IMG/VR virus record: IMGVR_UViG_3300044631_000748
Location: 1 to 34,403 of that record
DNA: 34,403 bases
Source of the DNA: a virus
Reading direction: 5' to 3' (one strand)
Part shown: one piece after another, positions 1-34,403 of the stretch
Numbering within the stretch: position 1 is the stretch's first letter
How the letters are laid out: each line of letters opens with the position of its first letter
The notes under the pieces: model-generated
Told to the model about the DNA's origin: nothing
What the model saw: the letters and a program-made list of their open reading frames with translations, nothing else
Database searches by the model: none
Translations under genes and position numbers: made by a program

Positions 1-54
1 ATCGAAAAATCTTGGGTGATTCAAGATTTAACTCAATGGCTATCTGAGAAATGA
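1..54 (+). CDS. Resolvase-like nuclease, C-terminal end only (duplicate of 3' end of 33983-34330)
   Basis: The first 17 codons plus stop read IEKSWVIQDLTQWLSEK, the same as the end of the nuclease gene at 33983-34330. This is the assembly overlap and not a second gene. Its stop overlaps the whiB start (ATGA). Confidence 0.9.
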   Translation: MEKSWVIQDLTQWLSEK

Positions 55-127
55 GAGCAATTGAATTCCTATCTGATTCCCCCAAATTTCCAAATGCGCT
101 CTGCGCAAAGTTGGAAAACAAAGACTA
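1..127. repeat. Terminal direct repeat, copy 1 (circle overlap)
   Basis: These 127 bases are identical to 34277-34403. The length 127 matches a common maximum k-mer of short-read assemblers, so the repeat most likely marks a circular contig rather than a biological terminal redundancy. It holds the last 18 codons of the resolvase-like gene and the first part of whiB. Confidence 0.93.
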
Positions 128-527
128 TTTCTTTCCCGATGGAAAGATACTAGAGGCAGAGCGCCTCCCAGAGTTGCAAGCAATTTGCAGCATCTGCATA
201 CATAGAAAGGAATGCTTGGAATACGCTATAAAGGAGCAAATCCGATTCGGCATTTGGGGTGGAACTACTGGCGAGATGCGCAGGAGATTATTTAAAAAAC
301 AATCTCTGTTCGTGGAACGCAAGGGTAAAGCCAAAACTGTTCGTAAAATGTACGATGAAGGAAATACTCCTCAACACATAGCATCTTTTCTGCAAGTGAA
401 TCTATCTTATGTAAAGGAGATGATTCGCCGCTACGAAAAGGTGAAAATGAAAGGAGCAATCCAATCAAACCTGAATATAGAAAAGTTACACAAAGAGTTG
501 CGCTCATCATCGGGGTCAGCGCAATGA
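51..527 (+). CDS. whiB: WhiB-family iron-sulfur transcriptional regulator
   Basis: 158 aa. It has the four-cysteine WhiB signature: C18, then C46-x2-C49-x5-C55, followed by the GIWGG turn at residues 67-71 and a basic stretch (MRRRLFKK) that in this family contacts DNA and the sigma factor. WhiB proteins bind a 4Fe-4S cluster and work with the host primary sigma factor; they are essentially confined to actinobacteria and their phages, so this gene sets the host phylum. Residues ~95-135 (VRKMYDEGNTPQHIASFLQ...) look like an added helix-turn-helix, making the protein longer than a minimal ~80-100 aa WhiB. The start ATG overlaps the stop of the upstream nuclease gene and the stop overlaps the next start, so it is translationally coupled in the early operon. 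Probable role: redirecting host transcription or modulating lysogeny. Confidence 0.93.
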   Translation: MRAIEFLSDSPKFPNALCAKLENKDYFFPDGKILEAERLPELQAICSICIHRKECLEYAIKEQIRFGIWGGTTGEMRRRLFKKQSLFVERKGKAKTVRKMYDEGNTPQHIASFLQVNLSYVKEMIRRYEKVKMKGAIQSNLNIEKLHKELRSSSGSAQ

Positions 528-883
528 CCTCTTTATTAATTAGTGCAGTAAATCCTCAAGTGGCAATCCCAATTGAGAAAAAACTCCTAATTGAGCAAGT
601 CGATGCTAGGCAACTAGCAAAAGAGTTGTTAGATAAAGAGGATTTTAAATGTTGGGATCAACTAATGCTTAAAGAGAGCAATTGGAATGATCGCAAGAAT
701 CCAGTTAGTTCAGCCGAAGGTGTTGGGCAGTTACTGGATGGAACTATGGAGAACCTGGGAATGAAACGCTCAGAGGCTCCAGCAGCGCAAATGGTTGCAG
801 CCCTTGCCTATCTTGGGCGGCACTATGGTTCAGGCGGTGCTTGCAAAGCCTGGGCAAAATGGCAAAAACACAAATACTGGTAA
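524..883 (+). CDS. Lytic transglycosylase-like (SLT/Rpf-type lysozyme fold) protein
   Basis: 119 aa, ATGA overlap with whiB. Residues ~43-119 fit the goose-lysozyme/SLT pattern of actinobacterial muralytic domains: CWDQLMLKESNWN with candidate catalytic Glu51, then NPVSSAEGVGQ, a methionine-containing helix, a segment with AALAYLGRHYG, and a C-terminal AWAKWQ...YW. Family members cleave peptidoglycan glycan strands. No clear signal peptide is visible; the N-terminal ~20 residues are only mildly hydrophobic. Its place directly behind whiB in the early operon, far from the lysis genes at 27410-28316, is unusual. It could help genome entry if packaged, remodel the wall early, or have lost activity. 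Confidence 0.7.
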   Translation: MTSLLISAVNPQVAIPIEKKLLIEQVDARQLAKELLDKEDFKCWDQLMLKESNWNDRKNPVSSAEGVGQLLDGTMENLGMKRSEAPAAQMVAALAYLGRHYGSGGACKAWAKWQKHKYW

Positions 884-903
884 ACAACTAAGGGGGTAAA
901 TCA

Positions 904-1224
904 GTGAGTGTAGAAATTGAAACAGGTGTTGTTGATTTTGATGGCAACACCGCATCTTGGCTAGAGAATTACAAAAATGCTTTAGCCAAGATCAAAGAAT
1001 GGCAAGAGGTTGCCGATGTTGCTAGAGCGCACATCGAGCAATCTCTTGGCGATGCTGAAGTTGGTATGTATCAAAATCGGCCAGTAGTTCGATGGAGTTT
1101 TGTTGAAACTAGGCGATTTGATGTAAAGCGTGCGAAGGAGATTTTACCGCCGCAGGTTTTAGATACTTTAGAAGTTATTACAAACTCTCGGCGTTTTGCA
1201 ATCGTGGAGCCAGATAATGAGTAG
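904..1224 (+). CDS. Hypothetical protein, probable partner of the RecB/Cas4-like nuclease
   Basis: 106 aa with a GTG start, preceded by a strong AAGGGGG ribosome site 7 bases upstream. The N-terminal part predicts a helical region (residues ~20-50). The C-terminal part (SLGDAEVGMYQNRPVVRW..., RRFDVKRAKEILP) resembles a module I know from actinophage recombination loci, where it sits beside or is fused to YqaJ/RecB-type exonucleases. No catalytic residues are recognisable. It lies just before the nuclease gene and a 30-codon acidic ORF. Function is inferred from context only. Confidence 0.7.
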   Translation: MSVEIETGVVDFDGNTASWLENYKNALAKIKEWQEVADVARAHIEQSLGDAEVGMYQNRPVVRWSFVETRRFDVKRAKEILPPQVLDTLEVITNSRRFAIVEPDNE

Positions 1225-1309
1225 TATCATTCCTGCTCCAATGATTGACACACCGCCATTTAATCCAATAACTCCAGATGAATATGATGATGATGAGGAT
1301 GATGAATAA
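1217..1309 (+). CDS. Small acidic peptide (30 aa)
   Basis: ATG at 1217 overlaps the stop of the upstream gene and its stop (1307-1309) overlaps the ATG at 1302 of the nuclease. The product is Pro-rich, then ends in a run of Asp/Glu (EYDDDEDDE). It may be a real micro-protein or simply a translated bridge that couples the two neighbouring genes. No family recognised. Confidence 0.4.
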   Translation: MSSIIPAPMIDTPPFNPITPDEYDDDEDDE

Positions 1310-2039
1310 CTTAGTAGCACCAAATAAACCAAGCAAGCAAATGGCAATGGATATTGCAAAGATCATTACCGATGCTGGAACTTGGACTCCAAGGAGTAAG
1401 CAAGTATCTATTGGCCCATCTGAGATTGGCCACGAATGCTTGCGCAGATTAGCCTATAAGTTAATTGATATTCCAAAGGTTAATGAAGGCTCCAATGGTA
1501 ATTGGGCTGCTCAAGTTGGAACTGCAATTCACGCCCATCTAGCAGAAATCTTTGAGAAAATAGAAGGTTTCAAAACGGAACAAAAGGTAACCATCAGAGG
1601 TGGGCTATCTGGAACTGTTGATCTCTATGATGAGGTTCGTGGCATCGTAATGGATTGGAAAACAACTGGTGCTAGTGGACTAAAAGAACGCCGATCTAGT
1701 GGCGCTACAACTCAACAACAAATTCAAGTTCAATTATACGGCTACGGCTTAGCCCAACAGGGTTTGCTAGTAAATCAAGTTGCACTTATCTATCTACCAA
1801 CATCAGGTGGTATAGATGATATGCACATTGAACTTTATGATTACGATGAACAAATCGCACTGGCGGCCCTAGCGAGATTAGATAATTTATATGCGCTGCT
1901 TACATCAATTGATGTTGAGCAGTTTCCGTCAATGTGGGCAGTTATTCCAAAAGTCAGCAGCCGACTTTGTAATTACTGCCCATATTTCCAACCATTCTCA
2001 AAGGATGAATCAGTTGCTTGTGCTGGAGATACAATATGA
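1302..2039 (+). CDS. Cas4/RecB-like PD-(D/E)XK exonuclease with Fe-S cysteines
   Basis: 245 aa from the ATG at 1302; an upstream ATG at 1278 would add MNMMMMRM and is less likely. Nuclease motifs are GTAIH (motif I His), GTVDLY with Asp107, MDWKTT with Asp118 and Lys120, and QVQLYGYG (motif QxxxY type). One cysteine before the core (C46) and three at the C terminus (C223, C226, C240) match the 4Fe-4S layout of Cas4/AddB nucleases. Such phage enzymes resect DNA ends for recombination. Next to an ssDNA-binding-type gene it forms a compact recombination module; no RecT/Beta annealase is seen, so the SSB-like protein may serve that need. No cas genes or CRISPR are present. Confidence 0.87.
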   Translation: MNNLVAPNKPSKQMAMDIAKIITDAGTWTPRSKQVSIGPSEIGHECLRRLAYKLIDIPKVNEGSNGNWAAQVGTAIHAHLAEIFEKIEGFKTEQKVTIRGGLSGTVDLYDEVRGIVMDWKTTGASGLKERRSSGATTQQQIQVQLYGYGLAQQGLLVNQVALIYLPTSGGIDDMHIELYDYDEQIALAALARLDNLYALLTSIDVEQFPSMWAVIPKVSSRLCNYCPYFQPFSKDESVACAGDTI

Positions 2040-2164
2040 GTTTAGATGAAGCAACGATTAATGATTTAAAAAGGTTGAAAGAGGAATTAGAATCAAATCT
2101 AATTCACCAACAACAAATGCAACACCCAATCCAAACAACCAATCAAACAGAAAAGGGGGAATGA
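2036..2164 (+). CDS. Small hypothetical protein (42 aa), possible coiled coil
   Basis: The ATG overlaps the nuclease stop (ATGA) and the stop overlaps the next gene's ATG region. The N-terminal 20 residues (LDEATINDLKRLKEELESN) have heptad-like spacing of leucines and charges, then a Gln-rich tail. No family recognised. The gene carries the ribosome binding site of the following gene in its last codons. Confidence 0.55.
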   Translation: MSLDEATINDLKRLKEELESNLIHQQQMQHPIQTTNQTEKGE

Positions 2165-2166
2165 GA

Positions 2167-2625
2167 ATGACCTTCTCACCACCATCAATGAACGAAAGCG
2201 GCCCAAAGGTTGCTGACTTAGCAGGACAGTTACTAATCATCACTCCAACTGATTACAAAGTAGGCATCAAAACAATACACGGCGATGCTGAGGCGGTAGA
2301 GGTATCTCTAGTAAACCTAGATACCAACAAAACTTACGATAGCGTTTTATTTTTCAATGTTGCGCTGCGCAGTGCTTTAAAACAAAAGATCGGACAGAAG
2401 GTTCTAGCCCGAATTGGGCAGGGAACTGCAAAGCCAGGTAAATCTGCTCCTTGGATTTTGCTGGATGCAACCACTGATCAGGCTGCACTGGCAAAAGCAA
2501 ATGCTTATTTAGCAACAGCCTCGGCTCCTGCCCCTGCGGTAGCAGCGGCGGTGCCTGCGGCGAACGGCACCATAACTCCTGAAGTTGCAGCATTACTGGC
2601 ACAATTAGGGGCTAAACCAGTTTAA
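2167..2625 (+). CDS. Phage ssDNA-binding-type (OB-fold) protein
   Basis: 152 aa from the ATG at 2167, chosen because AAGGGGG at 2153-2159 lies 7 bases upstream; the ATG at 2161 would be too close. Residues ~10-105 show the pattern I associate with the conserved actinophage ssDNA-binding protein: PKVADLAGQLLII, a central beta-rich segment, VLARIGQGTAKPGKSAPW, and ILLDATTDQ. The tail is Ala/Pro-rich and flexible, ending in a short amphipathic helix, as often seen in SSBs. It follows the exonuclease in the recombination/replication operon. Likely coats single-stranded DNA during replication or annealing. Confidence 0.65.
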   Translation: MTFSPPSMNESGPKVADLAGQLLIITPTDYKVGIKTIHGDAEAVEVSLVNLDTNKTYDSVLFFNVALRSALKQKIGQKVLARIGQGTAKPGKSAPWILLDATTDQAALAKANAYLATASAPAPAVAAAVPAANGTITPEVAALLAQLGAKPV

Positions 2626-2631
2626 AACATT

Positions 2632-2665
2632 CTTGGCAATTTTAACCTTCCTTTTAATTGCCAAG
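2632..2665 (+). promoter_or_regulatory. Intergenic stem-loop (10-bp perfect stem)
   Basis: CTTGGCAATT (2632-2641) pairs perfectly with AATTGCCAAG (2656-2665) across a 14-base pyrimidine-rich loop. No T-tract follows, so it does not look like a standard intrinsic terminator. It abuts a tRNA-like fold, and the two together may form one structured RNA or an mRNA processing site. Confidence 0.6.
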
Positions 2666-2668
2666 ATA

Positions 2669-2729
2669 GCAAGCGCCTGGCGGCTTTCCTGGGGGAAAAG
2701 TTGGTTCGATTCCAACGCTTGCACTACCA
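2669..2729 (+). ncRNA. tRNA-like element lacking a D-arm
   Basis: About 61 bases. The acceptor-like stem is GCAAGCG (2669-2675) with CGCTTGC (2716-2722). A canonical T-arm follows the pattern G-TTGG-TTCGATT-CCAA-C at 2700-2716, and the 3' end is ACTACCA. Between acceptor and T-arm only ~25 bases remain, holding one hairpin (TTTCC/GGAAA) and no D-arm. Read as an anticodon arm, the loop is CTGGGGG, with T33 and a GGG (Pro) triplet. Too short for a canonical tRNA; it may be a degenerate tRNA, a tRNA mimic, or a processing signal between genes. Confidence 0.5.
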
Positions 2730-2749
2730 AACTTTGATTGGGGGTTGCA

Positions 2750-2920
2750 ATGCCGTTTTATGAATTTAATTGCAGTAGATGCAATGTTAATACTGAATTG
2801 CAAAGTAGTATGAGCGATGATGTTAAATCTCCCCAATGTAATAAATGCGGTGCAGAGATGCGCCGAGTTTATTCTCCAACACCTGCAATTTTTAAAGGAA
2901 GCGGATGGGGTGGCAAGTGA
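2750..2920 (+). CDS. FmdB-like zinc ribbon protein
   Basis: 56 aa from the ATG at 2750. Two CxxC knuckles (FNCSRC and CNKCG) and the C-terminal FKGSGWGG match the FmdB/putative regulatory zinc-ribbon family, small proteins common in bacteria and phages whose biochemical role is unclear. It starts 20 bases after the tRNA-like element and its end overlaps the start of the methyltransferase. A possible TTG start at 2738 would add four residues. Confidence 0.85.
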   Translation: MPFYEFNCSRCNVNTELQSSMSDDVKSPQCNKCGAEMRRVYSPTPAIFKGSGWGGK

Positions 2921-4335
2921 AACAATTAACAGCAGTATCTCTTTTTGCAGGTGTTGGTGGTTTTGATTTAGCACTAGAACGCAGCGGTGTAAAAGTTGTG
3001 GCTAGTGTTGAGATAGATCAAAAGGCATCAGCAATACTTGCAAAGCAATTTCCCAATTCAAAATTATTCAACGATATAAAGGGGGTAACAGGTGAACAAC
3101 TTATCAACGCAGGATTCGATCCTAGGAATGGAATTATTACAGGAGGATTCCCCTGCCAAGATTTATCAATGGCTGGAAAACGAGCAGGATTGGGTGGTGC
3201 TAGATCAGGATTATTCTGGGAAATCTGCCGATTGCTTGACGAAACAAAAGCGCAGAACTTTATCCTCGAAAATGTGCCTGGTTTACTTTCCTCAAATCAA
3301 GGAAAGGATATGGCCGCAGTTCTTGAAGCGTTGGTCGAGCGCGGGTATCGCATCGGATACAGGGTGCTTGATGCTCAATACTTCGGAGTTCCCCAACGAA
3401 GGCGTAGAGTGTTCATTGTCGGAAGTTTTGGAAACTCAGGGATTGCACCTGAAAAAGTATTGGCTATCGCCGAAGGCCGCTCAAGGTATCTTGAGGCGGG
3501 CAAACAAAAGAGGGAAAGTATTACCAGAAAGATTACAAAAGGCATTAGAAATTCAGAGTGGTGGAACGGCACCGATGTAGCAGATACATTAACAGTTTCA
3601 TCAAATGAACAAAGAATGCCTGATAAAAATAAAATGCAAATGATTGTGTTTAGCCCTCATCGTGAGGATGGTGCTAGGGTTAATGATGATGTTGTAAATA
3701 CTTTATTATCATCAATGGGAACTGGTGGAAATAATGTGCCAATGATTGCTGCTACCCTGCGTAGCGGTGGCGATGGTGGAGTTCCTTCGAGTAGAGGTGA
3801 AAATTTAGTTGTTACCTACCCAATGCACGGCGCAATGGTTGGCGCTCAAGATGATAATGGCCCTGATGGGTCAGGATTTTTAGGTGAAAATGATCCAAGT
3901 TATACATTAACGGCTAGTAGTCAGAATCGGCATGGTGTTGCAATTATTCATAACCCATCAACATTTGCAAATTATTCAGAACAAGAAATTGTAGGCACTT
4001 TAAGAGCAGGAATGCCCGCAGGTTCAGAGCCATTAGTTCAGGGATATAAAAAAAATATTGCTGAAAAGGATGAGGAACAATGGATGGAAACAGATGTTTC
4101 AAGAAATATATCTAGTTATGATAATAACCACGAAGCCAGAGTTACAGTTTTAGCCGAAAGTAATTCTGTTGTTCGCCGTCTAACACCTCTTGAATGCGAA
4201 AGGTTGCAGGGCTTCCCTGATGAATGGACTTCGGGGCAGGCTGATCAACACCGCTATAAGCAAATGGGCAATGCGGTAGCAGTGCCAGTGGTTGAATGGA
4301 TTATTAAAAGATTAGTGGGGGAGATCAATGCGTGA
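2905..4335 (+). CDS. dcm: DNA (cytosine-5) methyltransferase
   Basis: 476 aa C5-MTase with the motifs in order: FAGVGGFDLAL (motif I, SAM), GGFPCQDLS with catalytic Cys84 (motif IV), ENVPGL (motif VI), QRRRRVFIVG (motif VIII), and after a long target-recognition region RRLTPLECERLQGFPDEW (IX) and QMGNAVAVPV (X). The recognition region (residues ~220-420) repeats TLxA/TLxS units, as in other phage Dcm enzymes. It probably protects phage DNA from restriction. The ATG at 2905 has AAGGA 5 bases upstream; a GTG at 2917 overlapping the FmdB stop is the alternative. A second gene is nested in the +1 frame at 3092-3580. Confidence 0.95.
   Translation: MGWQVKQLTAVSLFAGVGGFDLALERSGVKVVASVEIDQKASAILAKQFPNSKLFNDIKGVTGEQLINAGFDPRNGIITGGFPCQDLSMAGKRAGLGGARSGLFWEICRLLDETKAQNFILENVPGLLSSNQGKDMAAVLEALVERGYRIGYRVLDAQYFGVPQRRRRVFIVGSFGNSGIAPEKVLAIAEGRSRYLEAGKQKRESITRKITKGIRNSEWWNGTDVADTLTVSSNEQRMPDKNKMQMIVFSPHREDGARVNDDVVNTLLSSMGTGGNNVPMIAATLRSGGDGGVPSSRGENLVVTYPMHGAMVGAQDDNGPDGSGFLGENDPSYTLTASSQNRHGVAIIHNPSTFANYSEQEIVGTLRAGMPAGSEPLVQGYKKNIAEKDEEQWMETDVSRNISSYDNNHEARVTVLAESNSVVRRLTPLECERLQGFPDEWTSGQADQHRYKQMGNAVAVPVVEWIIKRLVGEINA
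3092..3580 (+). CDS. Overprinted gene nested inside dcm
   Basis: 162 aa, wholly inside dcm in another frame. The GTG start has AAAGGGGG (3078-3085) 6 bases upstream, as good a ribosome site as any in this genome (compare the GTG gene at 904). The product looks like a folded protein, not a random shadow: CLVYFPQIKERIWPQFLKRW, NTSEFPNEGVECSLSEVLE, and a C-terminal KKYWLSPKAAQGILRRANKR block. I recall a phage family with an LSxKAxxGILRRAxxRGKxLP signature found beside or over cytosine methyltransferases. The same bases give AEGRSRYLEAGKQKRE in dcm. Function unknown; may partner the methyltransferase. Confidence 0.65.
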   Translation: MNNLSTQDSILGMELLQEDSPAKIYQWLENEQDWVVLDQDYSGKSADCLTKQKRRTLSSKMCLVYFPQIKERIWPQFLKRWSSAGIASDTGCLMLNTSEFPNEGVECSLSEVLETQGLHLKKYWLSPKAAQGILRRANKRGKVLPERLQKALEIQSGGTAPM

Positions 4336-4495
4336 TGGTGATTGCATTCATATCTTTAGCATTATTGGAAAACAAACCTGCGATCTTTGCAATCAACCAA
4401 CACACGAAATTAATTGGCAGAAACAAAACAAATTAAAAGAACAATGGCATCAAGATAACCCAGATGCTCAGTATGAGGGGTGGATGTCTATATGA
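4328..4495 (+). CDS. Small zinc-knuckle protein (55 aa)
   Basis: The ATG overlaps the end of dcm and the stop overlaps the primase start (ATGA). One CDLC knuckle is followed by NQPTHEINW and a charged helix (QKQNKLKEQWHQDNP). Similar short proteins with a single CxxC and an H/W-containing helix are common in phage replication operons; function unknown. Confidence 0.6.
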   Translation: MRDGDCIHIFSIIGKQTCDLCNQPTHEINWQKQNKLKEQWHQDNPDAQYEGWMSI

Positions 4496-6567
4496 ATGAT
4501 ATTTACCTATCAGCGCTGCAATTAGCCAAAGAAGGAATCTCAGTAGTTCCTGTTTCACTGGATGGTTCTAAGAAGCCTGCACCATTTACCTGGCGTAAAT
4601 ATCAAGAGGAACGCCCTACAACTCAAGAGTTAGTTGATTGGTTTAGCAAGGGAACTCAGCAAGGTGTTGGTGCTATCTGCGGAACAGTATCAGGCAACTT
4701 AGAGATGTTAGAACTTGAAGGTAGAGCAGTAGCAGCGCAAATTCACATTCAGGCAAAAGATATGGCTGAGAACTCTGGGCTAGGTGAACTCTGGCAAAAG
4801 ATTCAAGAAGGCTATTGCGAAGTTACACCATCGGGCGGAATCCATTGGTTATACCGAATAAAAGATGGATTAGTTCCTGGCAATCAAAAACTTGCAAGGC
4901 GGCCAGGTGAGAACGGTGGCGTTGATGTACTTTGTGAAACTAGAGGTGAAGGAGGCTTTGTAATCCTGGCTCCATCAGGAGGAGCCTGCCACCCATCAGG
5001 TGAGCCTTGGAAAATGTTAAGTGGCTCCATCGCCACAATTCCTACTATTACATTTGCAGAGCGTGAAGCACTGTTCTCCATCTTTAAATGCTTTGATGAG
5101 ATGCCAAAGGTTGAAAACATCGCTCAAGAGATTAAGAGCCGTGAAGTTAATCTTTCCCTACCAGGAGATGATTACAACTCTAAAGTTTCTTGGGATCAAA
5201 TTCTTACCCCACTTGGGTGGTCAAAGGTTTATACAAAAAATGATGCAACTGCTTGGCGCAGACCAGGCAAAGCCGAAGGCATCAGCGCAACAACAAACTT
5301 TAATGGCAAAGATAATCTCTATGTGTTCACCACATCAACAATCTTTGAATCAGAGCATTCCTATTCCAAGTTCGCAGCGTTCGCCACATTAGAACACTCT
5401 GGCGATTTCAAGGCTGCTGCCTCTGCCTTGCGAAGCCAGGGCTACGGCAAGCCGATAGAACTTAACACCTTACAAAACTTACAAACTCACTCACCATCCT
5501 TAGTTACCTTGCGGGATGAGAATGAGGAGGTAACAACCTCATCTTGGATTCCAGATTTTATTAATGCAGATAATATCTTTGATGAACCAGAGCCATCAAT
5601 TCTTGCTCGCCTTGATGGGCATTGTATTTTTTATGCTGGCAAGATCAACGCACTCTTTGGCGAATCTGAATCAGGTAAAACTTGGATAGCACTTGAGGCA
5701 GTGAGGCAAGAGTTAGAAAAAGGCAACACTGTTTTCTATTTAGACTTCGAGGATTCAGTAAGAGGAATCTATAATCGATTAAACACGCTAGGAGCCGATT
5801 TAAGGCAGTTTAAAACCTTTCTGTATAGTAACCCATCAGAACCACTTACTGCGGGCGCTAGAGAGGTGTTATTGGGCAAAATAGACTACTTCAAGCCCTC
5901 TCTTATCGTTGTTGATGGCGTAAACGCTGCAATGAATGTAATGGGGTTGGATTTAGAGAAAAATAAGGATGCCACATCTTTTAGCCAAGAGGTTCTTAGG
6001 CCGATGAGATTACACAACGCTGCGATCTTAACAATTGATCATGTTACTAAATCTAAAGATAATCGTGGTAACTACGCCATCGGCGCCCAAGCAAAGCGGG
6101 CCGACATCGACGGCTGCGCAGTTGCAGTTGAGGTTGAGATTGCATTTGGCCGTGGCATTGACGGCGCCCTAGCGCTTAAGGTTACGAAGGATCGCCCTGG
6201 CTTTGTCAGGGCCATCTGCCAGGAGGGTAAAAACCTTGGCGTTGCAAATATCAAAGCACTGGCAACTGGAAATATAAAGATAACCATTGAAGGTGCCACC
6301 GCCGAGGTTATGAATATAGAAAAGAAAATGGAACAGGTTTCAACCTTCATGGCAGAGCATGGGGTTGAGATGGGCAAGAATGAGATTGCAACTAGATTGC
6401 GAAAAGATGGGCATTCCATTGGCAATGACAATATGAAAGTAATTTTAGAATCTCTGGTAAATCGTAGGTGCCTATCGGTTCGCAGGGTTGGCCAGAAGTC
6501 TTTGTACCAATATGAAATGCAATATTTGGCCAATGATTTAAAGAATTTGCCTGTGGATAACTTATGA
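4492..6567 (+). CDS. Bifunctional primase/polymerase (PrimPol) - RepA-like helicase
   Basis: 691 aa from the ATG at 4492 (overlaps the previous stop); a GTG at 4480 is possible. N-terminal residues ~5-220 form a PrimPol domain: ALQLAKEGISVVPV, GAICGTVSGNLEMLELEG, CEVTPSGGIHWLYRI, GGVDVLCETRGEGGF. The second half is a RecA-fold ATPase: Walker A GESESGKT at residues 390-397, Walker B LIVVDGVN, then ILTIDHVTK, typical of RepA/hexameric helicases. The last ~70 residues look like a winged helix (MGKNEIATRLRKDGHS). Together they prime and unwind DNA at the origin; no phage DNA polymerase gene is present. The GC-rich repeat cluster directly downstream is the best origin candidate. Confidence 0.92.
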   Translation: MNDIYLSALQLAKEGISVVPVSLDGSKKPAPFTWRKYQEERPTTQELVDWFSKGTQQGVGAICGTVSGNLEMLELEGRAVAAQIHIQAKDMAENSGLGELWQKIQEGYCEVTPSGGIHWLYRIKDGLVPGNQKLARRPGENGGVDVLCETRGEGGFVILAPSGGACHPSGEPWKMLSGSIATIPTITFAEREALFSIFKCFDEMPKVENIAQEIKSREVNLSLPGDDYNSKVSWDQILTPLGWSKVYTKNDATAWRRPGKAEGISATTNFNGKDNLYVFTTSTIFESEHSYSKFAAFATLEHSGDFKAAASALRSQGYGKPIELNTLQNLQTHSPSLVTLRDENEEVTTSSWIPDFINADNIFDEPEPSILARLDGHCIFYAGKINALFGESESGKTWIALEAVRQELEKGNTVFYLDFEDSVRGIYNRLNTLGADLRQFKTFLYSNPSEPLTAGAREVLLGKIDYFKPSLIVVDGVNAAMNVMGLDLEKNKDATSFSQEVLRPMRLHNAAILTIDHVTKSKDNRGNYAIGAQAKRADIDGCAVAVEVEIAFGRGIDGALALKVTKDRPGFVRAICQEGKNLGVANIKALATGNIKITIEGATAEVMNIEKKMEQVSTFMAEHGVEMGKNEIATRLRKDGHSIGNDNMKVILESLVNRRCLSVRRVGQKSLYQYEMQYLANDLKNLPVDNL

Positions 6568-6574
6568 AAAACAA

Positions 6575-6679
6575 CCGATCCGCCGATCCGCAACCGATCC
6601 GCCGAACCTGCGGATTTCTGCCATATAACCGATCCGTGCCTTCCCCCCCTTATAGGGGGGAGGCGGATCGGTGGTTCGG
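6575..6679. repeat. Iteron-like CCGATCCG repeats and GC-rich hairpin (candidate origin)
   Basis: CCGATCCG occurs four times directly (6575, 6583, 6594, 6629) and once inverted (CGGATCGG, 6664-6671). CCGAACC (6602) is matched by GGTTCGG (6673). At the centre a C-tract and a G-tract form a hairpin around TAT (left arm ends CCCCCCT at 6650, right arm AGGGGGG at 6654-6660), nested in the CCGATCCG inverted pair. The block is GC-rich in an AT-rich genome and directly follows the PrimPol-helicase gene. Iterons beside the replication initiator are the usual origin layout; a terminator or operator is the alternative. Confidence 0.6.
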
Positions 6680-6700
6680 TATGCGTAGAGGATCAGTGCT

Positions 6701-7054
6701 ATGAACTATTTAGACTTTAAACCTATAAATTGCAGAGCCTGTGGAAAACTTATTTGGGCAGGCCATTCATCGACAGGATTCCCTACCAAACTTGATATAG
6801 AGCGGCTCAACATTTTGGAGGAGATAATCAAGAAGGTTAGCCAGATTAGAACCTATGAAGCCCATAGAACTTTAGTTAGTTTTGAGGTTACCCCAAGAAT
6901 GGGTGCTTATGTGATTGGATCAGAATTTAAACCAGAGAGAGTAATTCTGGCTGAACACAAATGCAGCACATTTACCTTATTTGAAACTGAGCCACCTGAT
7001 TACTGGAATCGCAAGATCAACCACAAACCAATGCTAGAGGAGATACCCTTCTGA
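6701..7054 (+). CDS. Hypothetical zinc-binding protein
   Basis: 117 aa. An N-terminal CRACG knuckle and a later HKC offer a possible metal site. The middle (LDIERLNILEEIIKKVSQIRTYEAHRT) is a charged helix. GAGGA lies 8 bases before the ATG. Its stop overlaps the next ATG (TGATG). It is a conserved-looking early actinophage-type protein without a function I can name. Confidence 0.65.
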   Translation: MNYLDFKPINCRACGKLIWAGHSSTGFPTKLDIERLNILEEIIKKVSQIRTYEAHRTLVSFEVTPRMGAYVIGSEFKPERVILAEHKCSTFTLFETEPPDYWNRKINHKPMLEEIPF

Positions 7055-7800
7055 TGAATTGCCAAGTATGTAACAGAACTACACAGGTTGAAGGTGCCTG
7101 CCGTTCTTGCTTTATGAAAGTTAAATCCTCCCTGGTTGAATTACCTGACCTGCATTTTGAATCGCAGATGTTTATTACCCCAGGCAGAAGCGGCTCAGGC
7201 AAGGTAAGCGCTGAGAGAAGCATTGGAGTAAATGTTGCAGCCCTAGATTTCTCAGTGGCTACTGACCTATTGCGAACCCTGCATTCTTGGGAGGTAATCA
7301 TTAGATCAGATAGAAAACTAACCCCACCTGCCCTAGTACCCAAGGAGCCAAGCATTGATGCTGAGGTGCAGGCAACAGTGGATTTCCACTGCTCCCACTT
7401 AGAATGGAGCCTAGCCCAGGAATGGGCGGTAGAATTTGCTGGTGAGGTTTACGGCCTCCACTCAAAAGGCAGATCAGCAGCAAAAAGATTTACAGAACAG
7501 GCAAGAAGGATTCCTTGCCCAACTGATGATTGCAAACGATTTGTTGTTATAGATGTTGAAAATCTTATGGATGATGTTACTTGCTTCGGATGTAAGCAGA
7601 GTTGGTCAGTGCTTAGGTTAATCGCCTTAGCAATGAGTAACCCTGATAGAAAGTTTTATTTAGATGTTGAAGCAATAGCGGCTTGGATGGGAACTACTGA
7701 AAGAACTGTTTACAACTTAATAAAAACCCATAAGGTAGAAAGGCGAGGTAGTTTGTATGATCTCTCTGCAATCATCAAAGCCAGAAACTCAACACTCTAA
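7054..7800 (+). CDS. Zinc-ribbon / helix-turn-helix DNA-binding protein
   Basis: 248 aa. The N terminus has CQVC...CRSC. A second ribbon is CPTDDC...CFGC around residues 153-180. The C-terminal ~60 residues form an HTH (VEAIAAWMGTTERTVYNLIKTHKV, then a wing-like GSLYDLSAI). This double-ribbon plus HTH layout occurs in actinophage proteins encoded before the packaging genes. Likely a transcriptional regulator, perhaps an early-to-late switch; the target is unknown. It is followed at once by a promoter-like site and hairpin (7825-7896). Confidence 0.75.
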   Translation: MNCQVCNRTTQVEGACRSCFMKVKSSLVELPDLHFESQMFITPGRSGSGKVSAERSIGVNVAALDFSVATDLLRTLHSWEVIIRSDRKLTPPALVPKEPSIDAEVQATVDFHCSHLEWSLAQEWAVEFAGEVYGLHSKGRSAAKRFTEQARRIPCPTDDCKRFVVIDVENLMDDVTCFGCKQSWSVLRLIALAMSNPDRKFYLDVEAIAAWMGTTERTVYNLIKTHKVERRGSLYDLSAIIKARNSTL

Positions 7801-7824
7801 TTTGCATAAGTTTTCACTTTTCTG

Positions 7825-7833
7825 TGTTACACT
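7825..7833 (+). promoter_or_regulatory. Extended -10 promoter candidate
   Basis: TGTTACACT fits an extended -10 (TGn plus TACACT). A weak TTGCAT lies upstream with poor (20-base) spacing. A related string, CACACTTACG, occurs in the divergent control region at 33454-33463; here it is TACACTTGCG. Confidence 0.35.
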
Positions 7834-7862
7834 TGCGTTAGCAGATTTTACTATCTCTGCTA

Positions 7863-7896
7863 AAGCCCTAGCCAAATTGTCTAGGGTTTCTTTATT
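7863..7896 (+). terminator. Rho-independent terminator or attenuator
   Basis: CCCTAG (7866-7871) pairs with CTAGGG (7881-7886) over a 9-base loop. The stem is extended by a G-T wobble and A-T pairs, and TTTCTTTATT follows. It sits ~30 bases downstream of the candidate promoter, so it may either end the early operon or attenuate the next genes. Confidence 0.6.
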
Positions 7897-7909
7897 GGTT
7901 GGAAAAGTT

Positions 7910-8068
7910 ATGAATGGAGAAACTGAGGATTTAAGCGAAATAGATGAAGCCCTTATTCATGCTTCTCGCACTCGTAACGATCCAGCCTTTACACATCGCC
8001 AGCGAGAAATAGTTAATAAGTTTATTGATGATCTATTAGATTCAAGATCAGAATTAACAAAATGTTAA
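7910..8068 (+). CDS. Small hypothetical protein (52 aa)
   Basis: The frame is open from 7757, but the ATG at 7910 is chosen because the upstream part overlaps the previous gene and crosses a terminator-like hairpin. The product is charged and helical (GETEDLSEIDEALIHASRTR..., FIDDLLDSRSE). Its end overlaps the next ATG by seven bases. No family recognised. Confidence 0.55.
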   Translation: MNGETEDLSEIDEALIHASRTRNDPAFTHRQREIVNKFIDDLLDSRSELTKC

Positions 8069-8265
8069 ACATCGTAATTAAGATCGGTGATGTAGCAACC
8101 GAAATATCTACTGATCAAAACTTATCATTTGATGCAATTGATTCAGTAATTAATCGTGCAGTGCAATCAACCCTGCAATCATATCTATCATTACCAACAG
8201 AGGATCGCCTTGCGCCTTATACGAATTACAGTGATATAGATGACGATGATGAGGATACAGAATGA
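8062..8265 (+). CDS. Small hypothetical acidic protein (67 aa)
   Basis: Begins with a beta-like MLNIVIKIGDVATEI and ends in an Asp/Glu tail (DIDDDDEDTE) that overlaps the start of the endonuclease VII-like gene. No family recognised. Confidence 0.6.
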   Translation: MLNIVIKIGDVATEISTDQNLSFDAIDSVINRAVQSTLQSYLSLPTEDRLAPYTNYSDIDDDDEDTE

Positions 8266-8623
8266 TCTGCAAAAATGCAGACATTGTAAATTAGATTTAC
8301 CATTACATAGATTTCATAAAGATAGTAAAAAATCAAATGGTTTATATCATACTTGCAGGAGTTGTCGCAGTAAGTATCGCAGGCTTATTGATCTATCGGA
8401 TGCTGAATATAAAAAGATTCTTGAATCGCAAAACAACCAATGCGCTATCTGTGGCACAGATGCTTCGGAATTTAAATTCTTATTAAATGTAGATCACGAT
8501 TACAAAACACAAAAGATTCGTGGATTACTTTGCACCAATTGCAATATGGGATTAGGACACTTCAAAGATTCATTAAGTAATTTACATCGAGCATTGATGT
8601 ACATAGCCAAGCACAATGATTAA
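8240..8623 (+). CDS. Endonuclease VII-like (His-Me finger) nuclease
   Basis: 127 aa; ATGs at 8240, 8246 and 8249 are all possible starts. Two zinc knuckles (CRHC and CRSC) are followed by CAICG and the recombination endonuclease VII core NVDHDYKTQKIRGLLC-TNCN-GLG. T4 endonuclease VII relatives resolve branched DNA before packaging. It overlaps both neighbours and is followed by a second, different HNH nuclease before the terminase genes, consistent with roles in clearing branches and in cos cutting respectively. Confidence 0.9.
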   Translation: MTMMRIQNDLQKCRHCKLDLPLHRFHKDSKKSNGLYHTCRSCRSKYRRLIDLSDAEYKKILESQNNQCAICGTDASEFKFLLNVDHDYKTQKIRGLLCTNCNMGLGHFKDSLSNLHRALMYIAKHND

Positions 8624-8915
8624 GTTACCAAGACCTTGCGTTGATTGCCAAGTAGTTACTAGATCAGCAAGATGTGTTAGATGTCAAAGATTAAAAGATA
8701 AGCAAAGACCAACACCAACTCAGCGTGGTTACAACTATGCGTGGCAGAAACTATCGAGGGAGTTTCGTTCTGCTTATCCATATTGTTTTAAATGTGGTTC
8801 AACAAAAGATTTAACTACCGATCATATTGTTAGTAAGAAAAACGGCGGCCCATCTGTTTGGTCAAACCTACAAACTCTTTGCAGAATTTGTAATTCAATA
8901 AAAGGTTCTGGCTAA
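8616..8915 (+). CDS. HNH endonuclease (packaging-associated)
   Basis: 99 aa. CxxC pairs at C8/C11, C20/C23, C57/C60 and C89/C92; HNH residues Asp69-His70, Asn84 and the NSIKG end. This type of HNH protein is usually encoded next to terminase in cos-type HK97-like phages, where it is needed for terminase-dependent cleavage of packaged DNA. Only 133 bases with a GC-rich dyad separate it from the small terminase gene. Confidence 0.92.
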   Translation: MIKLPRPCVDCQVVTRSARCVRCQRLKDKQRPTPTQRGYNYAWQKLSREFRSAYPYCFKCGSTKDLTTDHIVSKKNGGPSVWSNLQTLCRICNSIKGSG

Positions 8916-8951
8916 CCCCCACCTAGGCATTATTGGGTACGGCCTATAAGT

Positions 8952-8988
8952 TCAGGCAGCGTGCGGGTATATACCCCGACGCCCTGAC
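8952..8988. promoter_or_regulatory. GC-rich dyad upstream of terminase (cos candidate)
   Basis: The perfect 12-bp palindrome GGGTATATACCC (8965-8976) lies inside a larger imperfect dyad whose outer arms are TCAGG (8952-) and CCTGA (-8988). It is GC-rich in an AT-rich genome, between the HNH and small terminase genes, where cos is found in related phages. It could instead be an operator or promoter for the late genes. Confidence 0.5.
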
Positions 8989-9048
8989 AACGCACATTTC
9001 CGAATTTTTCAATAGGGGGCATTTTGGTACAAATCGGACAGGATAAAA

Positions 9049-9510
9049 ATGGCTGCAAAGCCAAATGAAATTAAACGGCGCAATGGAAATCCAGGCAAAC
9101 AAAAACTTCCTGATCTAAATAAAGTTATTGCATTGCCAAGATTTTCTGCGCAGCCTCCTGAGCATTTGAGCGAAGTTGGTGCAACTCTTTGGCGTGAGGT
9201 TTTAAGCCTTGCTCCTTGGATTGCCAATACAGATGGCACGATACTTTTAGAACTTTGCGAAAAGATGGAATTGAAAAAACAAATTCAGGATCAACTAAAG
9301 CCTGAACAATTTATACTCTTTACCGATAAAGGCTATGCTTACCAAAATCCTTTATTTGGAATGTTGAGTACAGTGCAAGGTGATATTGTTAAAAACTTAT
9401 CTTTGCTTGGATTAACTCCAAGTGATAGATCAAAACTGGGGGTTGCTGAAGTGAAGGCTCGTGGAAAACTAGAGGAACTTCTCCAGCAAAAACAAAATGC
9501 AACAAATTAA
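9049..9510 (+). CDS. terS: Terminase small subunit, P27 family
   Basis: 153 aa. The N-terminal KRRNGNPGKQKLP, followed by a Pro-rich segment and a helical core (TLWREVLSLAPW, LLELCEKMELKKQI, LGLTPSDRSKLGV), matches P27-type small terminases, which recognise the packaging site and recruit the large subunit. AGGA lies ~6 bases before the ATG. The 3' end overlaps terL by 14 bases. Confidence 0.9.
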   Translation: MAAKPNEIKRRNGNPGKQKLPDLNKVIALPRFSAQPPEHLSEVGATLWREVLSLAPWIANTDGTILLELCEKMELKKQIQDQLKPEQFILFTDKGYAYQNPLFGMLSTVQGDIVKNLSLLGLTPSDRSKLGVAEVKARGKLEELLQQKQNATN

Positions 9511-11026
9511 TTCCTGGCCCCCACGCTGGCTAACTTCAGTTTCAGAAACAGAAATAGCCAATGGTGATGGCCCGCTGTATAGTCAATTTGCAGAGGCTGT
9601 TTGTAGAGTTACTAAAGATTCAATCGCTGCCCCTGCTGGTGAGTTATTAGTTTTGCGTGATTGGCAGAAAGAACTTTTAAACCACGCATTAGCCAGAAAA
9701 GAAAACGGCAGATTCAAACACCGCACTGCATTAATCGGGATGGCAAGAAAGAATGGCAAGTCAGCACTCGCTGCTAGCGTTGGTTTAGCAGGCTTAACTC
9801 TTGGTGGCAATGGTTCTGAAATTTACTCTTGCGCAGCCGACAGAGATCAAGCCCGAATCGTATTTGGAACTGCAAAGCGGATGGTTGAGTTAGACCCTGA
9901 ACTATCTACAATGTTTACTCTTTACAAAGATGCAATTGAGTTTAAAGATAAGAATTCAGTTTATAGAGTTCTCTCTGCTGAGGCTTATACAAAAGAAGGA
10001 TTAAACCCTTCTCCAATAATTATTTTTGATGAGGTTCACGCCCAGCCCAATAGAGAACTATGGGATGTAATGAGCCTTGCAGGTGGTGCTAGGCAAGATT
10101 CACTTCTCTTTGGCATCACTACTGCTGGAGTTAAAACTTCAACCAGTGGGCAAGATTCACTTTGCTACTCTCTCTACCAATACGGCCAGAGAATTGCTAA
10201 GGGTGAAAATGTTGATCCAAGTTTTTTCTTTGCTTGGTGGGAGCCGCAGAAACCAGAGGGTGATTATCGTGATCCGCAATTATGGCAAGAGGCTAATCCT
10301 GGTATTAGCGATATTGTTGATTTGGAGGATTTTGAATCGGCGGTATTACGAACTCCTGAAGCAGAATTTAGAACAAAGCGAATAAATTGTTTTGTTAGCA
10401 CTCAAACTGCCTGGTTACCAACTGGCGCTTGGGAAGCAATCATAGATACAGAACGCCAAGATATTCCTGGTGAGGATGTAGTTTTAGCATTTGATGGAGC
10501 GTTCTCAAATGATTCAACTGCTTTAGTTGCTTGGTTCTTAGGTGGAGAGAAACCACATTTAAAAGTTGTTGGAATTTGGGAGAAGCCACACGATGCAGAG
10601 CAAGGTTGGTTTGTTCCAGTTGCTGAAGTTGAAAAAACAATAATAGATGTTTACCGAGATTCCAGATTCCAAGTTAGAGAAGTTGTATTCGATCCAGCAA
10701 GATGGCAACGAACCTTCATGGTGCTTGATGAGAACGGCTTACCAGTTGTTAGTTATCCAAACTCAGCGGAACGAATGGTGCCAGCAACACAAAAGTTTTA
10801 CGAAGCCGTTGTTAATGGATCGTTTACTCACGATGGTGATGAACGCTTGGCCCGCCACATCACAAACTGCGTTACCAAACAATCCTCAAGAGGAGTAATG
10901 GTAGCCAAGGCTTCTAGCCGTCGAAAGGTCGATGCGGCTGTTGCCTCAATCTTTGGTTATGACCGAGCCACCCAGCCGCCCGAACCTAAAGCGCCTGTTA
11001 GTAAATACTTTTCTATTCAGGTTTAA
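9497..11026 (+). CDS. terL: Terminase large subunit
   Basis: 509 aa, Terminase_1 type. ATPase: Walker A MARKNGKS at residues 82-89 and Walker B IIIFDEVH with Asp178/Glu179. The nuclease half starts near residue 325 (LAFDGAFSNDSTALV, first acidic metal ligand) with later Asp residues (VVFDPARW, KVDAAVAS). It pumps DNA into proheads and cuts it. Length is usual for the family. Its stop overlaps the end of a convergent minus-strand gene by a few bases. Confidence 0.95.
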   Translation: MQQINSWPPRWLTSVSETEIANGDGPLYSQFAEAVCRVTKDSIAAPAGELLVLRDWQKELLNHALARKENGRFKHRTALIGMARKNGKSALAASVGLAGLTLGGNGSEIYSCAADRDQARIVFGTAKRMVELDPELSTMFTLYKDAIEFKDKNSVYRVLSAEAYTKEGLNPSPIIIFDEVHAQPNRELWDVMSLAGGARQDSLLFGITTAGVKTSTSGQDSLCYSLYQYGQRIAKGENVDPSFFFAWWEPQKPEGDYRDPQLWQEANPGISDIVDLEDFESAVLRTPEAEFRTKRINCFVSTQTAWLPTGAWEAIIDTERQDIPGEDVVLAFDGAFSNDSTALVAWFLGGEKPHLKVVGIWEKPHDAEQGWFVPVAEVEKTIIDVYRDSRFQVREVVFDPARWQRTFMVLDENGLPVVSYPNSAERMVPATQKFYEAVVNGSFTHDGDERLARHITNCVTKQSSRGVMVAKASSRRKVDAAVASIFGYDRATQPPEPKAPVSKYFSIQV

Positions 11027-11130
11027 TCTAATTCATTATCGCATTTTGAATTAGGGCAATATAAACCTCTGGTAACACTGAAACGAATATCAGTTTTACA
11101 TAGTGGGCATTTTAAAGTTTTCGCTGGCAT
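11023..11130 (-). CDS. Small zinc-ribbon protein (35 aa)
   Basis: Leftward. One CPLC and one CPNSKC knuckle separated by ~13 residues make a minimal zinc ribbon; the tail is acidic. Its start overlaps the end of the upstream leftward gene (11112-11231), and its stop abuts terL convergently. Last gene of a three-gene leftward cluster. Function unknown. Confidence 0.6.
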   Translation of the reverse strand: MPAKTLKCPLCKTDIRFSVTRGLYCPNSKCDNELD

Positions 11131-11231
11131 CTATCACATCTCCAATCTGCATCTTTAAATGATGTTGTTGTCCAGAGCCAACAAGTTTCCATATTGCATT
11201 TTTCACACCAACTTAATTTACTGCTTTTCAT
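11112..11231 (-). CDS. Small Cys-rich protein (39 aa)
   Basis: Leftward. CEKC, then CW, then CDRC (WRCDRCQRKL) form a zinc-ribbon-like set with many aromatic residues between. GGGAGA precedes its ATG within the previous coding sequence. It overlaps both neighbours, so the three genes are translationally coupled. Function unknown. Confidence 0.6.
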   Translation of the reverse strand: MKSSKLSWCEKCNMETCWLWTTTSFKDADWRCDRCQRKL

Positions 11232-11319
11232 TATTGATTCTCCCTGCTTCGCAAAGATCACCACTGCAATTATGGCACTGGCATCCTTGCTTTATTACTA
11301 AATGATTACAGCATTCCAT
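11218..11319 (-). CDS. Small Cys-rich protein (33 aa)
   Basis: First gene of the leftward cluster. AAGGAAGG lies 6 bases before the ATG, the same ribosome site used by the large leftward operon at 31-33 kb. Seven cysteines/histidines in the first 23 residues (ECCNHL, GCQCHNC, DLC) suggest a compact metal-binding peptide. Function unknown. Confidence 0.6.
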   Translation of the reverse strand: MECCNHLVIKQGCQCHNCSGDLCEAGRINNEKQ

Positions 11320-11363
11320 TTGTACCTTCCTTGGTGATTAAGTATTTCCTAACCACTGCCTTA

Positions 11364-11403
11364 ATTATACTTTTGACACTTTTTGCAATTACATAAATTG
11401 CAA
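11364..11403 (-). promoter_or_regulatory. Leftward promoter with operator-like dyad
   Basis: On the minus strand TATAAT (11364-11369) is a perfect -10. The -35 is weak and lies within or beside an 8-bp perfect inverted repeat, TTGCAATT (11383-11390) and AATTGCAA (11396-11403), spacer ACATA. A repressor bound there would block the leftward Cys-rich cluster. The stretch 11404-11470 has no other clear element. Confidence 0.5.
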
Positions 11404-11481
11404 TTTATTACGCATAACAATTACATAGATTTAAAAGACACGCCACGATTTGACAAATGATTTCAACACTAAGGGGGAGTA

Positions 11482-11622
11482 ATGAAAAAAATAAATCCTA
11501 CTTTGTTAGTAGAAGTAGTTGGGGTTGCCTGCGTTGCAACAGGCTTAGCACTTATTTCAGTTCCAGCCGCATTAATCGTGGTTGGAAGTTTTTTAATATG
11601 GATTACAGAAAAGGCTAATTAA
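11482..11622 (+). CDS. Small membrane protein (46 aa)
   Basis: AAGGGGGAG precedes the ATG; the stop overlaps the portal start (TAATG). Two hydrophobic segments (residues ~8-25 and ~28-41) separated by a Pro suggest a hairpin of membrane helices. Small hydrophobic proteins before the portal occur in other siphophages; role unknown. Confidence 0.65.
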   Translation: MKKINPTLLVEVVGVACVATGLALISVPAALIVVGSFLIWITEKAN

Positions 11623-13316
11623 TGAATTTATCAAGAGCATTGCGCCAGGCTGGTGAGAAGCGAACAACAAATCAATTTGTTGAACCACTAATCCCAGGCC
11701 GCCCTGCATACAGTTCACCAGCAGGAGTTGTAGTTTCATCTGAAACTGCGATCCGAATGAGTACTGTTTATGCCTGCGTTCGTTTGCTAGGCGATACAAT
11801 TTCATCATTGCCAATGGGTGCCTATGTTCGCAGAGGCCGTAATCGAATTTCTTATGCCGCTGTTTATGGCGATGTTCCAGCCTGGGTTAATAAGCCAAAT
11901 GCAGAATCAACTCGAATGGAATTCTTAGAGCAGGTTCTTGCTTCTTTAAACCTTCGTGGAAATGCTTACATACTTACAGTTCGTGATGATATGGGTGATG
12001 TTGTTGAACTTTATTGCATCAATCCTGAATCAGTAAGAATTGTTAGAAAAAGCCCTAACGAACCTTTAATTTATGAAGTAACTGTTAAGGAATACGATCC
12101 AGCGGGCGGAACTTATACTCAAGATTACAACCAGAAAGTAATGACCCTTACTCAAGATGAGTTATTACATATTCCACTATTTAAACTTCCTGGTTCATTC
12201 TATGGCTTAGGCCCAGTTGAAGCAGCAAGAATTACTATCGGTGCAGTTATGGCAGCCGATACTTATGCTGCATCTTATTTTGGAAATGCAGCAAACCCAG
12301 GCGGCATCATTGAAGTACCTGGTGAGATGACAGAGGAGCAAGCAACATCAATTGGCCGAGATTGGAATATCACTCACTCAGGCCCATATCGTGCAGGAAA
12401 GATTGGCGTGCTAACAGGTGGCGCACAATTTAAACCACTTGCACTAAATGCCCAAGATGCTCAGTTGTTAGATACACGCAGATTCGGACTTGAGGAAATC
12501 GCTAGATTATTCCGAGTTCCAATTTCACTTCTTGGCCATCCAGTTGCAGGTGCAATGAGTTTTGCCAGCGTTGAAGCGCAGAATCTTTCATTTGTACAAC
12601 ACTCACTTCGCCCATTGCTAGAAAGAATTGAGCAAGCGCTTTCATCATTACTACCTGAAAAAGATGGCTTTGTTAAATTTAATCTTGATGCGCTTCTGCG
12701 TGGAACAACCATTGAGCGCTACGATGCCTACACAAAAGGTTTGCGTGAAGGTTTCCTAAGCCTAAATGATGTTCGTGCAGTTGAGGATTTATCACCATTA
12801 GGCGAGGCAGGCGATCAATACAGAGTTCCTCTGCAAAACATTGATGCAGCCGATGCTAAAGATGTTGGCGTAAAGTTAAGAACAGAAATTGTTACTGCAC
12901 TTATTCAGGTTGGATTTGATCCAGCCGCAGTTAATGCAGCAATTGGTTTACCTAAGATGAAGCACACTGGAGTTCCAAGTAGCCAGTTGCAACAGGTCGC
13001 ATCAATTGATCCAGCCGATCCAAGCGCAGTTTATGAGGTTAAGAGCCGACAAATGCGCAACGATAATCAACAAACAGTAGTTAATGTGCCAGAGCCAACT
13101 GTAAATGTGGCTGCACCTAATGTAACTGTTGAACCAGCGATGGTAATGCTTGAATCACCAGAGGTAAATGTTGCAGCGCCTAATGTAAATGTTGAAGCGC
13201 CTAATGTTCAGGTAACAAACAACATTGAACAAAAGCGAGTTCGCAAGAAAGTTAAGCGTGATAAAGAAGGCCGCATCGATGAAATTATCGAGGAGTTTAT
13301 AGAGGGGAATGAGTAA
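11622..13316 (+). CDS. Portal protein, HK97 family
   Basis: 564 aa. HK97-type portal features: TVYACVRLLGDTISSLP, NPESVRIVRKS, HIPLFKLPGSFYGLGP, PGGIIEVPGEMTEEQ, RFGLEEIARLFRVPISLLG. It forms the dodecameric ring at the head vertex for DNA passage and packaging. The region after residue ~480 is unusual: repeats of VNV(A/E)APNV (residues ~490-540) followed by a basic KRVRKKVKRDKEGRIDEII tail. Such a flexible, repetitive tail occurs in some phage portals and may contact scaffold or capsid. Confidence 0.93.
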   Translation: MNLSRALRQAGEKRTTNQFVEPLIPGRPAYSSPAGVVVSSETAIRMSTVYACVRLLGDTISSLPMGAYVRRGRNRISYAAVYGDVPAWVNKPNAESTRMEFLEQVLASLNLRGNAYILTVRDDMGDVVELYCINPESVRIVRKSPNEPLIYEVTVKEYDPAGGTYTQDYNQKVMTLTQDELLHIPLFKLPGSFYGLGPVEAARITIGAVMAADTYAASYFGNAANPGGIIEVPGEMTEEQATSIGRDWNITHSGPYRAGKIGVLTGGAQFKPLALNAQDAQLLDTRRFGLEEIARLFRVPISLLGHPVAGAMSFASVEAQNLSFVQHSLRPLLERIEQALSSLLPEKDGFVKFNLDALLRGTTIERYDAYTKGLREGFLSLNDVRAVEDLSPLGEAGDQYRVPLQNIDAADAKDVGVKLRTEIVTALIQVGFDPAAVNAAIGLPKMKHTGVPSSQLQQVASIDPADPSAVYEVKSRQMRNDNQQTVVNVPEPTVNVAAPNVTVEPAMVMLESPEVNVAAPNVNVEAPNVQVTNNIEQKRVRKKVKRDKEGRIDEIIEEFIEGNE

Positions 13317-13699
13317 TGGCAACTGGATTAAGCAATTACTTAGCAAACAAATTCCTTGATGCAGTAGGAAATGCAACTGCTTATTCAGCAACCAATGTTT
13401 ATGTAAAACTACATATTGGCGATCCAGGTTCAGCAGGAACCACAAATCCTGCTACCGAAACAACTCGCAAATTAGTTTCCTTTAGCGCAGCCTCTACTGG
13501 TGGGCTAACTTCAGATGCAGATGTATCTTGGACTAATATTGCAGGTTCAGAGGATGCTACATTTTTCACTATTTGGGATAATTTAACAGCAGGCAATTTC
13601 TTATTCTCAGGAACTGTTGCAGGAAATGCCTACACTGCTGGAGATACTTTCACGATCCCAAGTGGTTCATTAACAGTTTCACTAACTTTAGCGAGTTAG
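13316..13699 (+). CDS. Phage structural protein (decoration/fibre-like)
   Basis: 127 aa. GLSNYLANKFLDAVGN, YVKLHIGDPGSAGT, ATFFTIWDNLTAGNFLFSG and the end AGDTFTIPSGSLTVSL fit a common phage virion family often annotated as capsid fibre or tail-fibre-like protein. Mostly beta. It overlaps the portal stop (TAATG). Likely a virion surface component. Confidence 0.7.
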   Translation: MATGLSNYLANKFLDAVGNATAYSATNVYVKLHIGDPGSAGTTNPATETTRKLVSFSAASTGGLTSDADVSWTNIAGSEDATFFTIWDNLTAGNFLFSGTVAGNAYTAGDTFTIPSGSLTVSLTLAS

Positions 13700-13702
13700 T
13701 AA

Positions 13703-14083
13703 ATGGCTCAGTTTGTCTTAGATTCATCTGAGTTAGATGTTGATGTTCTAGGGCCGATTACCTTCGCAACAGCAACGGCAAATCTAGGTTCATCCACAGC
13801 CAGCGCTACTGCGGAAATAACAAATGTAGTTTCAGCCTCTGCCAATTTGGGTGGGCTTGCTGCCAGTGTAGTTATACCAAGTGATGAAGTAATTTTAAGC
13901 CCAGCAGGTCAGCCTAATTATATTCAACCAAATTTCCCTGAAATTATTGAGCCTGTAAAAATAACAGTTTCAATAAAGACCGCAACTGCTAAAACAAAAC
14001 TTGGCACGCTCTCCAGCAAATCAACATCTCGAATTGATTTTTCAATACTTGATGATGATGCCGAAGTTTTACTTCTAGTTTAG
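13703..14083 (+). CDS. Hypothetical virion-region protein
   Basis: 126 aa, Ala/Ser/Thr-rich and beta-like (ATATANLGSSTASATAEI, SASANLGG). A Pro-rich linker joins it to a C-terminal segment with an acidic end (SILDDDAEVLLLV). Its place among head genes suggests a structural or accessory head protein. No family recognised. Confidence 0.55.
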   Translation: MAQFVLDSSELDVDVLGPITFATATANLGSSTASATAEITNVVSASANLGGLAASVVIPSDEVILSPAGQPNYIQPNFPEIIEPVKITVSIKTATAKTKLGTLSSKSTSRIDFSILDDDAEVLLLV

Positions 14084-14089
14084 GAATTT

Positions 14090-15634
14090 ATGCCATATTT
14101 AATATCTGATACGCAAAGTGATTGCCAAGGTTGGGCAACTGTAAAAGAGGAATCTGATGGTTCCTATACAACTATTGGCTGCCACACTTCAAAGCAAGAT
14201 GCGATAGATCAGATGGTTGCAGTTTCAATTGCTGAAGGAATAGAGCCAGGCGGAGAAGTAAACACCAGAGCAGTTGATTTAAGTGTTCCTTCATTTATTC
14301 AAGAAAACGCAAAGCGTGGCCTTAAGTATTACAGTGAAGGTTTTGGGGGCGATGGTTTGGTACCAGCCACCATTGCAGCAGCAAGAGATATGGCTGCTGG
14401 AAAAATAACAGAACCAAAAGTAAGAAAGATGGCTCCCTGGTTTGCTCGCCATCAAGTTGATGGTAAAGCACCTTCAAACAGTAATCCATCCGATCCAGGT
14501 TATCCAGGAGCAGGCTTAGTTGCTTGGCTTCTTTGGGGTGGGGATAGCAATTTTTCAGATAGAGCGCAGAAATGGGCGCAACGCAAAATTGATGCTCTGA
14601 ATGCAGAAGCAGAATCAAGGAGAGAAATGAAAAAGATTGAACGCCGCACTTATACAGTAAAAGATGTTCAAGCAAGATCAGCCGAGGATGGCACTATGCG
14701 CCTTGCTGGTTACGCTGCTGTATTTAATGAATCAAGTGTGCCACTACCATTTAAAGAATCAATTGCACCAGGAGCATTTCGCAAAACATTAACCGAAACT
14801 CCAGATGTGCGCCTACTTATCAATCACGAAGGTTTGCCATTAGCACGATCAAAGAATGGCACATTGAAATTAAATGAGGATGATCGTGGATTATATTTTG
14901 AAGCAGAGTTAGCCGATACCACTGAGGCTAGAGATATTTACAAACTGGTTGAGCGTGGCGATGTGGACCAGATGAGTTTTGGTTTTAGAGTTATCCGCCA
15001 AAAGTGGAGCGAGGATCGCAGCCGTAGAATACTAACTGAGGTTTCATTAGCCGATGGCGATGTATCAGTAGTTACCTATCCAGCCTATCCAACTACAACA
15101 GTTGAGGCTAGAGAGAAACTTAATAAGGCAATTGAGGCTGCAAAAGAAGGTAGAGAAATATCCCCAGAGGATATGCAAGTTTTACAAACTGTATTTTCAG
15201 ACCTAGATGAAGGCCACGAATACATTATGCGAGCCTTCGAAGTTATGTCTAGTTTCATCGGAGCAGATGCTGCTGGCGATTATGAGGATGAGGATGAGGA
15301 TGAAAACAAAATTCGTGCCGTTGATGTAGTCGGCGATTTTGTTGAATGGGATTCAAGCGGTGGAACTGCAAGAGGCAGAATTGAACATGTAATGAGAGAG
15401 GGAGTTTTAGGTATTCCTGATTCAACCTTTAGCATTACTGCCGAGGAAGGCGATCCAGCAGTTTTAATTAGAGTTTATAGAGAGTTAAGGGATGGTTATG
15501 TAGCCACTGAAACTTTAGTTGGCCACAAAGCAAGTGAGTTACGCCCTATTGAACCACTTAAAGAACCATCAGATGAGGCAAGTCGCAAAATATCTTTGCG
15601 CCTAGCCCAAGCAATAATCAACAACACAAAATAA
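14090..15634 (+). CDS. Prohead protease fusion (N-terminal module - HK97 protease - TUDOR-like module)
   Basis: 514 aa in three parts. Residues 1-175 hold a short Trp/Cys module (SDCQGWATVKEESDGSYTTIG) and a conserved segment (VPSFIQENAKRGLKYY..., GAGLVAWLLWGGDS). Residues ~183-345 are an HK97-type prohead protease with His246 (LLINHEG) and Ser296 (QMSFGF). Residues ~425-495 (VGDFVEWDSSGGTARGRIEH..., TLVGHKASELRPIEPL) resemble the small beta domain of hypervirulence-associated/DUF2945 proteins. It matures the capsid. An internal in-frame ATG at 14627 with AAGGAG 4 bases upstream could yield a stand-alone protease of 335 aa. The acidic run DEDEDEN (~residue 405) may be a scaffold-like linker. 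Confidence 0.85.
   Translation: MPYLISDTQSDCQGWATVKEESDGSYTTIGCHTSKQDAIDQMVAVSIAEGIEPGGEVNTRAVDLSVPSFIQENAKRGLKYYSEGFGGDGLVPATIAAARDMAAGKITEPKVRKMAPWFARHQVDGKAPSNSNPSDPGYPGAGLVAWLLWGGDSNFSDRAQKWAQRKIDALNAEAESRREMKKIERRTYTVKDVQARSAEDGTMRLAGYAAVFNESSVPLPFKESIAPGAFRKTLTETPDVRLLINHEGLPLARSKNGTLKLNEDDRGLYFEAELADTTEARDIYKLVERGDVDQMSFGFRVIRQKWSEDRSRRILTEVSLADGDVSVVTYPAYPTTTVEAREKLNKAIEAAKEGREISPEDMQVLQTVFSDLDEGHEYIMRAFEVMSSFIGADAAGDYEDEDEDENKIRAVDVVGDFVEWDSSGGTARGRIEHVMREGVLGIPDSTFSITAEEGDPAVLIRVYRELRDGYVATETLVGHKASELRPIEPLKEPSDEASRKISLRLAQAIINNTK
14617..14629 (+). promoter_or_regulatory. Internal ribosome site and start for the protease domain
   Basis: AAGGAG (14617-14622) lies 4 bases before the in-frame ATG 14627, which begins MKKIERRTYT, where a single-domain prohead protease would start. 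This suggests dual products from one gene. Confidence 0.5.
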
Positions 15635-15638
15635 ATTT

Positions 15639-15745
15639 CTGTTGTAAAAATACAGCAGATGAAGTCGGAGCGAACTGCGCACCCTTTATGCGCCGCACAG
15701 GTATCGCCACCACCTCAAAATTCAACCAACCAAGGAGTTAAATTA
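15639..15745 (+). promoter_or_regulatory. Structured leader of the major capsid gene
   Basis: A hairpin CTGTTGTA/TACAGCAG (15639-15658, one G-T pair) is followed by a GC-rich segment with GCGCA...TGCGC (about 15678-15694). AAGGAG (15732-15737) then lies 8 bases before the capsid ATG. The ~110-base untranslated leader is long for this compact genome and may enhance or regulate capsid translation. Confidence 0.4.
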
Positions 15746-17092
15746 ATGTCTTATTTAGACAAAGTAATTGAACGCCGTGATGCAGTGAAGGCAGAGATGG
15801 ATGCAGTTCTTGAGGCAGTAGCCGCTGAGAATCGCACCGATCTAACTGCTGATGAAACAACTAAGGTAGATGCTCTAGTTGCAGAATCACGCTCACTAGA
15901 TTCAAAGATTGAAAACCTAAAGAGCCAGGCAGATGCAGATGCAAAGGTTGCAGAAGTTCGTGCAGCAGTTGCAGATGTAGCAATGCCAAAAACAGGCGGT
16001 GCAAAGGTAACTCGTGAGGAGCGTACCTATACACCAAACTCAGGAGCATCATTTATTAAAGATGCTTTCAATGCGCAATTCAAGCAAGACTTCAGCGCTT
16101 CAGATCGCCTAGCACGCCACATGCGTGAGGAGGAAGTTGAGCGCCGTGATGGAACAACTGCAAACTTTGAAGGTTTAGTAGTTCCTCAGTACTTAACTGA
16201 TCTAGCCGCTCCATTGGCTCGTGCAGGTCGCCCAACAGCAGACTTCGCAACCAATAAGATGGCACTACCAGCAAGCGGAATGACTTTAAACATCAGCCGC
16301 ATGACTACTGGTACATCAACAGCAATTCAGCAAACACAGGCAACTGATGTTTCTGAAACTGATGCAGATGACACACTACTAACTGTAAATGTGCGCACAA
16401 TTGCAGGACAGCAAGACCTATCACGCCAAGCAATTGAGCGTGGAACAGGTATTGATTCCTTTGTAATTGGTGACTTGATTCGTTCATGGCACACTACATT
16501 AGATTCACAGATCATCAATGGTGCAGGAACTAACGGAACTATCAAGGGTATTCGTGCCTCTGGTGGAAACGCAATTACCTTCACAGCAACAACTCCAACT
16601 GTTGCACTTCTATATCCAAAGTTGGCAGATGCTCTACAACAAGTACAGAGCAATGTATTTACAACTCCAACTGCTTGGATTATGCACCCACGCCGCCTAG
16701 CATTCTTGCTAGCAGGCGTTGATGGTTCAAATCGCCCATTAGTAGTTCCAGCAGCAAACGGCCCAATGAACGCCGTTGCAGCAGGAGCAGGAGTTGCACA
16801 ATATGGCAACTCAGGCTACCAACTACTTGGTTTGCCAATCATTGCAGATGCTTCAGTAGCAACAAACTACGGCACTGGAACTAACCAAGATGAAATCTAC
16901 TTGGTTGATGCCCGTGAGATGCACCTATGGGAGCAACCAGGATCACCATTCTCACTTCGATTCGAAGCAACGAATGCTGGCGCACTAACTGTAAAGAGCG
17001 TTGTTTACGGCTATGCCGCATTCACCGCAGAACGCTATCCATTAGCCGCATCAATCATTAGCGGAACTGGCTTAGCAGCACCATCCTTCTAA
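15746..17092 (+). CDS. Major capsid protein, HK97 fold
   Basis: 448 aa from the ATG at 15746, which has a perfect AAGGAG; the frame is open upstream to 15659 but without a ribosome site. The N-terminal ~110 residues are a coiled-coil delta/scaffold domain (VIERRDAVKAEMDAVLEAV, ESRSLDSKIENLKSQ) normally removed by the prohead protease. The rest fits PF05065: LVVPQYLTDLAAPLARAG, QQDLSRQAIERG, NGAGTNGTIKGI, WIMHPRRLAFL, LPIIADASV, FTAERYPLA. Forms the icosahedral shell. Directly follows the protease and precedes a hairpin and glycosyltransferase. Confidence 0.95.
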   Translation: MSYLDKVIERRDAVKAEMDAVLEAVAAENRTDLTADETTKVDALVAESRSLDSKIENLKSQADADAKVAEVRAAVADVAMPKTGGAKVTREERTYTPNSGASFIKDAFNAQFKQDFSASDRLARHMREEEVERRDGTTANFEGLVVPQYLTDLAAPLARAGRPTADFATNKMALPASGMTLNISRMTTGTSTAIQQTQATDVSETDADDTLLTVNVRTIAGQQDLSRQAIERGTGIDSFVIGDLIRSWHTTLDSQIINGAGTNGTIKGIRASGGNAITFTATTPTVALLYPKLADALQQVQSNVFTTPTAWIMHPRRLAFLLAGVDGSNRPLVVPAANGPMNAVAAGAGVAQYGNSGYQLLGLPIIADASVATNYGTGTNQDEIYLVDAREMHLWEQPGSPFSLRFEATNAGALTVKSVVYGYAAFTAERYPLAASIISGTGLAAPSF

Positions 17093-17113
17093 TTTAGAAG
17101 GTAATTAAGAACT

Positions 17114-17176
17114 GTTTAGGTGGCTTAACCTCCCCCGATTAAGCCACCTAAACTCCTAAGTAGTTCGGGGGAACTA
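17114..17176 (+). promoter_or_regulatory. 15-bp stem-loop with loop complementary to the next ribosome site (pseudoknot candidate)
   Basis: GTTTAGGTGGCTTAA (17114-17128) pairs perfectly with 17139-17153. The 10-base loop contains TCCCCCGA (17131-17138), an exact complement of TCGGGGGA (17165-17172), the ribosome site of the glycosyltransferase ATG at 17176. Folding as a pseudoknot would hide that site and uncouple the enzyme from abundant capsid mRNA. No T-tract follows the stem, arguing against a simple terminator. Confidence 0.6.
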
Positions 17177-17859
17177 TGAAAAGCGCACATAAAGTAACAA
17201 TCGGTTCTTGCGATTCAGGCCAAGTTAATGGCTCATTTGCATACACGATGATTCAATTAGCCCAATCAAGATCACCAAGATTAGGGCCATTTGTAAGAGT
17301 TAAAGGTTCAGGATTACTTTCCAAGATTCGTAATCAGATAGTTAAACAATTTTTAGATAACACAAAATCTGATTGGCTTTTGATGGTGGACAGCGATCAG
17401 CAACTAGGTGTTGCAACTTTTGATAAGTTGATTGATACAGCCCACGATTTAGAACGGCCAGTTGTAGCAGGATTAGTATTTGCTGCTTTTAATGACGGCA
17501 AGAGCGAATATCCAAAACCAGTTCCAGCGATATTCCAAGATGCACCAGAGGGATTCTTACCTCTCTATAAATATGATGAGAACAAAGTTTTTGAAATAGA
17601 TGCCGCAGGTACAGGTTGCCTTTTAATCCACCGCAGCGTTCTTGAAAAGATGCGTGAAACTGCCGATCCTAGTATGGGTAAAAATTGGTGTTGGTTCTGG
17701 GATGGGCCAGTAAATGGCGAATGGATAGGCGAGGATTTACTTTTCAGCCGTCGCATTCGCTCACTTGGATTTCCAATTTATGTAAATACTGGGGCAATTT
17801 TACCTCATCAAAAATCTTACTGGTTAGATGATAGGCACCATAAATTATGGAAACATTAA
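17176..17859 (+). CDS. Glycosyltransferase-like protein (GT-A fold)
   Basis: 227 aa. LLMVDSDQ gives a DxD-type metal site (Asp72/Asp74), followed by RPVVAGLVF, AAGTGCLLIHRSVL and a GED motif (residues 185-187, WIGEDLLFSRRI), then a His-rich end. These are features of family-2-like GT-A enzymes found in phage structural operons. The substrate is unknown; a head or tail protein is a reasonable guess from its place just after the capsid gene. Translation may be damped by the hairpin upstream. Confidence 0.75.
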   Translation: MKSAHKVTIGSCDSGQVNGSFAYTMIQLAQSRSPRLGPFVRVKGSGLLSKIRNQIVKQFLDNTKSDWLLMVDSDQQLGVATFDKLIDTAHDLERPVVAGLVFAAFNDGKSEYPKPVPAIFQDAPEGFLPLYKYDENKVFEIDAAGTGCLLIHRSVLEKMRETADPSMGKNWCWFWDGPVNGEWIGEDLLFSRRIRSLGFPIYVNTGAILPHQKSYWLDDRHHKLWKH

Positions 17860-17972
17860 AAAAGATTTTTAAGAAAAGAATAAAACCAAAAGAAACGGCT
17901 ACTGCCGAGCCTTTACTTGAAAGAGCAATTTTACCCAAAGCGGAAAGAAGGATAAAGCGTGCCAATTGTTAA
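17847..17972 (+). CDS. Small basic protein (41 aa)
   Basis: Overlaps the end of the glycosyltransferase and the GTG start of the connector gene. Lys/Arg-rich at both ends (METLKKIFKKRIKPK, KAERRIKRANC) with an acidic middle. Could be a DNA- or capsid-binding peptide; no family recognised. Confidence 0.5.
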   Translation: METLKKIFKKRIKPKETATAEPLLERAILPKAERRIKRANC

Positions 17973-18567
17973 TGGTTACTGCACACTTGCTGAACTAAAA
18001 GCATCATTAAATATTACAGATGCAGTTGATGATACCGCTTTAGAGGTAGCAATTACTGCTGCTAGTAGAATGATTGATGATTATACTGAGCGTTTCTTTT
18101 ATGTTAATGGCACTACTCAATCCACAGTAACTCGCTATTACACTCCAGTTGATGCGTACACAGTAAACATTGATGATATAATTACAGTTACTGAAGTTGC
18201 TACTGATGATAACTTTGATCGTACTTATGGAACAGTTTGGGCAACTAGTGATTATATGGTTGAACCAATAAATAACCCAACTAAATCTTGGCCTTACAAT
18301 AGAGTTTTAGCAATTGGCAGTTATATTTTTCCATATCAATTACCTCAATCACTTAGAGTTAAAGGCATTTGGGGATTCTCAGCAATACCACCTGAAGTTA
18401 ATATGGCAACTCTGATTCAATCATCAAGATTATTTGGTCGTAGGCAATCCCCATTCGGAATTGCAGGCAGCCCTGAAATGGGAACAGTTAGATTGTATTC
18501 TCGCCTCGATGCTGATGTTGAAGTATTACTGCGCCCATTCCGCAAGAATGGTGGCTTGGCTAAGTGA
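17959..18567 (+). CDS. Head-tail connector (adaptor) protein
   Basis: 202 aa, GTG start. CTLAELKASLNITDAVDDTALEVAITAASRMIDDYTER is the alpha-helical signature of gp6/HK97-type connector proteins. A beta insertion (TPVDAYTVNIDDIITVTEV) and a C-terminal helix with RPFRKNG follow. Binds the portal to complete the head. GTGA overlap with the next gene. Confidence 0.82.
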   Translation: MPIVNGYCTLAELKASLNITDAVDDTALEVAITAASRMIDDYTERFFYVNGTTQSTVTRYYTPVDAYTVNIDDIITVTEVATDDNFDRTYGTVWATSDYMVEPINNPTKSWPYNRVLAIGSYIFPYQLPQSLRVKGIWGFSAIPPEVNMATLIQSSRLFGRRQSPFGIAGSPEMGTVRLYSRLDADVEVLLRPFRKNGGLAK

Positions 18568-18962
18568 TTCCAAGCAATGTTAGAGATGGTTTAAAAACTC
18601 GCCTACAAACAATAACTGGGCTTAGAGTTTATGATTTAATCCCAGATACAGTAACGCCACCAGCAGCAATAGTAGGGCAACTAGATTTCACCTTCGATAT
18701 AAACAATGCAAGAGGCTTAGATCAAGCCAATTGTGATGTCTTGGTGATTGTTCAACGCCTATCAGAAAGAGTGGCCCAAGATAAGTTAGATGCTTTTCTA
18801 GCAGGATCAGGGGCTGGCTCGATTAAAACCGCAATTGAAGGCGATAGAACTTTAGGTGGTGCAGTAAACACACTTAGAGTTATTAGCGCCGAAGGTGGAA
18901 CTTATGAATCTGCTGGCACTTTATTCCTATCTTATAGATACCGCCTCACACTTTGGGGTTAA
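18564..18962 (+). CDS. Tail completion/terminator-like protein
   Basis: 132 aa, GTG start. VRDGLKTRLQTITGLRVYDLIPD followed by beta strands (CDVLVIVQRLSERVAQDKLDAFLAG) and a terminal FLSYRYRLTLWG matches the size, fold pattern and gene position of siphophage tail terminator/completion proteins. Exact family not certain. Confidence 0.65.
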   Translation: MIPSNVRDGLKTRLQTITGLRVYDLIPDTVTPPAAIVGQLDFTFDINNARGLDQANCDVLVIVQRLSERVAQDKLDAFLAGSGAGSIKTAIEGDRTLGGAVNTLRVISAEGGTYESAGTLFLSYRYRLTLWG

Positions 18963-18971
18963 GGAGAAAAA

Positions 18972-19148
18972 ATGTCTTATGTAGTTACCTCAGAACTAGA
19001 GGTTTGTAATAAAAAGAAAGGTGAATCAATCACCGAAAAAGAATTGCTTAGTGCAGGAGCCAACATCAAGGCATTGATAGAAGGCAACCACATTAAGGCA
19101 ACTGGGGGAACAACCAAACCAGCAATCCAAGAAGGAGCCGATAAATAA
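18972..19148 (+). CDS. Small hypothetical tail-region protein (58 aa)
   Basis: AAGGAG precedes the ATG. The sequence (YVVTSELEVCNKKKGESITEKELLSAGANIKALIEGNHI) resembles short proteins encoded before the tail tube gene in actinophages. The stop overlaps the next ATG. Function unknown. Confidence 0.65.
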   Translation: MSYVVTSELEVCNKKKGESITEKELLSAGANIKALIEGNHIKATGGTTKPAIQEGADK

Positions 19149-19558
19149 TGCCAAGATTAGTATTAACAAATGCGAAGGTTACGATAAATTCAGTTAATTT
19201 ATCTGATCACATCGCAAGCGTTACTTTAAGTACCAGTGCTGATGTAGTGGACACAACAGGGTTCTCATCAACAGCAGCAAGAAGCCGTGTTGCTGGTTTG
19301 TTAGATAATTCTGTAACTCTTGAATTTCATCAGGACTTTGCAACATCAAATGTTGAACAAACAATTTATCCGCTGATTGGAACTACAACTACTGTTGTTG
19401 TTACTCCAGTTGATACAACAGTAGGTGCAACTAACCCTTCCTATACATTTTCTGCATTAGTTGCAGAATGGCAACCATTATCAGGCGCAGTTGGCGAATT
19501 AGCCACTGCATCTGTTACTTGGCCAATTTCAGGATCAATCACTAAGGCGGTCATCTAA
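19148..19558 (+). CDS. Tail tube-like protein, paralogue 1
   Basis: 136 aa, beta-rich. Begins MPRLVLTNAKVTINSVNLSD, has STSADVVDTTGFSS, and ends with LVAEWQPLSGAVGELATASV and TWPISG, shared exactly with the next gene. Gene order (connector, terminator, tube, chaperone, tape measure) makes the major tail protein the likely identity. Its stop overlaps the start of paralogue 2 (TAATG). Confidence 0.75.
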   Translation: MPRLVLTNAKVTINSVNLSDHIASVTLSTSADVVDTTGFSSTAARSRVAGLLDNSVTLEFHQDFATSNVEQTIYPLIGTTTTVVVTPVDTTVGATNPSYTFSALVAEWQPLSGAVGELATASVTWPISGSITKAVI

Positions 19559-19959
19559 TGCCAAGAATAGTACTAACCAATGCTTCAGTTACTTTTGCAA
19601 GTACTGATATTTCAAGTTATGTAAGTTCAATAACTTTAAGCACATCACTAGATGTTGTTGATACAACATCTTTTGGAAATACTGCTAGAACCAGAGTTGC
19701 AGGATTAGCCGATAATCAAGTAACAATAGAATTTTTCCAGGATTTTGCATCTGGTGCTTTAGAATCTATTGTTTATCCAACAATCGGAACATCTGCTGCA
19801 ATGGTAGTTAAGCCAGTAGCAGGAAGTACAACTGGAACAAATCCACAATACGCATTCAATGCGCTAGTTGCAGAATGGCAGCCATTATCAGGTGCTGTTG
19901 GTGAACTAGCAACTGCAAGCGTTACCTGGCCAATTTCAGGTGCAATAACCAAATCATAA
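19558..19959 (+). CDS. Tail tube-like protein, paralogue 2
   Basis: 133 aa, homologous to the preceding gene over its whole length (MPRIVLTNASVTFASTDISS, LSTSLDVVDTTSFGN). The last ~26 residues of the shared block are identical although 10 of the 26 codons differ synonymously. One copy may form the tube and the other a cap, ring or decorated subunit. GGGGGA for the downstream chaperone follows. Confidence 0.75.
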   Translation: MPRIVLTNASVTFASTDISSYVSSITLSTSLDVVDTTSFGNTARTRVAGLADNQVTIEFFQDFASGALESIVYPTIGTSAAMVVKPVAGSTTGTNPQYAFNALVAEWQPLSGAVGELATASVTWPISGAITKS

Positions 19960-19978
19960 CTAACTAGGGGGAAATAAA

Positions 19979-20257
19979 ATGGATGGATTATCACTAAAGA
20001 TCAAAACCAATGATGGTGTAGATGCAACTTATGTATTACGGCCTCGCACCATCGTTGCTTTTGAACAAAAATTCGGTAAAGGATTGGCAAAATTATTTGC
20101 AGAGGATCAAAAGATGGAACACATCTATTTCCTTGCCTGGCAATCTCTAAGAGATAATGGCCGAGTTGTAAAACCTTTTGGCCCAGAGTTCTTAGATACA
20201 CTCGAATCAGTAGAAATGGTTTCAGACCCAAATTCAGAATCCACCGAGATAGCCTAA
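19979..20257 (+). CDS. Tail assembly chaperone, short (unshifted) product
   Basis: 92 aa. TYVLRPRTIVAFEQKFGKGLAKLF and FLAWQSLR are typical of siphophage tail assembly chaperones (lambda gpG-like), which bind tape measure protein during tail assembly. GGGGGA lies 7 bases before the ATG. A CCCAAAT slippery heptamer near the 3' end leads into an overlapping downstream frame. Confidence 0.85.
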   Translation: MDGLSLKIKTNDGVDATYVLRPRTIVAFEQKFGKGLAKLFAEDQKMEHIYFLAWQSLRDNGRVVKPFGPEFLDTLESVEMVSDPNSESTEIA

Positions 20258-20388
20258 CCTTTGCAATTGCAACGGCCTCGGTGGAGTTGGGCATCTCTCC
20301 TATTGATTTGATAGATGCCCCTGATGGTGTCTTAGAAGCAATGTTCGCCTATCTAAAGGAAAGAGCAAAGGCAAATAAATATGGCTGA
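19979..20388 (+). CDS. Tail assembly chaperone, -1 frameshifted long product
   Basis: A -1 slip at C_CCA_AAT (20227-20233) joins the upstream frame to one that reads FRIHRDSLTFAIATASVELG, then PIDLIDAPDGVL and AYLKERAKANKYG, ending at 20388. The joined product is ~136 aa, a lambda gpGT-like protein. The second frame has no start codon or ribosome site of its own near its beginning, and its sequence is the conserved T-domain pattern seen in other siphophages. Confidence 0.82.
20227..20233 (+). promoter_or_regulatory. -1 ribosomal frameshift heptamer
   Basis: CCCAAAT read as C CCA AAT in the zero frame fits XXXYYYZ and permits re-pairing to CCC AAA. It lies 24 bases before the zero-frame stop at 20255-20257. 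Confidence 0.8.
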
Positions 20389-20935
20389 TGAAGTAATTGT
20401 TTTAACTGGCATTAAAGAAACTATTGATGCCTTGAAACAATTTGATAAAGCGGCGGCCAGAAAATTTAACAAAGTAATTAATGATGAATTGAATAGGGCT
20501 GAGCGATCAGCAGATAACTTAGTTGTTCAATTCACAAATCCTGTTTATGGAACTCCGATGCGTGGCTGGCGAAAAACTCCAGCCACTAATCCTAGAACTA
20601 GAGGTGGCGCAGGCTGGCCAGCCTGGGATGTTAGTACAATTCAATCAGGGATTGTTAAAAACAGAGCGCAAGGCAAAGTTCGAGGTGATTACACCACTAG
20701 CGCTGGTGCCTTAATTAATAAGAGCGCCGCAGGTGCAATATTTGAAGTTGCTGGCAGGCGTGGCAACGCATCAAGAAATCAATTTATTAGATATTTAAGC
20801 AATTCATTTGGCAAAGCCTCCCGCCTTATTTGGGCAGTTGTTGATAAAGATAAAGAGGCAATTCAAAGGCGAGTTGCAGCAGCCTTAGAGGATGCTAAAA
20901 AAACATTACAAACTAATTTAAACGGTAGGAGTTAA
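20381..20935 (+). CDS. HK97 gp10-like minor tail/structural protein
   Basis: 184 aa. VLTGIKETIDALKQFDKAAARKFNKVINDELNRAERSA and the C-terminal basic helix (KEAIQRRVAAALEDAKK) fit the gp10-like family of tail-associated proteins. That family is more often placed before the tube gene; here it sits between chaperone and tape measure. Its start overlaps the end of the frameshifted chaperone. Confidence 0.6.
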   Translation: MADEVIVLTGIKETIDALKQFDKAAARKFNKVINDELNRAERSADNLVVQFTNPVYGTPMRGWRKTPATNPRTRGGAGWPAWDVSTIQSGIVKNRAQGKVRGDYTTSAGALINKSAAGAIFEVAGRRGNASRNQFIRYLSNSFGKASRLIWAVVDKDKEAIQRRVAAALEDAKKTLQTNLNGRS

Positions 20936-20936
20936 A

Positions 20937-23018
20937 GTGGCAACTGGCGCAATTATTGCTCGGATTATCACCCAATATTCCGCTAAAGGTTCAAAGCAGG
21001 CTCAAAAAGATATTAGCAAACTTGGCAAAGATTTTGATAAATTTTCTAAAAGAAGCATAATTGCTTTTGCAGCCGCAGCCGCAGCCGTACAAACATTCGT
21101 TGTTAAGGTCGGAACTGATGCAGTTCGTGCCGCTATGGAGGATCAAAAGAGCCAGGCGTTACTTGCTTCAACTTTAAGAAATACTACTAATGCAACTGAT
21201 GCAACAATTGCCAGTACTGAGGAGTACATAACCTTATTACAAAAAGAAGTTGCTGTTGCTGATGATGAACTTCGCCCAGCCCTAGCCACTCTTGCTCGTG
21301 CAACTGGTGATGTTGCCTCTGCTCAAAATTTACTTGGTACTGCCTTAAATATTAGTGCTGGAACAGGCAAAGATTTACAAACTGTTTCTTTAGCGTTAAG
21401 TAAGGCCGTAAATGGCAATCTTGGTGCGCTAACTCGCCTTGGTATTCCACTTGATGCCAATACTATTAAATCAAAAGATTTTAATAAGGCTCTTGATGTT
21501 TTAAATGATACCTTTAAAGATCAGGCTAATGTTCGTGCTAAAACTTTAGAAGGTAGATTAAAGGGTTTAAATATTGCTTATGGCGAAATCCTTGAAACTC
21601 TAGGTTATGCACTCCTTCCTGTAATCGAGCAATTTGCTAGTGTAATCTCAACTCAGGTTTTACCTCAATTAGAGGCTTGGATTAATGCAAATAAAGATGA
21701 ATTGGCTGCTGGCTTATCAACCATCCTTGGGCAAATTCCTACTCTAATTCAAAATGTAACCGACTTTTTTGGTGTTATTAGCCGCAATCTTGGAACTTTA
21801 AAAGTTCTTTCAACATTACTATTTGCCACTTTTGCTGCAACTAAGGTTTATGCTGGAGTTGCCGCATTAATTGCAATAATTGATTTGTTAAGAATCGCTT
21901 TTGTTAAACAAACAGCATCAGCCACTAGCGCAGGAATCGCCACCGCTTTTGCAACAGGTGGTGTTTCAGCATTAGCAGCATCAGCAGCAATAGCAGTATT
22001 CGCTGGTTCAGCGGTGCTTGCCTATAAGGCTTTAAATAAAACTAATGATGCAATTGATGATCAAACTAAAGGAATAAAAAAATTAACTCCTGGTTGGGGA
22101 AATGTCTATGGCCCACCTGGGGTTAAGGCTGCTAATGCAGTTGTTACCGCTACTGGTAAGATAGTTGGCAATACTGTAAAACTAACTGCTGAGCAAAAGA
22201 AACAACTTGCAACTCAAGAAGCCTTAAATAAATTAAAGGCAATGGGTGTTACACCTACATCTGAAACTAATCCAATTCAACTTGAGGCAGTTAGATTAAA
22301 CCTTCTTAAAGAACAAAACCTTGCTCAGCAAAGAATGTACGATCAGTTGCTTGCTAACTATAATGCAAGTGAGCGTATGAATATTGCAGCGCAACGCTAC
22401 GCCGATATTTTAATGGTTATTGCTGATAGCAAAATCTCTGAGCAAGAGGTAAACCTTCTAGCCAATAAGTGGAACTTAACTAATTATGAAGTTCTAAAAT
22501 ATATTGCTTCAGTTACTGGCAATGTTAATCTTGGCTCAGGCTGGGATGCAGCAGGACTAGCCGCAGCCGAGGGTTGGAAAACAGCGCTTAAAGACTTAAA
22601 TGATTATCTTGCAGCGGTAGGTAAAGGTTCATTTGTAATACCACCAAGCGGCAATGTTCCTGTTGTTCCTCCTATTGTTGTTCCTCCTATTGATGTTCAA
22701 CCTATTGATCCAAAGGTTATTGATAGAATAACTAAAGATATTGTTAGGCCAGAGGTAATACCAAGCCCAATGACTACAATGCCTGGTTATCAAGAGTTTC
22801 GAGCAGGTGAGCGTGGTGATAAGCCTAAGCCATTATTAAGTTCTCAATTACCTGATTATCAATCTTATCGAGCAGGTGAGCGTGGCTCAATAAATGTAAC
22901 TGTAAATAATGCTGGCAATACTGTTGTTCAATCTGATTTGCAAGAATCAATCAGAAATGGATTGCTCGCTGGCCAAACTTCAGGCAGATCAATTAATGCC
23001 AGGAAGTTAGATTTGTAA
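20937..23018 (+). CDS. Tape measure protein
   Basis: 693 aa, GTG start. The N-terminal coiled coil (GSKQAQKDISKLGKDFDKF) is followed by Ala-rich hydrophobic stretches (residues ~40-55, ~285-310 and ~330-365), a segment LEGRLKGLNIAYGEILETLG typical of tape measures, and a C-terminal tail with a Pro-rich linker (VPVVPPIVVPPIDVQPID) and a duplicated YQ(E/S)xRAGERG motif. At the usual ~0.15 nm per residue this implies a tail near 100 nm, hence a siphovirus. Confidence 0.92.
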   Translation: MATGAIIARIITQYSAKGSKQAQKDISKLGKDFDKFSKRSIIAFAAAAAAVQTFVVKVGTDAVRAAMEDQKSQALLASTLRNTTNATDATIASTEEYITLLQKEVAVADDELRPALATLARATGDVASAQNLLGTALNISAGTGKDLQTVSLALSKAVNGNLGALTRLGIPLDANTIKSKDFNKALDVLNDTFKDQANVRAKTLEGRLKGLNIAYGEILETLGYALLPVIEQFASVISTQVLPQLEAWINANKDELAAGLSTILGQIPTLIQNVTDFFGVISRNLGTLKVLSTLLFATFAATKVYAGVAALIAIIDLLRIAFVKQTASATSAGIATAFATGGVSALAASAAIAVFAGSAVLAYKALNKTNDAIDDQTKGIKKLTPGWGNVYGPPGVKAANAVVTATGKIVGNTVKLTAEQKKQLATQEALNKLKAMGVTPTSETNPIQLEAVRLNLLKEQNLAQQRMYDQLLANYNASERMNIAAQRYADILMVIADSKISEQEVNLLANKWNLTNYEVLKYIASVTGNVNLGSGWDAAGLAAAEGWKTALKDLNDYLAAVGKGSFVIPPSGNVPVVPPIVVPPIDVQPIDPKVIDRITKDIVRPEVIPSPMTTMPGYQEFRAGERGDKPKPLLSSQLPDYQSYRAGERGSINVTVNNAGNTVVQSDLQESIRNGLLAGQTSGRSINARKLDL

Positions 23019-24283
23019 TGCCAGGTACACCTGTTGTTGGTGTTTCTATTGACTTTGCCAACGGCCCCGCCTTTGGTAACCCATTGCTACTTGATGATCC
23101 AACTACACCACTTGGCACTGGTATCTTGGCAGATGCCCCAGGCGATGTAGTAGATGTTTCAAATATTGCCTTGCAAATTAGCATTCGCCGAGGCAGAAAC
23201 CGAATCCTTAATAGATTTGAGGCTGGCATTGCATCGGTAGTTTTAGCCGATGATAACGGCGATTGGTCGCCTCAGAATGTTTCATCTCCCTACTTTGGCA
23301 AATTGTTACCACTGCGCAAGATTCGTATTTGGGCAGATTATGATGATGGCACTGGAGTTGATCGTTACTATCTTTACTCTGGCTACATTACAACCTATAA
23401 CAGCACCTATGGATTAGGCATTGAGGACACATCAAGAATCACCCTTCAATGCGTTGATGGGTTTAGATTATTAAATAACATTGGAATCAGTACAGTTCCA
23501 GGAGCAGGCTCGCCTCAATTAAGCGGAGCAAGAATTGAATCATTCTTAGATTTTGCTCTCTGGCCTACATCTCAGCGCAGTATTGATGCTGGTAACAGCA
23601 CCCTTCAGGCTGATCCAGGTACTGCTGATCGAGATTTACTGAATGCAATACAATTGGCAGAAACCTCAGAGTTCGGTGGATTCTTTATTGATGCCGAAGG
23701 TAATGCAACTTTTCTTTCAAGAGATACCATCAGTAAAAAAGCCGATGAAACCCCGATTGTTTTTGCAGATGATGGTACAGGTATTGGCTACCAACAAATT
23801 GAGTTTGCCAATGATGATACCTTGCTGGTTAATGATGTAACAGTAACCCGCCTAGGCGGAACACCTCAGAATGTATTTGATCAAAATTCGATAGATACCT
23901 TCTTTTTACATTCAGGCCAACGCCAAGGAATTCTAGTGCAAACCGATGCTGAGGCTTTAAATCAGGCTCAGACCTTATTAGAGGCTAGAAAGAACACTAC
24001 TGATCGCATAGATTCAATGACAATGACCCTTCTTGATCCTAATGAGCCAGCAGCAATATTGGCAGGCTTGGAACTTGAAATCTTTGATCTAGTCAATGTT
24101 ACAAAAACTGTTCCAGGTGGATCAACTATTACCAAGGAATTATTTGTGCAGGGCGTTCAACACGATATAACCAACACTATGTTCACCACAAAAATACTAA
24201 CAGCAGAACCTCTAATCCAAGCCTTCATTCTGGACAGCACCACCTTACAGGGCCGCTTGGGTTCTGGTATTCTGAGTTATTAA
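23018..24283 (+). CDS. Minor tail protein (distal tail/hub-like)
   Basis: 421 aa. Begins with VGVSIDFANGPAFGNPLLLDD, then ALQISIRRGRNRILNRFEAG, ADDNGDWSPQN and LYSGYITTY, a pattern common in actinophage minor tail proteins placed after the tape measure. The later half has beta-rich repeats (SEFGGFFIDAEGNATFLSRD). Probably part of the tail tip. TAATG overlap with the tape measure gene. Confidence 0.8.
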   Translation: MPGTPVVGVSIDFANGPAFGNPLLLDDPTTPLGTGILADAPGDVVDVSNIALQISIRRGRNRILNRFEAGIASVVLADDNGDWSPQNVSSPYFGKLLPLRKIRIWADYDDGTGVDRYYLYSGYITTYNSTYGLGIEDTSRITLQCVDGFRLLNNIGISTVPGAGSPQLSGARIESFLDFALWPTSQRSIDAGNSTLQADPGTADRDLLNAIQLAETSEFGGFFIDAEGNATFLSRDTISKKADETPIVFADDGTGIGYQQIEFANDDTLLVNDVTVTRLGGTPQNVFDQNSIDTFFLHSGQRQGILVQTDAEALNQAQTLLEARKNTTDRIDSMTMTLLDPNEPAAILAGLELEIFDLVNVTKTVPGGSTITKELFVQGVQHDITNTMFTTKILTAEPLIQAFILDSTTLQGRLGSGILSY

Positions 24284-24295
24284 TTAAGGAGCAAA

Positions 24296-25066
24296 ATGGC
24301 AAAACAAACCTTCACCACTGGGCAGGTTTTAACCGCAGCCCAGATGACTAGCCTGCAACAGACAGCAATGCTAGGCGGTGCAGCAAATGCAAAGGTTGCA
24401 TCTTATGTATTAGTTGCCGCTGATGCTGGCGATGCAATAACAATGAGCAACGCTAGCCCAACTACAATTACTGTTAATACAGGATTGTTTGCAGCGGGCG
24501 ATATTGTAACAATTATCAATCTTGGAGCAGGTGCTTGCACAATTACCGCAGGAACTGCAACAGTTGATACATCTGGTTCTTTAGTTTTAGCAACAAATCA
24601 AGGTGGAGTTTTAAGATTCACTAGCGCAAGCGCTGCCATCTTTTTCCAATTCGCAACACCTGCCTCTGGAGATATTGAAGGCGTAACTGCTGGAGCAGGT
24701 TTATCAGGTGGCGGAACATCTGGAACTGTTACTTTAAATATTAATACTCCTTATGTTACTAAAACTGATAATTATACAATTGCTAGCGGCGATGAGGGTA
24801 AATTATTCTCAATGAATAATGCGGCTGCTAAAACATTTTCAATCCCAACAGATGCAACATTTAACTTTGCAGTTGGAACAACTATTAACTTTGTATGGAT
24901 CACTGGCGCAGGCCAGCCATCTATTGCCGCAGTTACCCCTGGTACAACTACAATTATTTCAACAGGTGCTTCCTCAGTTGCGCCTAAACTTCGAGTAGCA
25001 AACTCAGCCGCAACTTGCCTAAAACTTGCCGCTAATTCCTGGTTAGTGGTAGGAGATATAGCCTAA
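24296..25066 (+). CDS. Tail fibre/tip protein
   Basis: 256 aa with AAGGAG at its start. The N terminus (FTTGQVLTAAQMTSLQQTAM) is the phage 'GxVLTAADMN' fibre signature. Two similar beta modules (YVLVAADAGDAITMSNASPT and YTIASGDEGKLFSMNNAAAK) flank an EGVTAGAGLSGGGTSGTVTL hinge common in phage fibres. Likely a trimeric fibre segment. Confidence 0.78.
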   Translation: MAKQTFTTGQVLTAAQMTSLQQTAMLGGAANAKVASYVLVAADAGDAITMSNASPTTITVNTGLFAAGDIVTIINLGAGACTITAGTATVDTSGSLVLATNQGGVLRFTSASAAIFFQFATPASGDIEGVTAGAGLSGGGTSGTVTLNINTPYVTKTDNYTIASGDEGKLFSMNNAAAKTFSIPTDATFNFAVGTTINFVWITGAGQPSIAAVTPGTTTIISTGASSVAPKLRVANSAATCLKLAANSWLVVGDIA

Positions 25067-25935
25067 TGAGTTTACTGGGGATTATTGCATCAAGTAAATT
25101 GGGTGCGCCGACAGTAACAGGTGGCACACTTTATACTTCAGGTGGTTACAATTACAGAGTATTTACCAGCAATGGAACTTTATCTGTAAATGGTGGAAGT
25201 ATTACCGCTGATGTTTTGGTAATTGCTGGTGGTGGTTCTGGTCATAACGATCAAGGTGGTGGCGGTGGTGCTGGTGGTTTACGAGCATTCACTTCACAAT
25301 CATTAACTCCGAGTAATTACACAGTAACTGTTGGCGCAGGTGGTCCAAGTGGAGTTTCTCCTACAAATGGAAATGATAGTCAATTTGGTAGTTTAACTAT
25401 TTCAACTGGTGGCGGAAAAGGCGGTGGATTCCCAACGCAAAGCGGTTCTGCTGGTGGTTCAGGCGGTGGCGCTGGCGGTGGTTCAGGTGGTTTTGGAACT
25501 GGTGGAGCGGCAAGTCCTAGTGGACAAGGTAATGCTGGTGGTACTTCTAGTGGTAATGCACCTGCTGGTGGTTCAGGCGGTGGTGGTGCTGATGCAGTAG
25601 GAAATGGTAATTCACAACAAACTGGTGGTTCAGGTGGAATAGGTTCATCTACTTATTCTTCTTGGGGATTAGCAACATCCACAGGTCAAAATGTAAGCGG
25701 TACAGTTTATTATGCTGGCGGTGGTGGTGGCGGTGGTGGTGCTACACCTAGTTCAGGTAATGGTGGTGGTGGTGGTTCAGGCGGTGGTGGTCGTGGTGGA
25801 GATCACAGCACCAACGCAAATATAACTAATGGATTAGCCAACACTGGTGGTGGTGGTGGCGGTGCAGCAGCAAGTGGTGGACTTTCGGGTGCAGCAGGTG
25901 GTTCAGGTATTGTCATTGTGAGGTATGCGGTATGA
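25066..25935 (+). CDS. Glycine-rich tail adhesin
   Basis: 289 aa. The N terminus (residues 1-55) attaches; from ~57 to 280 the sequence is largely Gly/Ser with loops of other residues (LRAFTSQSLTPSNYTVTVGA, TYSSWGLATSTGQ), closing with GSGIVIVRYAV, the usual end of glycine-rich phage tail domains. Polyglycine-II sandwich adhesins such as gp38 of T-even-like phages show the same composition and bind receptors through variable loops. It is a candidate receptor-binding protein. Confidence 0.78.
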   Translation: MSLLGIIASSKLGAPTVTGGTLYTSGGYNYRVFTSNGTLSVNGGSITADVLVIAGGGSGHNDQGGGGGAGGLRAFTSQSLTPSNYTVTVGAGGPSGVSPTNGNDSQFGSLTISTGGGKGGGFPTQSGSAGGSGGGAGGGSGGFGTGGAASPSGQGNAGGTSSGNAPAGGSGGGGADAVGNGNSQQTGGSGGIGSSTYSSWGLATSTGQNVSGTVYYAGGGGGGGGATPSSGNGGGGGSGGGGRGGDHSTNANITNGLANTGGGGGGAAASGGLSGAAGGSGIVIVRYAV

Positions 25936-26267
25936 GTAGTTGGGCAGAAATAAATTCAGATAATAAAGTTATTCGGGTTCTTGTTGGTGATAACAATGAC
26001 CTAGCAGGTGATGAAGGTTATCAATGGTTGATAGATAATCTTGGTGGCACTTGGATAAAAACAAGTTACAATTCTAATATCAGAGGCACATACGCTGGTA
26101 TCGGATATATATATAATCCTGATGAGGATATATTTGTAACTCCACAACCTTATCCATCTTGGACAAGATCAGGTTCTTTTTGGAATCCACCAACTCCTAG
26201 ACCTACCGAAGGTTTTTGGACTTGGGATGAAGTTAGCCTAAGTTGGGTTGAAAGCACAATCCTCTGA
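25932..26267 (+). CDS. Tail-associated protein of the aquatic-phage type
   Basis: 111 aa. WAEINSDNKVIRVLVGDNND, LGGTWIKTSYNSNIRG, YAGIGYIYNPDEDIFVTPQP, PSWT and FWTWDEVSLSWV match a small protein I know from many marine and freshwater phages, usually encoded next to tail fibres. Role unverified; often treated as a fibre accessory protein. ATGA overlap with the adhesin gene. Confidence 0.7.
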   Translation: MSSWAEINSDNKVIRVLVGDNNDLAGDEGYQWLIDNLGGTWIKTSYNSNIRGTYAGIGYIYNPDEDIFVTPQPYPSWTRSGSFWNPPTPRPTEGFWTWDEVSLSWVESTIL

Positions 26268-26280
26268 GATTGTTCTAAAT

Positions 26281-27069
26281 ATGGAACACATACCATTGGA
26301 GATCATCAAAGAAAAACTGCGGGATAGATATGAAACCCAAGGTTATTCAATGGCTATGTTCAATAATGATTTTAATTTATTATTACGCTTAAATGTTCAT
26401 CCCCAGGCGGCAACTACTGAGGATTTACAAAGGCTAATAATGAGCGTTAAGGCAGCCTCTACAAAAGGTACCTACGCCGCAAGAGTTCGCAGTATCTTTA
26501 AGGCCCTGCGCAAAATGGGTTTAATTACTAATCAGGCTGATCTTGATTTGCCAGCCGTTCGCAAGAAGCGTGGGTTACCTCACCCGCTAACGCCAGGCGA
26601 AGCCGAATTAATTATGACTAAGGCAGAACTGCCAATGCGAGATTGGTTCATAATCGGCTGCAAAGCAGGATTGCGGGCTATGGAGGTTGCCAACCTTCGT
26701 GGAGTAGATTTAGAAAAAGTAGATGATGGGCATATTCTCAGAGTTGCTGGCAAAGGTGGAACTGATTTATCTGTACCAGTAGCCGATATTGTTGCTCAAA
26801 CAATTTTAAAGCACGAAACACCAGGCAAAATTTGGTCAGTTACTCCTAACCGATTAACCAAATTATGTTCCTTGGAAATGAAGCGGCTTGGAATTCCAAA
26901 GAAAACCTTTCACGCCTGCCGCCATTATTTTGCAACCAATATGCTAGAGCGATCAAACGGCGATCTGCTAGCAGTAAGAGATTTGATGAGGCACTCATCA
27001 GTTGCAACCACTCAGGTTTATACGCAACTCGCCAGCGGTAGAACTCGATCATTAGTGAATCTGTTGTAA
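26281..27069 (+). CDS. int: Tyrosine recombinase / integrase
   Basis: 262 aa from the ATG at 26281; an in-frame TTG at 26248 would overlap the upstream gene and neither start has a good ribosome site. All catalytic residues are present: Arg132 (GLRAMEV), Lys158 (GKGGT), His211-x-x-Arg214 (HACRH), His238 (RHSSVATT) and Tyr247. The N-terminal SAM-like/core-binding domain is residues ~1-90. An integrase among tail and lysis genes is unusual; it may integrate the phage, resolve multimers, or invert tail genes. An 8-8-8 dyad follows 37 bases downstream. Confidence 0.92.
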   Translation: MEHIPLEIIKEKLRDRYETQGYSMAMFNNDFNLLLRLNVHPQAATTEDLQRLIMSVKAASTKGTYAARVRSIFKALRKMGLITNQADLDLPAVRKKRGLPHPLTPGEAELIMTKAELPMRDWFIIGCKAGLRAMEVANLRGVDLEKVDDGHILRVAGKGGTDLSVPVADIVAQTILKHETPGKIWSVTPNRLTKLCSLEMKRLGIPKKTFHACRHYFATNMLERSNGDLLAVRDLMRHSSVATTQVYTQLASGRTRSLVNLL

Positions 27070-27072
27070 GTT

Positions 27073-27153
27073 ATGCTGCTATTTGATTTTCCAGATGTAA
27101 CAAAAAGCATCGATGATGCCGTCGATGCTATTGAGGATTCGGGGCTTATCTAA
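27073..27153 (+). CDS. Possible 26-aa acidic peptide
   Basis: Short frame LLFDFPDVTKSIDDAVDAIE, without a clear ribosome site. It spans the dyad at 27106-27129, so either the peptide or the DNA site may be the real feature. Confidence 0.25.
   Translation: MLLFDFPDVTKSIDDAVDAIEDSGLI
27106..27129. other. 8-8-8 inverted repeat, candidate recombination core site (attP)
   Basis: AGCATCGA (27106-27113) and TCGATGCT (27122-27129) are perfect inverted half-sites around the 8-base spacer TGATGCCG, 36 bases after the recombinase stop. This geometry resembles tyrosine-recombinase core sites. No T-run follows, so it is not a convincing terminator. Confidence 0.4.
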
Positions 27154-27161
27154 GGAGAGTA

Positions 27162-27413
27162 ATGCCAATCAGTTCAGCCCAAGTAACAGTTACCACTAGC
27201 CCAACTTTATTAGTTGCAGGAGATGGTGTTGCTGAGGGAGTTTACCTTCACGCAAAGCATACGATGTATCTTGGTGGATCAAATGTAACTTCAAGCACTG
27301 GTTATCAAATGGATAATGGAGATAAAATAACCATTAACAACCACGAATCTCCTATTTATGCTATTTCAGGATCAGGTACTGGAACGATGCAAGTGTTAGT
27401 AGTTACCAAATGA
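27162..27413 (+). CDS. Small virion-type protein (83 aa)
   Basis: AAGGAGAG precedes the ATG. Beta-rich with VTVTTSPTLLVAGDGVAEGVYLHA and an SGTGTMQVLVV end, as in small phage decoration or tail proteins. Placed between recombinase and lysis genes. Function not established. Confidence 0.6.
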   Translation: MPISSAQVTVTTSPTLLVAGDGVAEGVYLHAKHTMYLGGSNVTSSTGYQMDNGDKITINNHESPIYAISGSGTGTMQVLVVTK

Positions 27414-27625
27414 CCGCTAACGAATGGGCTTCAATCGCTGTTGCGGTTGGAACCTTAACTGGATTTTTAGTTGCAGGTGTAAGATTTTTAGTTAAGAGTT
27501 ATCTTTCCGAACTTAAACCCAATGGTGGAAACTCGGTTCGGGATCGCATTGATAGTATAACCTGCCAAGTTGATCGGCTAGAAGCCAGGATAGATGAAAT
27601 TTACAGATTATTAGTTAAAAAATAA
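27410..27625 (+). CDS. Small membrane protein with coiled coil (possible holin/spanin-like)
   Basis: 71 aa, ATGA overlap. One transmembrane segment (residues ~6-29, WASIAVAVGTLTGFLVAGVR) followed by a charged C-terminal coiled coil (IDSITCQVDRLEARIDEIYRL). Similar small membrane proteins sit next to actinophage endolysins. Probably supports lysis. Confidence 0.65.
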   Translation: MTANEWASIAVAVGTLTGFLVAGVRFLVKSYLSELKPNGGNSVRDRIDSITCQVDRLEARIDEIYRLLVKK

Positions 27626-27635
27626 AAGGGGTGTT

Positions 27636-28094
27636 ATGAGTAAAGTAGTTGCGATAGCCAAAGCACAAATTGGCTATAAAGAAGTTTCTAATAATGAAAC
27701 AATCTTTGGTAAATGGTATGGCGCAAATAACCAACCTTGGTGCGCTACCTTTGTTTCCTGGTGTTTTAATGAGGCTGGTTTAATATCTAATATTGCAGCA
27801 CAAAGCAAGAAGGGGTTTGCCTCTTGCGATGCGGGCCTTAAATGGTTTGCTAAGAAAAACAAAGTAATTCCAATAGGTCAGGCTCAGGCTGGAGATATTG
27901 TATTTTTTCAATTTGATGATGATGCCCAACCTGATCATGTCGGAATCGTAAAGTGGAACAACACTGCGCTAAAATACCTGCAAGTTATCGAAGGTAATAC
28001 CTCAAGTGGTAATGTAGGAAGCCAATCAAATGGAGATGGTGTGTATCTTAGGAAACGCTCCTACTCCCTGATAATGGGCGTAGTTCGCCCTTAA
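27636..28094 (+). CDS. Endolysin, CHAP amidase/peptidase
   Basis: 152 aa. CHAP domain with the triad Cys36 (QPWCATFVSWC), His101 (DHVGIV) and Glu119/Asn121 (VIEGNTS). Cleaves peptide bonds in host peptidoglycan at lysis. Very short: a catalytic domain without a recognisable wall-binding domain. GGGG precedes the ATG. Flanked on both sides by small membrane proteins, a normal lysis cassette. Confidence 0.9.
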   Translation: MSKVVAIAKAQIGYKEVSNNETIFGKWYGANNQPWCATFVSWCFNEAGLISNIAAQSKKGFASCDAGLKWFAKKNKVIPIGQAQAGDIVFFQFDDDAQPDHVGIVKWNNTALKYLQVIEGNTSSGNVGSQSNGDGVYLRKRSYSLIMGVVRP

Positions 28095-28103
28095 AGGATG
28101 AAT

Positions 28104-28316
28104 ATGAATAAATTAGTTGCTAAATTAAAAGACCCTAAAACAATTGCTGCTTTTAAATCTTATGCAAGAGCAGTACTAGCATCAGCGGTAACAATGGGAA
28201 TTGCACTCGCTGCTGATCTTGCTCCTCAATATGCAATCTTGATCGGCGGAATTGCAGCCCCTCTTGCAAAGTGGGCAGATAAGACAGAGCAAGAATACGG
28301 CCTAGGTTCTAAGTAA
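28104..28316 (+). CDS. Holin candidate
   Basis: 70 aa from the ATG at 28104, with AAAGG 6 bases upstream; the ATG at 28098 is too close to that site. Two hydrophobic helices (AVLASAVTMGIALAADLA and YAILIGGIAAPLAKWA) separated by a short turn and a charged C terminus fit a small class-II-type holin. It follows the endolysin directly. Confidence 0.7.
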   Translation: MNKLVAKLKDPKTIAAFKSYARAVLASAVTMGIALAADLAPQYAILIGGIAAPLAKWADKTEQEYGLGSK

Positions 28317-28320
28317 ATAA

Positions 28321-28584
28321 ATGAATCGGGGGAAAATTTTAGATGAGGCTAAAGCGCTCACTTACGCCGACAGGCAAGATGATTATGGAACGCCTGCTAT
28401 TAACTTTAATCGTATCAGCAGGCTTCTATCTGCTTATCTGGATTGCGAGATAACACCAGAGCAAGGCGCTATGATTTGCGCACTGATCAAAGTAGCAAGA
28501 TCAATGGAAACCTATAAGGCAGATAATTACATTGATGGCGCTGCTTATTTTGCGATTGCGGGGGAGTTAGCAAATGGTGGATAG
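28321..28584 (+). CDS. DUF6378-like phage protein
   Basis: 87 aa. ILDEAKALTYADRQDDYGTP, NFNRISRLLSAYL, EITPEQGAMICALIKVAR and DNYIDGAAYFAIAGEL fit this small helical phage family. Members are often near nucleotide-related genes, but no activity is proven. GGGGGAG for the next gene lies in its last codons. Confidence 0.8.
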   Translation: MNRGKILDEAKALTYADRQDDYGTPAINFNRISRLLSAYLDCEITPEQGAMICALIKVARSMETYKADNYIDGAAYFAIAGELANGG

Positions 28585-29248
28585 TGATTTAATAGTTCTT
28601 ATTCCAACTAGGGGGCGGCCTGATAATGCCGTTGCTTTAGAACAGGCTTTTGTAGATACAAATACAAAGGCTGTAAGATTTTATATTGTAGATTTTAATG
28701 ATGAAACTCGAAGCCAGTACTCCTGGAAACTGCCAGTTGAATCTGTAATTATGATTCATAATGAAACTGGTGGGATGGCTTATCCACTAAATTACATCGC
28801 CCGCCAATTTATAGGCGAGTTTGATAACTTTGCATTTATGGGTGATGATCACCGCCCAAGAACTGCTAACTGGGATGAGAAGTTTGTTGAGGAACTTTAT
28901 ACAGGCTCAGATATTGTTTATGGCAACGATCTATTCCAAGGCTCAGCCCTACCAACTGCGGTTGCGATGTCAGGTGAGATTGTAGAAGCCTTGCGAGGAA
29001 TGGTTCCTGATACTCAGCGCCATTTATACTTAGATAACTTCTGGCTAAAACTTGGTCAGGATTTAGGCAAGATCAAATACCTACCTGATGTAATCATTGA
29101 GCATTGCCACGCCTTTAATGGTAAGGCACCGATGGATGAAAATTACGCCAGGGTAAACGCTCCTGAAGTTTATTCAGCCGATAAAGTTGCCTATGATAAT
29201 TACATTACCAGCGATCAATACCAAACGCTATTGGGTAAATTAAAATGA
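28574..29248 (+). CDS. Glycosyltransferase-like protein (GT2/GT-A type)
   Basis: 224 aa. VLIPTRGRPDNAVALEQAF is the nucleotide-sugar-binding start of family-2-like enzymes; FAFMGDDHRPR provides a DxD-like GDD; YGNDLFQG and HLYLDNFWLKLG complete the fold pattern. First of three coupled sugar genes. Substrate unknown; could modify virion glycans or host surface. Confidence 0.75.
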   Translation: MVDSDLIVLIPTRGRPDNAVALEQAFVDTNTKAVRFYIVDFNDETRSQYSWKLPVESVIMIHNETGGMAYPLNYIARQFIGEFDNFAFMGDDHRPRTANWDEKFVEELYTGSDIVYGNDLFQGSALPTAVAMSGEIVEALRGMVPDTQRHLYLDNFWLKLGQDLGKIKYLPDVIIEHCHAFNGKAPMDENYARVNAPEVYSADKVAYDNYITSDQYQTLLGKLK

Positions 29249-29835
29249 AATTAAATGATTTGTTTGATGCAATTATTGTTGTGAATTTAGATAGACGACC
29301 TGACCGATTAGCGGCGATAACACATCAATTAGATTCTTTACAGGTAACTTGGAAAAGATGGCCAGCGATTGATGATCGTGGTACTGATATGACACCTATT
29401 TTTTGTAATGTGATGAATGGTGTAAATAGATTGTTATATGCACAATGGAAAGAATATAAACAAATATTATTGTTAGATGATGATTGTGAATTTGTAAATG
29501 ATTTTGAAACCAAATTAGATGAAGTTTGGCCACAAATCCCCGATGATTGGGATACGGTCAGTTTTGGCGATCATTTGATTTCAGCGACACCAATTACAGA
29601 TAAAATACAAAAAATAGATTCATCTTATGGTGGCCATGCAACCGCAATAAAAATGAGTTGCTTACCTGTATTATTGAATGGATTTAAAGGTAAGAATTTT
29701 GCTGATTTAGAATTAAATGCCATGAGCGGTAATTTAAATAGATATGTTATTGAACCTGGTTTAATAGGGCAGGGCCGTTATGAATCAGATTTAGTTGGCG
29801 GTATTAGACCTAATATTTACAATTTGTGGCAATAA
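29245..29835 (+). CDS. Glycosyltransferase family 25-like protein
   Basis: 196 aa. IIVVNLDRRPDRLAAI is the classic GT25 start, and LLLDDDCEF supplies the acidic metal motif. The coding sequence is notably richer in A/T third positions than its neighbours (runs of TTATTGTTAGATGATGATTG type), which hints at separate acquisition. Overlaps both neighbours. Confidence 0.75.
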   Translation: MKLNDLFDAIIVVNLDRRPDRLAAITHQLDSLQVTWKRWPAIDDRGTDMTPIFCNVMNGVNRLLYAQWKEYKQILLLDDDCEFVNDFETKLDEVWPQIPDDWDTVSFGDHLISATPITDKIQKIDSSYGGHATAIKMSCLPVLLNGFKGKNFADLELNAMSGNLNRYVIEPGLIGQGRYESDLVGGIRPNIYNLWQ

Positions 29836-30698
29836 TGAAAATCTTAATTACAGGCGATGAAGGTTTTGTAGGTAGAGCCTTTCATAGAGCGCTAGACACA
29901 AAGAATAATGAAGTAGTTGGCTTTGATATTAAATCAGGCATCGATGCTCGCAAATTCTTTGCAGCCGATAACACTTACTTTGATGTTGTAATCCACTTGG
30001 CCGCCGTTGTCGGTGGCAGAGCCACCATTGAAGGTAATCCTTTGGCAGTTGCCACTGACCTGGCAATTGATTCTGACCTTTTCCAATGGGCGCTTAGAAC
30101 TCGCCCTGGGCGAATAGTTTATTTCTCATCCTCTGCTGCTTATCCAATTATGTTGCAGCGAGCAAGATTTAAAGCAAAGTTATCTGAGCAAGATATAAAT
30201 TTAGAACACATTAGAACTCCAGATCAAACTTATGGTTGGAGTAAATTAACTGGCGAGATGCTGGCGCAGTACGCCAGAGATGAAGGCTTGAAGGTAAGTA
30301 TCCTTCGCCCATTTTCAGGATATGGCGCTGATCAATCTTTAGATTATCCATTCCCATCATTTATTGCCAGGGCTAAGGCGAAAGCATCACCATTTAAAAT
30401 ATGGGGATCAGGTCAGCAGGTAAGAGATTTTGTACATATTGACGATGTAGTTCAAGCAACTTTTGCAGCCATTCTTAATGGCGTTGAAGTTATGAATATC
30501 TGCTCTGGTAGGGCAACCTCTTTTATTGATTTAGCAGAAATGATGATGTTATCTGCTGGATATTTAGCACCAATCCAAACTGATATAACTGCGCCAGTTG
30601 GCGTTGAGTATCGTGTTGGTAATCCAAGATTTATGAATATGATTTATGAGCCAAAGATTTCTTTGGAGCAGGGTATAGCGCAAGCGCTAGCCCAATAA
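29835..30698 (+). CDS. NAD-dependent epimerase/dehydratase (extended SDR)
   Basis: 287 aa from the ATG at 29835 (TAATG overlap). Rossmann motif ITGDEGFVG, HLAAVVGG, SSSAAY, catalytic YxxxK (Tyr133, Lys137 in YGWSK), RPFSGYG and VRDFVHIDDVV are all in place. It makes a modified nucleotide sugar, presumably for the glycosyltransferases before it. It ends right at the bidirectional terminator. Confidence 0.9.
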   Translation: MKILITGDEGFVGRAFHRALDTKNNEVVGFDIKSGIDARKFFAADNTYFDVVIHLAAVVGGRATIEGNPLAVATDLAIDSDLFQWALRTRPGRIVYFSSSAAYPIMLQRARFKAKLSEQDINLEHIRTPDQTYGWSKLTGEMLAQYARDEGLKVSILRPFSGYGADQSLDYPFPSFIARAKAKASPFKIWGSGQQVRDFVHIDDVVQATFAAILNGVEVMNICSGRATSFIDLAEMMMLSAGYLAPIQTDITAPVGVEYRVGNPRFMNMIYEPKISLEQGIAQALAQ

Positions 30699-30743
30699 AA
30701 AATCCCTACCTCGCCAGCCGTCGGCAGAGGTAGGGATTTTTTT
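30697..30743. terminator. Strong bidirectional rho-independent terminator
   Basis: AAAAAATCCCTACCTC (30697-30712) pairs with GAGGTAGGGATTTTTTT (30727-30743) around a 14-base loop. A-run before and T-run after let it stop both the rightward late operon and the leftward operon that converges here. Confidence 0.95.
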
Positions 30744-30747
30744 CTGT

Positions 30748-31104
30748 TTAATTATTTATTAAAGCATCTACACTTCTTTGAACTCTAGTTGTTGCATCAT
30801 CAACTAAAATTCCATTTCTGTAAATATCGTAAAGATGCGCTTCCTTATTCCAAACTTCAGTGTAATCATTTGATAACCAATCCCACGCTTTATCTTTATT
30901 ACTTATTGCGGTTGATTTCCAAATCTTGCCATCGAAATAAGTTACATCATTTGCCTCATCAACAAAATCTAAAGCCAATCTTTGCTTTAAATCTATTGAT
31001 GATTCCTTAAGTATTTCTACTCGGTTATCTGAAAGATTTTTTACAATAAGTAAACCTTCAGCATCGCCAATTTGTCCATCCTTTGTTATGTATATCGCTT
31101 TCAT
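30748..31104 (-). CDS. Hypothetical protein, end of leftward operon (118 aa)
   Basis: AAAAGGAAGG precedes the ATG. Beta-rich N terminus (MKAIYITKDGQIGDAEGLLI) and helical C terminus (DKAWDWLSNDYTEVWNKEAH). It has its own promoter and a 5' hairpin (31123-31141). The largest leftward protein; no family recognised. Confidence 0.7.
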   Translation of the reverse strand: MKAIYITKDGQIGDAEGLLIVKNLSDNRVEILKESSIDLKQRLALDFVDEANDVTYFDGKIWKSTAISNKDKAWDWLSNDYTEVWNKEAHLYDIYRNGILVDDATTRVQRSVDALINN

Positions 31105-31122
31105 TTGTTACCTTCCTTTTCT

Positions 31123-31175
31123 ATTGAGGAGTTTCCTCAATGCTATAAGTGTATCGACAAAAACCAGATTATCAA
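31123..31175 (-). promoter_or_regulatory. Leftward promoter P3 and 5' hairpin
   Basis: On the minus strand TTGATA (31170-31175) and TACACT (31148-31153) are 16 bases apart. Just downstream, ATTGAGGA/TCCTCAAT (31123-31141) is a perfect 8-bp stem with a 3-base loop near the mRNA 5' end, ahead of the ribosome site. The stem could stabilise the message or bind a regulator. Confidence 0.55.
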
Positions 31176-31179
31176 GCAT

Positions 31180-31347
31180 CTAGTTATTTGTTTCATTTTT
31201 AATTGTAATCCAACACCAAGAACAAAAACCTAATCTGGTAAGAGTTGGATTTTTCTTACTTGATTTAACATCACTACACCATTCATCACCGCAAGTTTGC
31301 AAAGCAACTGGGGTGCCACCGCTATCTTTAATTTCACCAATAATCAT
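31180..31347 (-). CDS. Small Cys-rich protein (55 aa)
   Basis: TAATG overlap with the gene before it. CGDEWC and CSWCW supply two pairs of cysteines around a basic loop; probably zinc-binding. Function unknown. Confidence 0.65.
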   Translation of the reverse strand: MIIGEIKDSGGTPVALQTCGDEWCSDVKSSKKNPTLTRLGFCSWCWITIKNETNN

Positions 31348-31640
31348 TATAGTTTCACTCCCAACTCTCTAGCATAAGCGCCAAAAACTGTATCTGAATC
31401 AAAGTTTAATTGAGCAATTGCCATCTTTACTATTTTAGTTTTGTTAGCAATTGTTTTTCCCTCTTGGCGTAATTGCTTATCTAACTTCTCAACATTTTGA
31501 GTAGCAATTTCTTTTTTAGCACTATCAATTAATTGTTGAAGTATTGCAACTGCTGCAACATCAGATGAATTAAAAACATCTGAACCAATTATTTTATTTA
31601 CAAATGCTAACTTCTGATCTGCTGTTACTTTGTTTGTCAT
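31347..31640 (-). CDS. Hypothetical helical protein (97 aa)
   Basis: The ATG at 31640 is chosen because AAGGAAGG lies 6 bases upstream inside the duplicated control cassette; the frame is open further. Predicted all-helical (LAFVNKIIGSDVF, VAAVAILQQLIDSAKKEIAT, KIVKMAIAQLNF). First gene behind promoter P1. Function unknown; size and charge would suit a small regulator or inhibitor. Confidence 0.7.
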   Translation of the reverse strand: MTNKVTADQKLAFVNKIIGSDVFNSSDVAAVAILQQLIDSAKKEIATQNVEKLDKQLRQEGKTIANKTKIVKMAIAQLNFDSDTVFGAYARELGVKL

Positions 31641-31646
31641 TTTCTT

Positions 31647-31722
31647 GCCTTCCTTTTGTGGGCTACCTGGTGTATCCCAATAAGATAAATGTATAGACAT
31701 TTGTCTATCTAGTCAAGTACCT
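31647..31722 (-). promoter_or_regulatory. Control cassette copy 1 (promoter P1, operator, ribosome site)
   Basis: Minus strand: TTGACT (31711-31716), 17-base spacer, TACATT (31688-31693), AAGGAAGG near 31647-31654. The spacer holds the perfect dyad TAGACA-TT-TGTCTA in plus orientation at 31694-31707. Nearly identical to 33318-33394. A ribbon-helix-helix protein encoded between the two copies is the obvious candidate ligand. Confidence 0.7.
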
Positions 31723-31954
31723 ATCCCAAAATATCCTTCGGCGTGTCGATCCCAGCAACCGCCCGCTTAGCCTGGCTCTTATAGCCCAAATTCAGCATCC
31801 AAGGGGGTACTGGCCGCAGCGGGCGCTGGCGGCTGAGGCAAACTATGCCCAAGGCCACCCAACCTCCCATAAAGCCTAGGATCGCCCAGGGCAGCACTCG
31901 CCTGCCCTTGCCAATCGCCACTAGCGCCGTTAATACCATCCAAAGGATTCTCAC
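31721..31954 (-). CDS. Small membrane protein (77 aa), GC-rich gene
   Basis: GTG start overlapping the ribbon-helix-helix gene stop. Two hydrophobic segments (ILWMVLTALVAIG and VLPWAILGFMGGWVALGIVC) followed by a basic Pro-rich tail. The gene is visibly richer in G+C than its neighbours, suggesting a different origin. The 3' end runs into control cassette copy 1. Confidence 0.7.
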   Translation of the reverse strand: MRILWMVLTALVAIGKGRRVLPWAILGFMGGWVALGIVCLSRQRPLRPVPPWMLNLGYKSQAKRAVAGIDTPKDILG

Positions 31955-32082
31955 TTGATGTAATCTTTCAAATAATCATTGATTACCTCAGAGGCGGTTT
32001 TGCCCTCCGCTGCTGCCTTGATTCTTACTTTGTTCCAAATTGCATCTGCAATTCTTACTGATCTTTGCGGTTTCGTAGCCAT
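31951..32082 (-). CDS. Ribbon-helix-helix (Arc/CopG-type) DNA-binding protein
   Basis: 43 aa. The strand PQRSVRIADAIWNKVRIKAA followed by EGKTASEVINDYLKDYI is a minimal ribbon-helix-helix: beta strand, helix, loop, helix. Such proteins dimerise and bind short dyads as repressors. AGGAGA precedes the ATG, which overlaps the upstream stop. It is the best candidate regulator of the two dyad-bearing promoters of this operon. Confidence 0.85.
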   Translation of the reverse strand: MATKPQRSVRIADAIWNKVRIKAAAEGKTASEVINDYLKDYIK

Positions 32083-32252
32083 TATTCTCCTAATAGTGTT
32101 TTTAGATGCGGATTTAAAACTTTCATACTTAGATAGATAGCCCTGCTCATTTCATCAGGATCGCTGCTATTGCTAGCAGCAACTAGAACCTCGGCTGATG
32201 CCAACATATCCATCTGCATTTCTGTAAATAATGCTTTCATTGCGCCCATCAT
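32082..32252 (-). CDS. Small helical protein (56 aa)
   Basis: GGGAGGTG lies 5 bases before the ATG. Met-rich helix (MKALFTEMQMDMLASAEVLV), then SSDPDEMSRAIYLSMKVLNP. TAATG overlap with the next gene. No family recognised. Confidence 0.65.
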   Translation of the reverse strand: MMGAMKALFTEMQMDMLASAEVLVAASNSSDPDEMSRAIYLSMKVLNPHLKTLLGE

Positions 32253-32253
32253 T

Positions 32254-32397
32254 TCACCTCCCTTTCATCATCATATTGGAATGCAAAACATCGCACTTTG
32301 GGCAAACTAGGCATTGGAACTGTTCGCCATTGTCATATTGATACCAGCGGCGAACTAAGTTGCTGCTAGGTTTTTCACACATCATGCAACTATTCAT
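32254..32397 (-). CDS. Small zinc-finger protein (47 aa)
   Basis: CMMC near the N terminus and CLVCPKC after ~22 residues form a treble-clef/ribbon-like set. AAGGAGG lies 7 bases before the ATG. Ends in a Met/basic tail that contains the next gene's ribosome site. Function unknown. Confidence 0.65.
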   Translation of the reverse strand: MNSCMMCEKPSSNLVRRWYQYDNGEQFQCLVCPKCDVLHSNMMMKGR

Positions 32398-32519
32398 TAG
32401 TTTGCCTCCTTAATTTCAATTGCTTCAATATAGGCTTCTAACTCCTCATTAAACATTTCATCACAGTTAGAGCAAGTTATAGCCTTTGCAGATAATTTAG
32501 AACCGCATTCACAAATCAT
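32397..32519 (-). CDS. Small zinc-ribbon protein (40 aa)
   Basis: CECG and CSNC knuckles (ICECGSKLSAKAITCSNCDE) followed by an acidic helix ending KEAN, whose codons include the ribosome site for the next gene. TAATG overlap. Function unknown. Confidence 0.65.
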   Translation of the reverse strand: MICECGSKLSAKAITCSNCDEMFNEELEAYIEAIEIKEAN

Positions 32520-32520
32520 T

Positions 32521-32685
32521 TTACTTACCCTCTCCAAGATAGCACTTATCCATCGATCCGAAGCAGTAGCCGTCGCCAGTGTAATTAATGTGAGTTGCCA
32601 AGAAATAAATCGTGGCCAGCATTAGTAGCCAGAAACTTATCCTGGCTACCTTGCGAACTTGATAGTAGTTTTTAGAGCGTTGCAT
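32521..32685 (-). CDS. Small single-pass membrane protein (54 aa)
   Basis: The ATG at 32685 follows GGAGG and overlaps the stop of the previous gene. A basic N terminus (QRSKNYYQVRKVAR) precedes one membrane helix (ISFWLLMLATIYFLATHI), then a short outside tail with two Cys (YCFGSMDKCY). Topology by the positive-inside rule: N inside. Confidence 0.7.
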   Translation of the reverse strand: MQRSKNYYQVRKVARISFWLLMLATIYFLATHINYTGDGYCFGSMDKCYLGEGK

Positions 32686-32837
32686 TAGTTGGCCTCCTGT
32701 TTTCCATAAATTGAGTACCATCTTTTTTCATATTCAGAAGCACAAATTTCGCAAGCAACTCCTCGGCCAAAATATTCTCTTGCGCCTTGCTTATCGCAAA
32801 TATCACATTTCCATTTTAAATTTATCAATGGTTTCAT
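32685..32837 (-). CDS. Small zinc-finger protein (50 aa)
   Basis: CDIC and CEIC about 18 residues apart (WKCDICDKQGAREYFGRGVA) then a Tyr/Trp-rich helix and QEAN end. The ATG at 32837 is preferred over an upstream in-frame start because it overlaps the previous stop and follows an AGGTG site. Function unknown. Confidence 0.7.
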   Translation of the reverse strand: MKPLINLKWKCDICDKQGAREYFGRGVACEICASEYEKRWYSIYGKQEAN

Positions 32838-33142
32838 TAGTTGGCACCTACCTTTACAATTTGTTTTGCATTTTTCTTTGCTGTTGCTCCACCAGCACAT
32901 TTACAAACTTTAACCATTTGCCAGAAACCAAATTTTGCAAGTGTTTCTGTAAAACGGCCTTCTGCATCATCAATGCAACCTTCAATTGCATTTTCAATTG
33001 TTACAAATTTATCATCCCAAATTCCTTGAACATTTGAACTGATTCTTTTTGTAATTTTGCAATCACTATTATGAACACTGTATGCGTTGCGGCAATCATC
33101 GTGGTCATACCATCCCCAGTTACAAACAACTGTATAGGTCAT
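32837..33142 (-). CDS. Hypothetical Cys/Trp-rich protein (101 aa)
   Basis: Second gene of the operon. VVCNWGWYDHDDCRNAYSV, FVTIENAIEGCIDDAEGRFT and a CKCAGG segment near the C terminus. Ends VGAN. Mixed alpha/beta by pattern. No family recognised. Likely a metal-binding or disulfide-free intracellular protein. Confidence 0.65.
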   Translation of the reverse strand: MTYTVVCNWGWYDHDDCRNAYSVHNSDCKITKRISSNVQGIWDDKFVTIENAIEGCIDDAEGRFTETLAKFGFWQMVKVCKCAGGATAKKNAKQIVKVGAN

Positions 33143-33312
33143 TATTTTGCCTCCACAACAGTAATTTTATATGCGTTTGCTTTTGTTTCCTTGCGAACTA
33201 CTTTGCAATCTGCACACCAGCACTTGCGAACACGAAGGTTGCTATCGCTAGAGATACAAATTGAATCTAAGCAGTATTGATTACAGTTACATACTTTGTT
33301 ATCTAGTTTCAT
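33142..33312 (-). CDS. Small Cys-rich protein (56 aa), first gene of leftward operon
   Basis: Seven cysteines (VCNCNQYC, ICISS, KCWCADC) then a basic C-terminal strand ending VEAK. The ribosome site AAGGAAGG belongs to control cassette copy 2. TAATG overlap with the following gene. Function unknown. Confidence 0.68.
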   Translation of the reverse strand: MKLDNKVCNCNQYCLDSICISSDSNLRVRKCWCADCKVVRKETKANAYKITVVEAK

Positions 33313-33317
33313 TTGGT

Positions 33318-33394
33318 GCCTTCCTTTTTATGGGCTACCTGGTGTATCCCAATAAGATAAATGTATAGACATTTGGCTATCTGGTCAAGTACCT
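33318..33394 (-). promoter_or_regulatory. Control cassette copy 2 (promoter P2, operator, ribosome site)
   Basis: Minus strand: TTGACC (33383-33388), 17-base spacer, TACATT (33360-33365), ribosome site near 33318-33325. The dyad in the spacer (33366-33379) has one changed base compared with copy 1 (TAGCCA instead of TAGACA), so it may bind the regulator more weakly. Drives the long leftward operon. Confidence 0.7.
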
Positions 33395-33501
33395 GCAAAT
33401 CCAGCCCTCGGCGTGTCGGCCTTATTACTCCAGCCAATGTCAGTTACTTATGCCACACTTACGCCTACGCCCAACACTGGGCGCTTAAAAGGGGGTAAGG
33501 A
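33395..33501 (+). promoter_or_regulatory. Divergent control region and 5' leader of the rightward early operon
   Basis: Between the leftward promoter P2 and the first early gene. A weak extended -10 (TGCCACACT, 33451-33459) and a hairpin CGCCCA/TGGGCG (33468-33483) precede GGGGG (33491-33495) and the ATG at 33502. On the minus strand GACACGCCGAGG (about 33403-33414) matches the 3' end of the 31721-31954 gene, suggesting that the duplicated cassette carried a fragment of that gene. Confidence 0.4.
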
Positions 33502-33654
33502 ATGGAAATAGCAATAGTGATAGGTGCAGCGGGTTTAGCCCTAGTAGGGGCATCTCTTGCCACAATCCTGACCAATGGCACCGATGATTGGGCAGGTCAG
33601 GTAAAGAAGGCTGAGAAAAGCAGGGCCAAGATGAAAAAGGCGCTAAGCAAATGA
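33502..33654 (+). CDS. Small membrane protein (50 aa), first early gene
   Basis: GGGGG lies just before the ATG. One N-terminal membrane helix (IAIVIGAAGLALVGASLATI), then a Lys/Arg-rich helix. The ATGA overlap couples it to the next gene. No family recognised. Confidence 0.65.
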   Translation: MEIAIVIGAAGLALVGASLATILTNGTDDWAGQVKKAEKSRAKMKKALSK

Positions 33655-33983
33655 GTAGCAACTGGAGTGAGATTTTTAGAATCTTTATTTCCAATGATGG
33701 CTCCTACCATTTGTACCTAGAGGAGCAGGAAGCCTGCGTTGATTTGATTGAAAATGTCAGCGATGAAATTGAAGTAACTGATTTTGCCGAAATGAAAAAG
33801 GCATCCAAGGCTGATCTGCGTGATGATTTTGCAACTATGCGATTGGATTCAATTCGCAAGAATCTGCCGCCAATGGCATTAAAGGTTGCAAAACTATCTG
33901 AGCGAGAGTTGCTCGATCTAGCCCAGGAGATAATTCAAGTGGTGCAAGACAAAAACAAAATCCGATTAGAGATTGTTAAGTAA
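33651..33983 (+). CDS. Hypothetical early protein (110 aa)
   Basis: N-terminal beta (IFRIFISNDGSYHLYLEE), acidic middle, helical C terminus with LSERELLDLAQEIIQVVQDK. Overlaps the nuclease start (TAATG). May work with the downstream resolvase-like nuclease; no family recognised. Confidence 0.65.
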   Translation: MSSNWSEIFRIFISNDGSYHLYLEEQEACVDLIENVSDEIEVTDFAEMKKASKADLRDDFATMRLDSIRKNLPPMALKVAKLSERELLDLAQEIIQVVQDKNKIRLEIVK

Positions 33984-34330
33984 TGGCTAACCCAAATGGT
34001 AGGAAAGGTGCTGCTTTTGAAACAGCGGTTCTAAAATTCTTTCGCTCTGCTGGTGTCCTAGCGGAGCGGCTGACCAAGGCGGGCGCAAGAGATGAAGGTG
34101 ATCTAGTTGTAATCATCTCTGGTGCTACCTATATTTTAGAACTTAAGAATCGAAAGAAGTTAGATTTACCTACCTTTTGGGATGAAGCCGTAGTTGAGGC
34201 AGAGAATTATGCAAGAGCAAGGAATTTAGATTTTATTCCGCCTGCTTATGTAATCGTTAAACGGCGCAACGCAGGTATCGAAAAATCTTGGGTGATTCAA
34301 GATTTAACTCAATGGCTATCTGAGAAATGA
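33983..34330 (+). CDS. PD-(D/E)XK nuclease, Holliday-junction-resolvase-like
   Basis: 115 aa. NGRKGAAFETAVLKFF (Glu of motif I), GARDEGDLVVI (Asp) and TYILELKNRK (ExK) are the resolvase/VRR-type PD-(D/E)XK core. Small phage enzymes like this cut branched DNA during recombination. Its stop overlaps the whiB start, which in the circle leads directly into the gene at position 51. Confidence 0.85.
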   Translation: MANPNGRKGAAFETAVLKFFRSAGVLAERLTKAGARDEGDLVVIISGATYILELKNRKKLDLPTFWDEAVVEAENYARARNLDFIPPAYVIVKRRNAGIEKSWVIQDLTQWLSEK

Positions 34331-34403
34331 GAGCAATTGAATTCCTATCTGATTCCCCCAAATTTCCAAATGCGCTCTGCGCAAAGTTGGAAAACAAAGA
34401 CTA
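34277..34403. repeat. Terminal direct repeat, copy 2 (circle overlap)
   Basis: Identical to bases 1-127. It contains the resolvase 3' end and a truncated second copy of whiB (34327-34403), which must not be counted as a separate gene. Confidence 0.93.

Follow-up and report, generated by a model that had tools for sequence, protein, structure and literature searches.

Positions 30748-33312 of the window (the whole 34,403-nucleotide stretch analysed, which derives from an actinobacterial, probably freshwater, tailed phage) carry twelve leftward micro-genes of 40 to 118 aa on the minus strand, at 94% coding density. These genes and their promoters are real: five of them form a core that is under purifying selection in the first relatives tested, and the remaining seven are cassettes that are swapped between phages and between promoters. 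We regard the region as probably an early, self-limiting host-takeover or accessory module built of promoter-hairpin cassettes, and not a lysogeny cassette. Its features are as follows.

33409..33418, minus strand: conserved box CGACACGCCG in the divergent region (60/68 loci)
33360..33388, minus strand: promoter P1, TTGACC-N17-TACATT, kept in relatives
33363..33380, minus strand: candidate operator in P1, ATAGCCAAATGTCTATAC, i.e., half-site GTATAGAC plus a degenerate inverted partner
33313..33359, minus strand: P1 leader, 5' stem-loop and Shine-Dalgarno
33142..33312, minus strand: slot-1 cassette gene, 56 aa, 7 Cys in CxC/CxxC clusters
32837..33142, minus strand: slot-1 cassette gene, 101 aa, 6 Cys
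32685..32837, minus strand: slot-1 cassette gene, 50 aa, zinc-finger-like CxxC...CxxC, start corrected
32521..32685, minus strand: TM54, core, single-TM protein with C-terminal two-Cys loop YCFGSMDKCY, start corrected
32397..32519, minus strand: sub-slot cassette gene, 40 aa, two Cys pairs
32254..32397, minus strand: Zn47, core, predicted CxxC-beta hairpin-CxxC-LH zinc finger
32082..32252, minus strand: h56, core, 56 aa, probably helical
31951..32082, minus strand: RHH43, core, Arc-like ribbon-helix-helix (RHH) protein, proposed autorepressor
31721..31954, minus strand: memb77, core, small hydrophobic (membrane) protein, GTG start
31688..31716, minus strand: promoter P2, TTGACT-N17-TACATT
31691..31708, minus strand: candidate operator in P2, ATAGACAAATGTCTATAC
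31641..31687, minus strand: P2 leader, 5' stem-loop and Shine-Dalgarno
31347..31640, minus strand: slot-2 cassette gene, 97 aa, helical, start corrected
31180..31347, minus strand: slot-2 cassette gene, 55 aa, four Cys, zinc-ribbon-like
31148..31175, minus strand: promoter P3, TTGATA-N16-TACACT, half-site GTCGATAC at 31151-31158
31105..31147, minus strand: P3 leader, stem-loop TTGAGGA-AAC-TCCTCAA
30748..31104, minus strand: slot-3 cassette gene, 118 aa
30697..30742: bidirectional terminator, 16-bp perfect arms, A/T tracts, z about -7.5

All twelve coding regions proposed by the original prediction were found as open reading frames on the minus strand. ATG frames of at least 40 aa cover 96% of the leftward strand (500 shuffles: mean 17%, maximum 51%) and 16% of the opposite strand of the module. 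Four starts were corrected, from 71 to 50 aa (from 32837), 66 to 54 aa (from 32685), 46 to 40 aa (from 32519), and 117 to 97 aa (from 31640), the last because the upstream start falls in the promoter/leader. The expected sharing of stop and start bases was also seen, in six one-base junctions (33142, 32837, 32685, 32397, 32082, and 31347) and a 4-base overlap between RHH43 and memb77 (31954/31951); the 40-aa product of 32397..32519 ends in EAN, with a Shine-Dalgarno embedded there. The earlier picture of a dense accessory operon lying opposite other genes holds: it has promoters of its own and encodes an RHH regulator (RHH43) as well as two membrane proteins (TM54 and memb77). The terminator closes both this operon and the rightward epimerase gene.

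Two of the promoters read TTGAC-N17-TACATT and one TTGATA-N16-TACACT, and each of the three (33388, 31716, and 31175) has a stem-loop downstream, at the 5' end of the mRNA; folding of 51 distinct leaders gave a mean z of -1.94. The P1 and P2 promoter-leader units form an 86-bp repeat with 88% identity. The number of TTGAC-N17-TAnnnT matches was dropped as evidence, because 2 were seen versus 1.5 expected in 34 kb; the support for the promoters is therefore comparative, not numerical. Rfam and tRNA scans found nothing.

The five core genes (47-aa zinc finger, 56-aa protein, 54-aa TM protein, RHH, and 77-aa membrane protein) are present in 57-81 of 81 related loci, and their frames have pN/pS values of 0.13-0.27 among 10-13 distinct relatives, the first relatives tested. 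More specifically, pN/pS was 0.13 for RHH43, 0.19 for h56 (69 loci), 0.20 for memb77 (62 loci), 0.23 for TM54 (66 loci, with distant forms in L048, L061, and L127-L159), and 0.27 for Zn47. The comparison of related phages that had been suggested for each frame thus showed conservation of the core frames. The seven accessory frames are present in fewer relatives, several with too few distinct sequences for a selection estimate; the 97-aa accessory frame gave 0.66 in the same set of relatives.

The module is five-fold enriched in cysteine (33/794 residues, compared with 73/9117 for the remaining genes tested; p = 5e-14). It contains 8 CxxC pairs versus 2.2 after residue shuffling (P = 0.0006). 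The statement that most of the proteins carry zinc-knuckle cysteines was right as to enrichment but too broad, as six of twelve, i.e., half, are concerned; five have paired CxxC/CxC-type motifs, and the sixth, the product of 32837-33142, is simply Cys-rich. These proteins may bind zinc. In Zn47 the CxxC/CxxC pattern is invariant in a 16-sequence alignment, and its AF2 model (pLDDT 85.7) is a hairpin-helix. Structure prediction with Foldseek, which had been suggested for every product, yielded models of Zn47 and of the 97-aa protein (pLDDT 68), but no significant match for either, Zn47 being compared with the PDB; weak Foldseek matches of Zn47 to mycobacterial RNA polymerase complexes (E about 2-3) were set aside. 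Among all the micro-proteins, RHH43 alone was named by Pfam, PHROGs, NCBIfam, or PADLOC, the rest remaining sub-threshold, and the accessory proteins had no recognised function or fold in these databases or, for the 97-aa model, in Foldseek.

Exchange of the accessory genes is evident from discordant identities. The slot-1 cassette shares 97% identity with that of L104, although the L104 core is only 91% identical, and it is missing from relatives that have a core identity of 96-97%; its gene at 33142..33312 was found in 5 group-1 loci and is missing from closer relatives. Similarly, the slot-3 gene shows 96-97% identity in L114, L115, and L118 and is missing from closer relatives. Families 13, 16, and 55 each occur under P1 and also under P2, and in L126 a gene of the 97-aa family lies under P1 with a leader of the P2 type.

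We next to the cassettes consider the regulator. RHH43 matched phrog_6506 (Arc-like repressor) with E 4e-10, and a distant member with 1e-10, a profile-level match over the RHH. In Pfam, RHH43 itself gave weak RHH-type matches, and the curated cut-off of RHH_1 was not reached (distant member, 19.8 bits versus 20.5). The only PDB match of the RHH profile was the omega repressor (E 0.049); as cited in PMC3874152, omega, like similar RHH regulators, binds repeats within its own promoter. In the window, the half-site GTATNGAC occurs three times in the 34-kb genome, once per leftward promoter and nowhere else, and it is both conserved and specific to these promoters: GTATRGAC occurs in 63/68 loci, with a 40-fold enrichment in the control region. 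The operator dyad has 6.0/8 pairs, compared with 2.5 (sd 0.24) in the null, and its left arm (1.53 bits) compares with 1.65 bits for the -35 and 0.85 for the neighbouring leader. Among about 50 nuclease-related loci that have enough upstream sequence and no RHH, the site was found in 3; in the distant locus L061 both RHH and site are present. Because the RHH served to fetch loci L086-L165, RHH-site co-occurrence is partly circular there; the relatives also share descent.

An independent test used 13 loci of cultured phages and prophages that have RHH homologues (38-44% identity), Mycobacterium and Gordonia phages among them. Upstream of the RHH, 9/13 carry a pair of GTATNNAC sites at a spacing of exactly 12 bp and 4/13 do not; shuffled sequence yielded 0.0 such pairs, and the 40.9 kb covered contain no others. 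A direct GTATNNAC pair with this 12-bp spacing is also present in the L130-L139 group, and Majeke gp56 has its own pair of sites, GTATATAC. Repeated short operators in the own promoter are thus found with phrog_6506 members in these cultured loci and in L130-L139, with the window pair being inverted and its second half-site degenerate (3 mismatches in P1), and P3 having one clear half-site. RHH43 is most likely an autorepressor of the leftward promoters, as its distant homologues sit downstream of 12-bp-spaced GTATNNAC pairs.

We propose that host sigma-A RNA polymerase would transcribe leftward from the three similar promoters, giving mRNAs in each of which a short stem-loop at the 5' end precedes a strong ribosome site, with translation presumably coupled via the overlapping stop/start codons. 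The five conserved proteins (two membrane proteins, zinc finger, 56-aa protein, and RHH) would serve as a chassis for the seven exchangeable micro-proteins, whose genes may recombine via the repeated promoter-leader units and repeated gene-end motifs. RHH43 would bind GTATNNAC half-sites 12 bp apart, between -35 and -10, and, once accumulated, would shut the promoters, yielding a pulse of expression; by analogy with known phage modules, this pulse would most likely fall early in infection. The targets of the micro-proteins may be host factors or competing phages.

An unlikely alternative is that the genes serve lysogeny or superinfection immunity, being expressed from a prophage. In this reading the RHH would be an immunity repressor that acts on the divergent region, and exclusion of superinfecting phages would fall to the membrane proteins. 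The window phage does encode an integrase (26248-27069) and two membrane proteins, its divergent layout resembles that of temperate actinophages, the RHH is its sole recognised DNA-binding regulator besides WhiB, and RHH homologues occur in temperate-type mycobacteriophages and M. abscessus prophage records. However, the close sister G001 (33.4 kb), which is mostly 92-99% identical in its replication, head, and lysin genes and has both genes flanking the integrase locus and both leftward promoters, keeps the module with no tyrosine or serine recombinase. G001, G003, and G004 have the module without PF00589, PF00239 is absent from all 9 records searched, and several near-complete distant relatives likewise have the module without a recombinase. 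The module is thus independent of the integrase. Nuclease and capsid protein queries found no prophage in 84,980 genomes, which, together with the sister phage, argues against a lysogeny-only role. In addition, GTATNGAC is confined to the three leftward promoters and absent at the rightward start, so that RHH shut-off of lytic genes is not obvious. Of the earlier "accessory or lysogeny module", the accessory part stands, with exchangeable content fitting takeover, anti-defence, or competition, and a specific link to lysogeny is not supported.

It is less likely still that the dyad is bound by another factor (a host regulator, the phage WhiB, or the zinc finger) or is a mere copied strong promoter, the RHH acting elsewhere. 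The right arm overlaps the -10, the promoter copies are related by duplication (the 86-bp repeat), a second conserved box (CGMCACGCCG) hints at further factors, and binding of the dyad by RHH43 is predicted from sequence. Against this, the left arm, which is dispensable for a promoter, nearly equals the -35 in conservation, and unrelated cultured phages with the RHH have the 12-bp pair with no other core genes annotated. A toxin-antitoxin or addiction module, in which the RHH would be an antitoxin repressing its own operon and one micro-protein the toxin, is highly improbable: RHH proteins are commonly antitoxins, autoregulation is typical of such modules, and there is a weak ParD_like match (E 0.053), but the 43-aa RHH is too short for a toxin-binding tail, no toxin family was found in Pfam, NCBIfam, or PADLOC, and the core comprises five genes, not a pair.

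Returning to the self-limiting takeover module, a possible, though tentative, generalisation is that a tiny RHH with a 12-bp-register GTATNNAC operator is a widespread actinophage unit that switches strong promoter-hairpin units with differing micro-gene payloads, the five-gene core being a takeover chassis in uncultured freshwater actinophages. Orphan micro-ORFs would then become a unit open to experiment, for which regulator, operator, and logic are predicted and which is conserved both in metagenomic phages and in cultured phages of Mycobacterium and Gordonia. About 35 families of micro-proteins, about half of them with Cys pairs, are takeover or anti-defence candidates in an abundant, barely cultured host group.

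Takeover genes of SPO1 are small and early, with strong promoters and RBSs (PMC6873191). The window module resembles the 26-gene SPO1 module in these strong signals and in clustering small genes apart from structural genes; no homology was found, SPO1 is a strictly lytic Bacillus phage, and takeover, which is proposed for the window module, was measured there, as was toxicity. The 29 small leftward genes of mycobacteriophage Wildcat form a mosaic set with repeated motifs between genes and are expressed early; 41% are toxic (PMC7474061). These genes (143-171) are likewise a leftward small-gene set in an actinophage, but lie 80-100 bp apart rather than being translationally coupled, and have no recognised promoters, whereas the window has a conserved core and an RHH. 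As cited in PMC4503421 and PMC3950731, T4-type PeSL cassettes and HGTV-1 motifs are repeated promoter and stem-loop units tied to gene shuffling. Similarly, the window has three units of host-type promoter and stem-loop between variable genes, with shuffling at the units (families common to slots, discordant identities). In contrast to the T4-type units, which belong to another phage lineage, the window stem-loop is a 5' leader before the ribosome site and the promoter contains a candidate operator. Judged by its nearest TerL, the window phage is not a T4-like myovirus: the closest is that of Pontimonas phage phiPsal1 (49.6%), followed by phiC31-type phages. A similar operon in phiPsal1 was ruled out, as a single leftward cI/cro-like gene lies at that place. 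Nucleotide searches of cultured phages with the module, and protein searches with Zn47 and TM54, gave no match.

In Cluster K mycobacteriophages such as Adephagia, SAS/ESAS elements combine a SigA-like promoter and an inverted repeat before small genes (PMC3203893, PMC11373665), and the regulator of the Adephagia ESAS is an open question (PMC11373665). The window shares the repeated SigA-like promoter with inverted repeat ahead of small genes, but has a regulator candidate within the operon, which offers a candidate answer for repeated inverted-repeat actinophage promoters. The 13-bp SAS GGGATAGGAGCCC had 3 matches at 3 mismatches in the window versus 4.3 expected, none in the module. The phrog_6506 phages (Majeke gp56, Hamulus gp69, and GMA1) share the RHH, an opposite-strand micro-operon, and paired half-sites in its own promoter region; their micro-operons mostly have 2-3 genes, and the other window core genes are absent so far as seen. 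The omega repressor of pSM19035, as described in papers that cite it, is alike in RHH sequence and in paired half-sites in its own promoter region. It is a plasmid regulator with another recognition sequence. In the two cultured prophage loci (L183 and L185), the RHH is present without a gene annotation of its own.

The twelve leftward micro-genes of the original prediction are confirmed: on the minus strand, they take up 94% of 30748-33312, and ATG-initiated ORFs ≥40 aa occupy 96% of this strand of the module versus a mean of 17% in shuffles, although the start codons of four micro-genes are to be shifted inward. Of the twelve frames, five core ones are under strong purifying selection in relatives (pN/pS 0.13-0.27). 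The proposed richness in cysteine held in part; cysteine is five-fold enriched, but paired motifs are found in five proteins, i.e., not in most of the twelve. The control elements of the module are as follows:

33388 (P1) and 31716 (P2), minus strand, leftward promoters, TTGAC-N17-TACATT
31175 (P3), minus strand, leftward promoter, TTGATA-N16-TACACT
33409-33418, box CGACACGCCG (CGMCACGCCG) in the divergent region, with a second copy at 31739-31748
30697-30742, perfect 16-bp inverted repeat, terminating both the leftward operon and the converging epimerase gene

The leader following each of the three promoters starts with a short stem-loop and ends with AAAGGAAGG. The stems differ in sequence among the 51 distinct leaders collected across all groups (versions include GGAAC/GTTCC, GGGGA/CCCC, and GAGGA/TCCTC), yet folding remains strong (mean z -1.94; 75% below -1). 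Distant groups among the related loci L127-L165 share a leader, CTCTTATCGGCAAGGAGCGAATGTCTCAGCCGGTGGGGG, ahead of the first module gene; in the predicted fold, its stem would mask the ribosome site, and it may act as a translational switch. On the rightward side, the first mRNA leader (33419-33501) carries hairpin CGCCCAACACTGGGCG and then AAAAGGGGG ahead of a 50-aa gene, and a consensus sigma-A -35 element was not evident for this transcript.

A candidate operator, ATAG-N-CAANTGTCTATAC, is present in P1 and P2. Across 24 distinct promoter sequences, 6.0 of the 8 arm positions are paired, compared to 2.5 (sd 0.24) after shuffling of the left arm; conservation of the left arm reaches 1.53 bits versus 0.85 for the leader region. 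Half-site GTATNGAC occurs three times in the window, once per promoter; the form GTATRGAC is found in the control region of 63 of 68 anchored loci, a 40-fold enrichment, and, internal promoters excepted, is scarce elsewhere. In one group, the half-sites repeat directly every 12 bp (GTATGGACAATCGTATGGAC); in others, they are inverted in place. A distant locus retrieved through the phage nuclease rather than through the ribbon-helix-helix protein (RHH) has a similar gene set together with RHH and the half-site, whereas the site is missing from most nuclease relatives without RHH. Of 68 loci, 60 have the conserved CGMCACGCCG box in their divergent region, at ~50-fold higher density than elsewhere; its second copy in the window falls within the 77-aa gene, at the 3' end, as far before P2 as the first copy lies before P1.

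The site-pair prediction was derived from these metagenomic loci and subsequently found to hold in unrelated cultured genomes. Phages of Mycobacterium, Gordonia, and Arthrobacter encode RHH homologues (38-44% identity). In seven phages (Majeke, GreaseLightnin, Hamulus, Seagreen, DillTech15, Babsiella, and GMA1), the homologue belongs to an opposite-strand micro-operon with a pair of GTATNNAC sites, spaced by exactly 12 bp, ahead of its start; in prophi104-2 and prophi_GD43-6, the pair lies 240-440 bp upstream of RHH. Thus 9 of 13 cultured loci, representing four distinct sequences, carry the 12-bp-spaced pair, with none expected by chance and no further pair in the 40.9 kb scanned. Arthrobacter phage MrSmee has no such pair, though its leftward seven-gene micro-operon ends in RHH. 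This match in cultured phages is the strongest evidence that RHH would recognise a GTATNNAC-type site; the omega repressor was the sole match of the RHH profile among solved structures. In prophi104-2 and prophi_GD43-6, the apparent RHH ORF sits where the annotated gene is on the opposite strand, and in the cultured Mycobacterium/Gordonia loci (L177, L178, L179, L182, L183, L185, L186, and L188), RHH micro-operons preceded by the 12-bp-spaced GTATNNAC pair often adjoin DNA methyltransferase genes.

Most likely, host sigma-A polymerase would turn the module on at genome entry, a burst of stable, well-translated micro-protein mRNA would follow, and RHH binding would then damp expression. What is shown here is the sequence anatomy. 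Early expression and toxicity have been measured for the known analogues in SPO1 and Wildcat.

Searching IMG/VR with RHH yielded 80 loci. Counting the window itself, 81 loci have RHH, 69 the 56-aa protein, 66 the transmembrane protein TM54, 62 the 77-aa membrane protein, and 57 the putative zinc finger Zn47, with some absences due to contig ends. The remaining module genes differ between loci. In 42 close loci, ~35 families (43 listed, some discounted as likely artefacts of the simple gene caller) occupy the slots that follow P1, P2, and P3, plus a single sub-slot flanked by TM54 and Zn47. Cassette identity disagrees with core and backbone identity between relatives, three cassette families are found under P1 as well as P2, and one locus (L126) has the 97-aa gene of the module under P1 with a leader of the P2 type. 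Different families share the gene ends EGK, EAN, or GAN, in which the next gene's ribosome site and start are embedded, and P1 and P2 share an 86-bp repeat; these common ends and the repeat would be natural recombination points.

Of the suggested accessory or lysogeny module, a specific link to lysogeny is not supported. The close sister phage G001 has nearly all backbone genes, usually 83-99% identical (less so for tail genes and the methyltransferase), and retains P1, P2, and the core; between its tail and lysin genes, at the expected position of the integrase, lie ~620 bp and no integrase. A search of nine records gave no serine recombinase, and the genomes searched gave no prophage. Thus, the module is independent of lysogeny, but it could function in a prophage as well. 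Among close relatives, the integrase (26248-27069 in the window) is present in some and missing in others, with flanking genes retained, a pattern that, read from sequence, is lysogeny gained or lost inside one group of close phages.

The 34,403-base genome carries a 127-bp terminal direct repeat and is therefore an assembled circle. Its genes, some named by reading translations only, include a WhiB-like protein, a RusA-like resolvase/nuclease, a methyltransferase, a primase-type protein, HK97-type head genes, a tyrosine integrase, and glycosyltransferase/epimerase genes. Two glycosyltransferase-like genes, one of which (196 aa) is absent from most relatives examined, and a nucleotide-sugar epimerase precede the module (28574-30698). 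WhiB is a marker of actinophages (PMC6802176; PMC10202952). Among cultured phages, Pontimonas phage phiPsal1 has the closest terminase (49.6%), and a low-G+C actinobacterial host would fit, without being proven by, the G+C content of 42%.
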